DNA of 64,000 bases from Sphingobacteriales bacterium (GTDB taxonomy: Bacteria > Bacteroidota > Bacteroidia > Sphingobacteriales > Sphingobacteriaceae). The stretch covers positions 1 through 64,000 of the forward strand of contig RDYW01000038.1 of the NCBI GenBank assembly GCA_004293485.1. The letters are read 5' to 3'. Positions 1 through 64,000 of the stretch are shown one piece after another. The notes below the pieces were generated by a model. The model was not told the origin of the DNA. It searched no databases and was given only the letters and a program-made list of their open reading frames with translations. Each line of letters begins with the position of its first letter. Within the stretch, counting starts at the first letter, position 1. The translations under genes were made by a program, and so were the position numbers.

Positions 1-87
1 AATAACAGACCTGTAAGAAAATTTGGTTATCTAACTCCTAATGAAGTATTTTTACAGCTTAAGGTAAGTGTTGCACTTATCAGTTGA
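1..87 (+). mobile_element. 3' end of an IS30-family transposase (cut by window edge)
   Basis: The first 28 codons read NNRPVRKFGYLTPNEVF and end VALIS followed by TGA. The run N-N-R-P-x-R-K-x-x-G-Y-x-T-P-x-E-V-F is the usual C-terminus of IS30-family DDE transposases, which cut and join DNA at the ends of the insertion sequence. The stop codon lies inside a presumed terminal inverted repeat (positions 69-89), which matches, in reverse complement, a sequence at 28696-28716. Most of the gene lies left of the window, so completeness and activity cannot be judged. Confidence 0.75.
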
Positions 88-89
88 AC
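69..89 (+). repeat. Putative IS30 terminal inverted repeat
   Basis: This 21-base stretch contains TTGCACTTATCAGTTGAAC. Its reverse complement matches 28696-28716 with one difference (A for G in the centre). It overlaps the transposase stop codon, so I read it as the right end of the element at the window edge. Confidence 0.55.
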
Positions 90-188
90 ACAGCAATTGC
101 TAAATTTTAAAATATATAATTTTTAAGTACTACACCATTTACAAAACAAAAATTGTTTTTACTGTTAAAATCGCTTTGATTTAAAATT

Positions 189-1529
189 TTACTTTTTAAA
201 ACACGCTCTCTCAATCGCTCCTTCAAGCACCCCCAAAGCCTCTACAATCTGCTCATCCGTTATCACCACAGGTGGCAACAAGCGCAAGCAATTGCTAAAC
301 AAACCTGCTCGTATCATAATTAAACCTTTGCTTACGGCATCTTTTATAATTTCGAGGGTAATTTCGGGGTCGGGGTCTTTGCTGTTGCGGTCTTTTACAA
401 ATTCAATCAGGCGCATTGCACCTATGCCACGCACATCGCCAATAATGGGGTATTTTTGTTTCCAGCCTTCTAAAGTGGTTTGTATAATGTTGCCCAAATG
501 GTTTACTTGGGTTAAAAACTCCTCGCTTTTTAAAATATGTATGGCTTCAATAGCAGCTACACAAGCCAGCGGGTTACCACCATAAGTACCACCTACACCT
601 CCCAAATGCGGTGCATCCATAATTTCGGCCCGGCCAGTGGTGGCGCTAATGGGCATACCAGCACCAATAGATTTTGCGCTTACCACAATATCGGGAATTA
701 CGCCTGTATGCTCAATGGCAAAAAATTTGCCTGTACGGGCGGCACCACATTGTATTTCGTCGGCTATCATTACAATGCCGTATTTATCGCATACTTCCCT
801 AATTTTTTGGAGGTAAGCTTTGGGCATTTGTATAAAACCGCCTTCGCCCATAATAGGTTCGATGATGATAGCAGCCAACGATTCGGGGTCAACTTGAGAA
901 ATAAAAGCAATATCCAACTGTTTGATAAAATAGTTGATGTATTCTTCGTCCGTCATCCCCGCAATTTTGCGGTATAAATTGGGTGCGGGTATGCGGTAAA
1001 TATCAGATACAAACGAGCCCATACCTTTTTTAAACAGTGCATATTTACTGGTTAAACTCAGCGTAAGCAAGGTACGCCCGTGGTATGCCCCTTCGAAACA
1101 CAAAACCGCATTACGTTTGGTATAATATTTTGATACGTTGATGGCGTTTTCTACCGCTTCGGAACCCGAACTGGCCAACAAAGTTTTTTTAGCAAAATCG
1201 CCTGGCGTTAAACTATTTAGCAATTCGGCCAAATCAATATAAGGCTCCATTGTGGTTACTAAGGCGCAGGTATGCAAGTATTTATCGGCTTGGGCTTTAA
1301 CGGCGGCAACCACTTTTGGGTGGCAATGGCCTACGTTTATCATCCCAATTCCACCGGCTAAATCTATCAGTTGGTTGCCATCAATATCCCAAACTAAAGC
1401 CCCTAAAGCTTTGTCAACCACCACTTCCGTGGATTTTGCCAAACCAGCTGGCAAGGCGTTTTTTCTTCTTTCTAAAACTAACTGGGCTTTAGGGCCGGGT
1501 AAGGTTGTTTTTAATTGTATGTGCGACAT
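189..1529 (-). CDS. gabT: Class III aminotransferase, 4-aminobutyrate type (first copy)
   Basis: A PLP-dependent fold-type I aminotransferase, probably moving the amino group of 4-aminobutyrate or a related omega-amino acid to 2-oxoglutarate in the cytoplasm. At 446 aa it has the family's normal length. Visible motifs are SGSEA (121-125, phosphate binding), EPIMGEGG (224-231), the PLP-pyridine Asp in IADEIQ (D257) and the Schiff-base Lys in SAKSIGAGMP (K286). It is the last gene of a minus-strand run and starts 5 bp after the GNAT gene, so it is probably co-transcribed with it and the antiporter. A second class III aminotransferase lies at 7055-8359. The segment CGAARTG differs from the common SGFGRTG seen in that copy, so the two may prefer different substrates. 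The exact substrate is inferred from context. Confidence 0.88.
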   Translation of the reverse strand: MSHIQLKTTLPGPKAQLVLERRKNALPAGLAKSTEVVVDKALGALVWDIDGNQLIDLAGGIGMINVGHCHPKVVAAVKAQADKYLHTCALVTTMEPYIDLAELLNSLTPGDFAKKTLLASSGSEAVENAINVSKYYTKRNAVLCFEGAYHGRTLLTLSLTSKYALFKKGMGSFVSDIYRIPAPNLYRKIAGMTDEEYINYFIKQLDIAFISQVDPESLAAIIIEPIMGEGGFIQMPKAYLQKIREVCDKYGIVMIADEIQCGAARTGKFFAIEHTGVIPDIVVSAKSIGAGMPISATTGRAEIMDAPHLGGVGGTYGGNPLACVAAIEAIHILKSEEFLTQVNHLGNIIQTTLEGWKQKYPIIGDVRGIGAMRLIEFVKDRNSKDPDPEITLEIIKDAVSKGLIMIRAGLFSNCLRLLPPVVITDEQIVEALGVLEGAIERACFKK

Positions 1530-1534
1530 AATTT

Positions 1535-2194
1535 TTAAATAATGGTATCAATATCTAGTTGTAGTAAAACTCCACAATTGCCACAAGATGGGTCGTTTAC
1601 ATAATTTTTTATTAAAGCAAGTGGCTTAAAGCCGATTTTTAGTTGTGGCCCCAAAGTAGGGTCGCTGCGTTGGCCTTGTAGCAATTGTTGGTAATATTCC
1701 TCGGGCGAAAACTGCTGACTTACCGCTCCATAACCACTCATTAAACCAACGGTTAACTGGCCTTTAAGTTTCAAATGTACGGCTAAAGTTTGGCGGGCTC
1801 GGTACAATTCTCGGGCTAAACCTTTGCCTCGGTAATTGGGGTGTACGCCTACATCTAAACCGTACAGCCACTGGCCATTAGGGTCGTGGTTATGCATCCA
1901 ACCGCCAGCTATGGTTTCTTTAAACGTGTGGTGGTGGTTATCAAAATCGAAATTGCAACGCATAGTGGTAGTCATCCCCACCACTTCTTCGCCATCTAAA
2001 ATTACAAATTGCCCTTCGGCAAATATTTTATAATGGTGTAAATAATGTTTGGCTAATATCAATTCGTCTTCGGCTAAGGACGGGAAAACAATGCGTTGCA
2101 AAGCCTCTAATTTATCGGCGTGTTGGGGCAATAAATTGGTTATTAGCAATCCGTTGGGCAATAAATGGGTGTATGTAAATGTAGTATTAGTCAT
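1535..2194 (-). CDS. GNAT-family N-acetyltransferase
   Basis: A 219-aa Gcn5-related acetyltransferase. The acetyl-CoA pyrophosphate-binding motif A is visible as VHPNYRGKGLARELY at about residues 115-130, preceded by the usual beta-4 strand (YGLDVGV). There is no signal peptide, so it acts in the cytoplasm. It lies 6 bp from the antiporter gene upstream and 5 bp from gabT downstream, which indicates one operon. The operon suggests the acceptor is an amine, polyamine or amino-acid derivative handled by these genes, but nothing in the sequence names it. A Cys pair (CGNCG) lies near the C-terminus. Confidence 0.75.
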   Translation of the reverse strand: MTNTTFTYTHLLPNGLLITNLLPQHADKLEALQRIVFPSLAEDELILAKHYLHHYKIFAEGQFVILDGEEVVGMTTTMRCNFDFDNHHHTFKETIAGGWMHNHDPNGQWLYGLDVGVHPNYRGKGLARELYRARQTLAVHLKLKGQLTVGLMSGYGAVSQQFSPEEYYQQLLQGQRSDPTLGPQLKIGFKPLALIKNYVNDPSCGNCGVLLQLDIDTII

Positions 2195-2200
2195 TTTGTT

Positions 2201-3571
2201 TTAAGATAAAGTGTAGCCCAAAATCACATAAATAATTCCCGATAATACAAAAGAAGTTAAGGCATAAGGCAATTGCGAAAACGAATGTTTTAGGTTATTA
2301 AGCTCGGTGCTTTGCGATGTTAAAATGGTGGCATCGCTGTACAAGCAAGCGTTAGAACCAAATACACCCGCACTTATAACCGCCCCAATGCTCATAAACA
2401 CGTGTGCACCCAAACTCTGCGCCAGCGGAATAACAATAGGAATTACTACCGCATATACTCCCCACGACGAACCCGTGGTATAGCATATTACCGATATAGC
2501 CACAAAAATAATTAAGGGTAATAACTCTTTGCTTATCAATGGTTTTACGCTTTCAATTACATACGATGTTAAACCCATTTTATCGCCTACTTCTTTTAAA
2601 ACATAGCTAATTACTACCAATGCCAAGGCGTAAACCATACTGTTAAAACCTGTAAAAATGGTTTCGCTGAGTTGCTGAAAAGTGCCTAATTTTTTAACCA
2701 AATAATACACAAACGTAAAAAATATACCCACAATAACGCCTTTTAGTGCATCGTAATCCATATAAAATGTAAAGCCTAAGGTTACTAAAATAGGGAGTAT
2801 AAAATACAACGAACTGGATTTTTGGTCGGGATTGTAATGCTCCATTGCTACGCCAGCCATTTTTGGTCCTAACGGGATGGTTTGCCCGGTTTCCTCGGCC
2901 CTAATATGTGCCAATTTTAATCTTTTAAAATGCGGAAAAACGCCCAAAATAAACAGCGGAATTAGCAATACCGAAACCCAACTGTACGCAACAAATGGAA
3001 TGATAGAAAGATAAATATGCGCCCCTTGCCCGGCGGCGGCAAAATGAGATTTTTCGAGAATAGCGGCTACAAATAACGTCCAAGTAGATAGCGGCACAAT
3101 TACACACCAAGGGGCGGCGGTGGTGTTTACAATATAAGCCAAATATTCGCGAGGGATTTTAAAATGGTCGGTAATTTTTTTCATCGTAACGCCCACGGTT
3201 AATGCGCTTAGGTAATCATCCAAAAAAATAAATAGCCCTAAAAACCAAGTGCCTAATAAGGCTACCTTTTTGGTTTTTATGTAGCGCAACATATCTTCGC
3301 CAAACTTTACCGCCCCGCCACTGCGTACCATCAAGCAAATTAAAGAACCATATAAACCGCAAACCAAAATTACCCAAACGGTGCTTTCGTCTTTCATTAC
3401 TTTATATAATGTTTGTATTAAACTGGTAAAAAAGTTGGTATGTTCGTAATAGCCAATAATCATAAAGCCTACCACACAACCTATTAGCAAGGCCTCGAAC
3501 GATGCCCGTAATTTTATAGCGAGTAGGATAACTACTATTGGGGGTATTAATGCGAGTGCTCCGTATGGCAT
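2201..3571 (-). CDS. Na+/H+ antiporter NhaC-type transporter
   Basis: A 456-aa polytopic inner-membrane protein with about 11-12 hydrophobic segments from the N-terminus (ALALIPPIVVILLAI) to the C-terminus (FVLSGIIYVILGY). The charged turn FIFLDDYLSALTVG and the segment YTTGSSWGVYAVVIPIVIPLA are typical of the NhaC/ion transporter superfamily. Members exchange Na+ for H+ or couple ion flow to uptake or efflux of amino acids and organic acids. In an operon for amine or GABA breakdown it could import the amine or remove charge, which is inference. It is followed tightly by the GNAT and gabT genes. Upstream it is separated from gabD by a secreted orphan and a transposase island. Confidence 0.8.
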   Translation of the reverse strand: MPYGALALIPPIVVILLAIKLRASFEALLIGCVVGFMIIGYYEHTNFFTSLIQTLYKVMKDESTVWVILVCGLYGSLICLMVRSGGAVKFGEDMLRYIKTKKVALLGTWFLGLFIFLDDYLSALTVGVTMKKITDHFKIPREYLAYIVNTTAAPWCVIVPLSTWTLFVAAILEKSHFAAAGQGAHIYLSIIPFVAYSWVSVLLIPLFILGVFPHFKRLKLAHIRAEETGQTIPLGPKMAGVAMEHYNPDQKSSSLYFILPILVTLGFTFYMDYDALKGVIVGIFFTFVYYLVKKLGTFQQLSETIFTGFNSMVYALALVVISYVLKEVGDKMGLTSYVIESVKPLISKELLPLIIFVAISVICYTTGSSWGVYAVVIPIVIPLAQSLGAHVFMSIGAVISAGVFGSNACLYSDATILTSQSTELNNLKHSFSQLPYALTSFVLSGIIYVILGYTLS

Positions 3572-3600
3572 AGTTTTTTTTATTATGGTTATTGTTTGAA

Positions 3601-4305
3601 TTAGGGTTTTATATTTTCTTTAGATTGCATTGGCTCAATTATAGTGGGGGATAAAATATACCCATCTTCAATTGGTTTTTGGCTCATAAGTCTAAAACAT
3701 TCTTCTGGTGTGGTTGTCCAATATTTGGTTTCAGATAAATTTTTTATCATATCATTTCTCCATTTTAAAAAAGCTCCTTCTTTTTTATCAATGAATACAT
3801 CTTTAAAATAAGCTTTATACATTTTAAGTTTATTTTCATTCATTTCTTTTTTTATGGTAGAATAGAAAATTGCTGACATTCCTATTGAATTAAACTTATC
3901 CTGATAATCTTTTAATTCTTTTCTAGCCCATCTAGCCCATATTTCGCAAATATCAAAGTAATAATTTTGCATTTCTATTTGAACAGAATCTGTTGTTTTT
4001 GTAAAGGAAGTTGTTTTTTCAAAGGCGGGTGCAAAATATATCTTTTCGAATTTTTTCTTTCTATCTCTTTTATTTTTAGGTATATCAATTACAGACCATA
4101 TCCCAACAGATGCTGATGCCGAAAATCCATATTTGTTCATTAATTTTTCGATATCTTCTGTGGGTTTTCCTTGATAATCTTTATGAGTAATTTTTAAAAT
4201 AGGTTGCCAAAAAATATGGATTGAGTCACTAGTTGGATAATTTTCTTGGCCAAAGCAAATAAATAGATTTAAACTAAATAATGTTATGAGAATTGTATTT
4301 TTCAT
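3601..4305 (-). CDS. Hypothetical secreted protein
   Basis: A 234-aa protein of no family I recognise. It begins with a clear signal peptide (about 1-19, ending LFICFGQ), so it is exported to the periplasm or beyond. The mature part is rich in Lys, Trp, Glu and Tyr, with a Trp cluster (CEIWARWARKELKDYQDKF) in the middle. It is more AT-rich than the gab genes on either side and ends 29 bp before the antiporter gene. It shares an apparently inserted stretch with the RAYT transposase, so it may be an acquired gene. Confidence 0.6.
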   Translation of the reverse strand: MKNTILITLFSLNLFICFGQENYPTSDSIHIFWQPILKITHKDYQGKPTEDIEKLMNKYGFSASASVGIWSVIDIPKNKRDRKKKFEKIYFAPAFEKTTSFTKTTDSVQIEMQNYYFDICEIWARWARKELKDYQDKFNSIGMSAIFYSTIKKEMNENKLKMYKAYFKDVFIDKKEGAFLKWRNDMIKNLSETKYWTTTPEECFRLMSQKPIEDGYILSPTIIEPMQSKENIKP

Positions 4306-4512
4306 TTAATGTTATTTTAATGATTTAACTTTTTTGGTTTGTAGCACAATAAATAAAATTTTAGATTTTAACAATCTAGTCTTCTTCACCCCGCTTTGTG
4401 TTCTTTGCGCCTTCACTTTGTGTTCTTTGCGGTTAAAATTTTACCGCAAAGTTTGCAAAGGTTTACGCAAAGAGCGCAAAGCCTTTATTTTTTATACTCC
4501 CCTAAAGTAAAG

Positions 4513-4570
4513 CTTTGCTTTAGAGCGAAAACTTCCTAATTTTTCACTCTTCACTACGTTCTGTCACTCT
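4513..4570 (+). repeat. 58-bp direct repeat, left copy
   Basis: It starts CTTTGCTTTAGAGCG and ends TTCTGTCACTCT. It matches 5486-5543 in the same orientation at 57 of 58 positions. The two copies bracket the transposase gene and its REP-like units. Confidence 0.9.
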
Positions 4571-4583
4571 TAATTTCCCATTC

Positions 4584-4652
4584 CCGTGGTTGGTGGCACA
4601 CCAAACACTTTAATTTTATTTACTCCAATTTCCGTGGTTGGTGGCACACCAA
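4584..4652 (+). repeat. REP-like units, left pair
   Basis: Two units, at 4584-4608 and 4632-4652, share CCGTGGTTGGTGGCACACCA. Each contains the hairpin TTGGTG-GCA-CACCAA (6-bp stem, 3-nt loop). Four units in the opposite orientation lie on the other side of the transposase gene. Confidence 0.85.
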
Positions 4653-4679
4653 CTATTATTCACGAATAACAATAATACT

Positions 4680-5243
4680 TTACCCAAACCTATCTTTAAA
4701 ATGTGTTAAAAAATCAAAAGTATCAGTTTGTGTTTGATAAAAACTTGCCGACGACCATTTATAATCTTCGGGTGTTATAGCTAAGTTCCAATGCGCTTGT
4801 AGCGGATTGTTGTGCAAATAATTTAGTTTTTGTATTAAAACATCTATATTAAACATTTTAACGGCAAGAGCGTCTCTTTTCCAAATTCTATGTTTTCTTT
4901 CTGTTTCTTTAACTTCAAAATAAGGTAACACTTTTTGATGGTTTGTTTTTAAATCAATTAAAATAAGATGTGCGGTTTTTTTATTAAAACTTGAACTTGG
5001 TTTTTCTTTACCGTTGGGCTTTAATAACTCCCAAATTAGGTGAATATGGTTCGGCATAATTACAAAACCATACACCGCAATAAGTTTTTTATCTACTAAT
5101 TCTTTAAGCGTATTAACGATAATTAATTTGTATTCATCTTTTTTTAGAAGTTTTTTCCAATCTTTAATAGTTGATGTCCAAAAATATACTTCATTATATT
5201 CTAAGTAAGAATTTCTAAATTTTTTAAATAGTTCATTAATCAT
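4680..5243 (-). CDS. REP-associated tyrosine transposase (RAYT, IS200-like Y1 family)
   Basis: A 187-aa HUH single-strand nuclease. The metal-binding HUH motif is in MPNHIHLI (H66, H68), and the catalytic Tyr is Y142 in the RAYT signature NYLHNNPLQAHW. The Y-K-W-S-S motif near the C-terminus is also typical of RAYTs. These enzymes cut palindromic REP elements at hairpins as single strands and are mostly immobile, single-copy genes. Here REP-like hairpin units flank the gene in inverted orientation, which fits that role. The module sits inside the gab locus and is bounded by 58-bp direct repeats. The length is normal and the motifs are intact, so it may be active. Confidence 0.88.
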   Translation of the reverse strand: MINELFKKFRNSYLEYNEVYFWTSTIKDWKKLLKKDEYKLIIVNTLKELVDKKLIAVYGFVIMPNHIHLIWELLKPNGKEKPSSSFNKKTAHLILIDLKTNHQKVLPYFEVKETERKHRIWKRDALAVKMFNIDVLIQKLNYLHNNPLQAHWNLAITPEDYKWSSASFYQTQTDTFDFLTHFKDRFG

Positions 5244-5290
5244 TATTTGCGGATTAGTTGTGTTTAATAACTTAATTCATTACTTATTAT

Positions 5291-5418
5291 GTGTTTGGTG
5301 TGCCACCAGTCTATGTGTTTGGTGTGCCACCAGTCTGTGTGTGTTTGGTGTGCCACCAACCACGGAAGCGTAACTTAATTTATTGCCTACTGTGTGTTTG
5401 GTGTGCCACCAACCACGG
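5291..5418 (-). repeat. REP-like units, right cluster of four
   Basis: Four units, at 5291-5308, 5315-5332, 5341-5365 and 5394-5418, share GTGTTTGGTGTGCCACCA; the last two continue with ACCACGG. They are the reverse complement of the two units left of the transposase gene, so together they make an inverted array around it. Confidence 0.88.
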
Positions 5419-5431
5419 AAGCGGATATTTG

Positions 5432-5464
5432 AAGGATGCCATCGCTCCAAGCGATGGCATCCTT
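5432..5464 (+). terminator. Perfect 15-bp hairpin with 3-nt loop
   Basis: AAGGATGCCATCGCT, then CCA, then its exact reverse complement. A short T run follows on the plus strand. It could serve as a transcription terminator or be another palindromic repeat of the RAYT array. No plus-strand gene ends here, so a terminator for a known gene is not obvious. Confidence 0.6.
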
Positions 5465-5485
5465 TTCTCCGTTTATAAAGGAATT

Positions 5486-5543
5486 CTTTGCTTTAGAGCG
5501 AAAACTTCCTGATTTTTCACTCTTCACTACGTTCTGTCACTCT
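5486..5543 (+). repeat. 58-bp direct repeat, right copy
   Basis: It is identical to 4513-4570 except for one base (G for A after TTCCT). Its distal part doubles as one arm of the inverted repeat at 5519-5559. Confidence 0.9.
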
Positions 5544-5603
5544 GAACGTAGTGAAGAGTCTATTAACACCGTTTTAGAGACTCTTCGCTACACTCAGAAT
5601 GAC
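5519..5603. repeat. Composite palindromic repeat of the CHSERSEES type
   Basis: Two overlapping inverted repeats are present. The first has perfect 16-bp arms (5519-5534 and 5544-5559). The second has 25-bp arms (5536-5560 and 5579-5603) matching at 21 of 25 positions. In one plus frame it reads CHSERSEES and YTQNDK, peptide strings I recall as spurious translations of a dispersed intergenic repeat in Bacteroidota. The tail of this repeat region supplies the last codons and the stop of gabD. Confidence 0.75.
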
Positions 5604-5614
5604 AAGAGCATTGT

Positions 5615-7051
5615 TCAGAGCGACAAACCTACACTTATCAGTTTCTTCTCTAAATATTCAAACAAACCTTCGCTGCCACTCTCGTGGCCTTGGCCGCTTT
5701 GTTTCCATCCGCCAAAAGGCGATTCGGTGCCGTGTGGCGCCCATTCATTAATACCCACAATCCCAAATTCTAACCTTTCTGATGCCAGTGTAGCGGTTTT
5801 TAAATTGTTGGTAAAAATGTACGATGCCAAGCCGTATTCGGTATCGTTGGCTTTGGCGATGGCATCGTCTAAATCCTCGAAAGAGAAAAGCGGTAAAACC
5901 GGGCCAAAAATTTCGTTTTGCGCTAAGGCGGATGCTTGTGTTAAGCCAGCCACCACGCAAGGTTGTAAAAAATAACCTTTGCTAAACTTAGTGGGTATGT
6001 TGCCACCTGTTAAAATTTCGGCACCTTCGGCTTTTGCTTTTTCCAATAAAGCCAATACACTTTCTTGCTGTTTTTTGGTAATTAATGGGCCTACATTTAC
6101 GCCATCCTCAAAACCATTACCAACTTTTAAAGCCGATACATATTTGGTAATCAATATTTTAAATTCTTCAAAAATATTTTTATGTACATAAAACCTTTGC
6201 GCCGATGTACATACTTGCCCATTATTACGGAACCGTGAAATGGCTGCGGCTTTGGCTACGGCATCTACATCAACATCATCAAAAATTAAAACGGGGGCAT
6301 TGCCACCTAATTCAAGGGATAATTTGGTATGCTTTTTTGATGCACCATCCATCAACAATTTACCTACACGGGTGCTGCCTGTAAAACTTATTTTTTTTAG
6401 GTGCGGATGGTTTAGCATTGCCTGCCCAATAGCGGGCGCATTGCCCAATACTAGATTTAAAACACCGTTTGGCAAGCCTGCATTTACCAATGTCTCGGCT
6501 AAGTGATAGGCGGTAAGCGGGGTATCTTCTGCGGGTTTTGCCACCACGGTACAACCTGCTGCCAAAGCGGCTGCCCAAGCCCGGGCGGGGTTATAAGCCG
6601 GAAAATTCCAAGCGGTAATGATACCAATAACGCCCATTGGCTGGCAAATTACGCTGCTGCGTTTGTCCACACGGTTGGTTGGGATAACCTTGCCGTAACT
6701 GCGTTTGGCTTCCTCGGCATACCACTCAAAAAGGTTGGCAGCAACCCCAATTTCGCCTTTGGCTTCGGGTAGGGGTTTGCCACTTTCTAGCACCATAGTG
6801 TGCGCAATGGCATCTATGTTTTCACGGATATTATTTGCCGCTTTTTTTAAAATTTCGGCCCGTTGGTAGGGGGTGGTTTTGCTCCAAGCTGCAAAAGCAG
6901 TTTGTGCGGCATCAATCGCCAAAAGGCAATCTTTATCGTTGCCAAAACTTACCAAACTCACCACTTCTTCGGTAGCGGGGTTTAGCACTTCAAAAGTTTG
7001 CTTATCAATAGCATCAATAAATTGTCCGTTTATAAATTGCTGTTTCATCAT
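5615..7051 (-). CDS. gabD: Succinate-semialdehyde dehydrogenase-type aldehyde dehydrogenase
   Basis: A 478-aa NAD(P)-dependent aldehyde dehydrogenase of the cytoplasm, expected to oxidise succinate semialdehyde (the product of GABA transamination) to succinate. Visible residues are the oxyanion Asn in TAWNFP (N149), the cofactor-binding Lys in VAKPAEDTP (K172), the nucleotide-fold motif FTGSTRVG (223-230), the general base in LELGG (E247) and the nucleophile in NNGQVCTS (C281). It begins 3 bp after the second aminotransferase gene, so they are co-transcribed. The C-terminal residues VGLSL and the stop codon lie in repeat DNA, so the original 3' end was probably replaced. It could also oxidise 4-aminobutanal if the amine oxidase makes that aldehyde. 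Confidence 0.9.
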   Translation of the reverse strand: MMKQQFINGQFIDAIDKQTFEVLNPATEEVVSLVSFGNDKDCLLAIDAAQTAFAAWSKTTPYQRAEILKKAANNIRENIDAIAHTMVLESGKPLPEAKGEIGVAANLFEWYAEEAKRSYGKVIPTNRVDKRSSVICQPMGVIGIITAWNFPAYNPARAWAAALAAGCTVVAKPAEDTPLTAYHLAETLVNAGLPNGVLNLVLGNAPAIGQAMLNHPHLKKISFTGSTRVGKLLMDGASKKHTKLSLELGGNAPVLIFDDVDVDAVAKAAAISRFRNNGQVCTSAQRFYVHKNIFEEFKILITKYVSALKVGNGFEDGVNVGPLITKKQQESVLALLEKAKAEGAEILTGGNIPTKFSKGYFLQPCVVAGLTQASALAQNEIFGPVLPLFSFEDLDDAIAKANDTEYGLASYIFTNNLKTATLASERLEFGIVGINEWAPHGTESPFGGWKQSGQGHESGSEGLFEYLEKKLISVGLSL

Positions 7052-7054
7052 ATT

Positions 7055-8359
7055 TTATGCGGTTAATTGTGTTAAGCCAGCTTCCATAATATCTAAACCT
7101 TTGTTTAACAATTCTTCACTTATCACTAACGGACTTAATATGCGAATACAGTTTCCGTTTACGCCTGCACTAATCACAATGAGCCCATTTGCAGCACAGT
7201 ACGCAATTAATTTTTTACATAAATCGCCGTCGGGTTCAAAAGGATTGTTGTTTTTTACCAGCTCAAAAGCTAGCATTGCACCCAAGCCACGCACATCGCC
7301 TATGGCAGTAAATTTTTGTTTCATCCGCATAAAGCGAGCCGAAACAATTTCGCCCACTCGGGCACCCATAGCATTTATATCCATCTCCTCCATTAATTCG
7401 ATGGTGGCCAAAGCGGAAGCGCAACACACTGGGTTGCCTGGGTAAGTACCACCAATGGTAGATGGTTGGCAGGCATCCATAATATGTGCTTTGCCAATTA
7501 CGCAACCTATGGGCATACCGCTACCCATTGATTTTGCCCAAGTGGATAGGTCGGGAATAACATCAAAATGTTCGTAAGCTGCCCATTTTCCGGTACGGCC
7601 AAAACCGCTTTGTACTTCATCTAAAATTAATAAAATGCCGTATTTATCGCATATAGTACGCAATCCTTGAAGGTATTTTTTAGGCAAAACGGTAAAGCCG
7701 CCTTCGCCTTGTATAGGTTCTACAATAATGGCAGCCACTTGCTGGGCAGCAACAAAGGTATTAAAATAGGATTCTAGGTTGCGGAGGTGTAAGTCGGCAA
7801 AATCGTTTTCGTTTAAATTGCCACTTTGTTTGTACATATCAGGGAAAGGTACACGGTAAACTTCGGGGGCAAAAGGGCCGCAACCTTGTTTGTAACCTAC
7901 TTTCGAGGTTAGCGTCATCGCCATCATTGTACGTCCGTGGAAACCGTTTTCGAAACAAATAATAGCTGGCCTGCCAGTTGCTTGGCGGGCAATTTTTATG
8001 GCATTTTCCACACTTTCGGCTCCCGAATTGGTAAGCATAACCTTGGTATTATCGCCGTGAGGGAAAATGGTAGCCAGTTTTTCGGCTAGCTGTAAATACA
8101 AATCGTAGGTGGCCACGTTAAAACTGCAATGCAGCATTTTTTCGGCTTGTTTTTGTATGGCAGCTACTACGCTGGGCGGACAATGGCCTGCATTTACTAC
8201 GCCAATTCCGCCTGCAAAATCTATCATTTCGTTGCCATCAGCATCGGTAATAATGGCTCCGTTGGCACTTACCGCTGTTGATGGGTTAAATATGCCAATG
8301 GCATTGGGTACAAATTTCTTTCTACGTTCCAGTAGTTCGGTTGATTTGCTGTGTAGCAT
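7055..8359 (-). CDS. gabT: Class III aminotransferase, 4-aminobutyrate type (second copy)
   Basis: A 434-aa PLP enzyme of the same family as the gene at 189-1529, with more canonical motifs: NSGAESVENA (111-120), EPIQGEGG (214-221), LDEVQSGFGRTGKW with D247, and the Schiff-base Lys in WAKSMGSGMPIG (K276). It should convert 4-aminobutyrate plus 2-oxoglutarate to succinate semialdehyde plus glutamate. It lies between the amine oxidase (4 bp) and gabD (3 bp), a spacing that strongly suggests one transcript and a continuous pathway amine, aldehyde, omega-amino acid, semialdehyde, succinate. Confidence 0.9.
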   Translation of the reverse strand: MLHSKSTELLERRKKFVPNAIGIFNPSTAVSANGAIITDADGNEMIDFAGGIGVVNAGHCPPSVVAAIQKQAEKMLHCSFNVATYDLYLQLAEKLATIFPHGDNTKVMLTNSGAESVENAIKIARQATGRPAIICFENGFHGRTMMAMTLTSKVGYKQGCGPFAPEVYRVPFPDMYKQSGNLNENDFADLHLRNLESYFNTFVAAQQVAAIIVEPIQGEGGFTVLPKKYLQGLRTICDKYGILLILDEVQSGFGRTGKWAAYEHFDVIPDLSTWAKSMGSGMPIGCVIGKAHIMDACQPSTIGGTYPGNPVCCASALATIELMEEMDINAMGARVGEIVSARFMRMKQKFTAIGDVRGLGAMLAFELVKNNNPFEPDGDLCKKLIAYCAANGLIVISAGVNGNCIRILSPLVISEELLNKGLDIMEAGLTQLTA

Positions 8360-8363
8360 TTTC

Positions 8364-9920
8364 TTATTTTTTTGTTGATTGGTTTTGTATAATTTGTATG
8401 ATGTTTTCGGCAGCTAATCTACCCGTTTCGGCGGCTCCGTTCATATAGCCTTGAAAATCTAAACTGCAATGTTCGCCAGCAAAAAACAAGTTGCCTACGG
8501 ATGCTATTTCCCATCCTGCCAAGGTGCTCCATTGCCCAGTTTTAAAACTGCTGTATGCTGCCTTGGAGTAAACGTTTTGCGACCAACAAAATTTCACATT
8601 TTTTTGGTTATAAGCTGTTTTTGAGTTGGGGTAAATTTTTTCTACATCCTTTAAATATTGGTTTGATAGTTCTAAAACAGGCGTATCGCACATTTGCTTT
8701 ACCATATTGCCGCCACCAAAAACGGTTAAACTTCCCGCTGTGGCCGATTGCATTCGGCTGCTATCCCAAGCACAACCGAAGGATAAATCGGTGTAGATTT
8801 GTCCTTCTTTATTGGCCTTACGCCAAGGTTTACCGTTAAAGCCCATAATAAATTTACTGCTGTTGCCGTAGCCTAACTTATTGATGCAATTTAATTTTTC
8901 GGCAGGCATTTTTACCCTTAGCGGGATGTTGCGTAAAATAGAAAAAGGGATAGCCAAAATTACATAGTCGGCTGTAATGTGTTGTTTTACAGCTTTATTT
9001 TTAAAAACCAAGTTAAATTTGTTAGTGTTTGTTTGGCTAATGTTTGTTAGTGTGTAGTTAAGCCTTACTTGGTTTTTAAGATGATGGTGTAATTTGTTGG
9101 TGAGGTGCTGGCTACCCCCTTTAATTTTTAAAACTTCGTGTTCGGTACCAAATAATTCGTAACCGTTTGGCCCGGGTTGGGTAAACATTATTAAAAAGTT
9201 GATGGCCGATTGCTCGGATGCCTCCATACCATATTCGCGGGTAATTACTAGGTTTAAAAAATCGAACAACCAACCTGTAATACCTATGTTGGTTAAATAA
9301 GTAGTAACCGATTGTTGGTCGAGATGTTTAAAAATATGGCCTGTGGTATAATTTATTTTTTCGGGTAACGATTTTACATCTCTTTCTATTTGCGCTACAA
9401 AAGGTAAAATAGCTGTTTTTAAATCGTTGTTAGTGTAATGTTTACCTTCAAAATAAAATGTGCCTTCGGTAATTTCATCTTTACGTAAATCGTAAAAATC
9501 AACATTAAATTCTTTGGCCAGTTGTATGATATCTAGGTGGGTGGTATCAACAAATTCGCCGCCTAAATCGGTAGTAATGCCATCCCCAAATTTATTTTTT
9601 ATAGTAAACATTCGTCCACCAGTACGGTTAGTTGCTTCGTAAACGGTTGCGTTAATGCCTTGTTTTTGTAATTGATATGCGGCGTTTAAACCTGCAATAC
9701 CGGCACCAATAATAGCAATGGATTTGTGCGCATTAAAATCATCAGCGAAAGCAGAAGAAAAAGAGGGGAGAAGCAAGCCCGAAGCTGCCAATAAACCTGC
9801 ATTTTTAATAAAATTTCTTCGACTTTCATCAATAATAGGCAAAGCAATTGCATGCCGATGCGTTTTAAAGGCATCGGCGAAAGCATTTAATAATAAGTAT
9901 TTTAAAGGGCTATGTGCCAT
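8364..9920 (-). CDS. Flavin-containing amine oxidase, Tat-exported
   Basis: A 518-aa FAD-dependent amine oxidoreductase. A twin-arginine signal, SRRNFIK (RR at 34-35) followed by a hydrophobic stretch (about 40-58, ending SSAFAD), points to folded export to the periplasm. The FAD Rossmann motif follows at once (IAIIGAGIAGLNAAYQL, GxGxxG at 72-77, then YEATNRTGGRM). The C-terminal FAD motif is visible as NLFFAGEHCSLDFQGYMNGA. Family members oxidise primary amines, polyamines or amino acids to aldehydes or keto acids, with H2O2 or a carrier taking the electrons. Its place between a SusCD uptake pair and GABA catabolic genes suggests oxidation of an imported amine such as putrescine, which is inference. 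The 33 residues before RR make a rather long n-region. Confidence 0.85.
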   Translation of the reverse strand: MAHSPLKYLLLNAFADAFKTHRHAIALPIIDESRRNFIKNAGLLAASGLLLPSFSSAFADDFNAHKSIAIIGAGIAGLNAAYQLQKQGINATVYEATNRTGGRMFTIKNKFGDGITTDLGGEFVDTTHLDIIQLAKEFNVDFYDLRKDEITEGTFYFEGKHYTNNDLKTAILPFVAQIERDVKSLPEKINYTTGHIFKHLDQQSVTTYLTNIGITGWLFDFLNLVITREYGMEASEQSAINFLIMFTQPGPNGYELFGTEHEVLKIKGGSQHLTNKLHHHLKNQVRLNYTLTNISQTNTNKFNLVFKNKAVKQHITADYVILAIPFSILRNIPLRVKMPAEKLNCINKLGYGNSSKFIMGFNGKPWRKANKEGQIYTDLSFGCAWDSSRMQSATAGSLTVFGGGNMVKQMCDTPVLELSNQYLKDVEKIYPNSKTAYNQKNVKFCWSQNVYSKAAYSSFKTGQWSTLAGWEIASVGNLFFAGEHCSLDFQGYMNGAAETGRLAAENIIQIIQNQSTKK

Positions 9921-9942
9921 TTATTGGTTTGGTTGGATTGTT

Positions 9943-11316
9943 TTAATATCCTGGGTTTTGTTTTATAATGCCTTGGCCAAGGGTAATATCGTTTTGTGGT
10001 ATGGGCATAATTGGGTTAACGCCTGTACCTAACACCTCTTCAATTTTTTGTGTACGGGCTAAATCGAATAGGCGGCTACTTTCAAAGTTTAATTCGGCTC
10101 GGCGTTCATCAGCAATGGCTTGTGCAAAAGCGGTATTATCTGGTACATCGGTAGCTAATAATGGAGCCATTCCTCGGTTTTCTCTAATAAGGTTAAGGTC
10201 GGTAAGGCCACCGCCAGCTAAGCCCAAGGCTTCGGCCCGTATCAAATACATTTCGGCCAAGCGTAAAATATAGGCTGCATTATCGCGGGTGGTTTCGCCA
10301 CGGTATTTTTCGGTTCGGCCATCGGGCTCAATGCTTACATCCACATTTACATAATCTACCAAATTGGCTCTAAAATCGTTAGTGCGACTTTCAAAAAATG
10401 TTTTTAAACTTTCGGAAGCTAAAAATTGTACATCACTGCGCAAAGCATCGCTACGGCTATAGGTAAAGCCATTGTAAGAACTTTGATTTTGGGGAGTAAA
10501 TTTTAATTCGAAAATACTTTCTTTTGTATTTTTTTGTGTGTAAATTTTATCGAGGCTTGACGAACCTAATAAACTAAACTTACCCGTTTCGGCAATTACA
10601 TTGCTGGCGTTAGTAATGGCATCGGCATAGTTTTTAGTGTACAAATACACCCTTGCCAATAATGCTTTGGTAGCATAATTTGATATATATTGACTACCCG
10701 AATAAACGGTAATTAAATTATCAGCTTGTTTTAAATCGTTAATTATTTGATTGTAAGATGCTTGTACGCTGCTTCGGGCAATAATTTGGCTGGGGTTAGT
10801 GGTGGTGGTTTTTATAGATATGCCATAAGGCGATGTTAAATCCCAATGTTGGCCAAACATACGTAGCAAATCAAACTCGGCCAAAGCCCTCACAAAATAG
10901 GCTTCGCCTTTTATGTTTTTTAGTTCGGTTTCATCAACACCTGCAATTTTATCTGCGTTTTCTAAAATTTTATTAGCGGTATAAATGCTTTGGTAAATGG
11001 CAACCGCAACACCTTTAACATACAGGTTGTTTGGGGCAACTTCGAGCTCATCAATGCTGTTTAAATCAACCACATCGTAACCACCTGTTGCGCCATTATC
11101 GCTGTAAGCTTCGGCTAAAAGTGGGTAAACGCCACCATAATAATCGCGGCTTTGTAAAGTGCTGTACATACCAATACGGGCATTACGCAAACCATCAACC
11201 GAGGTTAAAACTTCATCATCATCTACATCGCTTTGCGATTTTACATTTAATAATTTTTTACAAGAAATTGTTGAAATTAACACCAAAAACAATAGGGCTA
11301 TTTTATATATTTTCAT
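9943..11316 (-). CDS. SusD/RagB-family outer-membrane substrate-binding lipoprotein
   Basis: A 457-aa lipoprotein with a lipobox ending at C19 (LISTISCKK). It carries typical SusD features: an N-terminal TPR-like helical region (NARIGMYSTLQSRDYYGG, YQSIYTANKILENADKI) and the C-terminal signature YILRLAEMYLIRAEALGLAGG with the LNFESSRLFDLAR segment. SusD proteins sit on the cell surface as the lid of a SusC barrel. It lies 12 bp after susC and 22 bp before the amine oxidase gene. No glycoside hydrolase is near, so the ligand is probably not a glycan. Confidence 0.93.
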   Translation of the reverse strand: MKIYKIALLFLVLISTISCKKLLNVKSQSDVDDDEVLTSVDGLRNARIGMYSTLQSRDYYGGVYPLLAEAYSDNGATGGYDVVDLNSIDELEVAPNNLYVKGVAVAIYQSIYTANKILENADKIAGVDETELKNIKGEAYFVRALAEFDLLRMFGQHWDLTSPYGISIKTTTTNPSQIIARSSVQASYNQIINDLKQADNLITVYSGSQYISNYATKALLARVYLYTKNYADAITNASNVIAETGKFSLLGSSSLDKIYTQKNTKESIFELKFTPQNQSSYNGFTYSRSDALRSDVQFLASESLKTFFESRTNDFRANLVDYVNVDVSIEPDGRTEKYRGETTRDNAAYILRLAEMYLIRAEALGLAGGGLTDLNLIRENRGMAPLLATDVPDNTAFAQAIADERRAELNFESSRLFDLARTQKIEEVLGTGVNPIMPIPQNDITLGQGIIKQNPGY

Positions 11317-11328
11317 AATTTGTACTTA

Positions 11329-14300
11329 TTAAAATTTAAAGTTGATACCAAATAAAAATGTACGGGCTTGTGGGTAAGCGGCATAATCTATACCTGCTGT
11401 ATTGGGCGAGCCTCCTCCGGTTGAACTTACTTCGGGGTCGAAACCGTAGTATTTAGTAAAAGTATATAGGTTTTGTGCTTCGGCGTATAAGCGTAAAGAA
11501 GAGAAACTTTTTTTGTTTTTAGGCTTTATGGTATATCCGAAATTTACGGTACGTATTCTTAAAAACGAAGCATCTTCTATGAACTGTGACGATTCTTGAC
11601 TATAATTTGGTGTCATCATTGATGCCCGAGGGATATCGGTAATATCGCCGGGTTTGCGCCAGCGTTTATTTACTATAGTGGCATTATTGGCATATACCTG
11701 TTGTAACTCGTTGTTTTGGTCCCAGCCTTCATCGCTCCAACCTAGGGTTTGGTAAGTGGCTCGTATTAGGTTATATACCTTATTTCCAATACTAAATTGC
11801 GTTGATACTGCCAAATCCCAAGCTTTGTACTTAAAATTATTGGTCCATCCGCCAAAATAATCAGGAGTGGCTTTGCCTAAAACTTGCTTTTCGGTACTGT
11901 ACATTGGGTCGCCTGTTTGGGTATCAACTCCTAAATATTTGTAGCCATAAAACGAACCCACTTGTTCGCCAACTTTTAAAATATGGGTATTAAATAAATC
12001 GGAATATGGGCTTATGAGTTGATTGTCAGAATCTAAAGAAATTATTTTACTACGTATGTAACTGATGTTAAAATTACTGTTCCAAGTAAAATGGTTTGTT
12101 TTAATAGGTGTTGCGCCTAACGAAAGCTCTACACCACTGTTTTCGATATTGCCTGAGTTGGTAGTGTAATCGTTAAAACCGGACGTAGATGGTAGAGGTG
12201 TTTGGTTTAATAAACGGGTACGGTTTCCTTTAAATGCTTCGATACTACCGCTTAATTTACCGTTGTACAATTCAAAATCGATACCTGCATTTAACATCCT
12301 GTTACGTTGCCATGTTAGGTTTGGGTTACCTGTATTACGAGGTTTTAAGCCTGGTATTCCATCGTATCGAGATGGATTCCAGTAACTTAAAAACTGAAAA
12401 TCGCCAATTTCTTGGTCGCCACTTAAGCCATAACTAAACCTTAGTTTTAAGTTGGTTAAAGTTTCTGAACCTTTTAAAAAATTTTCTTTACTAATTACCC
12501 AACCTGCCGACATTGCAGGGAATAAACCCCAGCGTATATTAGATGGAAAACGAGAAGAACCATCGTACCTTGCGCTTATCGACAACAAATATTTATCATC
12601 ATATGCGTAATTTGCCCTACCTAAAAACGAGGCTAAACCCCATCCATATACATCGCTAGGGGCATTGTTTATGGTTGATGCGCTAGATAAATTGGTTAAG
12701 CCCGAGCCTATTGGAAAGCCTTGAGCCGAAACCGAAGAGCGTTCGTATTGTGAGGCCTGCGCAGTAAAGCCACCCAATAAATTCAGACTATGTACTTGAT
12801 TAAAGGTTTTTTGATAGGTTAAAATATTTTCGTTTACCCAAGTAAGGCTGTTATAACTACCTTTTAAGGCTTTACCACCTACAGCAGCAGCATCGGATGT
12901 TATTTGCGAAAAAAACTGGTCGTCTAATACGCTGCTATAGTCGGTACTAAAAGATGACCTAAATTTTAAATCTTTTACTAAAGCAATTTCGGCAAAAATA
13001 CTCCCTAAAAAGCGGTAATTGTTGGTAAAAGCTTTAATTTCTTTGGCTGATTTTACCGGATTATCGCTTAGCCAACTGGCTTGGTAGCTGCCATATTCAG
13101 AATAAGATCCATCGGGATTATAAACTGGCATTAAAGGTGATGCGCCAATGGCATTGGTAACTACGCCAGTGTAGGTATTATCGTTAAAACTACGGCGGGT
13201 GCGGCCATACGTAAACGATGAGTTGGTACCAATAGTTACCTTATCGCTTACTTTGTTTTCTAAATTAAAGCGGAAAGAAGCCCGTTTATAAAAATTTTCG
13301 ATAACGATACCTTGCTGGTTAAAGTAATTGCCAGATACAAAAAACTTTGTTTTTTCGCTACCCCCACGGGCTGAAATTTGCATATTATTTATAGGAGCAG
13401 ACCTAAAAACTTCGTTTAGCCAATTGGTGTTTACACCAGTACGCCAGCTAGCAGGTAGTGGGTTGGTTAAAACCGCCGGGTTAAAATCAGCACCAAACAC
13501 TAAAGGGTCTTGATTGTAGCGTTTTAAGTCTTGCGCTCGGGCATCTTCTTGTAATTCTATAAAGCCCTGGCTATCTAAAAAGGGTATTTTACGAGATACG
13601 TTTTGCATACCACTGTAACTATCAAAACTAAATTCGGTTTTACCGTTTAAACCACGTTTGGTGGTAATTAAAACTACACCATTTGCTGCCCTGGCTCCAT
13701 ATATGGCTGCTGCCGATGCATCTTTTAAAATCTCCATCGATTCAATATCCTCTGGGTTTATATCTGCTATTGAACTTATATTTTGTCCTTTGCCATTTAC
13801 CGTACCATCGGTAGTATACGATGTAGCTAGCGACGAGTTGCTTTCGCTTATCATAGGGATACCATCTACTACATACAAAGGGTTACTTGCCCCACGCACA
13901 CTTACCAATAAACCCGCCCCAGGTGTACCGCTTGGCGTACTTACCAATATACCCGCCACTTTGCCTTGTATGCTTTGGGCTAAGTTAGCTACGGGTTGGT
14001 CTTTAAAATCTTTATTGCCAATGCTAGAAATTGCACCTGTAATGCTCGATTTTTTTTGGGTACCATAACCTACCACCACTACATCGTTTAGCATACTGCT
14101 ACTTTCTTGTAGTTGTATATTGATAATATTTTCGGTTGTAATTTTAATATTTTTAGTGGTATAGCCTATAGAGGTAACAACTATTTCAGGGTTAGGGCCA
14201 CTTAGCGTGATGGTAAAATTACCGTCTAAATTGGTGCTAGCACCTTTGCTTGTACCTTTTTGCAAAACCGATGCGCCCGGAATAGTTTCGCCTTTGGCGT

Positions 14301-14403
14301 CTTTAACTGTACCTTTTAAAACTTTATCTTGAGCAAATGCAGTACTACAAATACCAAGCAAAATGCATGAGGCATAAAAAGTAATTCGTAAAAAATTATT
14401 CAT
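11329..14403 (-). CDS. SusC/RagA-family TonB-linked outer-membrane transporter
   Basis: A 1024-aa TonB-dependent barrel. A signal peptide (1-24, ending STAFAQ) is followed by a carboxypeptidase-regulatory-like domain (about 28-100, LKGTVKDAKGETIPGASV), then a plug beginning DVVVVGYGTQKKSSITGA and containing the SusC signature YGARAANGVVLITTKRG. The barrel ends with the C-terminal aromatic FGINFKF expected for BamA-dependent folding. It imports substrate delivered by the SusD partner using TonB energy. It is the first gene of the amine/GABA operon and is divergent from the gene at 14746. Confidence 0.95.
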   Translation of the reverse strand: MNNFLRITFYASCILLGICSTAFAQDKVLKGTVKDAKGETIPGASVLQKGTSKGASTNLDGNFTITLSGPNPEIVVTSIGYTTKNIKITTENIINIQLQESSSMLNDVVVVGYGTQKKSSITGAISSIGNKDFKDQPVANLAQSIQGKVAGILVSTPSGTPGAGLLVSVRGASNPLYVVDGIPMISESNSSLATSYTTDGTVNGKGQNISSIADINPEDIESMEILKDASAAAIYGARAANGVVLITTKRGLNGKTEFSFDSYSGMQNVSRKIPFLDSQGFIELQEDARAQDLKRYNQDPLVFGADFNPAVLTNPLPASWRTGVNTNWLNEVFRSAPINNMQISARGGSEKTKFFVSGNYFNQQGIVIENFYKRASFRFNLENKVSDKVTIGTNSSFTYGRTRRSFNDNTYTGVVTNAIGASPLMPVYNPDGSYSEYGSYQASWLSDNPVKSAKEIKAFTNNYRFLGSIFAEIALVKDLKFRSSFSTDYSSVLDDQFFSQITSDAAAVGGKALKGSYNSLTWVNENILTYQKTFNQVHSLNLLGGFTAQASQYERSSVSAQGFPIGSGLTNLSSASTINNAPSDVYGWGLASFLGRANYAYDDKYLLSISARYDGSSRFPSNIRWGLFPAMSAGWVISKENFLKGSETLTNLKLRFSYGLSGDQEIGDFQFLSYWNPSRYDGIPGLKPRNTGNPNLTWQRNRMLNAGIDFELYNGKLSGSIEAFKGNRTRLLNQTPLPSTSGFNDYTTNSGNIENSGVELSLGATPIKTNHFTWNSNFNISYIRSKIISLDSDNQLISPYSDLFNTHILKVGEQVGSFYGYKYLGVDTQTGDPMYSTEKQVLGKATPDYFGGWTNNFKYKAWDLAVSTQFSIGNKVYNLIRATYQTLGWSDEGWDQNNELQQVYANNATIVNKRWRKPGDITDIPRASMMTPNYSQESSQFIEDASFLRIRTVNFGYTIKPKNKKSFSSLRLYAEAQNLYTFTKYYGFDPEVSSTGGGSPNTAGIDYAAYPQARTFLFGINFKF

Positions 14404-14745
14404 ATATGTTTAATTATTTGTTAAAATTTTATAAATAAATGTACATTAAATTTTGAAAACATAAATATGAAAAAGATATAGGTATTAAAATATAAGTCAA
14501 ATATTTTTTTTTAATAAAAAATTATTGCTTGATTAATAGATTGTTAAATTTAGTCAATTGTAAGACAAATTTTTATTTAAGTTTGACGCTTATGATTTGA
14601 TAAGAACAAAACGATGCTTTTTTTAAAGTTGATAAGCAAATTGTGTATTTGCTGTGCTTTTATCAAACAAATTATTTTTTTATTGAAAATATCAAATTAT
14701 TAAGATAATATTTTATGTATAAATGTAATTAAAGAGTTTTTTAAG
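14404..14745. promoter_or_regulatory. Divergent intergenic region upstream of susC, with TTGATAA boxes
   Basis: This very AT-rich 342-bp stretch must hold the promoters for the susC operon (minus) and the gene at 14746 (plus). Three TTGATAA boxes occur at 14597-14603, 14629-14635 and, inverted, 14660-14666, spaced about 32 and 31 bp. The last two form the outer arms of a dyad whose inner arms are GCAAA and TTTGC. A regulator-binding role is inferred from position and spacing only. Confidence 0.4.
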
Positions 14746-15723
14746 GTGATTTTAGATAAATTAATTTATAAAATTGAAAACAATACACAAATATTGCCAC
14801 TATTGGCCAATATTAATTGTGGTATTGATAAAAATGCCTTAACTAGAACTCATTTTAACGCAATAGCTAAAATAATAAACAAAAAAGTAAGCTTAGAGGT
14901 AATTAAAAACCCCGATTTAATGGAAACCTTTTTAATTATAGGCAAGCAGCATTTAGAAATGCAACTACTTAAACTAAGATTAAACACGGTAACTGGGTTT
15001 ATAAATTATTTAAAAAACCTAGGCGATTACCGAGTATATAATTGGATAAGTGGCAAAACCTTACAAAGTTATTGGCAGGGCGGCAGTGCCAAGTATATTA
15101 AAATAAATGTGTTATTGGTTTTTTTAGAAATCCCGTTTAAAGACTGGAAAAATTGGCTACTCGAAAAACCTAACCTTACCAATATACCCGAAATTAATCA
15201 TCAAAAAAGTAGTTTAACTATTGTAAAACGCTATTTTTTAGGAAACTATTTTTTGTACTACCCCAAAACAGATGATAGTAAAAATTATATAAAAACCCCC
15301 TTTATTATCGAAGAAAACAAAAGGGGAGAGGTGGTAGTACAATCAGTATCCGAAGGGCATAGGTACGTTGGCGAAGTAGCGGGCATACGCGATGGTTGCC
15401 TGTATATTAACTGTCAAAATATTGATTTTGAAGAAATTGAACAATATGTTTTTAACGTTGGATTAGAAACCAAGCCCGAGGTATTGTTTGGGGTTAGCAA
15501 TACAGTAAGCGTAAAAAACCGCTTGGCAGTGGCTTTAAAAAATGTGTTGGTAAAGCAAAAATCGGCAGAAGCCAACTTTAGTAACATTGCCGAGATTGAA
15601 ATTGGCGCAAACCAACTTTTAATGCCTGGTAGCGAAGAAGCTATTGTTATTAACTACTTAAAAAATACAGGAAATGCTATAATTTTAACGCAGGCTTGTT
15701 GTAATTTGGGAGATATGGGGTAG
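14746..15723 (+). CDS. Hypothetical protein, possible DNA-binding regulator
   Basis: A 325-aa soluble protein with a GTG start and no signal peptide or membrane segment. I do not recognise the family. Residues about 102-140 (GKTLQSYWQGGSAKYIKINV, then a segment ending KDWKNWLLE) resemble short helix-turn-helix segments of Bacteroidota proteins in which an x-L-x-x-x-W/Y motif is followed by a G-x-x-x-W-x-x-W/F end. The C-terminal half is mixed alpha/beta and could bind a ligand. It diverges from susC, and TTGATAA boxes lie between them, so it may control the amine locus. That function is a guess. Confidence 0.5.
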   Translation: MILDKLIYKIENNTQILPLLANINCGIDKNALTRTHFNAIAKIINKKVSLEVIKNPDLMETFLIIGKQHLEMQLLKLRLNTVTGFINYLKNLGDYRVYNWISGKTLQSYWQGGSAKYIKINVLLVFLEIPFKDWKNWLLEKPNLTNIPEINHQKSSLTIVKRYFLGNYFLYYPKTDDSKNYIKTPFIIEENKRGEVVVQSVSEGHRYVGEVAGIRDGCLYINCQNIDFEEIEQYVFNVGLETKPEVLFGVSNTVSVKNRLAVALKNVLVKQKSAEANFSNIAEIEIGANQLLMPGSEEAIVINYLKNTGNAIILTQACCNLGDMG

Positions 15724-16057
15724 CTTTACTTAAAAGTCATAAAAAAAACAATGGTGTTTACAGAATTTAAAATATTAATAAAATACTTGCCTAAAATCAG
15801 GACTTCTTTCGACATAAATAAAAGCCTACAATTATATTTACAATCTAATTTGTTATACAATTTTTGATTTTTTTATCATCTTAAATTCTTAGTTAAAATA
15901 CTAAACATTCAATAGCTTTTTTAAAATTCGAATCATAAACTTTAGTATTTACAACGTATTTATTACAAAAATTAATTGGATATTTTTAATCAAAAAATAA
16001 TTTTTACTAAATTTGCATTATCCATTTTACACTGTTTACAGCAGTATCAATTGATAT
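15724..16057 (+). promoter_or_regulatory. AT-rich intergenic region with candidate promoter for trhO
   Basis: No gene is seen in this 334-bp stretch. Near its right end TAAATTTG (16008-16015) matches the Bacteroidota -7 element TAnnTTTG and lies 42 bp before the trhO start. A TTG at 15976-15978 is too far upstream to be a standard -33 box. Confidence 0.4.
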
Positions 16058-16972
16058 ATGAAACCGTATCAAACCCTATTATATTACTGCTATACGCCTA
16101 TAGCTAATGCCGAACAGTTTGCGGCTAATCATTTAAAATTTTGCAAGCAATTGGGCTTAAAAGGCCGTATTATTATTGCCGACGAAGGTATAAATGGTAC
16201 TGTATCGGGCACTGTAGCGCAGTGTGAGGCGTATAAAAAGCATATCGCAGCCGATGACCGATTTGGTAATTTAGATTTTAAAACCGATGAAGTAGATGCC
16301 CCTTCGTTTGTAAAAATGCACTGCCGCTATAAATCCGAAATTGTGTATTCGGGATTAAAAAACCCTTCGGTAATAGACCCTAACCGCCAAACGGGGATAC
16401 ATTTGGCTGCTACCGATTTTTTGGAAATGAAAAACCGTGATGACGTAGTAGTTTTAGATGTGCGCAGCAATTACGAGCATAGTTTAGGAAAATTTAAAAA
16501 CGCGGTAACCCTTGATATAGATAATTTTAGAGATTTTCCGACTAAAATAAACGAGCTGGCACAGTACCGCGATAAAAAAATTATAACCTATTGTACTGGA
16601 GGTATTAAGTGCGAAAAAGCCTCGGCATTATTGTTACATGAAGGTTTTAAAAACGTGTACCAATTGCATGGCGGTATTGTAAAATATGGTAAAGAGGTTG
16701 CGGGCCAAGATTTTGAGGGCAAATGTTATGTGTTTGATAACCGTATAGCCGTTGATGTAAATACGGTTAACCCGGTAGTTATTTCCACTTGTTTAAACTG
16801 TGGTACTACTACCAGTAAAATGATAAATTGTGCCAACCCCGAGTGTAACGAGCATTTTACCCAATGTAATGCCTGTGGCGAAAACCTTGATGGATGTTGT
16901 AGCGATGCCTGCAAAGCACACCCACGTAAGCGGTTGTATAACGGTACAGGCTACTACGTTAAAAATTTTTGA
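16058..16972 (+). CDS. trhO: tRNA uridine(34) hydroxylase, rhodanese family
   Basis: A 304-aa protein of the YceA/TrhO family, which makes 5-hydroxyuridine at position 34 of certain tRNAs using oxygen. The N-terminal family motif GRIIIADEGINGTVSGT (36-52) is followed by a rhodanese domain (about 125-215) with DVRSNYEHSLG and the active-site loop around C179 (YCTGGIKCEKAS). The C-terminal tail holds many Cys residues (CLNCG, CANPEC, CNACG, CCSDAC) likely to bind zinc. The length is normal. It stands alone between intergenic regions and converges with yebC. Confidence 0.92.
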   Translation: MKPYQTLLYYCYTPIANAEQFAANHLKFCKQLGLKGRIIIADEGINGTVSGTVAQCEAYKKHIAADDRFGNLDFKTDEVDAPSFVKMHCRYKSEIVYSGLKNPSVIDPNRQTGIHLAATDFLEMKNRDDVVVLDVRSNYEHSLGKFKNAVTLDIDNFRDFPTKINELAQYRDKKIITYCTGGIKCEKASALLLHEGFKNVYQLHGGIVKYGKEVAGQDFEGKCYVFDNRIAVDVNTVNPVVISTCLNCGTTTSKMINCANPECNEHFTQCNACGENLDGCCSDACKAHPRKRLYNGTGYYVKNF

Positions 16973-17110
16973 TTATTGATGTATGATTTTTGATTGGGCT
17001 TTAATTTTTACCATCTTTTACATTTTAAAAATCTGTGTAATCAATTTTATCCTCTTTACTTCAAACATATTTACTTCTTAAAGAAAATTAAAAAAGCTAC
17101 AATCAAAAAC

Positions 17111-17836
17111 TTACCCCTCCATATTATGGTACACCGCTTGCACATCATCGTCTTCCTCGAGTTTATCTAATAGTTTTTCTATATCGGCGGCTTGCTGTTC
17201 GTTCACTTGTGTATGGGTAAGGGCTACACGCTCAAGCTTGGCTTGTTTAAGTAAAATTCCTTTTTCTTCCAGGGTTTTTTGCATGGTACCAAAGTCTTCA
17301 AAGCAAGCATGTACTACGGCTTCATCGTGGCCATCTTCGTTGGCTTCAACAAAAATTTCTTCTAAACCTGCATCTATCAATTCGAGTTCTAGTTCTTCAA
17401 GGTCAAGCTCTCCAGGGGCAAACCTAAAGCTAGCTACCCTTTTAAAAATAAAATCTAAAGAGCCTGTTTTGCCCAATGTGCCATTACATTTATTAAAATA
17501 GCTGCGCACATTGGCTACTGTACGGTTAATATTATCGGTGGCTGTTTCTATTAATACGGCTACGCCATTTGGACCGTAACCTTCGTATACAATTTCTTCG
17601 TAATTGGCCATATTTTTATCGCTAGCCCTTTTTATGGCGGCATCTATACGCTCTTTAGGCATATTTACAGCCTTGCCATTTTGTATGGCAGTGCGTAATC
17701 TGGCATTGGTATCGGGGTTGGGGCCACTTTCTTTTACAGCCATCACAATATCTTTACCTATACGGGTAAACTGTACGGCCATTTTAGCCCATCGTTTAAA
17801 TTTTCTTTCTTTTCTAAACTCGTATGCTCTGCCCAT
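17111..17836 (-). CDS. yebC: YebC/PmpR/TACO1-family protein
   Basis: A 241-aa YebC-family protein, described as a transcriptional regulator and more recently as a factor that relieves ribosome stalling. It begins with the family signature MGRAYEFRKERKFKRWAKMA and continues ARLRTAIQNGKAVNMPKERI, YEGYGPNGVAVLIE and LGKTGSLDFIFKR, in the expected order. The length is normal. The C-terminus is acidic (LLDKLEEDDDVQAVY). It lies between trhO (convergent) and ispE, with a repeat-containing gap upstream. Confidence 0.95.
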   Translation of the reverse strand: MGRAYEFRKERKFKRWAKMAVQFTRIGKDIVMAVKESGPNPDTNARLRTAIQNGKAVNMPKERIDAAIKRASDKNMANYEEIVYEGYGPNGVAVLIETATDNINRTVANVRSYFNKCNGTLGKTGSLDFIFKRVASFRFAPGELDLEELELELIDAGLEEIFVEANEDGHDEAVVHACFEDFGTMQKTLEEKGILLKQAKLERVALTHTQVNEQQAADIEKLLDKLEEDDDVQAVYHNMEG

Positions 17837-18174
17837 TATTTTTTATTTTTTTTCAAAACTATACATTTTGTGTTAATTGCTTCAAAAATTTTGCTGTTCC
17901 ATAGTAAATGTTTTGGTAAAACTGCAATTTTGCTAATATGCTTACACTAGCATAACAATTTTTTTCATTTATTAGGGCGTTTAAACACGCAGTTGAGTTT
18001 ATCTTTTTTTACCCCAACCACAAAATAAGTATTCAATTATCAGCTGTTTGGGTTAGGGTAAAAAAAGGATGCTTGCCTACCGGCAGGCAGGCCGTTACCA
18101 TCGTTAACGCGGTTAAAATGTTTAATTTACCAATCATTGCATTAAAAAACTAAAAAAATAACCCTATAAAATTT
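17837..18174. repeat. Intergenic region with long hairpin and GC-rich near-palindrome
   Basis: No gene is seen in these 338 bp. A large inverted repeat has 18-bp arms at 18003-18020 (CTTTTTTTACCCCAACCA) and 18050-18067, pairing at 16 of 18 positions around a 29-nt loop. Directly after it TGCCTACCGGCAGGCA (18074-18089) is palindromic except for one pair. GC-rich units of this kind are scattered in many Bacteroidota genomes. Confidence 0.6.
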
Positions 18175-18981
18175 TTACAAATTATCAAACACAATACATC
18201 CCATTTGCTTAAAAAAACTTACATCGGGTGTACTATCAAATATCCCAAATACCGAAGCACCGCTACCACTCATTAAAGCAAAAATAGCCCCAGCTTCAAT
18301 AAGTTTTGTTTTTACCTCTCTTATTTGAGGGTGAGCTTTAAAAATATGAGGTTCAAAATCGTTTACAATTTTCCCTTGCCATTGGTTTATAGGTAGTTTT
18401 ATCAATGGTTGTAAGTTTTGATGTGGAAATTTGGGTTGTACCCCACGATATGCTTCGGCGGTACTTACATGTACAGGTGGCATCACTAAAACTATCATAT
18501 AATCCGATAAATCTAAGGCTATAGGTTTAAATACATCTCCTTTACCGCAAGCAAATAAAGGTTTATTTTGGATAAAAAAAGCACAATCGGCACCCAACAA
18601 TTGGCAGTAACTTTGCATGGCCTCATCAGTTAAACCTAGTTCAAACTTATCATTAACCAGTTTTATAAAAAATGCCGCATCGGCACTTCCCCCACCCAGG
18701 CCAGCCCCAATAGGTATAATTTTATGCAAGTGTATATGTATGTTAGGTAAATTAAAATCTTGCCTTAATAAATTATAAGCCTTTATACACAGGTTATCTT
18801 GGGCAAGGCCAGGTATGGCAATGCCCGATGTTTCGAAACCCATTTGTGGGGCTTCTATAATTTCTAAGGCGTCATTTATTTTTACAGGATAAAAAACTGT
18901 TTCTACATTGTGGTAACCATCGCTACGGCGAGATGTAATATTTAGGCCTATATTTATTTTGGCATTTGGGAAACAAATCAT
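18175..18981 (-). CDS. ispE: 4-(cytidine-5'-diphospho)-2-C-methyl-D-erythritol kinase
   Basis: A 268-aa GHMP kinase of the non-mevalonate (MEP) isoprenoid pathway; it phosphorylates CDP-methylerythritol at the 2-hydroxyl with ATP. The start AKINIGLNI (7-15, with SDGYHNVETVF after it) and the ATP-binding loop PIGAGLGGGSADAAF (90-104) are diagnostic. The C-terminal motif LMSGSGASVFGIF is also present. It is slightly shorter than the E. coli enzyme. It diverges from thyA across 75 bp; TATATTTG on the minus strand (19018-19025) is a likely -7 element. Confidence 0.95.
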   Translation of the reverse strand: MICFPNAKINIGLNITSRRSDGYHNVETVFYPVKINDALEIIEAPQMGFETSGIAIPGLAQDNLCIKAYNLLRQDFNLPNIHIHLHKIIPIGAGLGGGSADAAFFIKLVNDKFELGLTDEAMQSYCQLLGADCAFFIQNKPLFACGKGDVFKPIALDLSDYMIVLVMPPVHVSTAEAYRGVQPKFPHQNLQPLIKLPINQWQGKIVNDFEPHIFKAHPQIREVKTKLIEAGAIFALMSGSGASVFGIFDSTPDVSFFKQMGCIVFDNL

Positions 18982-19017
18982 TTATTTATTGCAATAGTTT
19001 TAATATAATACTGTAAG

Positions 19018-19025
19018 CAAATATA
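19018..19025 (-). promoter_or_regulatory. Candidate -7 element for ispE
   Basis: On the minus strand this reads TATATTTG, a match to the Bacteroidota consensus TAnnTTTG. It lies 36 bp upstream of the ispE start codon in the short region shared with thyA. Confidence 0.45.
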
Positions 19026-19056
19026 GATTTTATTAATTTGCAACTTTAAATATAAA

Positions 19057-19878
19057 ATGATACAATACCATAATTTAATGCGCCACGTTTTACAGCATGG
19101 TGTACAAAAACACGACCGCACAGGTACGGGTACTATCAGCGTTTTTGGCTACCAAATGCGTTTTAACTTAGCCGATGGCTTTCCGCTGGTAACTACCAAA
19201 AAATTACACCTAAAATCTATTATTCACGAACTTATTTGGTTTTTAAGTGGCGATACCAATATCAAATACCTAAAAGATAATGGCGTAAAAATATGGGACG
19301 AATGGGCCGATGAAAACGGAAACCTTGGCCCTGTATATGGCTCGCAATGGCGCAGTTGGCCCACGCCCGACGGTAAGCATATCGACCAAATTACCCAGAT
19401 AATAAACCAAATAAAAAACAATCCCGATTCGCGGCGTATCATTGTTTCGGCTTGGAATGTGGCCGAAATAGAAAACATGGCTTTGCCGCCTTGCCACAGT
19501 TTTTTTCAGTTTTATGTGGCTCCGGCCGATGCCGCAAAAGGCGAAACAAAAGGTAAATTAAGCTGCCAATTATACCAGCGCAGTGCCGATATTTTTTTAG
19601 GTGTGCCTTTTAATATTGCATCGTACGCCTTATTAACCATGATGGTAGCACAGGTTTGCGATTTAGCCTTGGGCGATTTTGTACACACCCTTGGCGATGC
19701 GCATTTATACAACAACCATTTAGAACAAGCCAAACTACAACTATCCAGAAACCCACACCCTTTACCCATCATGAAAATTAACCCATCGGTAAACAATATT
19801 TTTGGTTTTACGATTGATGATTTTACGCTCGAAAACTATAACCCGCACCCGCATATTAAGGCTGCGGTAGCGGTGTAG
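19057..19878 (+). CDS. thyA: Thymidylate synthase
   Basis: A 273-aa folate-dependent thymidylate synthase; it methylates dUMP to dTMP with methylenetetrahydrofolate and releases dihydrofolate. Motifs seen are [15 protein letters not shown] (19-33), the phosphate-binding SRRI (125-128), the catalytic Cys in [10 protein letters not shown] (C146) and [20 protein letters not shown]. The partner folA lies about 390 bp downstream on the same strand, and a decayed gene fragment sits between them. Confidence 0.97.
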
Positions 19879-19886
19879 GGGAGAGG

Positions 19887-19908
19887 GGTTAGTTGTTAGT
19901 AATTAGTA
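19887..19908 (-). repeat. 22-bp inverted repeat, left arm
   Basis: Its reverse complement, TACTAATTACTAACAACTAA followed by CC, matches 20213-20234 with one difference. The two arms bracket the KilA-N fragment. Confidence 0.75.
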
Positions 19909-19974
19909 GGGGAGTTGAGATAAAATGTTAAACGGTATCGAAACAATAAGATTTTAAATTCTTTAAAAAATAAC

Positions 19975-20157
19975 ATGAACAAAAAACTTTCAGTAAATAA
20001 TTTAGAAATTATACTTTACTCAAAAAATGAACAGAAATATATTTCGCTTACTGATATGGCAAGGTTTAAAGACGCCAACCGAACCAATTATATTATACAA
20101 AACAGGATGCCTAGCCGATTTTTTAACCCCACAACGATGGATCAAAACCAACAATGA
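19975..20157 (+). pseudogene. Decayed KilA-N domain gene fragment
   Basis: A 60-codon reading frame whose first 45 residues (IILYSKNEQKYISLTDMARF, then KDANRTNYIIQN) match the start of KilA-N domain proteins, DNA-binding proteins common in phages and mobile DNA. Full-length members are several times longer. After QNRM the reading frame becomes unrelated; another frame just downstream reads LTPQRWIKTNN, which resembles a later segment of the family. It is therefore a deleted and frameshifted remnant. It is flanked by short inverted repeats and sits between thyA and folA. Confidence 0.65.
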
Positions 20158-20175
20158 TTTTTTCTTTAAACCCAC

Positions 20176-20271
20176 TCACTCCCCACCAATAACTAACCAC
20201 TAACCACTCCCATACTAATTACTAAAAACTAACCACTAACCACTAACAACTAACCACTAACCACTCTCCCA
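20176..20271 (+). repeat. CTAACCA heptamer array, with right arm of the inverted repeat
   Basis: This stretch is made of variants of the 7-base unit CTAACCA, including five consecutive units ending just before the folA start codon. It includes the 20213-20234 arm that pairs with 19887-19908. Confidence 0.8.
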
Positions 20272-20757
20272 ATGAAAATAACCATCATCGTAGCCACCGA
20301 CCAGCACAACGGCATAGGTGCTAATAACCAACTAATGTGGTATTTACCCGCCGATTTAAAGTTTTTTAAACAAACCACCACTGGCCATACTATTATTATG
20401 GGACGTAAAACTTACGATTCTATTGGCAAGCCATTGCCTAATCGCCAAAATATGGTGGTAAGCCGACAAAAAAATTTAAAAATAGCAGGTGTACAGGTTT
20501 TTAACGCTATGGCGGATGCTTTAACGGCGTGTAAAAACGAGGAAGAAGTATTTATTATAGGCGGTGCCGAAATGTATAAACTAGCTTTACCCTTTGCCAA
20601 TAAAATTTACCTCACTAAAGTAAACGGCATTTTTAATGCCGATGTATATTTCCCCGAAATAGTAGCCCAAGTATGGAAAGAAACTAGCCAAATTTTTTAT
20701 CCCAAAGACGATAAAAACGCCTTCGATTTTACTTTAATCACTTTAGATAGAATATAA
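20272..20757 (+). CDS. folA: Dihydrofolate reductase
   Basis: A 161-aa enzyme that reduces dihydrofolate to tetrahydrofolate with NADPH, regenerating the cofactor used by ThyA. Motifs are the N-terminal IVATDQHNGIGANNQLMWYLPADLK (given here in two halves: VATDQHNGIGANNQ and LMWYLPADLK), the NADPH-binding MGRKTYDSIGKPLPNRQNMV region, and FIIGGAEMYKLALP. The length is normal. Its start codon directly follows the heptamer array, so the repeat supplies its leader. Confidence 0.96.
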   Translation: MKITIIVATDQHNGIGANNQLMWYLPADLKFFKQTTTGHTIIMGRKTYDSIGKPLPNRQNMVVSRQKNLKIAGVQVFNAMADALTACKNEEEVFIIGGAEMYKLALPFANKIYLTKVNGIFNADVYFPEIVAQVWKETSQIFYPKDDKNAFDFTLITLDRI

Positions 20758-20791
20758 TTTGCTTAACGATTTTATAAATTAAAAATTTAAT

Positions 20792-20799
20792 TAGCTTTG
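20792..20799 (+). promoter_or_regulatory. Candidate -7 element for secDF
   Basis: TAGCTTTG matches the TAnnTTTG consensus and lies 31 bp before the secDF start codon. No good -33 box is seen at the usual distance. Confidence 0.4.
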
Positions 20800-20830
20800 C
20801 CATCTTGAACAGAAAAAAACAAAAAATAAA

Positions 20831-23788
20831 ATGCAAGGTAAAGGAATAATAAAATTTGCCGCAATTGTGATTGCAATTGTGTGTTTATACTCGCTGTCGT
20901 TCACTTATGTGGCCAATAAAGTAGAAAAAGATGCCAAAGAATACGCCAAAGGCAATATTGATGTAGAACGAGCATACCTCGACTCGATAAGTACAAAACC
21001 AGTTTATCCTTTGTTCGACCATACTTACCAGTATGTAAAAGAACGTGAAATACCACTAGGGCTTGATTTAAAAGGCGGTATGAACGTTACCATGGAAATA
21101 GAACTGGTACAACTTGTAAAAAGCCTAGCCAACAACCCTAGCGACCAAAATTTTAACACCGCTTTAGCCAATGCACAAGCAGACTTGGCCAATTCGCAAG
21201 AAGGTTTTATCAAGTTGTTTGTTAAAGAATACGAAAAAGTGGTTCCAAGTGGTAAATTGGCTACATTTTTTGCAACCAAAGAAAACGCTACCGAAATAAA
21301 ACTAAATGCTTCAAATGCTGATATACTAGTGTTTTTAGAAAAACAAGGTAAATCGGCAGTGGATAGGTCGTTCAACATATTAAGAACCCGTATTGATAAA
21401 TTTGGCGTAACCCAGCCCAATATACAATTACAAGAAGGTAGCAACCGTATTTTGGTTGAATTGCCTGGCGTAACCGATAAGCAGCGTGTGCGTAGGTTAT
21501 TACAAGGTTCGGCTAAGTTAGAGTTTTACGAGGCACATGATAACGTTGAGATTTTTCCTTTGCTACAAAATATAAACAATATACTAGCCGCCAAAATCCC
21601 GAAAGCAGAAACAAAAAAAGAAACAACCACGCTAGCCAAAGATACATCAGCATCAAAAGATAAACCAGCATTGCTAAGTGCCAAAAAAGGTAGTACGACA
21701 AGCGATTCGGTAAAAAATAATGAGGCTTTAGTAAAATCAAACCCATTATTTGCTGTATTAGCACCAGCTTCACAATCAGGTAAAGATGGGCAACAAAGCC
21801 TAAGCCCCGGCCCAGTAGTAGGATATGCAGCGCAAAAAGATACAGCAAAAATAAATGCAATGCTAAGTTCTGCCGATATTAAAGCTGTTATACCATCAAA
21901 CGTAAAATTACTATGGGGTATAAAAGCAGTTTCGCCCGAAACTAAAACTTTTCAATTATATGCTATAAAACCTACGGGCTTAAATGGCGAACCAGCCTTA
22001 GAGGGCGATGTAATTTCGAACGCCCGCGAGGATATAGACCAACGAGGCAACCCCGAGGTAACTATGACCATGAATAGCACTGGGGCGCAAGAATGGAAAC
22101 GCATTACCGCCGCCGCCGCAGGTAGCCCACAAAGCGAAGATGATAATAAATGTATTGCCATAGTTTTAGATAATTCGGTGTATACCGCCCCACGTGTATC
22201 GGGCGAAATACCTAATGGTGTATCCTCAATATCAGGAAGTTTTACTATTGATGAAACCAAAGATTTGGCCAATGTACTAAAAGCGGGTAAACTACCTGCA
22301 CCAGCCAAAATAGTTGAAGAAGCCATTGTAGGTCCATCATTAGGTGCCGAAGCCATTACATCAGGCTTACTATCGGCCTTGGTAGGTTTAATAGTGGTAT
22401 TAATATTTATGATGTTTTACTATAACCGAGCAGGTACAGTAGCCAACGTAGCCGTTTTTGCAAATATATTTTTCTTAATGGGCGTACTCGCATCCTTTAC
22501 TGCGGTATTAACTTTGCCAGGTATTGCAGGTATAGTACTTACAATGGGTATGGCGGTGGATGCTAACGTATTAATTTACGAACGTATTAGGGAAGAACTA
22601 GGTTTAGGGAAATCGTTAAAACAAGCCATTGCCGATGGGTATAAACACGCCATGCCATCAATTTTAGATGGGCAAATAACCACTTTTATTACAGGAGTAA
22701 TTTTATATGTATTTGGCTCGGGGCCGATTTCTGGTTTTGCCATCACTTTAATGATTGGTATTGTAACTTCGTTATTTACCGCCATATTTATATCAAGGTT
22801 GGTATTTGAGTGGATGTTGAGCAAAGACATGAAAATTAAGTTTTCAAATCCTTGGAGTTCGCATACGTTTAAAAATGCCAATTATGGCTTTGTTAAAAAC
22901 CGTAAATTCTTTTACTTGTTTTCGGGCACATTTATCACCTTGGGTATTATATCTATTATTTTACGTGGTTTTAGCTATGGTGTTGATTTTAAAGGAGGCC
23001 GCTCGTATGTAGTACGTTTCGAAAAAAGTGTAACCACCGATAAGGTACGTGATGTGTTAAACGAAACTTTTGGGGGTACCACCGAAGTAAAAACCTTTGG
23101 TAGCGATGATCAAGTACGTGTAACCACATCCTACAAAATTGATGATACCGCCAACAATGCCGACCAATTGGTAGAAAACAAACTAAACGAAGGCCTAAGT
23201 AAAATAACAAGCAACAAAGCCAAAATAATGAGTTCGCAAAAAGTGGGGCCTACGGTAGCCAACGATGTGCGTATATCGGCAGTGTACTCGGTTATACTTT
23301 GTATTTTTGCTATTGCTATTTACATTTTTATACGCTTTAAAAAATGGAGTTATAGCGTGGGGGCATTGGTAGCCGTAACCCACGATGTGCTTTTGGTGCT
23401 TTCGTTCTTCTCGTTATTCAACGGAATTTTACCTTTCTCGTTAGATATAGACCAAGCATTTATAGCCGCTATATTAACCGTAATAGGTTATTCGATAAAT
23501 GATACCGTGGTAGTATTTGATAGGATTAGAGAGTTTTTAAATAACCACCACGCCAAAACCGATGATATGAAAGTGGTAATTAATGATGCTATAAACAATA
23601 CCCTTAGCCGTACTGTAATTACCGCTTTAACGGTAATATTTGTATTGGTAGTATTATTCGTATTTGGTGGCGAGGTTATTAGAGGTTTCTCTTTCGCACT
23701 ATTAATAGGCGTAATATTTGGTACTTACTCCTCTATTTGTGTAGCTACACCAGTAGTGGTTGATTTAGGTAAAAACGCTAAAATGTAG
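20831..23788 (+). CDS. secDF: Fused protein translocase subunit SecDF
   Basis: A 985-aa inner-membrane protein in which SecD and SecF are one chain, as is usual in Bacteroidota. It uses the proton gradient to help pull preproteins through SecYEG. The N-terminal TM is followed by the P1 motif EIPLGLDLKGGMNVTME and LRTRIDKFGVTQPNIQ, then an Ala/Lys/Ser/Thr-rich insertion (about 255-320). The SecD TM block contains MGMAVDANVLIYERIREEL. The SecF half starts near 685 with GVDFKGGRSYVVRF and holds GYSINDTVVVFDRIREFL. The last codon, the stop and the terminator are duplicated 997 bp downstream. Confidence 0.96.
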   Translation: MQGKGIIKFAAIVIAIVCLYSLSFTYVANKVEKDAKEYAKGNIDVERAYLDSISTKPVYPLFDHTYQYVKEREIPLGLDLKGGMNVTMEIELVQLVKSLANNPSDQNFNTALANAQADLANSQEGFIKLFVKEYEKVVPSGKLATFFATKENATEIKLNASNADILVFLEKQGKSAVDRSFNILRTRIDKFGVTQPNIQLQEGSNRILVELPGVTDKQRVRRLLQGSAKLEFYEAHDNVEIFPLLQNINNILAAKIPKAETKKETTTLAKDTSASKDKPALLSAKKGSTTSDSVKNNEALVKSNPLFAVLAPASQSGKDGQQSLSPGPVVGYAAQKDTAKINAMLSSADIKAVIPSNVKLLWGIKAVSPETKTFQLYAIKPTGLNGEPALEGDVISNAREDIDQRGNPEVTMTMNSTGAQEWKRITAAAAGSPQSEDDNKCIAIVLDNSVYTAPRVSGEIPNGVSSISGSFTIDETKDLANVLKAGKLPAPAKIVEEAIVGPSLGAEAITSGLLSALVGLIVVLIFMMFYYNRAGTVANVAVFANIFFLMGVLASFTAVLTLPGIAGIVLTMGMAVDANVLIYERIREELGLGKSLKQAIADGYKHAMPSILDGQITTFITGVILYVFGSGPISGFAITLMIGIVTSLFTAIFISRLVFEWMLSKDMKIKFSNPWSSHTFKNANYGFVKNRKFFYLFSGTFITLGIISIILRGFSYGVDFKGGRSYVVRFEKSVTTDKVRDVLNETFGGTTEVKTFGSDDQVRVTTSYKIDDTANNADQLVENKLNEGLSKITSNKAKIMSSQKVGPTVANDVRISAVYSVILCIFAIAIYIFIRFKKWSYSVGALVAVTHDVLLVLSFFSLFNGILPFSLDIDQAFIAAILTVIGYSINDTVVVFDRIREFLNNHHAKTDDMKVVINDAINNTLSRTVITALTVIFVLVVLFVFGGEVIRGFSFALLIGVIFGTYSSICVATPVVVDLGKNAKM

Positions 23789-23876
23789 CATTTAAACATT
23801 TAGTTGAGATATTTAAAAATTATTTTAAATCCTCATATTTTATAAAAGCCATAGCATTAAATGTTGTGGCTTTTTT
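23780..23876 (+). repeat. 97-bp direct repeat, left copy (secDF 3' end and terminator)
   Basis: It begins with the last secDF codons and stop (AAAATGTAG) and runs through the terminator to its T run. It is identical, base for base, to 24777-24873. The two copies bracket the PIN toxin-antitoxin pair. Confidence 0.95.
23843..23876 (+). terminator. Rho-independent terminator of secDF
   Basis: AAAAGCCA pairs with TGGCTTTT, with a loose inner stem (CAT against ATG), followed by a T run. It lies 55 bp after the secDF stop codon. A second identical copy is at 24840-24873. Confidence 0.8.
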
Positions 23877-24062
23877 ATATTTATAGAATTAATAGGTAAT
23901 TTTTGGAGATAGTACATAAGGTGTTTATTAACCAAGAATTGATGAAGATTTAATGTTATTGGCGTTAAACCTATTCAAAATAAACTTTGCATACTGGAGC
24001 TTTAAGTGATGTTTTTTATCTGTATATGTTCTATTTTAAAATCGTTTTAAATTCTAAAGCAG

Positions 24063-24431
24063 TTAATATGCTTTAGGGTGCATTGTTCTTTTTAGGATAT
24101 TAAAATGTTTATCATCGGTTACAATGTATGTTGCATTACCAGCAAAAGCACAATCAATAAATTTATTATCATCAGGATCTAATGGTATTAAATTAAGTTT
24201 ATAACTGGGTGATATTTTAATAACATTAGGCAACAATAACAAAAAATCTAAAAAACTTTTAGCCACCAAAACACTATAAAACTGGGTAATTATTTCTTCA
24301 TATTCAAGTAAGATATCGCTACTTATTAGCAAGTCAAATTCATTGGAAAACAGTTTATCAATTATAACAGCAAGTTTCGATTGAGAAGATATAGCCCTTA
24401 AAACAACGTTGGTATCTAAAACAACTAGCAT
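24063..24431 (-). CDS. PIN-domain toxin (putative toxin-antitoxin system ribonuclease)
   Basis: A 122-aa PIN-domain protein of the 'putative toxin-antitoxin system toxin component, PIN family' type, expected to be a Mg2+-dependent RNase. The acidic active-site residues are in place: D6 (VVLDTNVVLRA), E43/E45-E46 (ILLEYEEII), D93 (DPDDNKFIDCAF) and D106/D107 (YIVTDDKHF). It lies 3 bp after the small gene upstream and is probably translated from the same mRNA. The pair sits between identical copies of the secDF terminator, so it looks inserted. Confidence 0.85.
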   Translation of the reverse strand: MLVVLDTNVVLRAISSQSKLAVIIDKLFSNEFDLLISSDILLEYEEIITQFYSVLVAKSFLDFLLLLPNVIKISPSYKLNLIPLDPDDNKFIDCAFAGNATYIVTDDKHFNILKRTMHPKAY

Positions 24432-24434
24432 TAT

Positions 24435-24632
24435 TTAATCTGCTTTGCTTAATAATTCATCTGTAAAATTTTTTTCGAACCAAATCTTGTCGGCTTTAGC
24501 CCTCATTTTTAATAAAAAAAAACGAGCCATATTGTTTTTAAGTTCTACAAGAACATCATCAGGTACGTTGGTATCGTAAATTTTCAATAACTCTTTTTGA
24601 ATGTTTGAATATGATTCTTTCTTTGTTAACAT
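24435..24632 (-). CDS. Probable antitoxin partner of the PIN toxin
   Basis: A 65-aa mostly helical, charged protein (MLTKKESYSNIQKELLKIYD, ending TDELLSKAD). It lies directly upstream of the PIN toxin gene and on the same strand, which is the usual antitoxin position. The segment VPDDVLVELKNNMARFFLLKM could be the toxin-wrapping helix. No known antitoxin family is certain from sequence alone. Confidence 0.7.
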   Translation of the reverse strand: MLTKKESYSNIQKELLKIYDTNVPDDVLVELKNNMARFFLLKMRAKADKIWFEKNFTDELLSKAD

Positions 24633-24956
24633 TTTAGTTGATTTAAAATCGTTATTTCAAATATACAAAATGCCACAATATTTTTTTTAAAATAAAAAAC
24701 ATAAAAGGATATTCACCAAATGCTATCAAGAATTTTAAGTTTATATTTTCTACATCTTCTGAAAAAAGTAATAGCAAAAATGTAGCATTTAAACATTTAG
24801 TTGAGATATTTAAAAATTATTTTAAATCCTCATATTTTATAAAAGCCATAGCATTAAATGTTGTGGCTTTTTTTATGATTAACAAATTAGCAAAATATAA
24901 TAATCGAAAAAATATAATATATTTACAATCTTTATTTACCCTAATAAATACATTCG
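24633..24956. other. Intergenic region after the TA module, including the second 97-bp repeat
   Basis: The left part is AT-rich with no feature apart from TTTAAAATCGTT (24642-24653), which also occurs at 24035-24046 on the other side of the TA pair. The middle is the right copy of the 97-bp repeat. The rest is the AT-rich leader of the coiled-coil gene. Confidence 0.6.
24777..24873 (+). repeat. 97-bp direct repeat, right copy
   Basis: It is identical to 23780-23876 and includes a second terminator hairpin (24840-24873). There is no secDF coding sequence ahead of it, only the last two codons and the stop triplet. Confidence 0.95.
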
Positions 24957-25289
24957 ATGGAGCAATCACTATTGGTACTGTTGGCCGAAATGTTAAAAAA
25001 ACAAGAGCAGCATTCAGAGATATTGAAAAATCACAGCGAAATATTAAAAAAACATAGCCAAATTATGACCACCCTTGTACATGAGGTTAAAGACCAGTCA
25101 TTGAGTATGGTTAATTTTTTTGATAACCAAAAGCAGTTTAACACCTCATTAATTACCGAATTAAAGGAAATCAAAGGTTTTCTTTCCAGCTTAACTGATT
25201 TGAATGATAGGATGAAAATTTTGGAACAAAAGGAAAATAAATTTGAACAACGATTAAGTAAATTAGAAAATTTGCTAAATGCTTCCTAA
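24957..25289 (+). CDS. Small coiled-coil protein, unknown function
   Basis: A 110-aa protein made almost entirely of heptad-like helices. Two near-identical units, HSEILKNHSEILKKHSQIM, lie near the N-terminus, and a second coil (MKILEQKENKFEQRLSKLEN) lies near the C-terminus. There is no signal peptide or membrane segment. I recognise no family; it may oligomerise. It follows the duplicated secDF terminator and converges with icd. Confidence 0.6.
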   Translation: MEQSLLVLLAEMLKKQEQHSEILKNHSEILKKHSQIMTTLVHEVKDQSLSMVNFFDNQKQFNTSLITELKEIKGFLSSLTDLNDRMKILEQKENKFEQRLSKLENLLNAS

Positions 25290-25296
25290 AACAATT

Positions 25297-25325
25297 AAAG
25301 CCACAATTAGTACAATTGCAGCTTT
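25297..25325. terminator. Possible bidirectional terminator between convergent genes
   Basis: AAAGC pairs with GCTTT and CAATT with AATTG, separated by a 2x2 internal loop and a 5-nt loop. An A-rich stretch lies on one side and T-rich stretches further on. It lies between the ends of two convergent genes. Confidence 0.4.
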
Positions 25326-25351
25326 AAAAATTTATAAAATCCTTTATTTTT

Positions 25352-26575
25352 TTATCCTAATTTCGCTTTTAAATTTTCGTCAATAGCGTTCAAAAAATCT
25401 TGTGTATTAAGGTATTGCTCGGTAGTGGGTTTATTACCGTGGATACATACGGCTAAATCTTTGGTCATTTTGCCACTCTCTACGGTTTCTATACACACTT
25501 TTTCTAATGTATGGCAAAAATCTATAAGTTCTTGGTTTTCATCTAGTTTTCCTCTAAACTCTAAGCCTCTGGTCCAGGCAAAAATGGAGGCAATGGGGTT
25601 AGTTGAGGTGGGTTTACCGTTTTGATGGTCGCGGTAGTGGCGTGTAACCGTACCATGTGCGGCTTCGGCTTCCATAGTTTTGCCATCGGGGCTTATTAAA
25701 ACCGAAGTCATCAAACCTAATGAACCAAAACCTTGTGCTACGGTATCCGATTGTACATCGCCATCGTAATTTTTACATGCCCATACAAAGTTACCGTTCC
25801 ATTTTAGGGCCGAAGCTACCATATCGTCAATAAGGCGGTGTTCGTACGTTATACCAGCATCTGCGAAAGCGGTTTTAAATTCGTCTTGGTATATGGTTTC
25901 AAAAATATCTTTAAACCTGCCATCGTATTTTTTAAGGATGGTGTTTTTGGTAGATAAGTATAAAGGCCATTTTTTGCTTAGGGCTTGGTTAAAGCAGGCT
26001 CGGGCAAAGCCCATAATACTATCATCGGTATTGTACATGGCCATGGCTACACCGTCGCCTTTAAAGTTGTGTACTTCAAATTCTTGCAATGTGCCATCTT
26101 CGCCTTCAAATTTTATGGTAAGCTTTCCTTTGCCTTTGGTTACAAAATCGGTGGCCCGGTATTGATCGCCAAAAGCATGACGGCCAATGCAGATAGGGGC
26201 TGTCCAGTTGGGTACTAAGCGGGGCACATTGGCCATTACTATAGGTTCTCTAAAAACGGTACCATCTAATATATTACGGATTGTGCCATTGGGCGAACGC
26301 CACATTTGCTTTAAGCTAAATTCTTTAACACGGGCCTCATCGGGGGTAATGGTGGCACATTTTATACCTACGCCGTATTGTTTAATGGCATTGGCGGCAT
26401 CTATGGTTACTTGGTCGTCGGTTTCGTCTCTAAACTCGATACCTAAATCGTAGTATTTTATATCTAAATCTACATAAGGAAATATTAATTTATCTTTTAT
26501 AAATTTCCAAATTATACGGGTCATTTCATCGCCATCTAACTCCACAATAGGATTAATAACTTTTATTTTCTGCAT
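25352..26575 (-). CDS. icd: NADP-dependent isocitrate dehydrogenase
   Basis: A 407-aa enzyme of the homodimeric, eukaryote-like NADP-IDH subfamily; it converts isocitrate to 2-oxoglutarate and CO2 in the TCA cycle. Diagnostic segments are [20 protein letters not shown], the substrate-binding [21 protein letters not shown] region, the metal-binding [13 protein letters not shown] and [20 protein letters not shown], and the NADP-binding [12 protein letters not shown]. The length is standard. It supplies the 2-oxoglutarate used by the two aminotransferases elsewhere in the window. It is a single-gene unit between the coiled-coil gene and dnaX. Confidence 0.96.
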
Positions 26576-26811
26576 TTTTTATTTATTGTTAATTTTTTTG
26601 AGGTCGTAAATATAAACTTTTGAATTAAAACACCACATATACATTTCTTTTATTTAATCCTTTTTTTTGGTTTAAAAATGCTTTGTACTTTACTTAAAAT
26701 TTTTCGTGTTTGCACAAGAGTAATTTATATTAATGGGTAGTTTTTTGTTTACTGGTTATTTTTATCTTAAATGCATTTAAAATATAACCAGTAAAACGTT
26801 AAAAAAAATAT

Positions 26812-28611
26812 TTAATCAAAAGTTAAAGAAAACATATTTTTTAAATCGTTAATAGCTGGGTTTTTTTCTACAAAATAATTGTATTTATCTTTAGATGTAT
26901 AAGGCTTTTTGCTGGTATTGGTGCTATTAATTATCGAAGTTACGTTTATACTAAAATTTTTAAGTTGGTTGCGTAAATAGTTTACTAAATCAATTTTTTC
27001 GGCTTTTAACTCGTTTTCTTGTAGGGTATTATTTATTAAAACTTGAATTTCGAAATTGGGTAGTAAAATTGGGTAATTGCTTTCCATTAATGCAGCCAAA
27101 CTCATTTTATTTTTTTGTTTCATTAAAGCTATATAAGCTTTCCAAGTGGTTAATAAATCGCTTTCGTCGAATTCATTATTTTGGTTACCAGTTAAATATT
27201 GGGGTTCGTTAGTTTTAGTTACGAAATTGCTATTTTTAAAATTGTTTAAATCGGGTATTAGTGAATTGGCAGGTAAAGCCACTTTTTTCAACAAGCTAGC
27301 CGAAGGTTCGATAGCTTGGTTAGTAGTTTTTTTTTGACTTTTGTAAGCCAGTGCAATAGGGTTATGCTCTTTTATTTCATTGGTTAACTTAGTAGCTTCA
27401 TATGTAGTATTGGCGGGTTCGATGTGCGTATGTGAAAGAGCTGGTATTAAATTTTCAGGTTTTTTTTTTACTTGCTCTGCTAGTTGCACAACATTGGGGT
27501 TATTGCTTAGGTTTAAAGCACTAGGCAGGTGGCTTAGTTTTATAAGCATTAGCTCTATTTGCAAGCGTTGGTTTTTGCTTTGTTTTAAGTTGATTTCACA
27601 TTGATTACCAATATTTAAACCACTAATTAAAAACGAAATAGAGGCTTTGTGGGCTTGCTCTTGGTAACGTTGTTTTATGTTTTCGCTTACTTCTAGCAAT
27701 TGTATGGTGGCGGTATCTTTACATACCAATAAGTTTCTAAAATGCTCACACAAGCCACTTGTAAATGTATTTCCTTCGAAGCCATGGTTTAATATTTCGT
27801 CAAATAACAACAATGCCGAAGCTAAATTTGCATCTAAAAGGGCGGTAGTAACTTTAAAAAAATAATCGTAATCGAGTAGGTTTAGGTTATTAATAACAGC
27901 TTGGTAAGTAACCTCTCGGTTCGAAAAACTTACAATTTGGTCGAACATCGAAAGTGCATCACGCAGGCCACCATCGGCTTTTTGGGCAATTAAGTGCAAA
28001 CCATCGGCATCAAAGTTAATGTTTTCAGTAGAGGCAATACTTTGTAAATGATTGGCCATATCATCTACTTTAATTCGGTTAAAATCAAATATTTGACACC
28101 TTGAAAGTATGGTAGGCAATATTTTATGTTTTTCGGTAGTAGCCAATATAAAAATAGCGTATGAAGGGGGTTCTTCTAAAGTTTTTAAAAAAGCATTAAA
28201 AGCACTCTGCGAAAGCATGTGTACCTCGTCAATAATATATACCTTATATTTTCCACCTTGAGGCGGTATACGCACTTGGTCGGTTAAATTTCTTATATCA
28301 TCTACCGAATTATTGGAAGCTGCATCTAACTCATGAAAATTAAAAGAGTTACCATGTTGAATAGATGCGCATGATTCGCACACACCGCATGCTTCATGGT
28401 GTGTGGTAATTTGAGTGCAATTTATAGTTTTTGCTAGTATTCGGGCGCAAGTAGTTTTGCCCACTCCCCTTGGCCCACAAAATAAAAATGCTTGCGCTAG
28501 CTGATTATTTTTAATGGCATTTTTTAGCGTATTGGTAATATGTAATTGGCCTACAACACTATCAAAGGTTATAGGGCGGTACTTACGGGCCGAAACAATA
28601 AAATTATCCAT
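26812..28611 (-). CDS. dnaX: DNA polymerase III subunit gamma/tau
   Basis: A 599-aa clamp-loader ATPase. Walker A is GPRGVGKT (46-53), the zinc site uses C65, C75, C78 and C81, Walker B is YIIDEVHML and sensor 1 is FILATTEKHKILPTILSRC. After the clamp-loader core (about 1-370) comes a low-complexity linker and a C-terminal tau-type region. At the core-linker junction codons 381-384 contain an A10 run (27460-27469). One extra A gives Lys-Thr-stop at once and one fewer A gives a stop within five codons. Slippage would therefore yield a gamma form of about 385 aa, as described for dnaX of other bacteria. Confidence 0.96.
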   Translation of the reverse strand: MDNFIVSARKYRPITFDSVVGQLHITNTLKNAIKNNQLAQAFLFCGPRGVGKTTCARILAKTINCTQITTHHEACGVCESCASIQHGNSFNFHELDAASNNSVDDIRNLTDQVRIPPQGGKYKVYIIDEVHMLSQSAFNAFLKTLEEPPSYAIFILATTEKHKILPTILSRCQIFDFNRIKVDDMANHLQSIASTENINFDADGLHLIAQKADGGLRDALSMFDQIVSFSNREVTYQAVINNLNLLDYDYFFKVTTALLDANLASALLLFDEILNHGFEGNTFTSGLCEHFRNLLVCKDTATIQLLEVSENIKQRYQEQAHKASISFLISGLNIGNQCEINLKQSKNQRLQIELMLIKLSHLPSALNLSNNPNVVQLAEQVKKKPENLIPALSHTHIEPANTTYEATKLTNEIKEHNPIALAYKSQKKTTNQAIEPSASLLKKVALPANSLIPDLNNFKNSNFVTKTNEPQYLTGNQNNEFDESDLLTTWKAYIALMKQKNKMSLAALMESNYPILLPNFEIQVLINNTLQENELKAEKIDLVNYLRNQLKNFSINVTSIINSTNTSKKPYTSKDKYNYFVEKNPAINDLKNMFSLTFD

Positions 28612-28953
28612 TAATGGCTAAATTATAATTATGCATTGGATAATACAAACCCCAATTTAAAAATTATTACACACGATAATGTTTAAGAATTGTAAGTTCA
28701 ATTGATAAGTGCAACATTCCTAAATCCTTTAAAAATAAAGTTAAACATAGCGAAACGAAGTTCCAAAGGATTTATGCTGAAAATATTACCTATGACTTTT
28801 CGAATAATAAAAAATATTGAAAATAGAAATGGTGTAATTAGATGATTGTTCTTTAAAAAAACAGACTTCAATAACATCGATTCTATTGAATTTAAAAGAG
28901 TTGAAAACGAATTAAATACCTGACCTGTAAGAATATTTGGTTATCTAAACTTA
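28612..28953. mobile_element. Decayed IS30-family element
   Basis: This 342-bp gene-free stretch holds two IS30 traces. At 28696-28716 is a terminal repeat that matches, inverted, the one at 69-89. From about 28852 a plus-strand relic reads FFKKTDFNNIDSIEFKR, then VENELNT, a stop, and PVRIFGYL, which resembles the C-terminal region of an IS30 transposase (compare NNRPVRKFGYL at the window start). TAAATCCTTT (28721-28730) and AAAGGATTTA (28765-28774) form a 10-bp inverted repeat inside it. The right end is missing, and the relic runs straight into the start of the next lipoprotein gene. Confidence 0.65.
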
Positions 28954-29762
28954 ATGTTAAAAATAACCACTTGCTTACTAATACTTATTTGCCTAACGGC
29001 CTGTAAAAAAAATAATACATCAATTGAAGAATACCAAAAACCACTACCAATACCCATAGTACTTACTAAAGTGATTATTAACACCCCGGGTGCATTGGGT
29101 TTTGGTTTACCATTTATAAAATTTATTTATACAGGTAAAAGGTTAGATACTGCAAAAGTAAGTACTTATTGGCCAGGGAGTGGCGCACAAGCAACAACCT
29201 TGGTACACGCTTTTAAATACGATGGCAACAATAAATTACTATCGGTTAAAATTACTGGGCAAGATTGCCAATGGACAGATACCCAGGTAGGTTATTTAGG
29301 TAACGATTTAGCAAGTTTAGTTTACTCGCATACTGGCAAAAAAAAATAGATTATAGCTGCATTTTTAAAAACGGTAAGTTGGACTCAACCCGCTGTATTT
29401 ATACAAATTGGGATTATTTTACCAAAATAAAATGGGCAGCAAATGGCAATCTTTTACAAAAAACCGAAACCGAAAAATCATTTGGTACCACAAAGGTGGA
29501 GCTAACAAAATATTTAAGTTTCGATGACAAAAACAACATTACCCAAATACTACCATTGTGGCAATACTTTCGCGAGAACGCTAAAGGTTTTGGCTGGTTT
29601 ACACCAAGCCTAAACAATGTTTTACAAAAAAATGTAAACGGTACAATTAGAAAATCTACTTACGAATATAACCAGTACAACTACCCATCTGTTATCACCT
29701 ATATTGATGATAACGGTGGTGATACTAAAAGCTTTAAATACGAATACCAAGAAGTGAAATAA
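28954..29762 (+). pseudogene. Lipoprotein gene interrupted by a frameshift in an A9 run
   Basis: Two reading frames (28954-29349, and one that continues to 29762) together make one protein of about 269 aa. The first begins with a lipoprotein signal ending LTAC (C17) followed by KKN. The frames join at nine A residues (29338-29346): in frame 0 TAG follows at once, while the -1 frame continues IDYSCIFKNGKLDS without a break. The joined protein has repeated strand-turn patterns (YDGNNKLLSV, FDDKNNITQI, YEYNQYNYPSVITY) like DUF4595-type or YD-repeat-like surface lipoproteins. The break may be a real mutation, a slippage switch or a sequencing error. Confidence 0.6.
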
Positions 29763-29924
29763 ATTTTAATTGAAGTTTAGATTTTAATTTTTAAAAGAGG
29801 ATTTAATTTTATCATTAATCTTTCTTAAAAAAAATTGCTTGTTGTAGCGTTTTAACCCCAATTCTCGTTTATAGTTAAAAAGTTAATGGCCATTAACCTA
29901 TTGTTTAACTTATTAAAAAAAACG

Positions 29925-30629
29925 ATGATGAAAACTTTAAAATCAGTAGCCAACCCTACACTAATTTTGCTCGCCTTATCGCTTACCTTAATGGGGTGTT
30001 TAAAAAAACTGGATGATACCACTCCGCAAGCAAGCATTTCGGGCTTAAGCATTATACACGCATCGCCCACGATTGAAAAATTAGATGTATATATTAACCA
30101 AACAAAGGTAAACAGCAGCGATTTTGCCTATACCAACAAAATAGATTATGTAAACGCCTACTCGGGCAACAGGCAAATATGGATAAGCAAAAAAGGTGCT
30201 AGCGCAATCCTAAAATCCGAAAACTTTGTACTAAAACCGCAAACTGGTTATTCGTTATTTGTGATAGAAAAACTGGATAATATTGGGTTTTTATTTTTAA
30301 CCGATACCTTAACCAATCCGCCGGTAGGCAAAGCCAAAATAAGGTTTGTAAATTTAAGCCCCGATGCTGGCGCATTAAATTTAGCCGTCGAAGGTATTAG
30401 TGGCGATTTAGTAAGCGATAAATTATTTAAAGAATATAGTACTTTTAAAACCATAAACCCCGCTGATAGGGTTACATTTTTGATTAAAAACAAGGCCACA
30501 GGCGCTATAGAAACTACCTTATCAAATATTAAAATAGAACAGGGTAAAATATACACTTTATGGACAAAGGGGCTTAAAACAGTTAGCGGTGATTTCGCAT
30601 TTAGCGCAAGTATTTTTACACATAAATAA
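29925..30629 (+). CDS. DUF4397-type lipoprotein
   Basis: About 234 aa from the ATG I prefer; an in-frame ATG 39 bp upstream exists, but it would put 13 residues before the signal peptide. The signal ends LTLMGC (C25), so this is a lipoprotein. Segments such as SIIHASPTIEKLDVYINQTK and IRFVNLSPDAGALNLAVEG fit the DUF4397 fold, a repeated beta-sandwich found in secreted proteins. It is the second gene in a plus-strand lipoprotein run that leads to an ECF sigma factor. The function is unknown. Confidence 0.7.
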   Translation: MMKTLKSVANPTLILLALSLTLMGCLKKLDDTTPQASISGLSIIHASPTIEKLDVYINQTKVNSSDFAYTNKIDYVNAYSGNRQIWISKKGASAILKSENFVLKPQTGYSLFVIEKLDNIGFLFLTDTLTNPPVGKAKIRFVNLSPDAGALNLAVEGISGDLVSDKLFKEYSTFKTINPADRVTFLIKNKATGAIETTLSNIKIEQGKIYTLWTKGLKTVSGDFAFSASIFTHK

Positions 30630-30677
30630 GAGATAAATAAAAGTAAAAATTAATATAACCATTTATTATAAATTACC

Positions 30678-31079
30678 ATGATGATGAAAAAGTGGATTGT
30701 ATTTATGGCATTATTGGGTATCGTATGTGCTTGTAATAAAAGTGATAGTAGCCCTAAATCAAATTTAGTAGGTAGCTGGAAACTAAGCGAAATACTGGCC
30801 GACCCTGGTGATGGCAGCGGAACATTTAAGGCCATTACCAGCAATAAAACATTAATTTTTGATGATAAAGGCAATGTAGGCAGTAACAATGTGATATGTA
30901 ATTTGTATAACGATGTTAGCACCAAAGCATCAACAGGCACTTATTCCGAAAAAAATGCTACCATAACATCGGCCGATTGTGCCAATATCAAGATAAATTA
31001 TGTAGTAAAAAATGATACCCTCATTTTGATTTATCCTTGTATAGAGGCTTGCAAAGCAAAATATATTAGATTAAGATGA
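30678..31079 (+). CDS. Lipocalin-like lipoprotein
   Basis: A 133-aa lipoprotein; the signal ends IVCAC (C19) and is preceded by three possible ATG starts in a row. The mature part starts LVGSWKLSEILADPG, the usual beginning of small lipocalin-like domains in Bacteroidota. Four further Cys residues in the second half (IC, DC, PC, AC) could form two disulfides. It precedes the sigma factor gene by about 20 bp or more, depending on that gene's start. Confidence 0.65.
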   Translation: MMMKKWIVFMALLGIVCACNKSDSSPKSNLVGSWKLSEILADPGDGSGTFKAITSNKTLIFDDKGNVGSNNVICNLYNDVSTKASTGTYSEKNATITSADCANIKINYVVKNDTLILIYPCIEACKAKYIRLR

Positions 31080-31101
31080 AATAAAAAACGGCAGCTAAAA
31101 A

Positions 31102-31755
31102 TTGCTGGGTATATCACAGCTTTACCACTGTGATAAAGTGTTTATAAAACATAAAGCCTATATAAACGGAAATGTGAGAGAAAAATCACCCATTATTAAT
31201 GATGTATTAACAGGTTGCTTAAATAACAAAAGTAACAGTAAGGAGGTAATTTACAAATCGTATTATGGGTACTTATTGGCCGTAATTTTACGCTATGTAA
31301 ACGATAAAAACGATGTAGAAGAGCTTGTAAATGATAGTTTTATTAAAATTTTTAATTCCATAAATAAATTTGTTGCTCCCGAAAATAAAAACCATACCGA
31401 GCAAGCTTTTAAAGGGTGGATGGCTAAAATTGCATCGCATAGTGCTATAGATTTTCTAAGATCAAAACGTAGATTAATTTTTGTTGACGATATGCCTAGC
31501 TACCAAGAGCCTGTACACACGGTAAATGTAATTTCGGAATTAAATGTAAAAGATATTTTAAAGCTACTTAATAAATTGCCCGAAATACAACGTATTGTAT
31601 TTAACTTATATGAAATTGAAGGTTTTTCACATACCGACATAGCTAAAATATTAACCATACCCGAAAGTAGCAGCAGGGTTTATTTAACCCGAGCCAAAAA
31701 TAAATTACAAACCTTGTATGCCAACACTTTAATTAACTTATATGCAACCCCATAA
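31102..31755 (+). CDS. ECF-type RNA polymerase sigma factor
   Basis: Up to 217 aa. The open frame begins at a TTG, but the family alignment would start near the GTG at 31174 (VREKSPIIND), so the first 24 codons may be untranslated. Region 2 is visible (VIYKSYYGYLLAVILRYVND and EELVNDSFIKIFNSINKF), followed by region 4 (LNKLPEIQRIVFNLYEIEGF, then HTDIAKILTIPESSSRVYLT). ECF sigma factors direct RNA polymerase to small regulons and are held by a membrane anti-sigma factor. The next gene overlaps it by 14 bp and is the likely partner. Confidence 0.88.
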   Translation: MLGISQLYHCDKVFIKHKAYINGNVREKSPIINDVLTGCLNNKSNSKEVIYKSYYGYLLAVILRYVNDKNDVEELVNDSFIKIFNSINKFVAPENKNHTEQAFKGWMAKIASHSAIDFLRSKRRLIFVDDMPSYQEPVHTVNVISELNVKDILKLLNKLPEIQRIVFNLYEIEGFSHTDIAKILTIPESSSRVYLTRAKNKLQTLYANTLINLYATP

Positions 31756-33100
31756 ACACCCCAAAGAGTTAATAACTCATATTAAAGCACAACTTACGGC
31801 ACATGAAGAGCCTTATGCCTCGGGTGCGTGGGAAAAATTTAATAGAAAGAAAAACAAAAAAACCGTTTTATGGCTGAGTGGCGTTGCAGCAATATTGATT
31901 TTGGGCTTTACTTTAATTTGGGTACTACATCAAAATCCAAAAAAAACACTGCAACATTATACGGCTATTAAACCCGTAGAAAAAAACTCTATCGCTAAAA
32001 CAAATAAATTAGTACAAAAAAACGGTAGTAATATTAGCAAGCAAATAGCACTAAATGTAGCATTAAAAGCCCAAAACAACGACTTAAAAAAAGCTAAAAA
32101 AACTGTAAATTATGACCCTACATCAGCTATTTCAAATAAACACTTTGCAAATACATCAATACGGTTAATAGCAAAAATCAACAAACAAAAAACAACTAAT
32201 TTAACATTAAACTTCAAAAAAAATGGCTTAAACAAAGTTAAAACAACAGTATTTTATAGCCCTAGTTCCGCTATTGTAAAAACAACCTTACCCGATACAT
32301 TAATACAATTAATAACTAACAACATAATTGAACAGCCAAGTAATAAAATTGTAGATTCTGTTGTTACAAGTATAAACAAGGCTAAATTAGCAAAAACAAA
32401 AAATTTAGCTTTTTTTGATAAACAAGCTAAGTTAAATGAGGGTGTAAAAACGAATAAAAAAGCCAGCAAATGGCTAATTGGGCTTGCTATTGCGCCATCG
32501 TTTGGTAATACGCCAAAACTTAATATGGGCTATGGGTTAAATATGGAATATGCAGTTTCGTCAAAATTTTCAATAAATTCGGGCATAGTGTATAACCAAC
32601 TTAGTGCATCAAAAAATATAGAGGGGGCTAATTTTTTCCCTGATATAAGTAGCATAAAAAGCCCAGGTGAAAACGTAAAAAACCTAGAATCGGTGAATAC
32701 AAATATGAGCGGTATTGATATTCCATTAGAAATAAAATACCATATTAGTAAATTAATATATGCTAATGTAGGCGTATCGGCTTTTGCTATATTAAATCAG
32801 CAACGTAGCAATAACTATATCGAAGAAAAATTAGTTACACAAGTATCGTTCACTACTGCTGGCGAACAGCAAGAAACTAATTTTTTAGTTTACGAACGCA
32901 GTACCCAGCAAGTAGCCGAAAGCCAAATAGATAACCCCCAATATTTAGCTTTTTATAATTTTAGTTTAGGCTTTAGGCAAAAAATAGCTAAAAAAACCTA
33001 TGTTGCTTTTGAACCTTTTGTAAAATTACCAGTCCAAGAAATTACCGCCGAACGTTTAAGATTAATAGGCACAGGCCTAAGGCTAAGGTTTAACTTTTAA
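31742..33100 (+). CDS. Membrane-anchored protein with C-terminal outer-membrane beta-barrel, probable anti-sigma partner
   Basis: A 452-aa protein without a cleavable signal. Residues 1-40 are charged and presumably cytoplasmic, 42-62 form one transmembrane helix (TVLWLSGVAAILILGFTLIW), and 65-240 form a Lys/Asn-rich linker. The linker holds two imperfect repeats (about 112-147 and 161-196, sharing LKKAKKTVNYDPTSAI and LNKVKTTVFYSPSSAI). Residues 243-452 look like an outer-membrane barrel (WLIGLAIAPSFG, ending LRLIGTGLRLRFNF). It overlaps the sigma gene by 14 bp, so translation is coupled. I infer an envelope-spanning regulator of the sigma factor. Related layouts exist in Bacteroidota, but the role is not certain. 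Confidence 0.7.
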   Translation: MQPHKHPKELITHIKAQLTAHEEPYASGAWEKFNRKKNKKTVLWLSGVAAILILGFTLIWVLHQNPKKTLQHYTAIKPVEKNSIAKTNKLVQKNGSNISKQIALNVALKAQNNDLKKAKKTVNYDPTSAISNKHFANTSIRLIAKINKQKTTNLTLNFKKNGLNKVKTTVFYSPSSAIVKTTLPDTLIQLITNNIIEQPSNKIVDSVVTSINKAKLAKTKNLAFFDKQAKLNEGVKTNKKASKWLIGLAIAPSFGNTPKLNMGYGLNMEYAVSSKFSINSGIVYNQLSASKNIEGANFFPDISSIKSPGENVKNLESVNTNMSGIDIPLEIKYHISKLIYANVGVSAFAILNQQRSNNYIEEKLVTQVSFTTAGEQQETNFLVYERSTQQVAESQIDNPQYLAFYNFSLGFRQKIAKKTYVAFEPFVKLPVQEITAERLRLIGTGLRLRFNF

Positions 33101-33158
33101 AACAATAACATACCATCAATCCTCAATACATAAATCATTTAAAATTAAAAAAACAATT

Positions 33159-33863
33159 ATGAGAAAATTATTTTCGGTTGCCATTATCACATTATTAAGT
33201 GTAAACGCTTGGGCACAACAAGTAGATTTACGTAAAAAAATTACTGTAACTGGCAGTGCCGAAGCCGAAGTAACGCCCGACATTATCTATCTAGGTATTT
33301 CGTTAAAAGAATATTTAAAAGATAACAACAGCAAACGAAAAATAGAAATTACCACCTTAGAAAACCAATTGTACACCGCCATAGTAAAAGCAGGTATTGC
33401 TAAAGAAAACTTAAGCATAAATAACCTTTATGCTTATAGCTACGCTACCGAAAAAAAGAAAAATCCCGATTTTTTGGCCAGTAAACAATACCGATTAAAA
33501 CTTACCGACTTAAATAAATTTAACGAAATTATTGAAGCTATTGATGCAAAAGGAATTGCATTTACCAATATAGAAAGCTACGACTACTCTAAAATAGAAA
33601 GCTTAAAAAAGGAGCTTAAAATTAAAGCAATATTAGCCGCCAAAAACAAAGCCAGTTACTTGGTAGAAGCCTTGGGCGATAAACTAGGCAACATAATAGA
33701 TGTACAAGAAATTGGCGATAACAATTACCCGCAACCCATGTATAGTGCCAATGTAATGATGGATATGAAATCGGTAGGTAACGAAGCTGCCGCACCAGCC
33801 GAACTGGATTTTAAAAAAATAAAATTCAATTTCGTTATCCAAACCGTATTTGAAATTAAGTAA
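33159..33863 (+). CDS. SIMPL-domain (DUF541) periplasmic protein
   Basis: A 234-aa protein with a signal peptide cut after VNAWA (about residue 20). The mature part begins KKITVTGSAEAEVTPDIIYL, the classic start of the SIMPL/DUF541 family (YggE-like, BP26). These proteins form ring-shaped oligomers in the periplasm or outer membrane and have been linked to stress tolerance; their biochemical role is unclear. It follows the barrel gene by 58 bp and may belong to the same transcript. Confidence 0.85.
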   Translation: MRKLFSVAIITLLSVNAWAQQVDLRKKITVTGSAEAEVTPDIIYLGISLKEYLKDNNSKRKIEITTLENQLYTAIVKAGIAKENLSINNLYAYSYATEKKKNPDFLASKQYRLKLTDLNKFNEIIEAIDAKGIAFTNIESYDYSKIESLKKELKIKAILAAKNKASYLVEALGDKLGNIIDVQEIGDNNYPQPMYSANVMMDMKSVGNEAAAPAELDFKKIKFNFVIQTVFEIK

Positions 33864-33939
33864 AAAAACAGCTACCTATTTAAAACATTTAAGGCCCTAC
33901 ACCCAATCTTTAAAAACATAAACTGTAAAGCTTTACAAA

Positions 33940-34326
33940 ATGAAAAATCAATATTTAGTTTTGTTGTTGATGCCTGTATTAATGAACACAGGTTGCAAAA
34001 AAGAGAAAACTAATGGTGAAGACATTATTTGCACTATGCAAGCAGTGTCGGGCTTAAATGTAAATGTACGCTTGCAAAACGGAACAAATTTACAAACAAA
34101 AGACATAACTGTGATTGCAAGGGATGGCGCATATACCGAAGTTTTGGTTGGTTACTCGTTGCTAAACGAACCCTATTTTTCAGGTGCAATAGAAAGAAAA
34201 GGCAACTATGTAATAACCGTTACCAAAACGGGGTACAAAACTTTTACATCAAACACAATCTCAGTTTTGGCCGATAGTTGCCATGTAATACCACAAGTGG
34301 TAAATGTGGTGTTACAGCCGCAGTAA
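33940..34326 (+). CDS. Small lipoprotein with carboxypeptidase-regulatory-like beta-sandwich
   Basis: A 128-aa lipoprotein with the signal ending LMNTGC (C19) followed by KKEK. The mature part has the strand pattern of an Ig-like/CarboxypepD_reg fold (VNVRLQNGTNLQTKDITVIA and GNYVITVTKTGYKTFTSNTI). The family is not certain. It is the last plus-strand gene of the lipoprotein and sigma-factor run and converges with the nitrate reductase gene. Confidence 0.6.
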   Translation: MKNQYLVLLLMPVLMNTGCKKEKTNGEDIICTMQAVSGLNVNVRLQNGTNLQTKDITVIARDGAYTEVLVGYSLLNEPYFSGAIERKGNYVITVTKTGYKTFTSNTISVLADSCHVIPQVVNVVLQPQ

Positions 34327-34455
34327 TTTCTAAAGTATTTGTTTGATTTTTTACTTTTTATAAAATAGTTGTGCTAAATTTATGTAATGCGCAATTTATA
34401 CAAATACAGCAAACTAAAACACTATTACCAAACTATTGTAACATAGGTATAAAAC

Positions 34456-37400
34456 TTAGCCATCCACTAGCTCCAAACTCAACACCTCATCCAATATCTT
34501 TTTAACTTCGGGTTTGCAGCTGCCGCAACCCATACCCGCACCGCTAAGTTCGCAAAGCGATTTTAAGTCTTTGCAATTTTCGCCTATTTTATTTTTGATG
34601 TTTGTAGCACCTACGTTGTTGCAGCTGCAAACTAGTTTACCTAAAACAGGGTCGGCACTTTTGCCGCTACGCAACAGTTGTATGCGCTTATCGCTGAGTT
34701 CAATGTTTTTAGAAATTAAATCTCTAAATTCCATAAACTCTGTTTTGTCGCCAATTAAAATTGCACCTACCAGTTTATCGTTGTGGATAATACATTTTTT
34801 GTAATACCTTTTAGCTTTATCTATAAAAACTATTTCCTCGTAATTTTTTTCGTCGGGAGTTTCGGGTAAGCCAATGCTGCATAAATCAAAACCGTGAATT
34901 TTAATGATATTCATAGCCGTTGTGCCTTCGTAATAACTTGCAATATCGCCGTTTAAATATTTGGCTACTACTTCGGCTTGTTGCTCGGCACCTGCGGTAT
35001 TGCCATATAAAACGCCTTTAAATTCGGCAATTTCGCCAATGGCAAAAACAGCAGGGTTGTTGGTTTGCAGTCGCTCGTTTACCACCACACCACGCTTACA
35101 AGCTAGGCCAGCACTTTTGGCCAGTTCTAAATTTGGCGATGTGCCAATGGCTAAAATAACGGCATCGCAATTAATTTTACGCCCACTGCGTAAGCCCACG
35201 CCAGTAAGTTTAGAGCGGCCATAATACAGCTCCACCTCATCATCATAGTAAATATCGCAACCTTGGTCGGTCATTTCTTCGTGTAGCAATTGGCTACCTA
35301 AAGTATCAAGTTGGCGTTGCATAAACCTCGAACTTCGCTGAATAATGGTAACTTTTACGTTCATCTCGCGTAACGAAGCCGCCATTTCTAAACCCAATAA
35401 ACCACCGCCATTAATTAAAACGTGGTTATCCTTTGGTAAATGTTTTTTAAAATTATCGGCATCAATACGGCTGCGCATGGTAAAAATCCCCGAAAGGGAA
35501 GGCGCATTTTTAGGTACTGTTGCCCTGCTGCCAGTGGCTAAAATGAGCACATCGTACGCCGTTTTTTTGCCGTAGCTATCGGTAACGGTTTTATTTTCGG
35601 TATCAATTTTATCAATGGTTACGCCACGGTGTAGTTTAATGTTAAAATCGGGTTCTTCTTCGTCGGTCATTTTTACCAGCTGTTCCCATTTTTGCTCGCC
35701 ACTGATATAATCGGGCAGCATCACACGGTTGTAAAACGGGAAGTTTTCTTTACTAAAAATCACCAATTCATCGTCTTGGTTTATCTCTCGGTACGATTTT
35801 ATAAACCCAAACGCCCCAGCCCCAGCACCCACAATAACTATACGCTGCTTAGGTTTTACATATTTTTGTACGCTTACGGCACAAAATTTAAAATCGGGTT
35901 CTTTAGATAAAGGGTCTAGCAAAGGGTTGGTTAGGTTATTGGCTCGGTTTAAATCGTTACCTAAAATTTTACCCCAGTGCATAGGTAAAAAAACTACGCC
36001 CGCTTTAATATCGGCAGTAATTTTGGTGGGTACTTGCACCTCGCCACGGCGGGATTTTATGAGTGCAATTTCGCCATCTAACAAATTAAGCTGGGCAGCA
36101 TCGGCAGGGTTTATTTCTAAAACCGCTTGTTTAATATGCTGGTTAAGTTTGTTTACTTTACTTGTTTTACTACGGGTATGCCATTGGTCTCTTATACGTC
36201 CTGTGGTTAAAATCAGCGGAAAATCTGCATCTGGTTGTTCGCTAGTTTGCACATCGCTTACGGCGTGTATTTTTGCTTTTTGGCTTGGGGTGTAAAATTT
36301 TTTATCTAAAAACAATCGTTCTGTACCTTTTACAGCAGTTTTTTTGGTGTAAGGCCACTGTACGGTTTTTTGTTTTTTTAATATATCGTAGCTTAAAGCA
36401 CTAATATCTATATTGGTTTTGGCGGTAAGTTTTGCGTGTTCGGCATAAATTTCGCTGGCATCTTTAAAACCGAAACCTTTGTAACCCATTTTTTGTGCAA
36501 AGCGGCAAATAATTTCAGAATCGGCTAAAGCCTCACCTGGCGGGTCTATTAATTTATTCAAATAGCTAATTCTCCTTTCGGAGTTTGTCATTGTGCCCTC
36601 TTTTTCGGCCCAAGCCGCAGCAGGAAGTATCACATCAGCGAAAGCCAAAGTTTCGGGTTTGGTGCTTACCTCTTGCACCACTACAAATTTGGCCATTTTT
36701 AAGGCCGCTTCCACCTGCCTTGCGTTGGGCAAACTGGTTATGGGGTTGGTGCACAAAATCCATATCGCTTTTAAAGTGCCTGCCTCTAAGGCTTCAAACA
36801 TTTCGGTAGCGGTTAAACCTGGTTTGGGGTTTATGGTAGTGCCACCCCAAAATTTTTCTACCTCGGCTCGGTGTAGTGGGTTGGCTAAATCTCGGTGTGC
36901 AGGTAATAAGTTTGCTAGGCCGCCCACTTCTCGGCCACCCATTGCATTTGGCTGACCAGTAAGCGAAAATGGCCCAGCACCGGGCTTGCCAATATTGCCC
37001 GTAATTAGGTTTAAGTTTATTAGGCTCAGGTTTTTATTTACGCCTATGCTGCTTTGGTTTAAGCCCATTGTCCACATACTTATAAAGCCATTTGCTTCGC
37101 CTATATATTTGGCAGCCAGTTTAATATCATCGGCGTTAAGCCCACAAATAGCTGCTGCTTCGGCAAGGGTTTTCTTAAAAACTAAATCGGCGTAAGCTTC
37201 AAAACCTTCGGCGTGGTGAGTAACAAAATTTTCATCAACCCAATTGTTTTCTATAATTAAACGGCCAATGGCGTGGTTTAAAACTACATCGGTACCAGGG
37301 TTTAGTTGCAAATGTATATCGGCAATGGCACAGGTATCGGTAACCCGAGGGTCAACAACAATAATTTTTATGTGTGGGTTTTGGGCTTTATGGGCTTCCA

Positions 37401-37968
37401 CCCTGCGCCAAATAATGGGGTGGCACCAAGCGGGGTTGGCACCTGTAACGTAAAAGCAATCGGCAAGTTCAATATCATCGTAACATAGGGGTACACTGTC
37501 TTCGCCGAGGCTCATTTTATATCCCACCACAGCACTACTCATACAAAGGCGACTGTTGGTATCCATATTATTGCTGCCAATAAAGCCTTTTATCAGCTTA
37601 TTTATCACATAATATTCTTCGGTTAGGCATTGCCCCGATGCGTAAAACGCCACCGAATCGGGGCCGTATTTTTCTATAAAAGTTTTAAAAACCGCTACCG
37701 TTCTATCTAGTGCAGCATCCCAACTTACCCTTTGCAAAGGCATACTTTTGTTGTAGCGCATTTGCGGGTAAAGCAGCCTATCGCTACGGTCGTTAACGGT
37801 ATAATGCAGGTTTAAACCTTTGCTACACAACATTCCTTTACTCGATGGGTGATTTTCGTCGCCCTCTAAAGTTACCGTTCCGTTTTTATCTTTACTTAAA
37901 AGCACACCGCAGCCAGTGCCGCAATAGCAACATACTGATGAAACGGAGTTTTTTTTATTTTTTGACAT
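34456..37968 (-). CDS. nasA: Assimilatory nitrate reductase fused to FAD/NAD(P)H reductase and BFD-type [2Fe-2S] domain
   Basis: An 1170-aa cytoplasmic fusion (no Tat signal) expected to reduce nitrate to nitrite. Residues 1 to about 680 are a molybdopterin nitrate reductase, with a [4Fe-4S] site (C13, C16, C20, C48), a probable Mo-ligating Cys in NSRLCMSSAVVGY, and a molydopterin-binding C-terminal subdomain (LILTTGRIRDQWHTRSKT). From about 685 to 1090 is a pyridine-nucleotide-disulfide-type FAD reductase (RIVIVGAGAGAFGFIKSY, LINGGGLLGLEMA, VFAIGEIAEFKG). The C-terminus is a BFD-like domain (LVCSCNNVGATNIKNK and GMGCGSCKPEV). The reductase and its electron-transfer partner are thus one chain. 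It is the last gene of the nitrate operon, and its 5' flank is a GC-rich repeat block. Confidence 0.9.
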   Translation of the reverse strand: MSKNKKNSVSSVCCYCGTGCGVLLSKDKNGTVTLEGDENHPSSKGMLCSKGLNLHYTVNDRSDRLLYPQMRYNKSMPLQRVSWDAALDRTVAVFKTFIEKYGPDSVAFYASGQCLTEEYYVINKLIKGFIGSNNMDTNSRLCMSSAVVGYKMSLGEDSVPLCYDDIELADCFYVTGANPAWCHPIIWRRVEAHKAQNPHIKIIVVDPRVTDTCAIADIHLQLNPGTDVVLNHAIGRLIIENNWVDENFVTHHAEGFEAYADLVFKKTLAEAAAICGLNADDIKLAAKYIGEANGFISMWTMGLNQSSIGVNKNLSLINLNLITGNIGKPGAGPFSLTGQPNAMGGREVGGLANLLPAHRDLANPLHRAEVEKFWGGTTINPKPGLTATEMFEALEAGTLKAIWILCTNPITSLPNARQVEAALKMAKFVVVQEVSTKPETLAFADVILPAAAWAEKEGTMTNSERRISYLNKLIDPPGEALADSEIICRFAQKMGYKGFGFKDASEIYAEHAKLTAKTNIDISALSYDILKKQKTVQWPYTKKTAVKGTERLFLDKKFYTPSQKAKIHAVSDVQTSEQPDADFPLILTTGRIRDQWHTRSKTSKVNKLNQHIKQAVLEINPADAAQLNLLDGEIALIKSRRGEVQVPTKITADIKAGVVFLPMHWGKILGNDLNRANNLTNPLLDPLSKEPDFKFCAVSVQKYVKPKQRIVIVGAGAGAFGFIKSYREINQDDELVIFSKENFPFYNRVMLPDYISGEQKWEQLVKMTDEEEPDFNIKLHRGVTIDKIDTENKTVTDSYGKKTAYDVLILATGSRATVPKNAPSLSGIFTMRSRIDADNFKKHLPKDNHVLINGGGLLGLEMAASLREMNVKVTIIQRSSRFMQRQLDTLGSQLLHEEMTDQGCDIYYDDEVELYYGRSKLTGVGLRSGRKINCDAVILAIGTSPNLELAKSAGLACKRGVVVNERLQTNNPAVFAIGEIAEFKGVLYGNTAGAEQQAEVVAKYLNGDIASYYEGTTAMNIIKIHGFDLCSIGLPETPDEKNYEEIVFIDKAKRYYKKCIIHNDKLVGAILIGDKTEFMEFRDLISKNIELSDKRIQLLRSGKSADPVLGKLVCSCNNVGATNIKNKIGENCKDLKSLCELSGAGMGCGSCKPEVKKILDEVLSLELVDG

Positions 37969-38333
37969 CTTTTTGGCTTCGGGCTGTTGGGCTTCGAGCT
38001 ACGGGCTTCTTGTTTGGTTTGTTAGGGCTTCGGGCTGTCGGGCTTCGGGCTGCGAGCTTCTTGTTTGGTTTGTTAGGGCAGCGGGCGGTTGGCTTTTAGG
38101 TCTTTGCCCAAAGCCCCAAGCCCGAGGCTCGTTGCTCGATAGCCCGTTGCCCGATAGCTCGTTGCCCGATAGCCCGAAGCTCGTGGCTTATTAGGGCGTT
38201 CCCCGAAAAAGGGTCGGGCTTTTCGCTGCAAGTCCTCGGCCCCCAAAAGGGCCTGTGGGCTTTCCGCTGCAATCCCTAACGCAAATTGCTGCGGGCTATC
38301 GGGCTTTGGGCTGCGAGCTTCTTGTTTGGTTTG
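37969..38333. repeat. GC-rich repeat block between narK and nasA
   Basis: This 365-bp gene-free stretch is far more GC-rich than its surroundings. It consists of degenerate units of GGGCTTCGGGCTGCGAGC and the complementary AGCCCGTTGCCCGATAGC. Three copies of GAGCTTCTTGTTTGGTTTG type lie at 38003-38028, 38055-38079 and 38313-38333. A structured unit at 38191-38282 begins TTAGGGCGTT and ends ATCCCTAACGC, with the inner hairpin GGCCC-N6-GGGCC. The nasA leader and the end of narK both lie in this DNA. Confidence 0.8.
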
Positions 38334-39686
38334 CTATTGCTCTAAAGCTACCAGCTCGGGGCTCGAAAGCCCGCCGCCCGTGGCAATCGGCTCGTTGCCC
38401 GAAAGCCCGCTGCCCGAGGCTGGAAAGCCCGAGGCCCTAAACCGTGTTACCAACACAATCCCGGCAACGGCAATAACTACATAACCTATATATTGAAAAG
38501 CTTCTACGTAAGTAATACTTTCGGACTTGAATAAAAAACCGAACAGCATACCGCCTACATTGCCACCTGCACCTACAATACCGCTTACCATTCCTACATT
38601 TTTTTCGTTAATAAAAGGGGTGATGGCATAAGTTGTACCGTTGGCCATTTTTAAAAACAGGGCAAAACCAAGCATCGATATAATGGCCATTTCTAACGAA
38701 CCTGCGTACGAAAACAGGATAATGCCTATGCCTTCGAGGGTTAATAAACCGGCCAGTAAAATGCCTTTGCCACGCATACCGTATTTGGTATTTACTTTAT
38801 CGGCGGCTATGCCACCAATGGCTCGGGCAAATAAATTCATAAAGCCAAAAATGCCTGCCCAAAACCCTGCCGAACCTTGCGAAAGGTTAAAATTATCTGT
38901 AAAATGTAAAGCTGCAACACCATCAAAGGTAATTTCCATACCAAAACAAACGGCGTAAGCTAGGGCTAAACTCCACACTCGCCAATCGGCCAAAATGCGC
39001 CAATCGGTTTTGGTGGCTGCTTTTTTCTGGTAATTAATTTCGTTGTAATTGCCTTGTGGTGTATCTTTTGTGTAGTTGTAATATATGTAAGCCATTACCA
39101 AAAGCATTGCGCCTGGAAAAACCATTGCATATCGCCACGCTTGTGCTGCTGTGTAACCAAAGCCCACAATTACGGCAAAAATTACGGGCATTAGCATATT
39201 GGTTACGCCGCCACCTAAATTGCCCCAACCACCTGCTACGGCATTGGCTGTACCTTTAACTTTATCACCAAACATTACCGAGGTGTGAAACTGGGTAATT
39301 ACAAACGATGCGCCTATAACGCCAATGGCCAACCTAAACAGTAAAAAAGTTTCGTAAGTATGCGCTAAGCCTACCAACATTACAGGGAATGCACCAACCA
39401 CCAATAGTGTAGTGTAGGTTTTGCGTGGCCCCCAGCTATCGCACAGTTTACCAATAAGTAAACGGGCAAATATGGTGGCCGATACGGCTGCAATAATGGT
39501 GTTACCCACTTGTGCTTTACTTAACCCTAAATCGGCCCGGATGGTGGGCATTAGAGGTGCTAAACCAAACCAGCCAAAAAAGCACACAAAAAATGTAAGC
39601 CAGCTAATGTGGAATGTGCGCATTTGTATCCCCCTAAGGGAGAAAATTTTTAGCTTTTGTAAAGGTTGGTTGGTTAAATTGGTCAT
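38334..39686 (-). CDS. narK: Nitrate/nitrite transporter, NarK/NasA-type MFS protein
   Basis: A 450-aa major facilitator with 12 hydrophobic segments. Nitrate-transporter features are FGWFGLAPLMPTIRADLGLS and the glycine-rich signatures AGGWGNLGGGVTNML and SGIVGAGGNVGGMLFGF. It moves nitrate in or nitrite out across the inner membrane. An internal ATG at residue 22 (MRTFHISWLTFF) is the more usual start, so the first 21 residues may not be made. The last 34 residues (from about RASGFPASGSGLSGNEPI onward) are encoded by the GC-rich repeat DNA and are not part of the normal family. It lies between the ABC importer genes and nasA. Confidence 0.93.
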   Translation of the reverse strand: MTNLTNQPLQKLKIFSLRGIQMRTFHISWLTFFVCFFGWFGLAPLMPTIRADLGLSKAQVGNTIIAAVSATIFARLLIGKLCDSWGPRKTYTTLLVVGAFPVMLVGLAHTYETFLLFRLAIGVIGASFVITQFHTSVMFGDKVKGTANAVAGGWGNLGGGVTNMLMPVIFAVIVGFGYTAAQAWRYAMVFPGAMLLVMAYIYYNYTKDTPQGNYNEINYQKKAATKTDWRILADWRVWSLALAYAVCFGMEITFDGVAALHFTDNFNLSQGSAGFWAGIFGFMNLFARAIGGIAADKVNTKYGMRGKGILLAGLLTLEGIGIILFSYAGSLEMAIISMLGFALFLKMANGTTYAITPFINEKNVGMVSGIVGAGGNVGGMLFGFLFKSESITYVEAFQYIGYVVIAVAGIVLVTRFRASGFPASGSGLSGNEPIATGGGLSSPELVALEQ

Positions 39687-39707
39687 ATATCGGCGAAAAT
39701 ATTACAA

Positions 39708-40553
39708 TTAATCGTCTATAGAAAATTTATGGAACAATAAAGTTAGTAATTCGTCGTGAATTTTAATATATTCTGGGTCGTGGCTAATATCTTTTTTGTT
39801 TCTTGGGCGAGGTAGGTTAACATCCACAATTTTTTTGATGGTTGCCGCTGGGCCGTTATTCATTACCACTACACGGTCTGATAAAAATATGGCTTCTTCT
39901 ACATCGTGGGTTACCATAACAATGGTTTTATCGCGGTTAGCTAAGTTCCAAAGTTTTAATAATTCTATTTGCATATCGCTTTTGGTTAAGGCATCTAGTG
40001 CGCCAAAAGGTTCGTCTAACAATAAAATACTTGGGCTAATGGCAAATGCCCGGGCTATGGCTACACGCTGTTTCATGCCACCCGATAACTGGCCAGGTAG
40101 CTTGTTTTTATGGCTCATTAAATTAACCATATCTAGGTTTTTATTAACGATTTCTCGTTTTTCGGTTGCGGTTTTATCTTTCATAACCGAATCTACAGCT
40201 TGGTAAATATTTTGAAAAACGCTTAACCAAGGTAATAACGAATAGTTTTGAAAAACAATGCCTCTATCGGGGCCTGGGCCTTTTACAATTTTATCGTTGG
40301 CGGTTACGGTACCACTGGTAGGGGCAACCATACCCGATACGGTATTCATTAAGGTTGATTTTCCACAACCTGAGTGGCCAATTAAGGTAACAATTTCGCC
40401 TCGTTTAATATCTAAACTAATATCGTTTAAGGCGTTAAAAACTCCTTTTTTGGTTTTAAACGAAACACTTACGTTTTTTATAGCAATGGCTGTTTCGGGC
40501 GTAACTGCGGTTAATGGTTTTGTGTTTTCTATGGTTTCTAGTTCTTGCATCAT
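39708..40553 (-). CDS. nrtC: Nitrate-type ABC transporter ATP-binding protein
   Basis: A 281-aa ABC ATPase with Walker A GHSGCGKS (59-66), the Q-loop VFQNYSLLPWLSVFQN, signature LSGGMKQRVAIARA and Walker B ILLLDEPFGALDALT. The closest family by motif is the NrtD/NasD/SsuB/TauB group for nitrate, sulfonate and taurine; the operon points to nitrate. It lacks the extra NrtA-like regulatory domain that cyanobacterial NrtC carries. It lies 26 bp from the permease gene upstream and 21 bp from narK downstream. Confidence 0.88.
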   Translation of the reverse strand: MMQELETIENTKPLTAVTPETAIAIKNVSVSFKTKKGVFNALNDISLDIKRGEIVTLIGHSGCGKSTLMNTVSGMVAPTSGTVTANDKIVKGPGPDRGIVFQNYSLLPWLSVFQNIYQAVDSVMKDKTATEKREIVNKNLDMVNLMSHKNKLPGQLSGGMKQRVAIARAFAISPSILLLDEPFGALDALTKSDMQIELLKLWNLANRDKTIVMVTHDVEEAIFLSDRVVVMNNGPAATIKKIVDVNLPRPRNKKDISHDPEYIKIHDELLTLLFHKFSIDD

Positions 40554-40579
40554 TTTATCGTTTTAAGGATTTTTAAAAT

Positions 40580-41401
40580 TTACTTATCCCACGCAAAAGC
40601 GTTTTGTAAAGCGTTAAACATTTTATCTAAAATTACACCCACCAAACCTATAATAATGATGGCTACTAATATTTTTTCTAAGGATAATCCGTTCCAACTA
40701 TCCCACACAAAAAACCCAATACCTACACCACCCGATAGCATTTCGCCGGCTACAATCACCATCCAAGCTATACCTATTGATAGGCGTAAACCTGTAATAA
40801 TGTGCGGTAACGAAAAAGGGATTAAGATTTTGGTAAGATATTTCCAGGCAGAAAAACCAAAAGCGGTACCTACATTTTTATGGTCTTGCGGGATGCTTGA
40901 TACCCCAAAAGCAGTATTTATTAAAGTTGGCCAAAGCGAGGTAATGATGATAATAAATATGGTGGCACCTTCGGCAGCGTGAAAAGCCAATAAACCTAAA
41001 GGAAACCAGGCTAATGGCGAAACTGGACGTAATATTTGTACAATTGGGTTTAGCAAACGCATCATTAATTTTGAGCTTCCCATTAATAAACCTAAAGGGA
41101 TTGCGATTAAACTACCTGCACCAAAACCTATAAACACACGGTACAGCGAACTCATTAATTGGTTACCTATGCCTTTATCGTTAGGGCCATAGTCGTAAAA
41201 AGGCTCTTGCATTAACTCTTTAAAAACGGTGTAAGTAGGTTTAGGGCCAGGTATTTCGTTTTTGGTAACATTACTTATAAGCGCCCAAAGTAGTATTAAA
41301 ATAGCCATACTTGCTACAAAATACAGGGTATCGTAAATAAAACTGAGTACTTTTTCTTTTTTCATATTGTTTTTTTTTTTTAAGACAGTCTTGAAAATCA
41401 C
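40580..41401 (-). CDS. nrtB: Nitrate-type ABC transporter permease
   Basis: A 273-aa inner-membrane permease with about six hydrophobic segments. The BPD transporter coupling loop is visible around GTAFGFSAWKYLTKILIPFS, followed by GLRLSIGIAWMVIVAGEML, both typical of the NrtB/SsuC/TauC group. It forms the channel for the binding protein at 41425 and is driven by the ATPase at 39708. The in-frame start could be the ATG at residue 12 (MKKEKVLSF) instead of the upstream one. Confidence 0.88.
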   Translation of the reverse strand: MIFKTVLKKKNNMKKEKVLSFIYDTLYFVASMAILILLWALISNVTKNEIPGPKPTYTVFKELMQEPFYDYGPNDKGIGNQLMSSLYRVFIGFGAGSLIAIPLGLLMGSSKLMMRLLNPIVQILRPVSPLAWFPLGLLAFHAAEGATIFIIIITSLWPTLINTAFGVSSIPQDHKNVGTAFGFSAWKYLTKILIPFSLPHIITGLRLSIGIAWMVIVAGEMLSGGVGIGFFVWDSWNGLSLEKILVAIIIIGLVGVILDKMFNALQNAFAWDK

Positions 41402-41424
41402 AAAACTGTCTTTTTAAAATTAAT

Positions 41425-42633
41425 TTATCGTTTTGTTGCTTTTAAATAAGCGGGTATATTATTAGGGTCGAAACTTACATCGTAGTTGGTTTTAAATGGT
41501 TTCATATCCGCTTGTACAGGTACACTCATTTCTTTAGCTACTTCGGCAAATACATCGTCTAATATCACTTTATCGGCTATTGCTGCATAATTAGGCTCGG
41601 CTTTCAGCATTCCAAACCTTACATATTGTGCCATAAACCACATTGAATATGATTTTAAAGGGGTATTTACTACACCGTTGTTGTAAAAACGCATGCAGTT
41701 GTCTTTGTATTTTTGTACGCCTAAATCGCAACCTAAATCGTTTGAACCCAATAACCTAGCCTCGATAACAGCTAAAGGAGCATTAACATAATAAGGTTTA
41801 GTTAACCAATTAGCGGCTTTTTTACGGTTTCCCATTACATCTAACCATTTGCAAGCTTCTATAACGGCTTTCATTACTTTTTTTAAATCGGCTCGGCTGG
41901 TTTTTGCAAAATCGGCGTTTACAACCAAAGCTTTTTCGGGGTGGTTGTTCCACAAATCTTGGGTTGCAATGTGGGTGTAACCTATTCCTTGTGCAACTGC
42001 AACGCCGTTCCAAGGTTCGCCAACGCAATAGCCTTCCATATTATCAACCTTCATATTGGCCACCATTTGTGGCGGTGGAATAGTAATAATACCTACCGAT
42101 TTTGGGTTGATACCCGCAGCAGCCATCCAGTAACGTAACCAAATATCATGCGTACCGCCTGGGAAAGTCATGGCAAAGGTTACTTCTTTACGGGCTTCTA
42201 CTTTTTTTACCGCAGCAGCCACTTTGTTTACTTCTTTAAAGCCAACTAAGCCGCAAAAATCTTTTGATAAGGTTATGCCCTGACCGTTGTTGTTAAGCGT
42301 CATGGCAATTTTCATTTCGGAACCTGGCTTACCGCCAATGCCTGTATAAACTGAAAATGGCATTGAGTATAGGCAATGTGCACCATCTAACTCGCCATTT
42401 AGCACTTTATCTCTGATATTTGCCCAAGATGATTCTTTAGAAAGTTCTACATCTACACCGTATTTGGTAAATAAACCTAGTTCTTTGGCTACTACTAAAG
42501 GCGCACAATCGGTTAGTGGTATAAAACCTAATTTAATTTTTTTGCCTTGTGCCAAGCTTACAGAAGCAAAGCTTGCTAATAACAGCACACTTAGTGCTGT
42601 TATTTTTGATAGTTTATAAAATCTTTTTTTCAT
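41425..42633 (-). CDS. nrtA: NrtA/CmpA-family substrate-binding protein
   Basis: A 402-aa periplasmic binding protein. The signal peptide (1-29, ending ASVSLAQG) has no lipobox Cys, so it is free in the periplasm rather than a lipoprotein as in cyanobacteria. Family features are KLGFIPLTDCAPLVVAKELG, LNGELDGAHCLYSMPFSV, MTFPGGTHDIWLRYWMAAAG and MEGYCVGEPWNGVAV. The family binds nitrate, nitrite or bicarbonate; the adjacent nitrate reductase favours nitrate. It is followed by the permease and ATPase genes. Confidence 0.9.
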   Translation of the reverse strand: MKKRFYKLSKITALSVLLLASFASVSLAQGKKIKLGFIPLTDCAPLVVAKELGLFTKYGVDVELSKESSWANIRDKVLNGELDGAHCLYSMPFSVYTGIGGKPGSEMKIAMTLNNNGQGITLSKDFCGLVGFKEVNKVAAAVKKVEARKEVTFAMTFPGGTHDIWLRYWMAAAGINPKSVGIITIPPPQMVANMKVDNMEGYCVGEPWNGVAVAQGIGYTHIATQDLWNNHPEKALVVNADFAKTSRADLKKVMKAVIEACKWLDVMGNRKKAANWLTKPYYVNAPLAVIEARLLGSNDLGCDLGVQKYKDNCMRFYNNGVVNTPLKSYSMWFMAQYVRFGMLKAEPNYAAIADKVILDDVFAEVAKEMSVPVQADMKPFKTNYDVSFDPNNIPAYLKATKR

Positions 42634-42661
42634 GTTTTTTTATTTTAATGGGATAGTTAAA

Positions 42662-44215
42662 TTAGTTTTTGATAGCTACTGGTTTGGTAAAGAAAAAATC
42701 GGGTTTTATGTTGATAGAGAAGTAAGCAAACTGTCCTCTTTTTTCGTATTTATCGTTTACTGGTACGGTAACCAATACTTGGTTTTTGGCATAAGGTAAA
42801 GCATCGGTAGCAAACATAACCGAGTAGCCTAAATCAACGGTGGTAAATTTATTTAAGTTGTAACTTACGGTTAAATCAACTTCGTCGCCTAATTTTTTTG
42901 TACTTACTGGGCTACCTTTCATCGAGTTAGCCATTTCAAAATAATGGTAATCTAACATAACAGAATAGCGGTTTGCCGTAAATTTGGTTTTAAAATAAGC
43001 ATTTTTTAAGCCAGCCGATGGCGAACCAGTGGGTGCATAAAAATAATCCATTAAACCCCAAAACTTATGCGGTGTACCATATAATGGGTCGAAACGTTTT
43101 GTTTCGGTAGCTGTAGTGTTTTCGGTATTTCCCGATAAATAATCGTAACCAGGGCCAGCGGTAAATTTACCTTTACTGTACGTTGCCGAAGCTGTGTAAT
43201 GGTAAGCGTCTAGTTTTTTGCTGTCTCTATCTTTACCCAATTGGTGGTAATAAGCACCATTAATGGCTATTTTACCAAAGCCCGATGCGTTGCCTAAAGT
43301 ATGTGTAATCATCCCACCATAAGTGTAACGATCAACCGTTTTGTGGGTGTTAAAATCGCGAACATATAAGTTACCACCTCCTACAGTTTTAGTTGCGTTG
43401 GTGTAGGCTGTAAAATCATCATTAAAGTATAGTGCCGAAACTTTCGTTTGATTAAACTTTTTAGTTAAATAAACACTAATAAAGTTTTTATAGTTTTGAG
43501 ATGAGCCATTTGTACCCGTTGGGTTAGCAAAATTTACACTACCATTAGCCGAACTTTTGCCTGAAGCATCTAATAAAGGTACTGTTCCTGCAGGTACAGG
43601 TACCAACACATCTATATCGTTTTTAACAAAAGCAGCTGTATTGCCTGGGGTGTAATAAGTATTTATAAAAGTTTCGCTGTTTTGGTTAAAGGCATAACCA
43701 ATATCTAAAGCCCAGCCATGGTGCATAGCTTTTAATAATGCCATATCAAAGCGGCGGCCTTGTTGTAACCAATCTAAATTGCCAATTAATCTCGAGTCGT
43801 CGTATATTAACTCTTGACGGCCAATTTTTAGTGATAAATTATCAATAAATTTGGTTTTAAGTGTTGTATCGGCCATATTTAATAAGGTTATATCGGCCCA
43901 GCCCTCGTGTAGCATTAGTTTGTTGCCATCTGCGGGGCTAATTGTTGAAGCGTCTTGCCCCCATACTCTAATATCTTGCATACTTACACCAAAAGTTACC
44001 CTATCCCATTTGTAACCAAAATTTAATCGGGTACGTTGCGATATAAAATTGGTTGCTTCATCGGCTTTAGGAATTAAATTGGCAAAACCATTGCGGTGTT
44101 CGCCACGTGTGCGCAACTGCCCATTTAGTGTAAACTGAGCGTAGGTTTTGTTGGTTTGTAATGAAATTGCAAATAAAATTGCGAGTGTAATAATTAGTTT
44201 GATTTTTCGATACAT
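42662..44215 (-). CDS. Outer-membrane barrel of the alginate-export/porin type
   Basis: A 517-aa protein with a signal peptide (cut after NKTYA, about residue 26). The mature sequence has the alternating strand pattern of a monomeric barrel and the alginate-export family start FTLNGQLRTRGEHRNGF, with INFISQRTRLNFGYKWD-like strands and LKIGRQELIYDDSRLIGNLD. It is the first gene of the nitrate operon, 28 bp before nrtA, so it probably lets nitrate through the outer membrane. Substrate assignment is by context; the fold assignment is firmer. Confidence 0.8.
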   Translation of the reverse strand: MYRKIKLIITLAILFAISLQTNKTYAQFTLNGQLRTRGEHRNGFANLIPKADEATNFISQRTRLNFGYKWDRVTFGVSMQDIRVWGQDASTISPADGNKLMLHEGWADITLLNMADTTLKTKFIDNLSLKIGRQELIYDDSRLIGNLDWLQQGRRFDMALLKAMHHGWALDIGYAFNQNSETFINTYYTPGNTAAFVKNDIDVLVPVPAGTVPLLDASGKSSANGSVNFANPTGTNGSSQNYKNFISVYLTKKFNQTKVSALYFNDDFTAYTNATKTVGGGNLYVRDFNTHKTVDRYTYGGMITHTLGNASGFGKIAINGAYYHQLGKDRDSKKLDAYHYTASATYSKGKFTAGPGYDYLSGNTENTTATETKRFDPLYGTPHKFWGLMDYFYAPTGSPSAGLKNAYFKTKFTANRYSVMLDYHYFEMANSMKGSPVSTKKLGDEVDLTVSYNLNKFTTVDLGYSVMFATDALPYAKNQVLVTVPVNDKYEKRGQFAYFSINIKPDFFFTKPVAIKN

Positions 44216-44423
44216 TTGTTTAGGGTTTTAAAGTTTACGGATTTTTTTTTACCTTTTTTTAGTCCTAACACGGATGCACCCGTAATAGGATTTTTTTTTA
44301 TTTATTTTTTTAGTAATTATTGTTGTTGTTTGATGTGATAAATGTAGTAAAAATCATGTTATTTTAAAATATTTATGCCATTAATATTTAATTTATATTA
44401 TAAAAATTATAAAAAAGGAGTTT

Positions 44424-44441
44424 TTTAACAAAAATGTTAAA
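44424..44441. promoter_or_regulatory. Candidate Crp/Fnr-type operator
   Basis: The dyad TTTAACA-N4-TGTTAAA has arms and spacing like sites bound by Crp/Fnr-family dimers. It is about 209 bp from the porin start and about 210 bp from the Crp-type gene start, so it could serve both directions. Binding is inferred. Confidence 0.45.
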
Positions 44442-44553
44442 TTTTTAGGTATAAATATTTAGTAATTTATATTATTTGTAATAAATAATAGCTTACTTTT
44501 GTTTATATTGTTGTTATTTTTGTTATATAGATGCTAAAATTTGAATAAAATAG

Positions 44554-44579
44554 ACTCTAAAAAGGAAGATTTTTAGAGT
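44554..44579 (+). promoter_or_regulatory. Perfect 10-bp inverted repeat in the crp leader
   Basis: ACTCTAAAAA, then GGAAGA, then TTTTTAGAGT. It lies 72 bp before the start codon and after the candidate -7 box, so it would be in the mRNA leader, or it could be an operator for autoregulation. Confidence 0.4.
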
Positions 44580-44651
44580 TACACTAAATAATTGCATAGA
44601 TTTTATAAAAATTATTAAAAAATTAATACGTACATAGCTGTTATTATACAA

Positions 44652-45344
44652 ATGAAAATTTACAAAAAAGAATACCCTACCGAAAACTGTTTTATAAGTA
44701 ACCATTGCTTACCCGAATGGTTGCCCGCAATTAATGCTAATAAAATAATATATGAAGTAAAAAAAGGCGAAGTAATATTTACCGAAGGTACTGAAGTAAC
44801 AGGTATATATTTTGTGTACGAAGGTAATGTAAAAGTGCATAAAAAATGGGGTAACGATAAAGAATTAATTTTACGCATTGCTACTAAAGGTGGTATTTTT
44901 GGGCATAGAGGTTTAAGTAGCAAAAGCAATATTTATCCTATATCGGCCACAGCTTTAGAAAATGCTACCGTTTGTTTTATTGATTTGGCATTTTTTTATA
45001 CTACTATAAAAGTAAACCCAGATTTTGGTTTAAAATTAATGCTATTTTTTGCCGATGAGCTACAAGAGTCGGAACGTAAAATGCGTAACCTAGCACATAT
45101 GTCGGTAAAAGGCCGCATTGCAGAGGCTTTGTTACTATTAAAAGAAAAGTTTGGCGAAAAAGATGGTGTTATAAATATAACCCTATCGCGGCAAGACCTT
45201 GCATCTTATGTTGGGGCAACGTACGAAACCGTTTTTAGAACAATTAATGAGCTTGTAGTTGAAAAAAGTATTTCATTGCAAGGTAAAAATATTAAATTAG
45301 AAAATATGGATGTGCTAAAAAATTTAACATTGCAGGCATCCTAG
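44652..45344 (+). CDS. Crp/Fnr-family transcriptional regulator
   Basis: A 230-aa regulator with an N-terminal cyclic-nucleotide-binding-like beta-roll (about 28-130, KGEVIFTEGTEVTGIYFVYE and GGIFGHRGLSSK) and a C-terminal winged helix (about 155-225) with the recognition region LSRQDLASYVGATYETVFRT. Cys residues occur at 13, 19 and in ATVCFID, too few and wrongly spaced for the classic FNR [4Fe-4S] site. It diverges from the nitrate operon and is the likely activator of those genes. Its ligand cannot be read from sequence. Confidence 0.88.
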   Translation: MKIYKKEYPTENCFISNHCLPEWLPAINANKIIYEVKKGEVIFTEGTEVTGIYFVYEGNVKVHKKWGNDKELILRIATKGGIFGHRGLSSKSNIYPISATALENATVCFIDLAFFYTTIKVNPDFGLKLMLFFADELQESERKMRNLAHMSVKGRIAEALLLLKEKFGEKDGVINITLSRQDLASYVGATYETVFRTINELVVEKSISLQGKNIKLENMDVLKNLTLQAS

Positions 45345-45543
45345 ATTGATTTGTGATTTTAAATTGAAAATTTAAAAAACCTTTTAAAGGTTTAGATATT
45401 GAGAATTTTAAATACCATACTATGGGTTTGGAAGTGAAAATTATAATAAACTATTAAACGGGCTATTGGACAATGATAGCGGATTATTTTTATAACTATT
45501 GGTAATTAGTTTTTTGGATTGGGTAAGCATAAAAATTTAATTG

Positions 45544-45609
45544 TATCTTTTTAGCGAATATAATCCCTAAAAAGATATACTTTTGGGGATTACAATCGCT
45601 AAAGTATAT
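45544..45609 (+). promoter_or_regulatory. Leader able to form competing hairpins, upstream of the AAA/DUF4143 gene
   Basis: Three perfect inverted pairs overlap: TATCTTTTTA (45544-45553) with TAAAAAGATA (45568-45577); TTTAGCGA (45550-45557) with TCGCTAAA (45596-45603), stabilised by AATCCC (45562-45567) with GGGATT (45586-45591); and ATATACTTT (45575-45583) with AAAGTATAT (45601-45609). They cannot all form at once. The region ends 22 bp before the start codon. It may be a regulatory leader or a compact palindromic repeat. Confidence 0.45.
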
Positions 45610-45630
45610 TAAAACACAATTCTATTAAAA

Positions 45631-46752
45631 ATGATTGCTAGAACAATTTTAAAAAAAATTCAAAGTAAAATTGATTTTAAAAAAGCAATTTTAATTTTAG
45701 GCCCAAGGCAAGTAGGTAAAACAACACTTATAAATGAGGTGGTATTACAATTAAATACTCCTTTTTTATATATCAATGGAGATGACCCAGCAGTTCGATT
45801 GGCTTGGAATACCCCCACACAGGCCTTTATTAATAACTATATTGGCAATTATAAGGTAATTATAATTGACGAAGCGCAAAGATTAGAAAACATTGGGCTT
45901 AGTGTTAAAATGATTATTGATGCAAAAAAAGATGTTCAGCTTTTTATATCTGGATCATCGGCATTAGCAATAGCCAATAAAATTAACGAACCGCTTACGG
46001 GGCGTAAATGGGAATATAATTTGTACCCAATAAGTTGGAGTGAGGTAAATGAGCATTATTCTTTTGCCAAAACACTAACCCGTTTAAATGAGTTTTTAAT
46101 TACAGGTATGTACCCCGAAGTGCTTACCAATCCTAACCATCGTATTGAAACCTTAACCAACCTATCCAGTAGTTATCTTTATAAAGATGTTTTAGAGATG
46201 GGCGGAATACGCCGACCCGAAATTTTATTAAAACTACTACAAGCACTAGCTTGGCAGGTGGGTAATGAAGTGTCTTTTAATGAACTGGCACAAACCATAG
46301 GTGCCGATAAAGCCACAGTAAGCACTTATATAGATTTGCTTGAAAAAGCATTTGTGATTTTTAAACTGAAGCCCTTTGCCCGTAATCTTAGAAACGAAAT
46401 TAATAGTACACGTAAAATATATTTTTACGACAATGGTATCAGAAACACGATTATTAATAATTTATCGCCAATTGAGCAAAGAAATGATATTGGAGCATTA
46501 TGGGAAAACTTTATAATTAGTGAACGCAGAAAAAAACTTGCGTATAATGGATTTTATGGTAATGTGTATTTTTGGCGAAATAAAGCACAAGCCGAAATTG
46601 ATTATATTGAAGAGCAAGATGGTGTGATAAATGTATTTGAATTAAAATGGAATCCAAAAATTCGCGTTAAGTTCCCAAAAGCATTTATAGATACTTACAG
46701 TCCGCAAAACACGCACATAGTAAACAGAGATAATTTTTGGGAATTTTTGTAA
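45631..46752 (+). CDS. AAA_14/DUF4143 family ATPase
   Basis: A 373-aa protein of the common 'ATP-binding protein, DUF4143' family. Walker A is GPRQVGKTT (about 24-32), Walker B with sensor is YKVIIIDEAQRLENIG, followed by LFISGSSALAIANK and LTGRKWEYNLYPISW. The C-terminal DUF4143 region contains ETLTNLSSSYLYKDVLEMGG and a PD-(D/E)XK-like nuclease remnant (AEIDYIEEQDGVINVFELKW). These genes are frequent in accessory DNA and their role is not settled. It stands alone between the Crp-type gene and moeA, with a structured leader. Confidence 0.85.
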   Translation: MIARTILKKIQSKIDFKKAILILGPRQVGKTTLINEVVLQLNTPFLYINGDDPAVRLAWNTPTQAFINNYIGNYKVIIIDEAQRLENIGLSVKMIIDAKKDVQLFISGSSALAIANKINEPLTGRKWEYNLYPISWSEVNEHYSFAKTLTRLNEFLITGMYPEVLTNPNHRIETLTNLSSSYLYKDVLEMGGIRRPEILLKLLQALAWQVGNEVSFNELAQTIGADKATVSTYIDLLEKAFVIFKLKPFARNLRNEINSTRKIYFYDNGIRNTIINNLSPIEQRNDIGALWENFIISERRKKLAYNGFYGNVYFWRNKAQAEIDYIEEQDGVINVFELKWNPKIRVKFPKAFIDTYSPQNTHIVNRDNFWEFL

Positions 46753-46905
46753 CCAGATGGCTTAACTGAGGTTTTATAAAATTAAATTTTTAAATACAAA
46801 ATAAGTCTAATTCAGCACCAAACGGTATAAGCCCGCCCCAAGCACTTTGCCTTTTTTGTAGTGAAATATGCACCTATTCAAATAAAAAACCCTCAATCAA
46901 AAATC

Positions 46906-48096
46906 TCACATATCCCAATAACCTAAAATTTCCCCCATATCCAAATCGCCCTTTGCTGCTGGGTGCAAAGCTAAACCATTGGCTTGTAAACCTAGGCGTA
47001 TATCGCCCGAGCCATTAATAGCTACACTATTTAAGGTTTGATTTTCGTAGTTAATAATTACAGGAAAAAACTCATCGAATTTGGTTTTTTGGCTACGTTG
47101 GTTATTTAAAGGCAATATTTTATGTACATTTTGTGGTAAACCAACAGCTTTGTGTATAAATGCTTGTATAAATATAGTAAATGTTACCAAACACGAAAAC
47201 GGGTTGCCGGGCAGTGCAAACACCATTGCGCCCTTTGGTTTTTTGCCGCACCAAATAGGTTTGCCAGGTTTTATAGCTACTTTATGAAACAGTTTTTGTA
47301 CGCCTAAACTGCTTAAAACCGAAGGCACAAAATCGGCATCGCCAGCCGATACGCCTCCGCAAAGTATTAAGATATCTACATCTAAATAATTTTTAATACC
47401 AGCTTCCAATAGCTTTTCGTTATCAATAATATGCTGGCAATATAAAGGTTCAATGTTGTTTTGTTTTAATAATGATTTGATAACGTGTAGGTTGCTGTTG
47501 CGTATCTGTACATCGCACACAGTTTCATCTATAGGTTTTACTTCGCCGCCTGTGGTAATTATAGCCACCGTAGGCATTTTGTTTATTTGTACTTTACTTT
47601 TTCCAAGCGATGCCAATAAGCCAATTACAGTAGGCTTTATTTTTGTACCTATGGGTATAGCCAATTCTCCATTTTTAATATCTTGCCCTTGTGTGGCAAT
47701 ATTTTGGAATTTTTTTACATCATTAACCAATATACTGGCAGTATTTTGGTTAAGTTCAATATCTTCTACACGTATTACGGCATCAGCGCAAAGCGGCACA
47801 GCAGCTCCCGTCATAATTTTAAAACATTGGCCAGGTTTTAAAATTAAATCGCAAGCCTCGCCTGCATATATGGTTTGTATAATGGTAAATTGGGTAATGT
47901 TGTTTTCTACATCTTTACTATCAATGGCAATACCATCCATTGCGCTACGGTTAAAAGGCGGGTAATCTCTATCAGCAAAAACATTTTCTCCAATTACACG
48001 GTTTAGCGAGTCGTCTAAATCAATTATTTCTTTACCAAAACTTTGTGCATTTGCTAAAATAATTTCTAAAGCTTGCAAATAATGTATAAAATCCAT
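46906..48096 (-). CDS. moeA: Molybdopterin molybdenumtransferase MoeA
   Basis: A 396-aa cytoplasmic enzyme that inserts molybdate into adenylated molybdopterin to complete the Mo cofactor. Family motifs are DRDYPPFNRSAMDGIAI (38-54), the MTGAAVPLCADAVIRVED region, VAIITTGGEV, LCGGVSAGDADFV and FALPGNPFSCLVTF. It lies 3 bp after the moaC-moaB fusion, so the two are one operon. It serves the nitrate reductase encoded nearby. Confidence 0.95.
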   Translation of the reverse strand: MDFIHYLQALEIILANAQSFGKEIIDLDDSLNRVIGENVFADRDYPPFNRSAMDGIAIDSKDVENNITQFTIIQTIYAGEACDLILKPGQCFKIMTGAAVPLCADAVIRVEDIELNQNTASILVNDVKKFQNIATQGQDIKNGELAIPIGTKIKPTVIGLLASLGKSKVQINKMPTVAIITTGGEVKPIDETVCDVQIRNSNLHVIKSLLKQNNIEPLYCQHIIDNEKLLEAGIKNYLDVDILILCGGVSAGDADFVPSVLSSLGVQKLFHKVAIKPGKPIWCGKKPKGAMVFALPGNPFSCLVTFTIFIQAFIHKAVGLPQNVHKILPLNNQRSQKTKFDEFFPVIINYENQTLNSVAINGSGDIRLGLQANGLALHPAAKGDLDMGEILGYWDM

Positions 48097-48099
48097 GGT

Positions 48100-49050
48100 T
48101 TAATGTCCTCCACCTTTCATCATTTTACGGGCATGAAAAACAGCGGGTAAAATTGCCTCTAGCGATTCCCTTGCTCCATCGCTGCTGCCAGGCAATGTAA
48201 CAATTAGGGTATTGGCTATAGAGCCCGCCACGCCACGGCTCATCATGGCTACAGGTGTACGCATTTGGCCATGGTGGCGCATGGCTTCGGTTATGCCATC
48301 GGCATCGCGTTCTAAAATTTCTTTTACGGCTGTAACCGTATTATCGCGTGGCCCTAAACCTGTGCCGCCAGTGGTAAAAATAAAATGCACATCATGCTCT
48401 ACCCATTGCTTTATTTGTTGTTGTATTTGGGTTTTATTGTCGGGTACTATTTGGTAATCAATTACATTAGCATTTACATTTTGTAGCATTTTCTTTATCA
48501 GGATGCCGCTTGTATCATGCCGTTTGCCTTCGGCTGTACTATCGCTGCATACCAAAATTGCACAAGTAGGCGGGGAAGAAAAATATTTTTTACGGTCGCT
48601 TTTACCGCCTTTTTTTTCTAATAATTTAATATGTCCAATTTCTAATGCGGTATCAATAGGTTTTAGCATATCGTAAATTTCGAGGGCGGCAACGCTTACG
48701 GCGGTAAGCATTTCCATTTCAATACCTGTGCGGCCTATAGATTTTGCTTCACCCATAATTACAATGCCGCTACGGTTTAAAATATTATCGTTAAAAAATG
48801 GTTGGTGTGTTGCTTTATCTAAAAATGTAAAGCCAATATCCATTGCATCAATAGTAACGGGGTGGCAATGGGGTAAAAGGGTAGGGGTTTGCTTTGCGCC
48901 AATAAAACCTGCCGCCTTTGCTACATCAAATAAATTGCCTTTTGGTAGTTTATCATCTTTAATAGTTTGTACCGTTGCGGGGCTACAAAAAATTACGGCA
49001 ATGGCTTTTGCGCTGCGTAGGGTTATTTGTTTATGGGTAATATCTCGCAT
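48100..49050 (-). CDS. moaCB: Bifunctional MoaC/MoaB molybdenum cofactor protein
   Basis: A 316-aa fusion. The N-terminal half (about 1-155) is MoaC, cyclic pyranopterin monophosphate synthase, with LLPHCHPVTIDAMDIGF and GIEMEMLTAVSVAALEIYDM. The C-terminal half (about 163-316) is MoaB/MogA-like, which adenylates molybdopterin, with ILVCSDSTAEGKRHDTSG, FIFTTGGTGLGPRDNT and VTLPGSSDGARESLEAI. Such MoaCB fusions are known in several phyla. It precedes moeA and is divergent from the UbiD-family gene. Confidence 0.93.
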   Translation of the reverse strand: MRDITHKQITLRSAKAIAVIFCSPATVQTIKDDKLPKGNLFDVAKAAGFIGAKQTPTLLPHCHPVTIDAMDIGFTFLDKATHQPFFNDNILNRSGIVIMGEAKSIGRTGIEMEMLTAVSVAALEIYDMLKPIDTALEIGHIKLLEKKGGKSDRKKYFSSPPTCAILVCSDSTAEGKRHDTSGILIKKMLQNVNANVIDYQIVPDNKTQIQQQIKQWVEHDVHFIFTTGGTGLGPRDNTVTAVKEILERDADGITEAMRHHGQMRTPVAMMSRGVAGSIANTLIVTLPGSSDGARESLEAILPAVFHARKMMKGGGH

Positions 49051-49181
49051 GAAGTGGGTTGTATAAGATTTTGGTTTTTTTAGCTAAATTGCGTTAAAAA
49101 ATGTAAAAGCGTATTATCCAAAGGTAATTTAAAAAGAAAAGTAAAAGGAGATTTTTTTTAGTAAAATTGAAGCCAAAATAC

Positions 49182-49221
49182 TTATTATTTGCTGCTGGCT
49201 TAAGCCAGCAGCAAATAATAA
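49182..49221. repeat. Perfect 40-bp palindrome
   Basis: Each half is the exact reverse complement of the other, with no spacer, centred on GGCTTAAGCC between 49201 and 49202. The GC-rich core is GCTGCTGGCTTAAGCCAGCA plus GC. It lies between divergent genes, 52 bp before the ubiD-family start codon, and could act as an operator, an RNA hairpin or a dispersed repeat. Confidence 0.85.
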
Positions 49222-49272
49222 AATAAATATCCTACCCAAAAACAAAAATCCCACCAAAACCATTTACCTATT

Positions 49273-51114
49273 ATGAGTTATAAAAGTTTGCAAGCCTGCG
49301 TAAATGATTTAGAAAAAAACGGGCATTTAATTACGATAAAACAAGAGGTTGACCCATATTTAGAAGCTGCCGCTATACACCTGCGGGTGTACGAAGCTGG
49401 TGGCCCAGCCTTGCTGTTCGAGAACTTAAAAGGCAGCAAGTTTCCTGCGGTATCTAATTTGTTTGGCACCTTAGAGCGTAGCAAATTTATGTTTAGAGAT
49501 ACGCTTGCAAACATAAAAACACTGGTAAACTTAAAAAACAATCCGCTTGAAGCGATAAAAAATCCGCTAAAATATGCAGGTGTATCGTTTACGGCGTTAT
49601 CGGCTTTGCCACTAAAAATTCCTCAAAGATTTGCAAAAGTTAATTTTGGCCGATCCCAAATAAGCCAAATACCACCCATTGTAAACTGGCCAATGGATGG
49701 TGGGCCATTTGTAACCATGCCACAGGTTTATACCGAAGATATAGAAAAACCGGGCATTATGAATGCCAACTTAGGTATGTACCGCATACAATTAGGTGGT
49801 AATGATTATGTTGTAGATAAAGAAATTGGCCTGCATTATCAGCTACACCGTGGTATAGGCGTACACCAAACCAAAGCCAACGCAAAGGGACAACCTTTAA
49901 AAGTAAGTATTTTTGTAGGTGGCCCGCCAGCACACCCATTGGCAGCGGTAATGCCTTTGCCCGAAGGGTTATCCGAAATGACTTTTGCAGGAGCATTAAA
50001 CAACCGCCGTTTTAGGTATTTTTATGATAAGGAAGGTTTTTGTATTTCGGCCGATGCCGATTTTGTAATTACAGGAACCGTAGAGCCCCACCAAAATAAA
50101 ATGGAAGGGCCATTTGGCGATCATTTGGGATATTACAGCCTGCAACATTTGTTTCCGCTACTAAAAGTGCACAATGTTTACCACAAGCAAAATCCAATTT
50201 GGAGCTTTACCGTGGTTGGTCGCCCGCCGCAAGAAGATACCAGCTTTGGTGCACTTATACATGATATTACAGGCGCTGCCATCCCCAAAGAAATACCCGG
50301 TTTACACGCCGTAAACGCTGTAGATGCTGCAGGTGTGCACCCTTTACTTTTTGCCATAGGCAGCGAACGTTACACGCCCTATATTAAAGAACGCAAACCG
50401 CAAGAAATTTTAACTTTGGCCAACCATATACTGGGCAAAAGCCAGTTAAGCCTAGCCAAATACCTGTTTATATGTGCCAAAGAAGATAAGCCTGATGTAG
50501 ATATTCATAACATTGCAGAGTTTTTAACCCATATTTTTGAGCGGATTGATTTTACCCGCGATTTGCACTTTTACACCAAAACTACCATAGATACGCTTGA
50601 TTATAGCGGTACCGATTTAAACTCGGGTTCTAAGGTAGCTTTTACCGTTGCCGGAGAAAAAAAACGAGAACTGTGGAACCAGCTACCAGCTAGTTTTGAT
50701 TTGCCCGCACCTTTTAATCATTTTAAACTGGTAATGCCCGGTATTGTGGCCGTTGATGCACCAAAATTTTTAGATAAATCACAACTAAACAACGAATTAA
50801 ATATTTTAAATGCCTACTTAAAAGATAAAAATTTAACAGGCTTAGCCCTGCTAATTTTGTGCGATGATGCTGGCTTTACCGCCCAAACCGCTAATAATTT
50901 TGTATGGGTAACATTTACCCGCAGTAACCCATCACACGATATACACGGTATTAATAGCTTTACCGAAAACAAGCATTGGGGCTGCACTGGCCCATTAATT
51001 ATTGATGCCCGTATAAAACCACACCACGCACCACCACTTATAAAAGATGCCGCTACCGAAAAAATGGTGGATAAAATGGGGCAAAAAGGCGGGGTATTAT
51101 ATGGTATTATTTGA
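49273..51114 (+). CDS. UbiD-family decarboxylase
   Basis: A 613-aa prenylated-FMN-dependent decarboxylase of the UbiD family, in the longer form usual in Bacteroidota, where it is annotated as a menaquinone biosynthesis decarboxylase. Motifs are GGPALLFENLKGSKFPAVSN, NLGMYRIQLGGND, HRGIGVHQTKA, VEPHQNKMEGPFGDHLGYYS and TGPLIIDARIKPH. It needs prFMN made by a UbiX partner, which is not in this window. The segment ENKHWGCTGPL near the C-terminus also fits the family. The next gene starts 80 bp downstream on the same strand. Confidence 0.88.
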   Translation: MSYKSLQACVNDLEKNGHLITIKQEVDPYLEAAAIHLRVYEAGGPALLFENLKGSKFPAVSNLFGTLERSKFMFRDTLANIKTLVNLKNNPLEAIKNPLKYAGVSFTALSALPLKIPQRFAKVNFGRSQISQIPPIVNWPMDGGPFVTMPQVYTEDIEKPGIMNANLGMYRIQLGGNDYVVDKEIGLHYQLHRGIGVHQTKANAKGQPLKVSIFVGGPPAHPLAAVMPLPEGLSEMTFAGALNNRRFRYFYDKEGFCISADADFVITGTVEPHQNKMEGPFGDHLGYYSLQHLFPLLKVHNVYHKQNPIWSFTVVGRPPQEDTSFGALIHDITGAAIPKEIPGLHAVNAVDAAGVHPLLFAIGSERYTPYIKERKPQEILTLANHILGKSQLSLAKYLFICAKEDKPDVDIHNIAEFLTHIFERIDFTRDLHFYTKTTIDTLDYSGTDLNSGSKVAFTVAGEKKRELWNQLPASFDLPAPFNHFKLVMPGIVAVDAPKFLDKSQLNNELNILNAYLKDKNLTGLALLILCDDAGFTAQTANNFVWVTFTRSNPSHDIHGINSFTENKHWGCTGPLIIDARIKPHHAPPLIKDAATEKMVDKMGQKGGVLYGII

Positions 51115-51194
51115 TGGAATGAACCGTATTTTAATGCCATCTAAAAAAATAATCATCACCTTTGCCAAACAAATTTTGTTACATTTACAGTTCA

Positions 51195-53240
51195 ATGAAG
51201 TTTCTCTCGCCAAACTTTTTGTTCGCCTTGTTCGCACTCGCCATTCCGGTGCTTATACACCTATTTAATTTCCGAAAATTTAAAAAAGTTTATTTCACTA
51301 ATGTTAGGTTTTTACAAGCCATACAACAGCAAACAGCGCATAGCCAAAAACTTAAAAACCTTTTAATTTTAGCCTCACGTATGTTGGCTTTGTTTTTTTT
51401 AGTGATGGCTTTTGCTCAGCCTTATTGGCCAAATGCAACTAATAATAACCAGCTAAACCGCAATAAAGTAAGTATTTACATTGATAATTCATTTTCGATG
51501 GAGGCCATAAATAGCCAAGGTACTTTGCTTGACGAAGCAAAACGCCGAGCCATAGAAATTACAGATAGCTACGATTTAAACACCCAGTTTCAGTTATTAA
51601 GCAATAATTTTACGGGGCAACAGCAAATGTTTTTATCAAAATCCGAGTTTTTAGAAGCACTAAATAATATTAAAATAACTTCTTTTTATCGCGATTATCA
51701 AACTGTAATCAACCGCCAAAGTAGCTTGTTATTGCCCGAGGCAAATAGCAATAAAATTATTTATTTACTAAGCGATTTTCAGCAACAAAACCCAAAACCT
51801 AATATTACTGCCAATGCCAATATAAAAATAAACTTGGTGCCTATAAAAGCAAATGCCATTGCAAATGTATCTATAGATTCGGCATACTTTTTATCGCCCA
51901 TTCACCAGCCCGGCGTTGAAGAAAAACTGGTAGTTCGGTTAAAAAATTATTCGGATACTGAGGCGCAAAATATCCCCGTAAGGGTAAAAATAAATAGCCA
52001 ACAAAAAGCTATGGGCAACATTAGCCTCGCCCCAAGGCAATACGCAATGGATACTTTAACTTTTTCGGGCTTATCGGCTGGTTGGCAGCAAGTTTTGGTA
52101 ACCATTAAAGATTATCCCATCGTATTTGACGATAGCCTGCTGTTAAGTTTTGAAGTTAAAAAGCAAGTGAGCCTATTAAATATTTACAACAATACAGCCA
52201 ACAAAAACATTACAACCGCTTACCAAACCGATGCTTTTTTTAACCTTACCAATGCCAGCGAAAGCCAAATAAACTATGCAGGTTTACAAAATTACCAGCT
52301 TATTATTTTAAGCAATTTACCCACTATTGCCAGCGGACTGGCGCAACAATTGCAACAATATGTACAAAATGGGGGTAGTTTGGCCGTGTTTATGCCGCTC
52401 GGGGCGGATTTAAGCAGCTACCAAAACTTTTTAAAAACCCTACCCGTTGATTACCCAACAGCTATAAATAACCAACCGCTTAACGCTGATAAAATAAATA
52501 TACAGCACCCATTTTTTGCAAACGTTTTCGACCAGTTGCCCCGTAACCTCGATTTGCCAAAAATGCAGCAATACTTTGAAATGAGCAATTTAACCCAAAC
52601 CAGCCGCCAAACTTTAATTTATGGCGGGGGCGATAAAAACTTGCTTGCAGTATATAAAATTAAAAAAGGTAAAGTTTATGTTTCGGCCATACCACTAGGG
52701 GCCGAGTTTTCTAACTTTACCAACCACGCTTTATTTTTACCTGTACTTTTTAAAATGGCTTTATCGGGTTTTGGGGCGCAAAAATTATTCGAAACTTTAG
52801 CTAGCAATGGCAGCATTACTATCCCAGTAAAAGGCTTAATAGGCGATAATGTATTGAAAATAAGCAACAAAAACACGCAAATTATTCCCGAAGTAAGACA
52901 AAGCCCCGCAGGTACGCAACTTTTTTTTGCCGACCAGTTGCAAAATCCCGACTTTTATAAAGTTACCAAAGCCGATTCGCTACTGGCCATTACTGCTTTT
53001 AATTATATCCGAAGCGAGTCGGATATGCGCTATTACGATGAAAATACGTTGAAAAATATTTTTAAAAACACCCAAGCCCATATATTAAGCAGTGGCAATG
53101 AGGGTATAAAATCTCAAATAAAACAATCGGTTTTAGGCACTAATTATTGGAAACTATGCCTAATTTTGGTTTTACTATTTTTGGCTATCGAAATTTTGTT
53201 AATTAGGTTTTTTAACCAACGCCAATTAAAGCAAACATGA
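51195..53240 (+). CDS. BatA-type double-transmembrane protein with vWA domain
   Basis: A 681-aa inner-membrane protein when started at MKFLSPNFLFALFA; an upstream in-frame ATG would add 11 unlikely residues. The N-terminal double-TM domain (SPNFLFALFALAIPVLIHLF and ILASRMLALFFLVMAFAQPYW) is the signature of the BatA family. A von Willebrand A-like domain follows, with the MIDAS-type motif YIDNSFSMEA (DxSxS). The chain ends with one more TM (LCLILVLLFLAIEILLIRFF). The function is unknown; related proteins belong to aerotolerance (Bat) clusters. Its stop overlaps the start of the dihydroorotase homologue by 4 bp (ATGA). Confidence 0.88.
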   Translation: MKFLSPNFLFALFALAIPVLIHLFNFRKFKKVYFTNVRFLQAIQQQTAHSQKLKNLLILASRMLALFFLVMAFAQPYWPNATNNNQLNRNKVSIYIDNSFSMEAINSQGTLLDEAKRRAIEITDSYDLNTQFQLLSNNFTGQQQMFLSKSEFLEALNNIKITSFYRDYQTVINRQSSLLLPEANSNKIIYLLSDFQQQNPKPNITANANIKINLVPIKANAIANVSIDSAYFLSPIHQPGVEEKLVVRLKNYSDTEAQNIPVRVKINSQQKAMGNISLAPRQYAMDTLTFSGLSAGWQQVLVTIKDYPIVFDDSLLLSFEVKKQVSLLNIYNNTANKNITTAYQTDAFFNLTNASESQINYAGLQNYQLIILSNLPTIASGLAQQLQQYVQNGGSLAVFMPLGADLSSYQNFLKTLPVDYPTAINNQPLNADKINIQHPFFANVFDQLPRNLDLPKMQQYFEMSNLTQTSRQTLIYGGGDKNLLAVYKIKKGKVYVSAIPLGAEFSNFTNHALFLPVLFKMALSGFGAQKLFETLASNGSITIPVKGLIGDNVLKISNKNTQIIPEVRQSPAGTQLFFADQLQNPDFYKVTKADSLLAITAFNYIRSESDMRYYDENTLKNIFKNTQAHILSSGNEGIKSQIKQSVLGTNYWKLCLILVLLFLAIEILLIRFFNQRQLKQT

Positions 53241-54490
53241 TGAATATTTTAATACAAGGCTGCACTATTTTAGACCCCACATCACCGTTTAACGGTAAAG
53301 TTACAGACGTTTTACTGGTTGATGGTAGCATACAAAAAATAGGTACAAACCTAAGCAGCAATGCACAAATTATAAACGGAAAAGGCAAATACCTTTCGCC
53401 AGGTTTTTTTGATTTAAACGCCAACCTAGGCGAGTTAGGTTTAGAAACCAAAGAAGATTTTGAAACAGGTAGCAAGGCCGCTATGGCGGGAGGATTTACT
53501 GGTTTAGCCTTAATGCCCAATACTTTACCACCCGTTGATGCCAAAGCGCAGGTACAGTATTTATTAAACAGAGCCAAGGGTAATTTGGTGGATATGTACC
53601 CTATTGGTACAATTTCGCAAAAGCGAGAAGGGCAACATTTGGCCGAAATGTACGATATGCAACAAGCCGGTGCCGTAGCTTTTAGCGATGGCGATTTGCC
53701 TGTACAAGATGCTGGCTTAATGGAAAGGGCCTTATTATATGCCAAAGGTTTTGGGGCTTTAGTGTTGGCTTTGGCCGAAGATAAAGCCATAGCCGCAGGC
53801 GCAAAAATAAACGAAGGTATTACCAGCACCCTTTTGGGGATGAAAGGCATACCCAACCTAGCCGAAGAATTAATGGTAAACCGCAATATTTATTTAGCCC
53901 AATACACCGATAGCAAAATTCATTTTAGCACCATAAGCACCGCCCACACGGTACAATTAATTAAACAAGCCAAGCAAAAAGGCCTACAAATAACCTGCGA
54001 TGTGGCCGCCCACCATTTGGTTTTAACCGATGATGTTTTACACGATTTTGATAGTAATTATAAAGTAAAACCGCCGTTACGCACCCAAAACGACGTTGAT
54101 GCTTTACTGGCAGGCTTACATGATAATACCATTGATGCCATAGTAAGCCAGCACACGCCACAAGAAACCGAACTAAAACAGGTAGAGTTTGAAACCGCCG
54201 CTTACGGAATGTTGGGTTTACAAACGGCTTTGCCACTGGCTATAAAAGCGGGTTTATCGGCAGCACAAATTGCAGAAAAAATGGCCATAAACCCTCGTAA
54301 AATTTTAGGTTTACCGTTGCCCAGCATCGGCGAAAGCCAAAAAGCAAATGTGGTATTGTTTGATATAGATACCGAATGGGAGTATACGGCCCAAAATAAT
54401 TTTTCGAAATCTAGCAACTCACCATTTTTAGGTACGGTATTAAAAGGGAAAGTGTGGGCTTGTGTGAATAATGGGCTGGTGTGGGAGTAA
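53237..54490 (+). CDS. pyrC: Dihydroorotase homologue lacking metal ligands (PyrC'/PyrX type)
   Basis: A 417-aa amidohydrolase fold protein closest to class I dihydroorotases, which close carbamoyl-aspartate to dihydroorotate. The metal site is lost. The HxH of the usual GFxDxHxHLRE is N61-A-N63 with G65 for Arg (PGFFDLNANLGELG), the D-H-A-P-H motif is Q305-H-T-P-Q, and the two middle His ligands are also missing (VLALAEDK, HFSTIST). The second fold marker AAHHLVLTDD is kept. Inactive homologues of this kind are known to act as structural partners of aspartate transcarbamoylase. It overlaps the BatA-type gene by 4 bp. Confidence 0.85.
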   Translation: MMNILIQGCTILDPTSPFNGKVTDVLLVDGSIQKIGTNLSSNAQIINGKGKYLSPGFFDLNANLGELGLETKEDFETGSKAAMAGGFTGLALMPNTLPPVDAKAQVQYLLNRAKGNLVDMYPIGTISQKREGQHLAEMYDMQQAGAVAFSDGDLPVQDAGLMERALLYAKGFGALVLALAEDKAIAAGAKINEGITSTLLGMKGIPNLAEELMVNRNIYLAQYTDSKIHFSTISTAHTVQLIKQAKQKGLQITCDVAAHHLVLTDDVLHDFDSNYKVKPPLRTQNDVDALLAGLHDNTIDAIVSQHTPQETELKQVEFETAAYGMLGLQTALPLAIKAGLSAAQIAEKMAINPRKILGLPLPSIGESQKANVVLFDIDTEWEYTAQNNFSKSSNSPFLGTVLKGKVWACVNNGLVWE

Positions 54491-54747
54491 ATGAATGAGG
54501 CTTTAAATAAATCATAAAAAATATTATGGTTTAAGTGGGTAGTTAAAAACCAAAATGCAACAATACTATTATTGAGATGCTAAACCACATGCTCAACAAA
54601 CTCTAAAAGTAATGCGATAAGTAACTATTGAGCACAAAATTAAAAGATGGTATTTTTATTGATAATCTGTTAAATTATATGCTAAACCAAAGCAACATAA
54701 AGTTAAGAGTATAAAATTTATGATAATGTTTAGTAAATTTACACACT

Positions 54748-55321
54748 GTGATAGATAAAAACCTTTACATAATTGCTGGCTGTAATGGTGCTGGAAAAAC
54801 TACGGCTTCGTTTACAATTTTACCTGAAATTATTAATTGTAAAGAGTTTGTAAATGCAAATGAAATTGCAAAAGGATTATCACCTTTCCAACCCGAAAAA
54901 GTTGCTTTTGAAGCAGGAAGAATAATGCTAAACAGAATTTATGAATTGTTTAATCACAATAAAAGTTTTGCTTTTGAGACTACATTATCAACAAAAAGTT
55001 ATAAGCATAAAATTATCGAGGCAAAAGAGAAGAGTTATATAACCACGTTGCTTTTTTTTTTGGCTTCAAAACGTTAAACTAGCCAAAGAACGTGTGAAAA
55101 CAAGGGTTTTAGAGGGTGGACACAATATTGAACCTGATGTTATTGAAAGACGATATTATAAAGGAATTAAAAACCTGTTTAATATTTACTTACCAATAGT
55201 TGACGGCGCATTAATTTTTGATAATTCGAACGGGAAACACCAACTTTTAGCAGAAAAAACAGTTGACGGATTACTAAATATTTTTGACCTAATTAAGTTT
55301 AAAGAACTAAAAAATACATAA
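54748..55321 (+). pseudogene. Zeta-toxin-like kinase gene, frameshifted in a T10 run
   Basis: Two frames (54748-55077 and one reaching 55321) make one protein of about 190 aa. The first, with a GTG start, has Walker A AGCNGAGKTT (10-19) and the zeta signature KSFAFETTLSTKSY; the second continues KLAKERVKTRVLEGGHNIEP and VIERRYYKGIKNLFNIYLPI. Zeta-family toxins phosphorylate UDP-N-acetylglucosamine or nucleotides. The frames join at ten T residues after GTTGC (55052-55061); nine T would restore TLLFFWLQNVKLA. A small ORF overlaps its end. The break may be a disabling mutation, a phase switch or a sequencing error. Confidence 0.7.
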
Positions 55322-55473
55322 TGACAACAGTTGAGAAACAAGTAGAGCTTAGGAATAAAATTTTATTTGGACTTGAAAAAGTTTATGAAAAATTAATTGC
55401 GTTTAAGAAACATAAAAATACTGAGCTTATTATATTGAAAAACAATAAAATAGTAAGAATAAAACCTGAATAA
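55321..55473 (+). CDS. Small protein overlapping the zeta-like gene, possible antitoxin
   Basis: A 50-aa ORF (MTTVEKQVELRNKILFGLEK at the N-terminus, ending KNNKIVRIKPE). Its ATG overlaps the zeta stop codon by one base (TAATG), so the two would be translationally coupled. It is rich in Lys and Glu and mostly helical. Small partner genes of this kind often go with zeta-like kinases in Bacteroidota, so an antitoxin role is possible, but I recognise no family. Confidence 0.55.
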   Translation: MTTVEKQVELRNKILFGLEKVYEKLIAFKKHKNTELIILKNNKIVRIKPE

Positions 55474-55689
55474 AAGCATAATACCCTCGAAATTATAATT
55501 CTTATAATACCCTTAACCATACTTTTAATTAGATTGGAAAACTATAAATTTAACTGACAAAAACATTAAATTTGAAATCAATTTTTAAGAATGGAAATTA
55601 GATAAAACCTAACGTTAAAAACCATAAAAGTTAAATATTGCCTTTATTTTTTATCTAATTTAATCTCCCACCCCTAAAAAAATATAATT

Positions 55690-56364
55690 ATGAATACTAA
55701 AGTAGCAGCATCGCTTAAAGCAGCCTTTAACACCTTTGCTAAAGAAGAAAACGTACAGGGCGAACAGGCCTTAAAAAGTTTAGAAAAATTATTTTCATCG
55801 GAGGTTGACTTTATGACCAAGGTAGATAAACTAGATGAAGTGTTTGATAACGCACCCGATGTAGATGCCCTGCGTGAAACGGCTTTTGATTTATTGCTGA
55901 TTAATTTTTTCTCGGAAGATGCCCAACAACTGAACGACGATTACCTAGAATCGGCCGAGTGGGAAGCTATTGAAGAAGAAACGATCGACCGTGGTACCGA
56001 ACTATTAAACCTACTTTTGTACCTTAAAGAATGTGAAGACGAGGAGATTGAACCCAGTTTAGACGATTATTTAAAAGAGTTTTTATTGGTGGAGGAAGAT
56101 GAGTTTCAAGACGAACACCGCATTTACGAAGATATTATTGCCAACCAAATTTTAATGGAAAGTAGCTTAGAAGAAATTGCAAAAGTAGCTAAAAACTTAT
56201 CGGACGAATCGGATATGAAAGAACTTTTTTACCCGCTAATGGCTTTCTTTTTAGACCCAAATCCTGATAAAGAAACATTTACCAGTTTTAAACAACTAAG
56301 CGAAGATGCACCTTTTGATGCCGCTATTTACGATTTATTAGTAAGCTATAACAATGCAAGATAA
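55690..56364 (+). CDS. Conserved-looking acidic protein, unknown function
   Basis: A 224-aa soluble, very acidic, helical protein without a signal peptide. Acidic clusters include LKECEDEEIEPSLDDYLKEF and LLVEEDEFQDEHRIYEDI. I do not recognise a family. Its stop overlaps the start of the DUF4199 gene by 11 bp, so they form an operon with the glycosyltransferase and perhaps mfd downstream. Confidence 0.6.
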   Translation: MNTKVAASLKAAFNTFAKEENVQGEQALKSLEKLFSSEVDFMTKVDKLDEVFDNAPDVDALRETAFDLLLINFFSEDAQQLNDDYLESAEWEAIEEETIDRGTELLNLLLYLKECEDEEIEPSLDDYLKEFLLVEEDEFQDEHRIYEDIIANQILMESSLEEIAKVAKNLSDESDMKELFYPLMAFFLDPNPDKETFTSFKQLSEDAPFDAAIYDLLVSYNNAR

Positions 56365-56938
56365 ATTAAACGATATGGAAAATTTGGATAAAAACGCAGC
56401 TATAAATGGATTATTTATAGCTGGAATTAACATTGCACTACAAATTATTGTGTATTACACCATGCCCGAGCTGTTTGGTAAAATGTACTTTTCGGGCATA
56501 TTAATGGTGTTAAACATTTTAATTTATGTGTTTTTTACGCTCGACTTAAAGAAAAAAAATGGCGCATATTGGCCGTTTAAGCAGGCGCTAAAAAGTATTT
56601 TTATAATGAGTTTGGTAGCAAATATTATATCGTTAATTTTTACTAGCCTATTTTATAAGTTTATCGAGCCTGATGCTTACGATAAAATTATTGTAATAAT
56701 AACAGATAATGTAACAGCTATGTACGAAAAAATGGGGATGAGCGAAGACCAAATAGATAAAGCATTAAAAGATGTTGAAAAACAATTCAAATCACAATAC
56801 AACCCCACGCTATTAGATTTTATAAAATCGCTGGGTATTAGTGTTTTGGTGGGATTTGTAATGTCGTTGATATTTGCAGCCATCTTCAAAAAAAATCCAC
56901 CTATGTTTAAACCTATCGAAGAAGAGCCCGAAAGTTAA
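56354..56938 (+). CDS. DUF4199-family membrane protein
   Basis: A 194-aa inner-membrane protein with four hydrophobic segments (about 17-37, 44-62, 77-99, 158-180) and the DUF4199 layout: two TMs, a short basic loop (LKKKNGAYWPFKQALKSIF), TM3, a helical periplasmic or cytoplasmic loop (YEKMGMSEDQIDKALKDVEK) and TM4. The function is unknown. In Bacteroidota it typically precedes a GT2 gene, as here (20-bp gap). An ATG at residue 8 is an alternative start. Confidence 0.82.
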   Translation: MQDKLNDMENLDKNAAINGLFIAGINIALQIIVYYTMPELFGKMYFSGILMVLNILIYVFFTLDLKKKNGAYWPFKQALKSIFIMSLVANIISLIFTSLFYKFIEPDAYDKIIVIITDNVTAMYEKMGMSEDQIDKALKDVEKQFKSQYNPTLLDFIKSLGISVLVGFVMSLIFAAIFKKNPPMFKPIEEEPES

Positions 56939-56958
56939 TCGCGGTAGCAAAAAATTTT

Positions 56959-57912
56959 ATGGATATATCAATAGTAATTCCTTTATTTAACGAAGTAGAA
57001 TCCTTGCCCGAACTTACCGATTGGATAAGAAACGTGTTGCAAAAGCAACAATTAAGCTACGAAATTATTTTAATTGATGATGGCAGTAACGATGGCTCGT
57101 GGCAAAAAATAGAGGAATTAAAAGCCACACATTCGGCCATAAAAGGCATAAAATTTAGGCGTAATTATGGCAAATCGGCAGCGTTAAATGTAGGTTTTAC
57201 AGCAGCCAATGGCAATGTGGTAATTACTATGGATGCCGATTTGCAAGATTCGCCCGATGAAATACCCGAGCTTTACCGCCGCATAATGGAAGAAAAACTA
57301 GACATAATTTCGGGCTGGAAAAAAAAGCGGTTCGACCCTTTAACCAAAACCATACCTACCAAGTTTTTTAATGCGGCCACCCGCAGCATGTCGGGGATAA
57401 AAAACCTACACGATTTTAATTGCGGCCTAAAAGCCTACCGTATTGATGTGGTTAAAAACATAGAAGTGTATGGCGAAATGCACCGTTATATTCCCGTATT
57501 GGCCAAATGGGCAGGCTTTACCAAAATAGAAGAACAAGTGGTAGAGCACCGAGCCCGCAAATACGGCGTTACCAAATTTGGTTTCAGTAGGTTTATAAAT
57601 GGCTTTTTAGATTTACTATCTATATTTTTTGTAGGTAAATTTGGCAAACGCCCTATGCACTTTTTTGGTACCATGGGTGTACTTAGTTTTTTTACCGGAA
57701 CTATTTTAACCACGTGGATAATTGCCGAAAAGCTATACCATATTGCCGCAGGTACGCATTACAACCGAGAAATTACCTCGCAACCTTTGTTTTATATTGC
57801 TTTGGTAGCGGTAATTTTAGGCTCACAATTGTTTTTAACTGGCTTTGTAGCCGAGTTGGTAAGCAGAAACTCGGCAACTAGAAATAATTATCAAGTAGAG
57901 AAAGAAGTGTAA
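56959..57912 (+). CDS. GT2 glycosyltransferase, DPM1/GtrB-like
   Basis: A 317-aa family-2 glycosyltransferase. The N-terminal GT-A domain shows IVIPLFNEVESLPELTDWI, LIDDGSNDGSW, the metal-binding MDADLQDSPDE and the family segment FNAATRSMSGIKNLHDFNCG. Two C-terminal TMs follow (about 233-257 and 276-300). Members transfer a sugar from a nucleotide donor to polyprenyl phosphate at the membrane, for later use in envelope glycan assembly or protein glycosylation. It follows the DUF4199 gene and precedes mfd. Confidence 0.9.
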   Translation: MDISIVIPLFNEVESLPELTDWIRNVLQKQQLSYEIILIDDGSNDGSWQKIEELKATHSAIKGIKFRRNYGKSAALNVGFTAANGNVVITMDADLQDSPDEIPELYRRIMEEKLDIISGWKKKRFDPLTKTIPTKFFNAATRSMSGIKNLHDFNCGLKAYRIDVVKNIEVYGEMHRYIPVLAKWAGFTKIEEQVVEHRARKYGVTKFGFSRFINGFLDLLSIFFVGKFGKRPMHFFGTMGVLSFFTGTILTTWIIAEKLYHIAAGTHYNREITSQPLFYIALVAVILGSQLFLTGFVAELVSRNSATRNNYQVEKEV

Positions 57913-57980
57913 TAGCAAAAGACAGAATGCCTAGTTTATACATTGTTTTTTATAAAATTATAAAAATTTAAAGCCCAAGC

Positions 57981-60900
57981 GTGAATAGTAAACAATTAGT
58001 AGAACGTTACAAAACCGATAACCGCATTTTAGGCCTAGACAAAGCCTTAAACGTTAAAAAAGAGCGCATCCATTTAAAAGGGTTAATAGGCAGTTTAGAT
58101 GCCTTGGTGGTGGCGGCAAGCTATTTTTTGTCTCATAAAAATATGGTTTTTGTGCTGCCCGATAGGGAAGAAGCTAATTTTTTTCAGGCCGATGTAGAAA
58201 GTTTAATGGAAAAAGAGGTATTGGTTTTTCCCTCATCGTTTCGTAAATCGTTCGATTTTACCCAAACAGATAGCGCAAATGTACTGCTACGGGCCGAAGT
58301 TTTAAATCAAATTACTCAAACTACAGGCTACGGAAACTTAATTGTTACCTACCCCGAAGCAATGGCCGAAAAAGTTATCGACCGAGATTCGCTCATCAAA
58401 AATACCCTCGAAATTGCCATAAACAACAAACTTAGCATCGATTTTATCAACGAATTTTTAATAGAATACGATTTTGAGCGTTGCGATTTTGTGTATCAAC
58501 CTGGCCAGTTTAGCATACGTGGGGGTATTGTTGATATTTTTTCGTTTTCGAACGAATTGCCTTACCGCATCGAGTTTTTTGGCGACCATATAGAAACCAT
58601 CCGCACTTTTGAACTCGAAAACCAACTATCGGTAGCACAGGTAAAAACCATTACCATTGTGCCCAATGTACAGTCGAAATTTTTAACGCAAAACAACATC
58701 ACCCTGCTCGAATTTATCGATAACGATTCGGCAATTTGGTTTAAAGATGTTGCCTTTACTTTAGACACCATTGAAGCGGGCTACAAAAAATCAGCCGAAT
58801 TATGGAAAGCATTATCCGATAACGATAAACAAATAAATCCCGATTGGATAGACCCAAAATACGCTTTTACCAATCAAAAAATGCTTGCCGACCAGCTGCA
58901 AGATTTCCCTTTGGTAGAGTTTGGCAAACAGTTTTTTTACCCCGCTACCACCACCATAAATTTTGATGCTAGGCCACAACCCTCTTTTAATAAAGATTTT
59001 AGCTTATTAATTCATAACCTAAAACAAAACGAAAGTTTAAAAATTGAGAATTATATATTAACCGATTCGGCCAAGCAGCAAGAACGTTTATATGCCATTT
59101 TTGATGATTTAGATAAAACCATCGCCTTTAATCCTATCAACATTTCTATCAGAGAAGGTTTTATTGATGCCGAACAAAAACTGGCTTGCTACACCGACCA
59201 TCAAATTTTCGACCGTTACTATAAATACAAAAACAAACGAGGCTATACCCGCACACAAGCCATCACCCTAAAAGAACTTAGAGACCTAAAACCAGGCGAT
59301 TATATTACCCATATAGACCACGGCGTGGGTAAATATGCAGGATTAGAAAAAGTAGAAGTAAGCGGTAAAATACAGGAAATGATACGCTTGGTATATGCCG
59401 ATAACGATTTGCTGTATGTAAACATTAACTCGCTAAACCGAATATCAAAATACAGTGGTAAAGATGGCCACACGCCAAAAATGAATAAATTAGGTAGCGA
59501 TGTGTGGGATAAACTCAAAAAAACCACTAAAAAAAAAGTTAAAGATATTGCCCGCGATTTAATAAAACTATACGCCATACGTAAAGCGCAAACGGGTATG
59601 GCTTTTGCGCCCGATACCTATTTACAAAACGAACTCGAAGCATCGTTTATTTACGAAGATACGCCCGACCAAGAAAAAGCCACCGCCGATGTAAAACGAG
59701 ATATGGAAAGCCCAAGCCCAATGGATAGGCTGGTGTGTGGCGACGTAGGCTTTGGTAAAACCGAAGTAGCCATACGGGCAGCCTTTAAAGCCGCCACCGA
59801 TGGCAAGCAAGTTGCCATTTTAGTGCCTACCACCATTTTGGCAATGCAGCATTATAAAACCTTTACCGAGCGGCTTAAAGATTTCCCGGTAAGGATAGAT
59901 TATATCAACCGTTTTAAATCATCAAAACAGGTAAAAGATACCCTAGAAGCCCTAAAAATCGGCAAAGTTGATATCATTATTGGCACCCATAAACTGGTAA
60001 GTAAAGAGGTTAAGTTTAAAGATTTGGGTTTGCTAATTATTGATGAAGAGCAAAAATTTGGCGTAACCGTAAAAGAAAAACTAAAACAATTTAGGGCAAA
60101 TGTAGATACGTTAACCCTCACGGCAACGCCTATTCCTCGTACCTTACATTTTTCGTTGATGGGTGCTCGGGATTTATCAATTATGCAAACCCCGCCGCCC
60201 AACCGCCAACCCGTTTTAACCGAGCTACACGTTTTTAACGAGAAATTAATTCAGGAATCTATTGAGTTTGAGCTGGACCGCCAAGGCCAGGTATTTTTTG
60301 TACACAACCGTGTGGCCGATTTAATGCAGCTAGGCGGCCTTATACAAAAACTAGTACCCAAAGCCCGCATTGCCATTGCCCACGGGCAGTTAGAGGGCGA
60401 CCGACTGGAAGATATAATGCTCGATTTTATTGATGGCAAGTACGATGTTTTGGTAGCCACCACTATTATAGAAGCTGGGCTAGATGTGCCTAACGCCAAC
60501 ACAATGCTTATAAACCATGCGCACATGTTTGGCCTAAGCGATTTGCACCAAATGCGAGGCCGTGTAGGCCGCTCAAACAAAAAAGCGTTTTGTTATTTGC
60601 TAAGTCCGCCGCTAAGCACCCTAACCTCCGAGGCCCGCAAGCGTTTAAGTGCCATCGAAGAGTTTTCGGATTTGGGAAGTGGCTTTAATGTGGCTATGCG
60701 AGATTTAGACATCCGCGGAAGCGGTAACCTACTTGGCGGCGAGCAAAGCGGTTTTATTGCCGAAATAGGTTTCGAAATGTACCATAAAATATTGGACGAA
60801 GCCATACAAGAACTAAAACACGACGAGTTTAAAGGCCTTTTTGAAGACGATAACAAGCCCAAACATTTTGTAAATTTTACGCAAATTGATACCGATATGG

Positions 60901-61334
60901 AACTGCTAATTCCCGACGAATACGTTACCAATATACAAGAACGTTACAACCTTTACACCCAACTTTCGCTTATAGAAAACCAAAGCAAGCTAGATGCTTT
61001 TGCCAAAGAACTCACCGACCGTTTTGGCGCAATGCCTCGCCAAGTTAAAGATTTGTTGCGCACTGTTGAACTGCAATGGATAGGTAAAGAAATAGGTTTA
61101 GAAAAAATTACTTGGAAAATGGGCATAATCCGAGGTTATTTTATTGCCGATAAACAATCAAAATATTTCGAAACCGAAGCTTTCAGTCGTATTTTAAGTT
61201 ATGCGCAAATGCATCCACGCAAAGTAAACCTAAAAGAAGTTAAAAACACGTTGCGCATAGCCATTGAGGGCGTTAGGCATATAGATGAAGCCATTTTTGA
61301 GCTTACGCAAATGCGAGAACCAACGTTGCTTTAA
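57981..61334 (+). CDS. mfd: Transcription-repair coupling factor
   Basis: An 1117-aa ATPase that removes RNA polymerase stalled at DNA lesions and recruits UvrA. The GTG start is chosen because the N-terminal UvrB-homology region begins right after it. The order is the UvrB-like domain (YPEAMAEKVI, FSIRGGIVDIFSF), the RNA-polymerase-interacting domain (PGDYITHIDHGVGKYAGLEK), the RecG-like translocase with Walker A CGDVGFGKTEVA, DEEQ box LLIIDEEQKFGV, motif III LTATPIPRTLHFSLMGARDL, the helicase C domain (ATTIIEAGLDVPNANT, QMRGRVGRSNKKAFCYLL) and the TRCF C-terminal domain. The length is normal. Confidence 0.97.
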   Translation: MNSKQLVERYKTDNRILGLDKALNVKKERIHLKGLIGSLDALVVAASYFLSHKNMVFVLPDREEANFFQADVESLMEKEVLVFPSSFRKSFDFTQTDSANVLLRAEVLNQITQTTGYGNLIVTYPEAMAEKVIDRDSLIKNTLEIAINNKLSIDFINEFLIEYDFERCDFVYQPGQFSIRGGIVDIFSFSNELPYRIEFFGDHIETIRTFELENQLSVAQVKTITIVPNVQSKFLTQNNITLLEFIDNDSAIWFKDVAFTLDTIEAGYKKSAELWKALSDNDKQINPDWIDPKYAFTNQKMLADQLQDFPLVEFGKQFFYPATTTINFDARPQPSFNKDFSLLIHNLKQNESLKIENYILTDSAKQQERLYAIFDDLDKTIAFNPINISIREGFIDAEQKLACYTDHQIFDRYYKYKNKRGYTRTQAITLKELRDLKPGDYITHIDHGVGKYAGLEKVEVSGKIQEMIRLVYADNDLLYVNINSLNRISKYSGKDGHTPKMNKLGSDVWDKLKKTTKKKVKDIARDLIKLYAIRKAQTGMAFAPDTYLQNELEASFIYEDTPDQEKATADVKRDMESPSPMDRLVCGDVGFGKTEVAIRAAFKAATDGKQVAILVPTTILAMQHYKTFTERLKDFPVRIDYINRFKSSKQVKDTLEALKIGKVDIIIGTHKLVSKEVKFKDLGLLIIDEEQKFGVTVKEKLKQFRANVDTLTLTATPIPRTLHFSLMGARDLSIMQTPPPNRQPVLTELHVFNEKLIQESIEFELDRQGQVFFVHNRVADLMQLGGLIQKLVPKARIAIAHGQLEGDRLEDIMLDFIDGKYDVLVATTIIEAGLDVPNANTMLINHAHMFGLSDLHQMRGRVGRSNKKAFCYLLSPPLSTLTSEARKRLSAIEEFSDLGSGFNVAMRDLDIRGSGNLLGGEQSGFIAEIGFEMYHKILDEAIQELKHDEFKGLFEDDNKPKHFVNFTQIDTDMELLIPDEYVTNIQERYNLYTQLSLIENQSKLDAFAKELTDRFGAMPRQVKDLLRTVELQWIGKEIGLEKITWKMGIIRGYFIADKQSKYFETEAFSRILSYAQMHPRKVNLKEVKNTLRIAIEGVRHIDEAIFELTQMREPTLL

Positions 61335-61375
61335 AAAGTATTTGGGCGTATTTTATAAATTAGCTTGGTGTTAAT

Positions 61376-62032
61376 TTACCCATTTACCAATTCTTTGCCC
61401 CATTGTTCGGGGTTTTCGGCCCAATCGTGTAGCAAGTTAAGTTCAGTTTTACTTATGAGGTTATTAGCCGAAGCATAATCAATTAAGGCAGAATAAGTAG
61501 ATAAAGTACTAAATTTTATTTTAACATCTTTAAAATTATGGGCTGCGCTAGTAAATCCGTACGAAAATATAGCTACCAAGCCAGCTACCTCGTAACCAGC
61601 GTTACGCAATGTTTCGATGGCTTGTATGCTGCTTTTACCTGTTGAAATTAAATCTTCGATTACTACCACCCTTTGCCCTGGATTAATTTCGCCTTCAATT
61701 AATTTGCCAGTACCATGCTCTTTGGCCGATGAGCGTACATAAATAAAAGGTACGCCTAATTCTTGTGCTACCAATACACCTTGAGGAATACCAGCTGTGG
61801 CAACTCCAGCAATAACACCTACGGTACCATATTCCTCTAAAATAAGTTCGCTAAGTTTTTGCCTAATGTAGGTGCGCACCAGCGGGTGGGATAGCGTAAT
61901 TCGGTTGTCGCAGTAGATAGGAGATTTTAAACCCGAAGCCCAAGTAAAAGGATTATTAGGTTGCAATTTAATTGCTTTAATTTGCAACAGAAACTCGGCA
62001 ACTTTTTGTTCAATCTCAATTTTATTATACAT
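61376..62032 (-). CDS. pyrE: Orotate phosphoribosyltransferase
   Basis: A 218-aa enzyme (from MYNKIEIEQKVAEF) that joins orotate and PRPP to make OMP in pyrimidine synthesis. An in-frame ATG 18 bp upstream lies inside the divergent gene and is less likely. The PRPP-binding motif is VVVIEDLISTGKSS, preceded by IAGVATAGIPQGVLVAQELG and the catalytic loop VRSSAKEHGTGKLIEG. Its start codon is only 1 bp from that of the NUDIX gene on the opposite strand. It converges with mfd. Confidence 0.95.
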   Translation of the reverse strand: MYNKIEIEQKVAEFLLQIKAIKLQPNNPFTWASGLKSPIYCDNRITLSHPLVRTYIRQKLSELILEEYGTVGVIAGVATAGIPQGVLVAQELGVPFIYVRSSAKEHGTGKLIEGEINPGQRVVVIEDLISTGKSSIQAIETLRNAGYEVAGLVAIFSYGFTSAAHNFKDVKIKFSTLSTYSALIDYASANNLISKTELNLLHDWAENPEQWGKELVNG

Positions 62033-62033
62033 A

Positions 62034-62639
62034 ATGGCACAAAAATACAATATTTATATCAACGAAAAAAAACTCATCATCTGTACACAGCTACCAAAAT
62101 ATGTACAAAGCTATCAAGTTATTGAAGTTGAGGGTTTTGATTTTGAGATTTTTTTTCACACTTTAAATAACCACCAGCATACAACTTTTGTATTGCTATG
62201 CCCAAATCCGAAATTTATTTTCTCTAAAATTAAAACTACCATAAAAGTAATTGAAGCTGCTGGTGGTTTTGTAAAAAGCGATGAAGATAAGTACTTATTT
62301 ATCAAACGAAATGGGTATTGGGATTTGCCAAAAGGCAAGCTCGAACCCAATGAAAAGAAAAAACAGGCAGCCCTAAGAGAAGTAGAAGAAGAATGTGGCA
62401 TAACAGTTGAGAGTTTAGGCAAAAAAATAACCAAAACCTACCATATTTACGAGTTAAAAGGCAAATTAGTATTAAAAATATCGCATTGGTACCGTATGAA
62501 AGCCATTGCCAACCAAGCTCTTGTACCTCAAATCGAAGAAGGAATTACCGAAGTGCAATGGTTACCAAAATCAAAGTGGGATATTGTTAAAACCAATACT
62601 TACCCGTCTATTTTAGAGGTTTTGGCTTATAAAGTATGA
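62034..62639 (+). CDS. NUDIX hydrolase
   Basis: A 201-aa protein with an N-terminal extension of about 70 residues and a NUDIX domain. The box runs G101 to I123 (GKLEPNEKK, then LREVEEECGI) and matches GX5EX7REUXEEXGU. NUDIX enzymes cleave nucleoside diphosphates linked to another moiety; the substrate here is unknown. The gene starts 1 bp from pyrE, head to head, and converges with coaD. The order pyrE, NUDIX, coaD, rsmD is shared by related Bacteroidota. Confidence 0.9.
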   Translation: MAQKYNIYINEKKLIICTQLPKYVQSYQVIEVEGFDFEIFFHTLNNHQHTTFVLLCPNPKFIFSKIKTTIKVIEAAGGFVKSDEDKYLFIKRNGYWDLPKGKLEPNEKKKQAALREVEEECGITVESLGKKITKTYHIYELKGKLVLKISHWYRMKAIANQALVPQIEEGITEVQWLPKSKWDIVKTNTYPSILEVLAYKV

Positions 62640-62691
62640 CTTTTTTGTTATTGTTTAGGTGTAAATATGCAAAAGGGGGAGTTATAACCTG

Positions 62692-63162
62692 CTACAACCC
62701 TTTTAAAAATGGCATAGCTGCCGAAGGTACAAATTGCGCTACATCGCCACCATATTTTAATATTTCACGCACAATGCTTGAGCTTATAGAGGAATAACCT
62801 GGTTTACTTAAAATAAAAATCGATTCTATTTCGGGTTCTAAGGCATGGTTCATTTGGGCTATGGCTTTTTCGTATTCAAAATCCGATACCGTTCTTATAC
62901 CCCGTATCATGTGTGTAGCACCAATGCTTTTACAATACGCAACTGTTAAACCTTCGTAAGTAGTAATTTTAATTTTGGGACTATCAATAAATACTTGTTT
63001 TAACATTTGTACACGTACATCTACACTTAATAAAGCCGTTTTATTGCTGTTTAAACCCACACTTACATACACTTTATCAAACAAAGGTAAGGCCCGTTTT
63101 AATATATCTACGTGTGCTTTTGTAATAGGGTCGAACGAGCCAGGAAACAATGCAATACTCAT
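62692..63162 (-). CDS. coaD: Phosphopantetheine adenylyltransferase
   Basis: A 156-aa enzyme of coenzyme A synthesis that adenylates 4'-phosphopantetheine. The nucleotidyltransferase motif is FPGSFDPITKAHVDIL (6-21, with the T-K-A-H form of the T/HxGH motif), and the C-terminal ISSSIVREILKYGGDVAQFV holds the second ATP-binding motif. MIRGIRTVSDFEYE is diagnostic of CoaD. It lies 30 bp after rsmD on the same strand. Confidence 0.96.
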   Translation of the reverse strand: MSIALFPGSFDPITKAHVDILKRALPLFDKVYVSVGLNSNKTALLSVDVRVQMLKQVFIDSPKIKITTYEGLTVAYCKSIGATHMIRGIRTVSDFEYEKAIAQMNHALEPEIESIFILSKPGYSSISSSIVREILKYGGDVAQFVPSAAMPFLKGL

Positions 63163-63192
63163 AACAGATTTATTTTAGGCTAAAATTAAGGT

Positions 63193-63726
63193 TTAATTAT
63201 TAAAAAAACTAAAGGCCGAAAAACCATATTTACGTTTCTCGCTAAAACTGGGGTGATGGTGTAAATCGTGTGTGCTTTGGTGTTCAATTACCAATAAGCC
63301 ACCTTGGTTTAATAATTTTTTATCGAAAACTAAGGGCGCAATTAAGGGTATAGATGATAAATCGTAAGGTGGGTCGGCAAAAATTAAATCGTAGCTTTTG
63401 GTTTCGGTTTGCAAATGCTTAAACACATCGCCTTTTAAAGCATTTATGCAAGTTAAATTTAACTCGCTTGCTGTACGTTTTAAATAATTAAAACAACCAA
63501 AATTTCTATCCACCGCAGTTACATCCTTTGCCCCACGAGAGGCAAATTCCAAAGCAATATTACCCGTACCGCTAAACAAATCTAAAACCGTTAAGCCCTC
63601 AAAATTAACTACATGGTTAAGTATATTAAACAACGATTCTTTGGCCATATCCGTAGTAGGCCTTACGGGTAAGTTTTTGGGCGGGTTTATCCTTATCCCT
63701 TTTAGGCTTCCGCCAATTATACGCAT
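63193..63726 (-). CDS. rsmD: 16S rRNA (guanine(966)-N2)-methyltransferase
   Basis: A 177-aa SAM-dependent methyltransferase. It starts MRIIGGSLKGIRINPPKNLP, has RPTTDMAKESLFNIL and the SAM motif I VLDLFSGTGNIALEFASRGA, and carries the catalytic DPPY in IFADPPYDLS. It is expected to methylate the 2-amino group of G966 of 16S rRNA. Its start overlaps the end of the DUF3822 gene by 10 bp, and coaD follows. Confidence 0.95.
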   Translation of the reverse strand: MRIIGGSLKGIRINPPKNLPVRPTTDMAKESLFNILNHVVNFEGLTVLDLFSGTGNIALEFASRGAKDVTAVDRNFGCFNYLKRTASELNLTCINALKGDVFKHLQTETKSYDLIFADPPYDLSSIPLIAPLVFDKKLLNQGGLLVIEHQSTHDLHHHPSFSEKRKYGFSAFSFFNN

Positions 63727-64000
63727 GCGCTTAAACTTAGTACCGAATAAAACTGGTGTTTAATAATATTACCAAACGCATCTGCATCCATATTTACAGC
63801 AGCATGATGCCTAAAATGTACCTTCCCAAAATATTGTTTAAGCAAATTATAAATATTGCTATCTAACTCCACATTACCACAAACATGTAATTTAATGCCT
63901 TTTACTTCAAGCCCATTTTGCTGGCAAGCGGCTAGTGTATAATACAATATTTCGTCATCGTTACCCGTATCAAAAACATTGTAAAACAGTAGCTTATTGT
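63717..64000 (-). CDS. DUF3822-family protein, C-terminal part (cut by window edge)
   Basis: About 94 codons, open to the window edge. It reads NKLLFYNVFDTGNDDEILYY, then TLAACQQNGLEVKGIKLHVC and SNIYNLLKQYFGKVHFRHH. This matches the end of DUF3822, an actin-like-fold protein of unknown function found next to rsmD and coaD in Bacteroidota. The stop overlaps the rsmD start by 10 bp. The N-terminal part lies outside the window. Confidence 0.75.
   Translation of the reverse strand, partial: NKLLFYNVFDTGNDDEILYYTLAACQQNGLEVKGIKLHVCGNVELDSNIYNLLKQYFGKVHFRHHAAVNMDADAFGNIIKHQFYSVLSLSACV

Follow-up and report, generated by a model that had tools for sequence, protein, structure and literature searches.

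How small chromosomal toxin-antitoxin pairs pass between genomes without a transposase or an integrase is, to our knowledge, an open question. It is raised by the secDF locus of a Sphingobacteriales bacterium, where a predicted PIN toxin-antitoxin pair lies between two identical copies of the end of the host gene. The window, i.e. the whole stretch of DNA that was analysed, is 64,000 nucleotides long, and the features of the locus are collected in Table 1.

The two 97-base copies agree at 97/97 positions, as the original prediction had stated, and each of them holds the final 9 bases of secDF (the last two sense codons and the stop) together with a predicted terminator. When one mismatch was allowed, the repeat reached 100 bases (23777-23876 and 24774-24873). 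This pair is the sole exact direct repeat of at least 40 bases in the 64-kb window, and the longest exact repeat in each of 400 dinucleotide shuffles of the 1.1-kb region was of 9-17 bases. A terminator-like hairpin was recognised by eye at the corresponding place after secDF in two relatives, G013 and G012. The question of whether the 97-base sequence is present at many unrelated loci was answered in the negative by a search of its own genome (2,211,952 bases in 89 contigs), in which two matches were detected, both at the secDF locus, and no third. A 45-base part of the repeat had no exact match in the viral contigs scanned. Therefore, with no extra copy in its own genome or, for that 45-base part, in the viral scan, a dispersed or phage-borne repeat was rejected. 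The duplication at secDF is real and reads as an insertion footprint, probably a recent one; the PIN pair looks inserted there.

A 12-base direct repeat close around the two genes had also been pointed out. This sequence, TTTAAAATCGTT, does exist at 24035 and 24642, between the 97-base copies, but it is uninformative, as an exact repeat of at least 12 bases appeared in 68/400 shuffles of the inner 724 bases; its candidacy as an element end was rejected on account of this chance level.

Table 1. Coordinates of the features at the secDF locus, numbered from the first letter of the window.
Feature	Position	Strand	Basis
secDF, 3' end duplicated	20831..23788	+	NF009585 SecDF, 1322.8 bits
Repeat copy 1 (last secDF codons, stop, terminator; native place)	23780..23876	+	Sequence identity; hairpin at matching place in relatives
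Copy 1 terminator	23844..23874	+	Terminator prediction
Stretch resembling the G013 secDF 3' flank, within the supposed insert	23890..23967	+	Local alignment score 56
12-base repeat, left, chance level	24035..24046	+	Shuffles
Putative PIN toxin, PIN_3 family	24063..24431	-	PF13470 E 1.5e-19; TIGR00305 E 4.7e-14
Putative antitoxin, 65 aa	24435..24632	-	Homologous ORF directly upstream of PIN in related loci
12-base repeat, right, chance level	24642..24653	+	Shuffles
TATATTTG, upstream of the antitoxin	24658..24665	-	Fits TANNTTTG
Repeat copy 2 (extra copy)	24777..24873	+	Sequence identity
Copy 2 terminator	24841..24871	+	Terminator prediction
110-aa ORF right of copy 2, without confident family	24957..25289	+	No DNA match in four near relatives

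Between the 97-base copies, a predicted PIN toxin is encoded on the minus strand with a 65-aa ORF directly upstream. The PIN protein matched PF13470 with 71.3 bits against a curated cut-off of 27, and its residues D6, E43, D88 and D107 were invariant among 10 aligned members. The 65-aa ORF had no confident match in Pfam or NCBIfam. An ORF homologous to it was present directly upstream of the PIN gene in 126 of 148 loci, window included, and any candidate ORF in 138. Therefore, antitoxin and PIN constitute a conserved unit. As judged from the sequence, the PIN domain, its acidic residues and the adjoining conserved ORF fit a putative type II toxin-antitoxin module of the PIN type. The sequence TATATTTG upstream of the antitoxin fits TANNTTTG, the -7 motif of Bacteroidota. 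Among the ORFs of at least 40 aa between the copies, none was of integrase size, in agreement with the original prediction, and no transposase was found there either. A PIN match was obtained in 5/17 genus relatives, with at most 42% identity over the full length or 48% over a 48-residue piece.

The gene secDF was present in 17 of the 18 genus genomes searched, its own included. A search for the region 23700-28600 covered the near relatives G011, G012, G013 and G015, with 40 of the 94-164 first-look candidates scored per genome. Among the candidates scored, G015 gave no secDF match, and G011, G012 and G013 matched at secDF with no match past window position 23795. From 25288 onward, matches in the near relatives were on contigs other than that of secDF, as were two weak matches within the module (G013:C1 and G012:C93). 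In G012 and G013, secDF is not on the same contig as the region to the right of copy 2. The nearest relative, G011, shares 98% identity with the window over 2 kb of secDF, and its contig with this gene stops at window position 23730, before the repeat. As a consequence of this split and this contig end, a single-copy empty site is not readable at secDF.

In G013, secDF is followed by its own terminator-like hairpin and then by a stretch that aligns with window positions 23890-23967, inside the supposed insert. The score of this alignment was reached in 0/300 plain shuffles (maximum 45) and in 0/1000 dinucleotide shuffles (maximum 38). The segment is single copy in its own genome and does not recur after copy 2; no such flank match was found in G012 or in the other secDF flanks tested (L007, L008, L009, L010, L012 and L013). 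From its alignment with the G013 flank, this segment looks like native flank, and it lies between the copies. Therefore, the simplest insertion, with the 97 bases as the target, does not fit the window, and it must be assumed either that the duplication was longer at first and afterwards lost part of its right side, or that the pair arrived in some other way.

The frequency of such repeats was followed in a larger set. Of 399 family genomes, 77 had a relative of the PIN protein, its own included. Three PIN genes of this family, in G278, G368 and G042, are identical to ones in Mucilaginibacter and Pedobacter records, by which the family is probably Sphingobacteriaceae. The set was made up of the window, L051 and L052, 29 other loci, 40 further matches among those listed, and 80 loci taken from named genomes. 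A PIN match was given by 151 of these 152 loci; after the removal of 3 duplicates 148 were left, 140 of them with enough flank. Repeats were scored without gaps (+1/-2), and a bracketing pair was counted at a score of at least 20. In a tight test, with flanks of 700 bases to the left and 450 to the right of the gene, 15/140 PIN loci were bracketed (window included), compared to 7/273 other ORFs of 80-260 aa in the same loci (one-sided Fisher p 0.0008; 0.0016 without the window), and 125/140 had no such bracketing pair. A search for toxin-antitoxin modules beside duplicated terminators in other genomes had been suggested as a check; the bracketed loci include L118 and L126, whose repeats are terminator-like by eye. 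With wider flanks, 21/140 PIN loci were bracketed versus 12/206 control ORFs. As further tight controls, none of 50 glyoxalase loci and 7/49 ParE loci (one more was skipped) were bracketed, with one-sided Fisher p values of 0.008 for PIN and 0.006 for ParE against glyoxalase.

Some of these cases are weak: the repeats of L051 resemble dispersed sequence, those of L100 lie within a small gene, and those of L127 are short and present in three copies. When these three were left out, 12/140 PIN loci remained against 7/273 (p 0.007), and when the window was left out as well, 11/139 (p 0.014; p 0.03 against glyoxalase). Likewise, two of the ParE loci are not clean, L327 being a tandem array and L233 having dispersed repeats around it; without them, 5/49 ParE loci remained (p 0.03 against glyoxalase). 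Among the seven control matches, four had toxin-antitoxin-type Pfam assignments (Zeta, RelE below the cut-off, Gp49 and nucleotidyltransferase), a fifth was an HTH protein read as HigA-like, one was lumazine-binding-like and one had no family match. Bracketing repeats may mark mobility in general, as genes for glyoxalase may be less prone to move than those of toxin-antitoxin pairs. In E. coli K-12, 0/9 toxin-antitoxin loci had such repeats with flanks of 450 bases, and of 29 control genes rayT alone scored at least 14, with repeats that we take to be REP-like. A scan of 400 kb of G001 gave 69 pairs of score at least 25, in five places and mostly multi-copy; the sole two-copy pair apart from those enclosed no complete ORF of 60 aa, and no clean bracket around a gene pair was found in that stretch.

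The bracketing repeats are 27-202 bases long and mostly locus-specific gene ends, terminators or promoters. The 3' end of a neighbour is duplicated in the window and in L076, L157 and L194, and the 5' end in L073 and L120; by eye, the repeats of L118 and L126 are terminator-like, and those of L117, L138 and L093 promoter-like. The identity of the copies ranges from 100% (window, L118) down to about 84% (L157, L075), a spread expected of insertions differing in age. The inserts measure 664-1009 bases, often barely more than the two genes, and inspection by eye of the ends of 14 inserts revealed neither a common motif nor inverted ends. The same repeat-bracketed architecture is present in other genomes, in one of them (G205) within a single contig.

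An empty site was detected for that locus of G205, L073, when 79 genus genomes, its own included, were searched as a sample. In at least 10 relatives (G409, G030, G104, G244, G374, G292, G403, G190, G328 and G184) both flanks of the locus, each with its adjoining copy, align next to each other and overlap in the repeat, which is present once and without a module. The shared stretch in these empty sites is of 63-78 bases, of which G205 has two copies around an insert of 1009 bases that additionally holds a 75-aa ORF. Re-alignment of 14 loci gave an empty site in 5, all of them among the relatives above; the remaining nine consist of G400, which has the module too, five with different sequence at that point (G313, G232, G310, G149 and G358) and three that had no clear junction. 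In G313, a diverged match (62%) to the 75-aa-ORF region of the G205 insert was found, with no PIN alignment there; therefore, the history of L073 has more than one step. At L194, 4/4 other genus genomes match to 1-16 bases from the end of the left copy, which identifies this copy as the native 3' end of the gene, and the empty-site search showed no more than that. For the ParE locus L233, this search led to dispersed repeats. At L237, the relatives G019 and G059 carry ParE at the same place, so that there is no empty site. In the cases with an empty site, the repeat proved to be the target, which the relatives have once.

With moderate confidence, we favour the reading that the PIN pair entered the 3' end of secDF by insertion with long target duplication. 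It draws on the repeat, its restriction to the site, the conserved two-gene unit, the enrichment of repeats around related modules and the one empty-site case. Most likely, a linear DNA piece carrying the pair would join a break whose long ends are staggered or re-replicated. These ends would then be filled in on both sides, by which the target would become duplicated and the host gene would be left with an end of its own. No transposase or integrase belonging to the pair would be required, and the pair would be retained through addiction, i.e. by the poisoning of cells that lose it. The main point against the simplest form is the native-like stretch in the insert; it would be explained at secDF by a variant in which the original duplication was longer and its right side was cut back, or by an event driven by homology. 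The secDF case behaves like an insertion with long target duplication and is a candidate member of this class. More tentatively, and with less than even confidence, we propose that toxin-antitoxin pairs of several families unrelated to one another (PIN, RelE/ParE, Gp49, Zeta and HEPN-MNT) spread as single units that lack mobile-element genes and insert at gene boundaries with a long target duplication; the copied promoter or terminator would shield the neighbours and addiction would fix the insert.

The native-like stretch directly follows copy 1, and this order also speaks for a Campbell-type or partial tandem event, in which a circle or tandem copy with the secDF end, native flank and the pair would have recombined by homology with the secDF end; both the copies and the flank would then stem from a pair-bearing secDF locus. 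A single crossover leaves direct repeats. However, the donor circle would have to be closed close to the secDF stop, the flank is not repeated after copy 2, and 17 genus genomes contain no close relative of the PIN gene, so that the donor locus was not seen. We regard such an event as unlikely. Less probable still is that the pair is an integrative element or cassette whose attachment sites lie at the secDF 3' end and which is mobilised by an integrase from another locus. A duplicated gene 3' end is the classical footprint of integrative elements, and those moved by tyrosine recombinases likewise leave the host gene whole. In contrast to them, the secDF insert is tiny and holds no integrase-sized ORF, and the related modules sit at unrelated targets, promoters and 5' ends among them, with repeats of variable length and, by eye, insert ends that are unlike and no shared core. 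The entry of an element at a gene 3' end, as proposed in the original prediction, is thus upheld as far as the pair looks inserted and gene-end duplications recur around related modules. An integrase-type element bringing the displaced end fits poorly, as the repeats vary by locus and length without a common motif by eye and are the target in the empty sites.

Two further explanations appear very improbable. The 97 bases could have been duplicated when two sequences were joined in assembly, as the genome is a draft of 89 contigs and the G011 contig breaks near the same point, but 97 is unusual as a k-mer length, and the architecture recurs elsewhere, including in the single contig of G205. The repeats could instead be terminal or dispersed mobile sequence that is part of the element, and this seems true of ParE L233 and, by eye, of PIN L051. 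The secDF repeat, however, is a gene end with its terminator, is without another copy in the genome and had no exact match to its 45-base part in the viral contigs.

With the type II PIN modules (PF13470, TIGR00305), the pair at secDF shares the toxin family, the antitoxin-toxin order and the conserved acidic residues; it differs in an antitoxin without confident Pfam or NCBIfam match and in being bracketed by a duplicated host gene end. Nobusato et al. in 2000 (Gene 259:99) and Furuta et al. in 2010 are said to have described the insertion of restriction-modification genes with long target duplication. According to passages of PMC3874152 and PMC3031569, the insertion of restriction-modification genes produces target duplications that are long and variable, a pattern reported in Helicobacter pylori in part of PMC1643837. 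In a passage of PMC2654758, with Nobusato cited, restriction systems are described as similar in their mobility to toxin-antitoxin systems, and target duplication is not stated in that passage for the latter. Within the passages of open-access literature covered, PMC1891008 and PMC4158269 included, a statement on target duplication was found for restriction-modification genes and none for toxin-antitoxin pairs. On the strength of these passages, insertion with target duplication is already described for restriction-modification genes and the toxin-antitoxin cargo appears to be new. Common to those insertions and to the secDF case are an addictive pair (presumably so at secDF) without a transposase and variable long target repeats of the order of 100 bp. 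The cases here differ in their cargo, PIN toxin-antitoxin pairs of Bacteroidota and other groups instead of a restriction system, and in their target, often a gene boundary; an empty site was seen at the toxin-antitoxin locus of G205 and none at secDF. If the proposal is true, toxin-antitoxin pairs take the same route that has to date been described for restriction-modification genes, and each young insertion holds its own empty-site record, from which rates, targets and ages would be measurable in existing genomes.

Distant relatives of the PIN protein were also detected on plasmids, in 48 records, every one of them with less than 60% identity.

The antitoxin partner of the PIN toxin (window 24435-24632) belongs to a widespread family, which is represented in 126 of the 148 loci and was not assigned with confidence to any family in Pfam or NCBIfam.

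Direct repeats of 42–86 bases also surround RelE-like, Gp49-like and Zeta toxin genes in three other loci, which were encountered among the control ORFs. At L102, a similar stretch of 34–35 bases is present three times (at 2454, 3561 and 4781), and these copies set a nucleotidyltransferase (HEPN-MNT-like) pair apart from a PIN pair, as if two modules had successively entered one target.

A second repeat bracket was detected within the window itself. The ORF that it encloses, which gave no match in a Pfam search at 0.001, is presumably REP-associated tyrosine transposase-like.

Repeat brackets and associated features (L117, L149 and L194 in PIN-oriented coordinates)
Feature	Location	Position	Strand	Remark
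Third hairpin with T-rich tail	window	24051-24079		overlaps PIN stop codon
RelE-like toxin gene, repeat bracket	L117	4476 and 5349		
Gp49-like toxin gene, repeat bracket	L149	2980 and 3830		
Zeta toxin gene, repeat bracket	L194	111 and 1236		
Second bracketing repeat	window	4503-4570 and 5476-5543		68 bases, score 56
187-aa ORF inside second bracket	window	4680-5243	minus	

In the closest relative (G011:C167; L047 1-31), the contig stops about 50 bases short of the 97-base repeat, which is possibly a sign of strain variation there.
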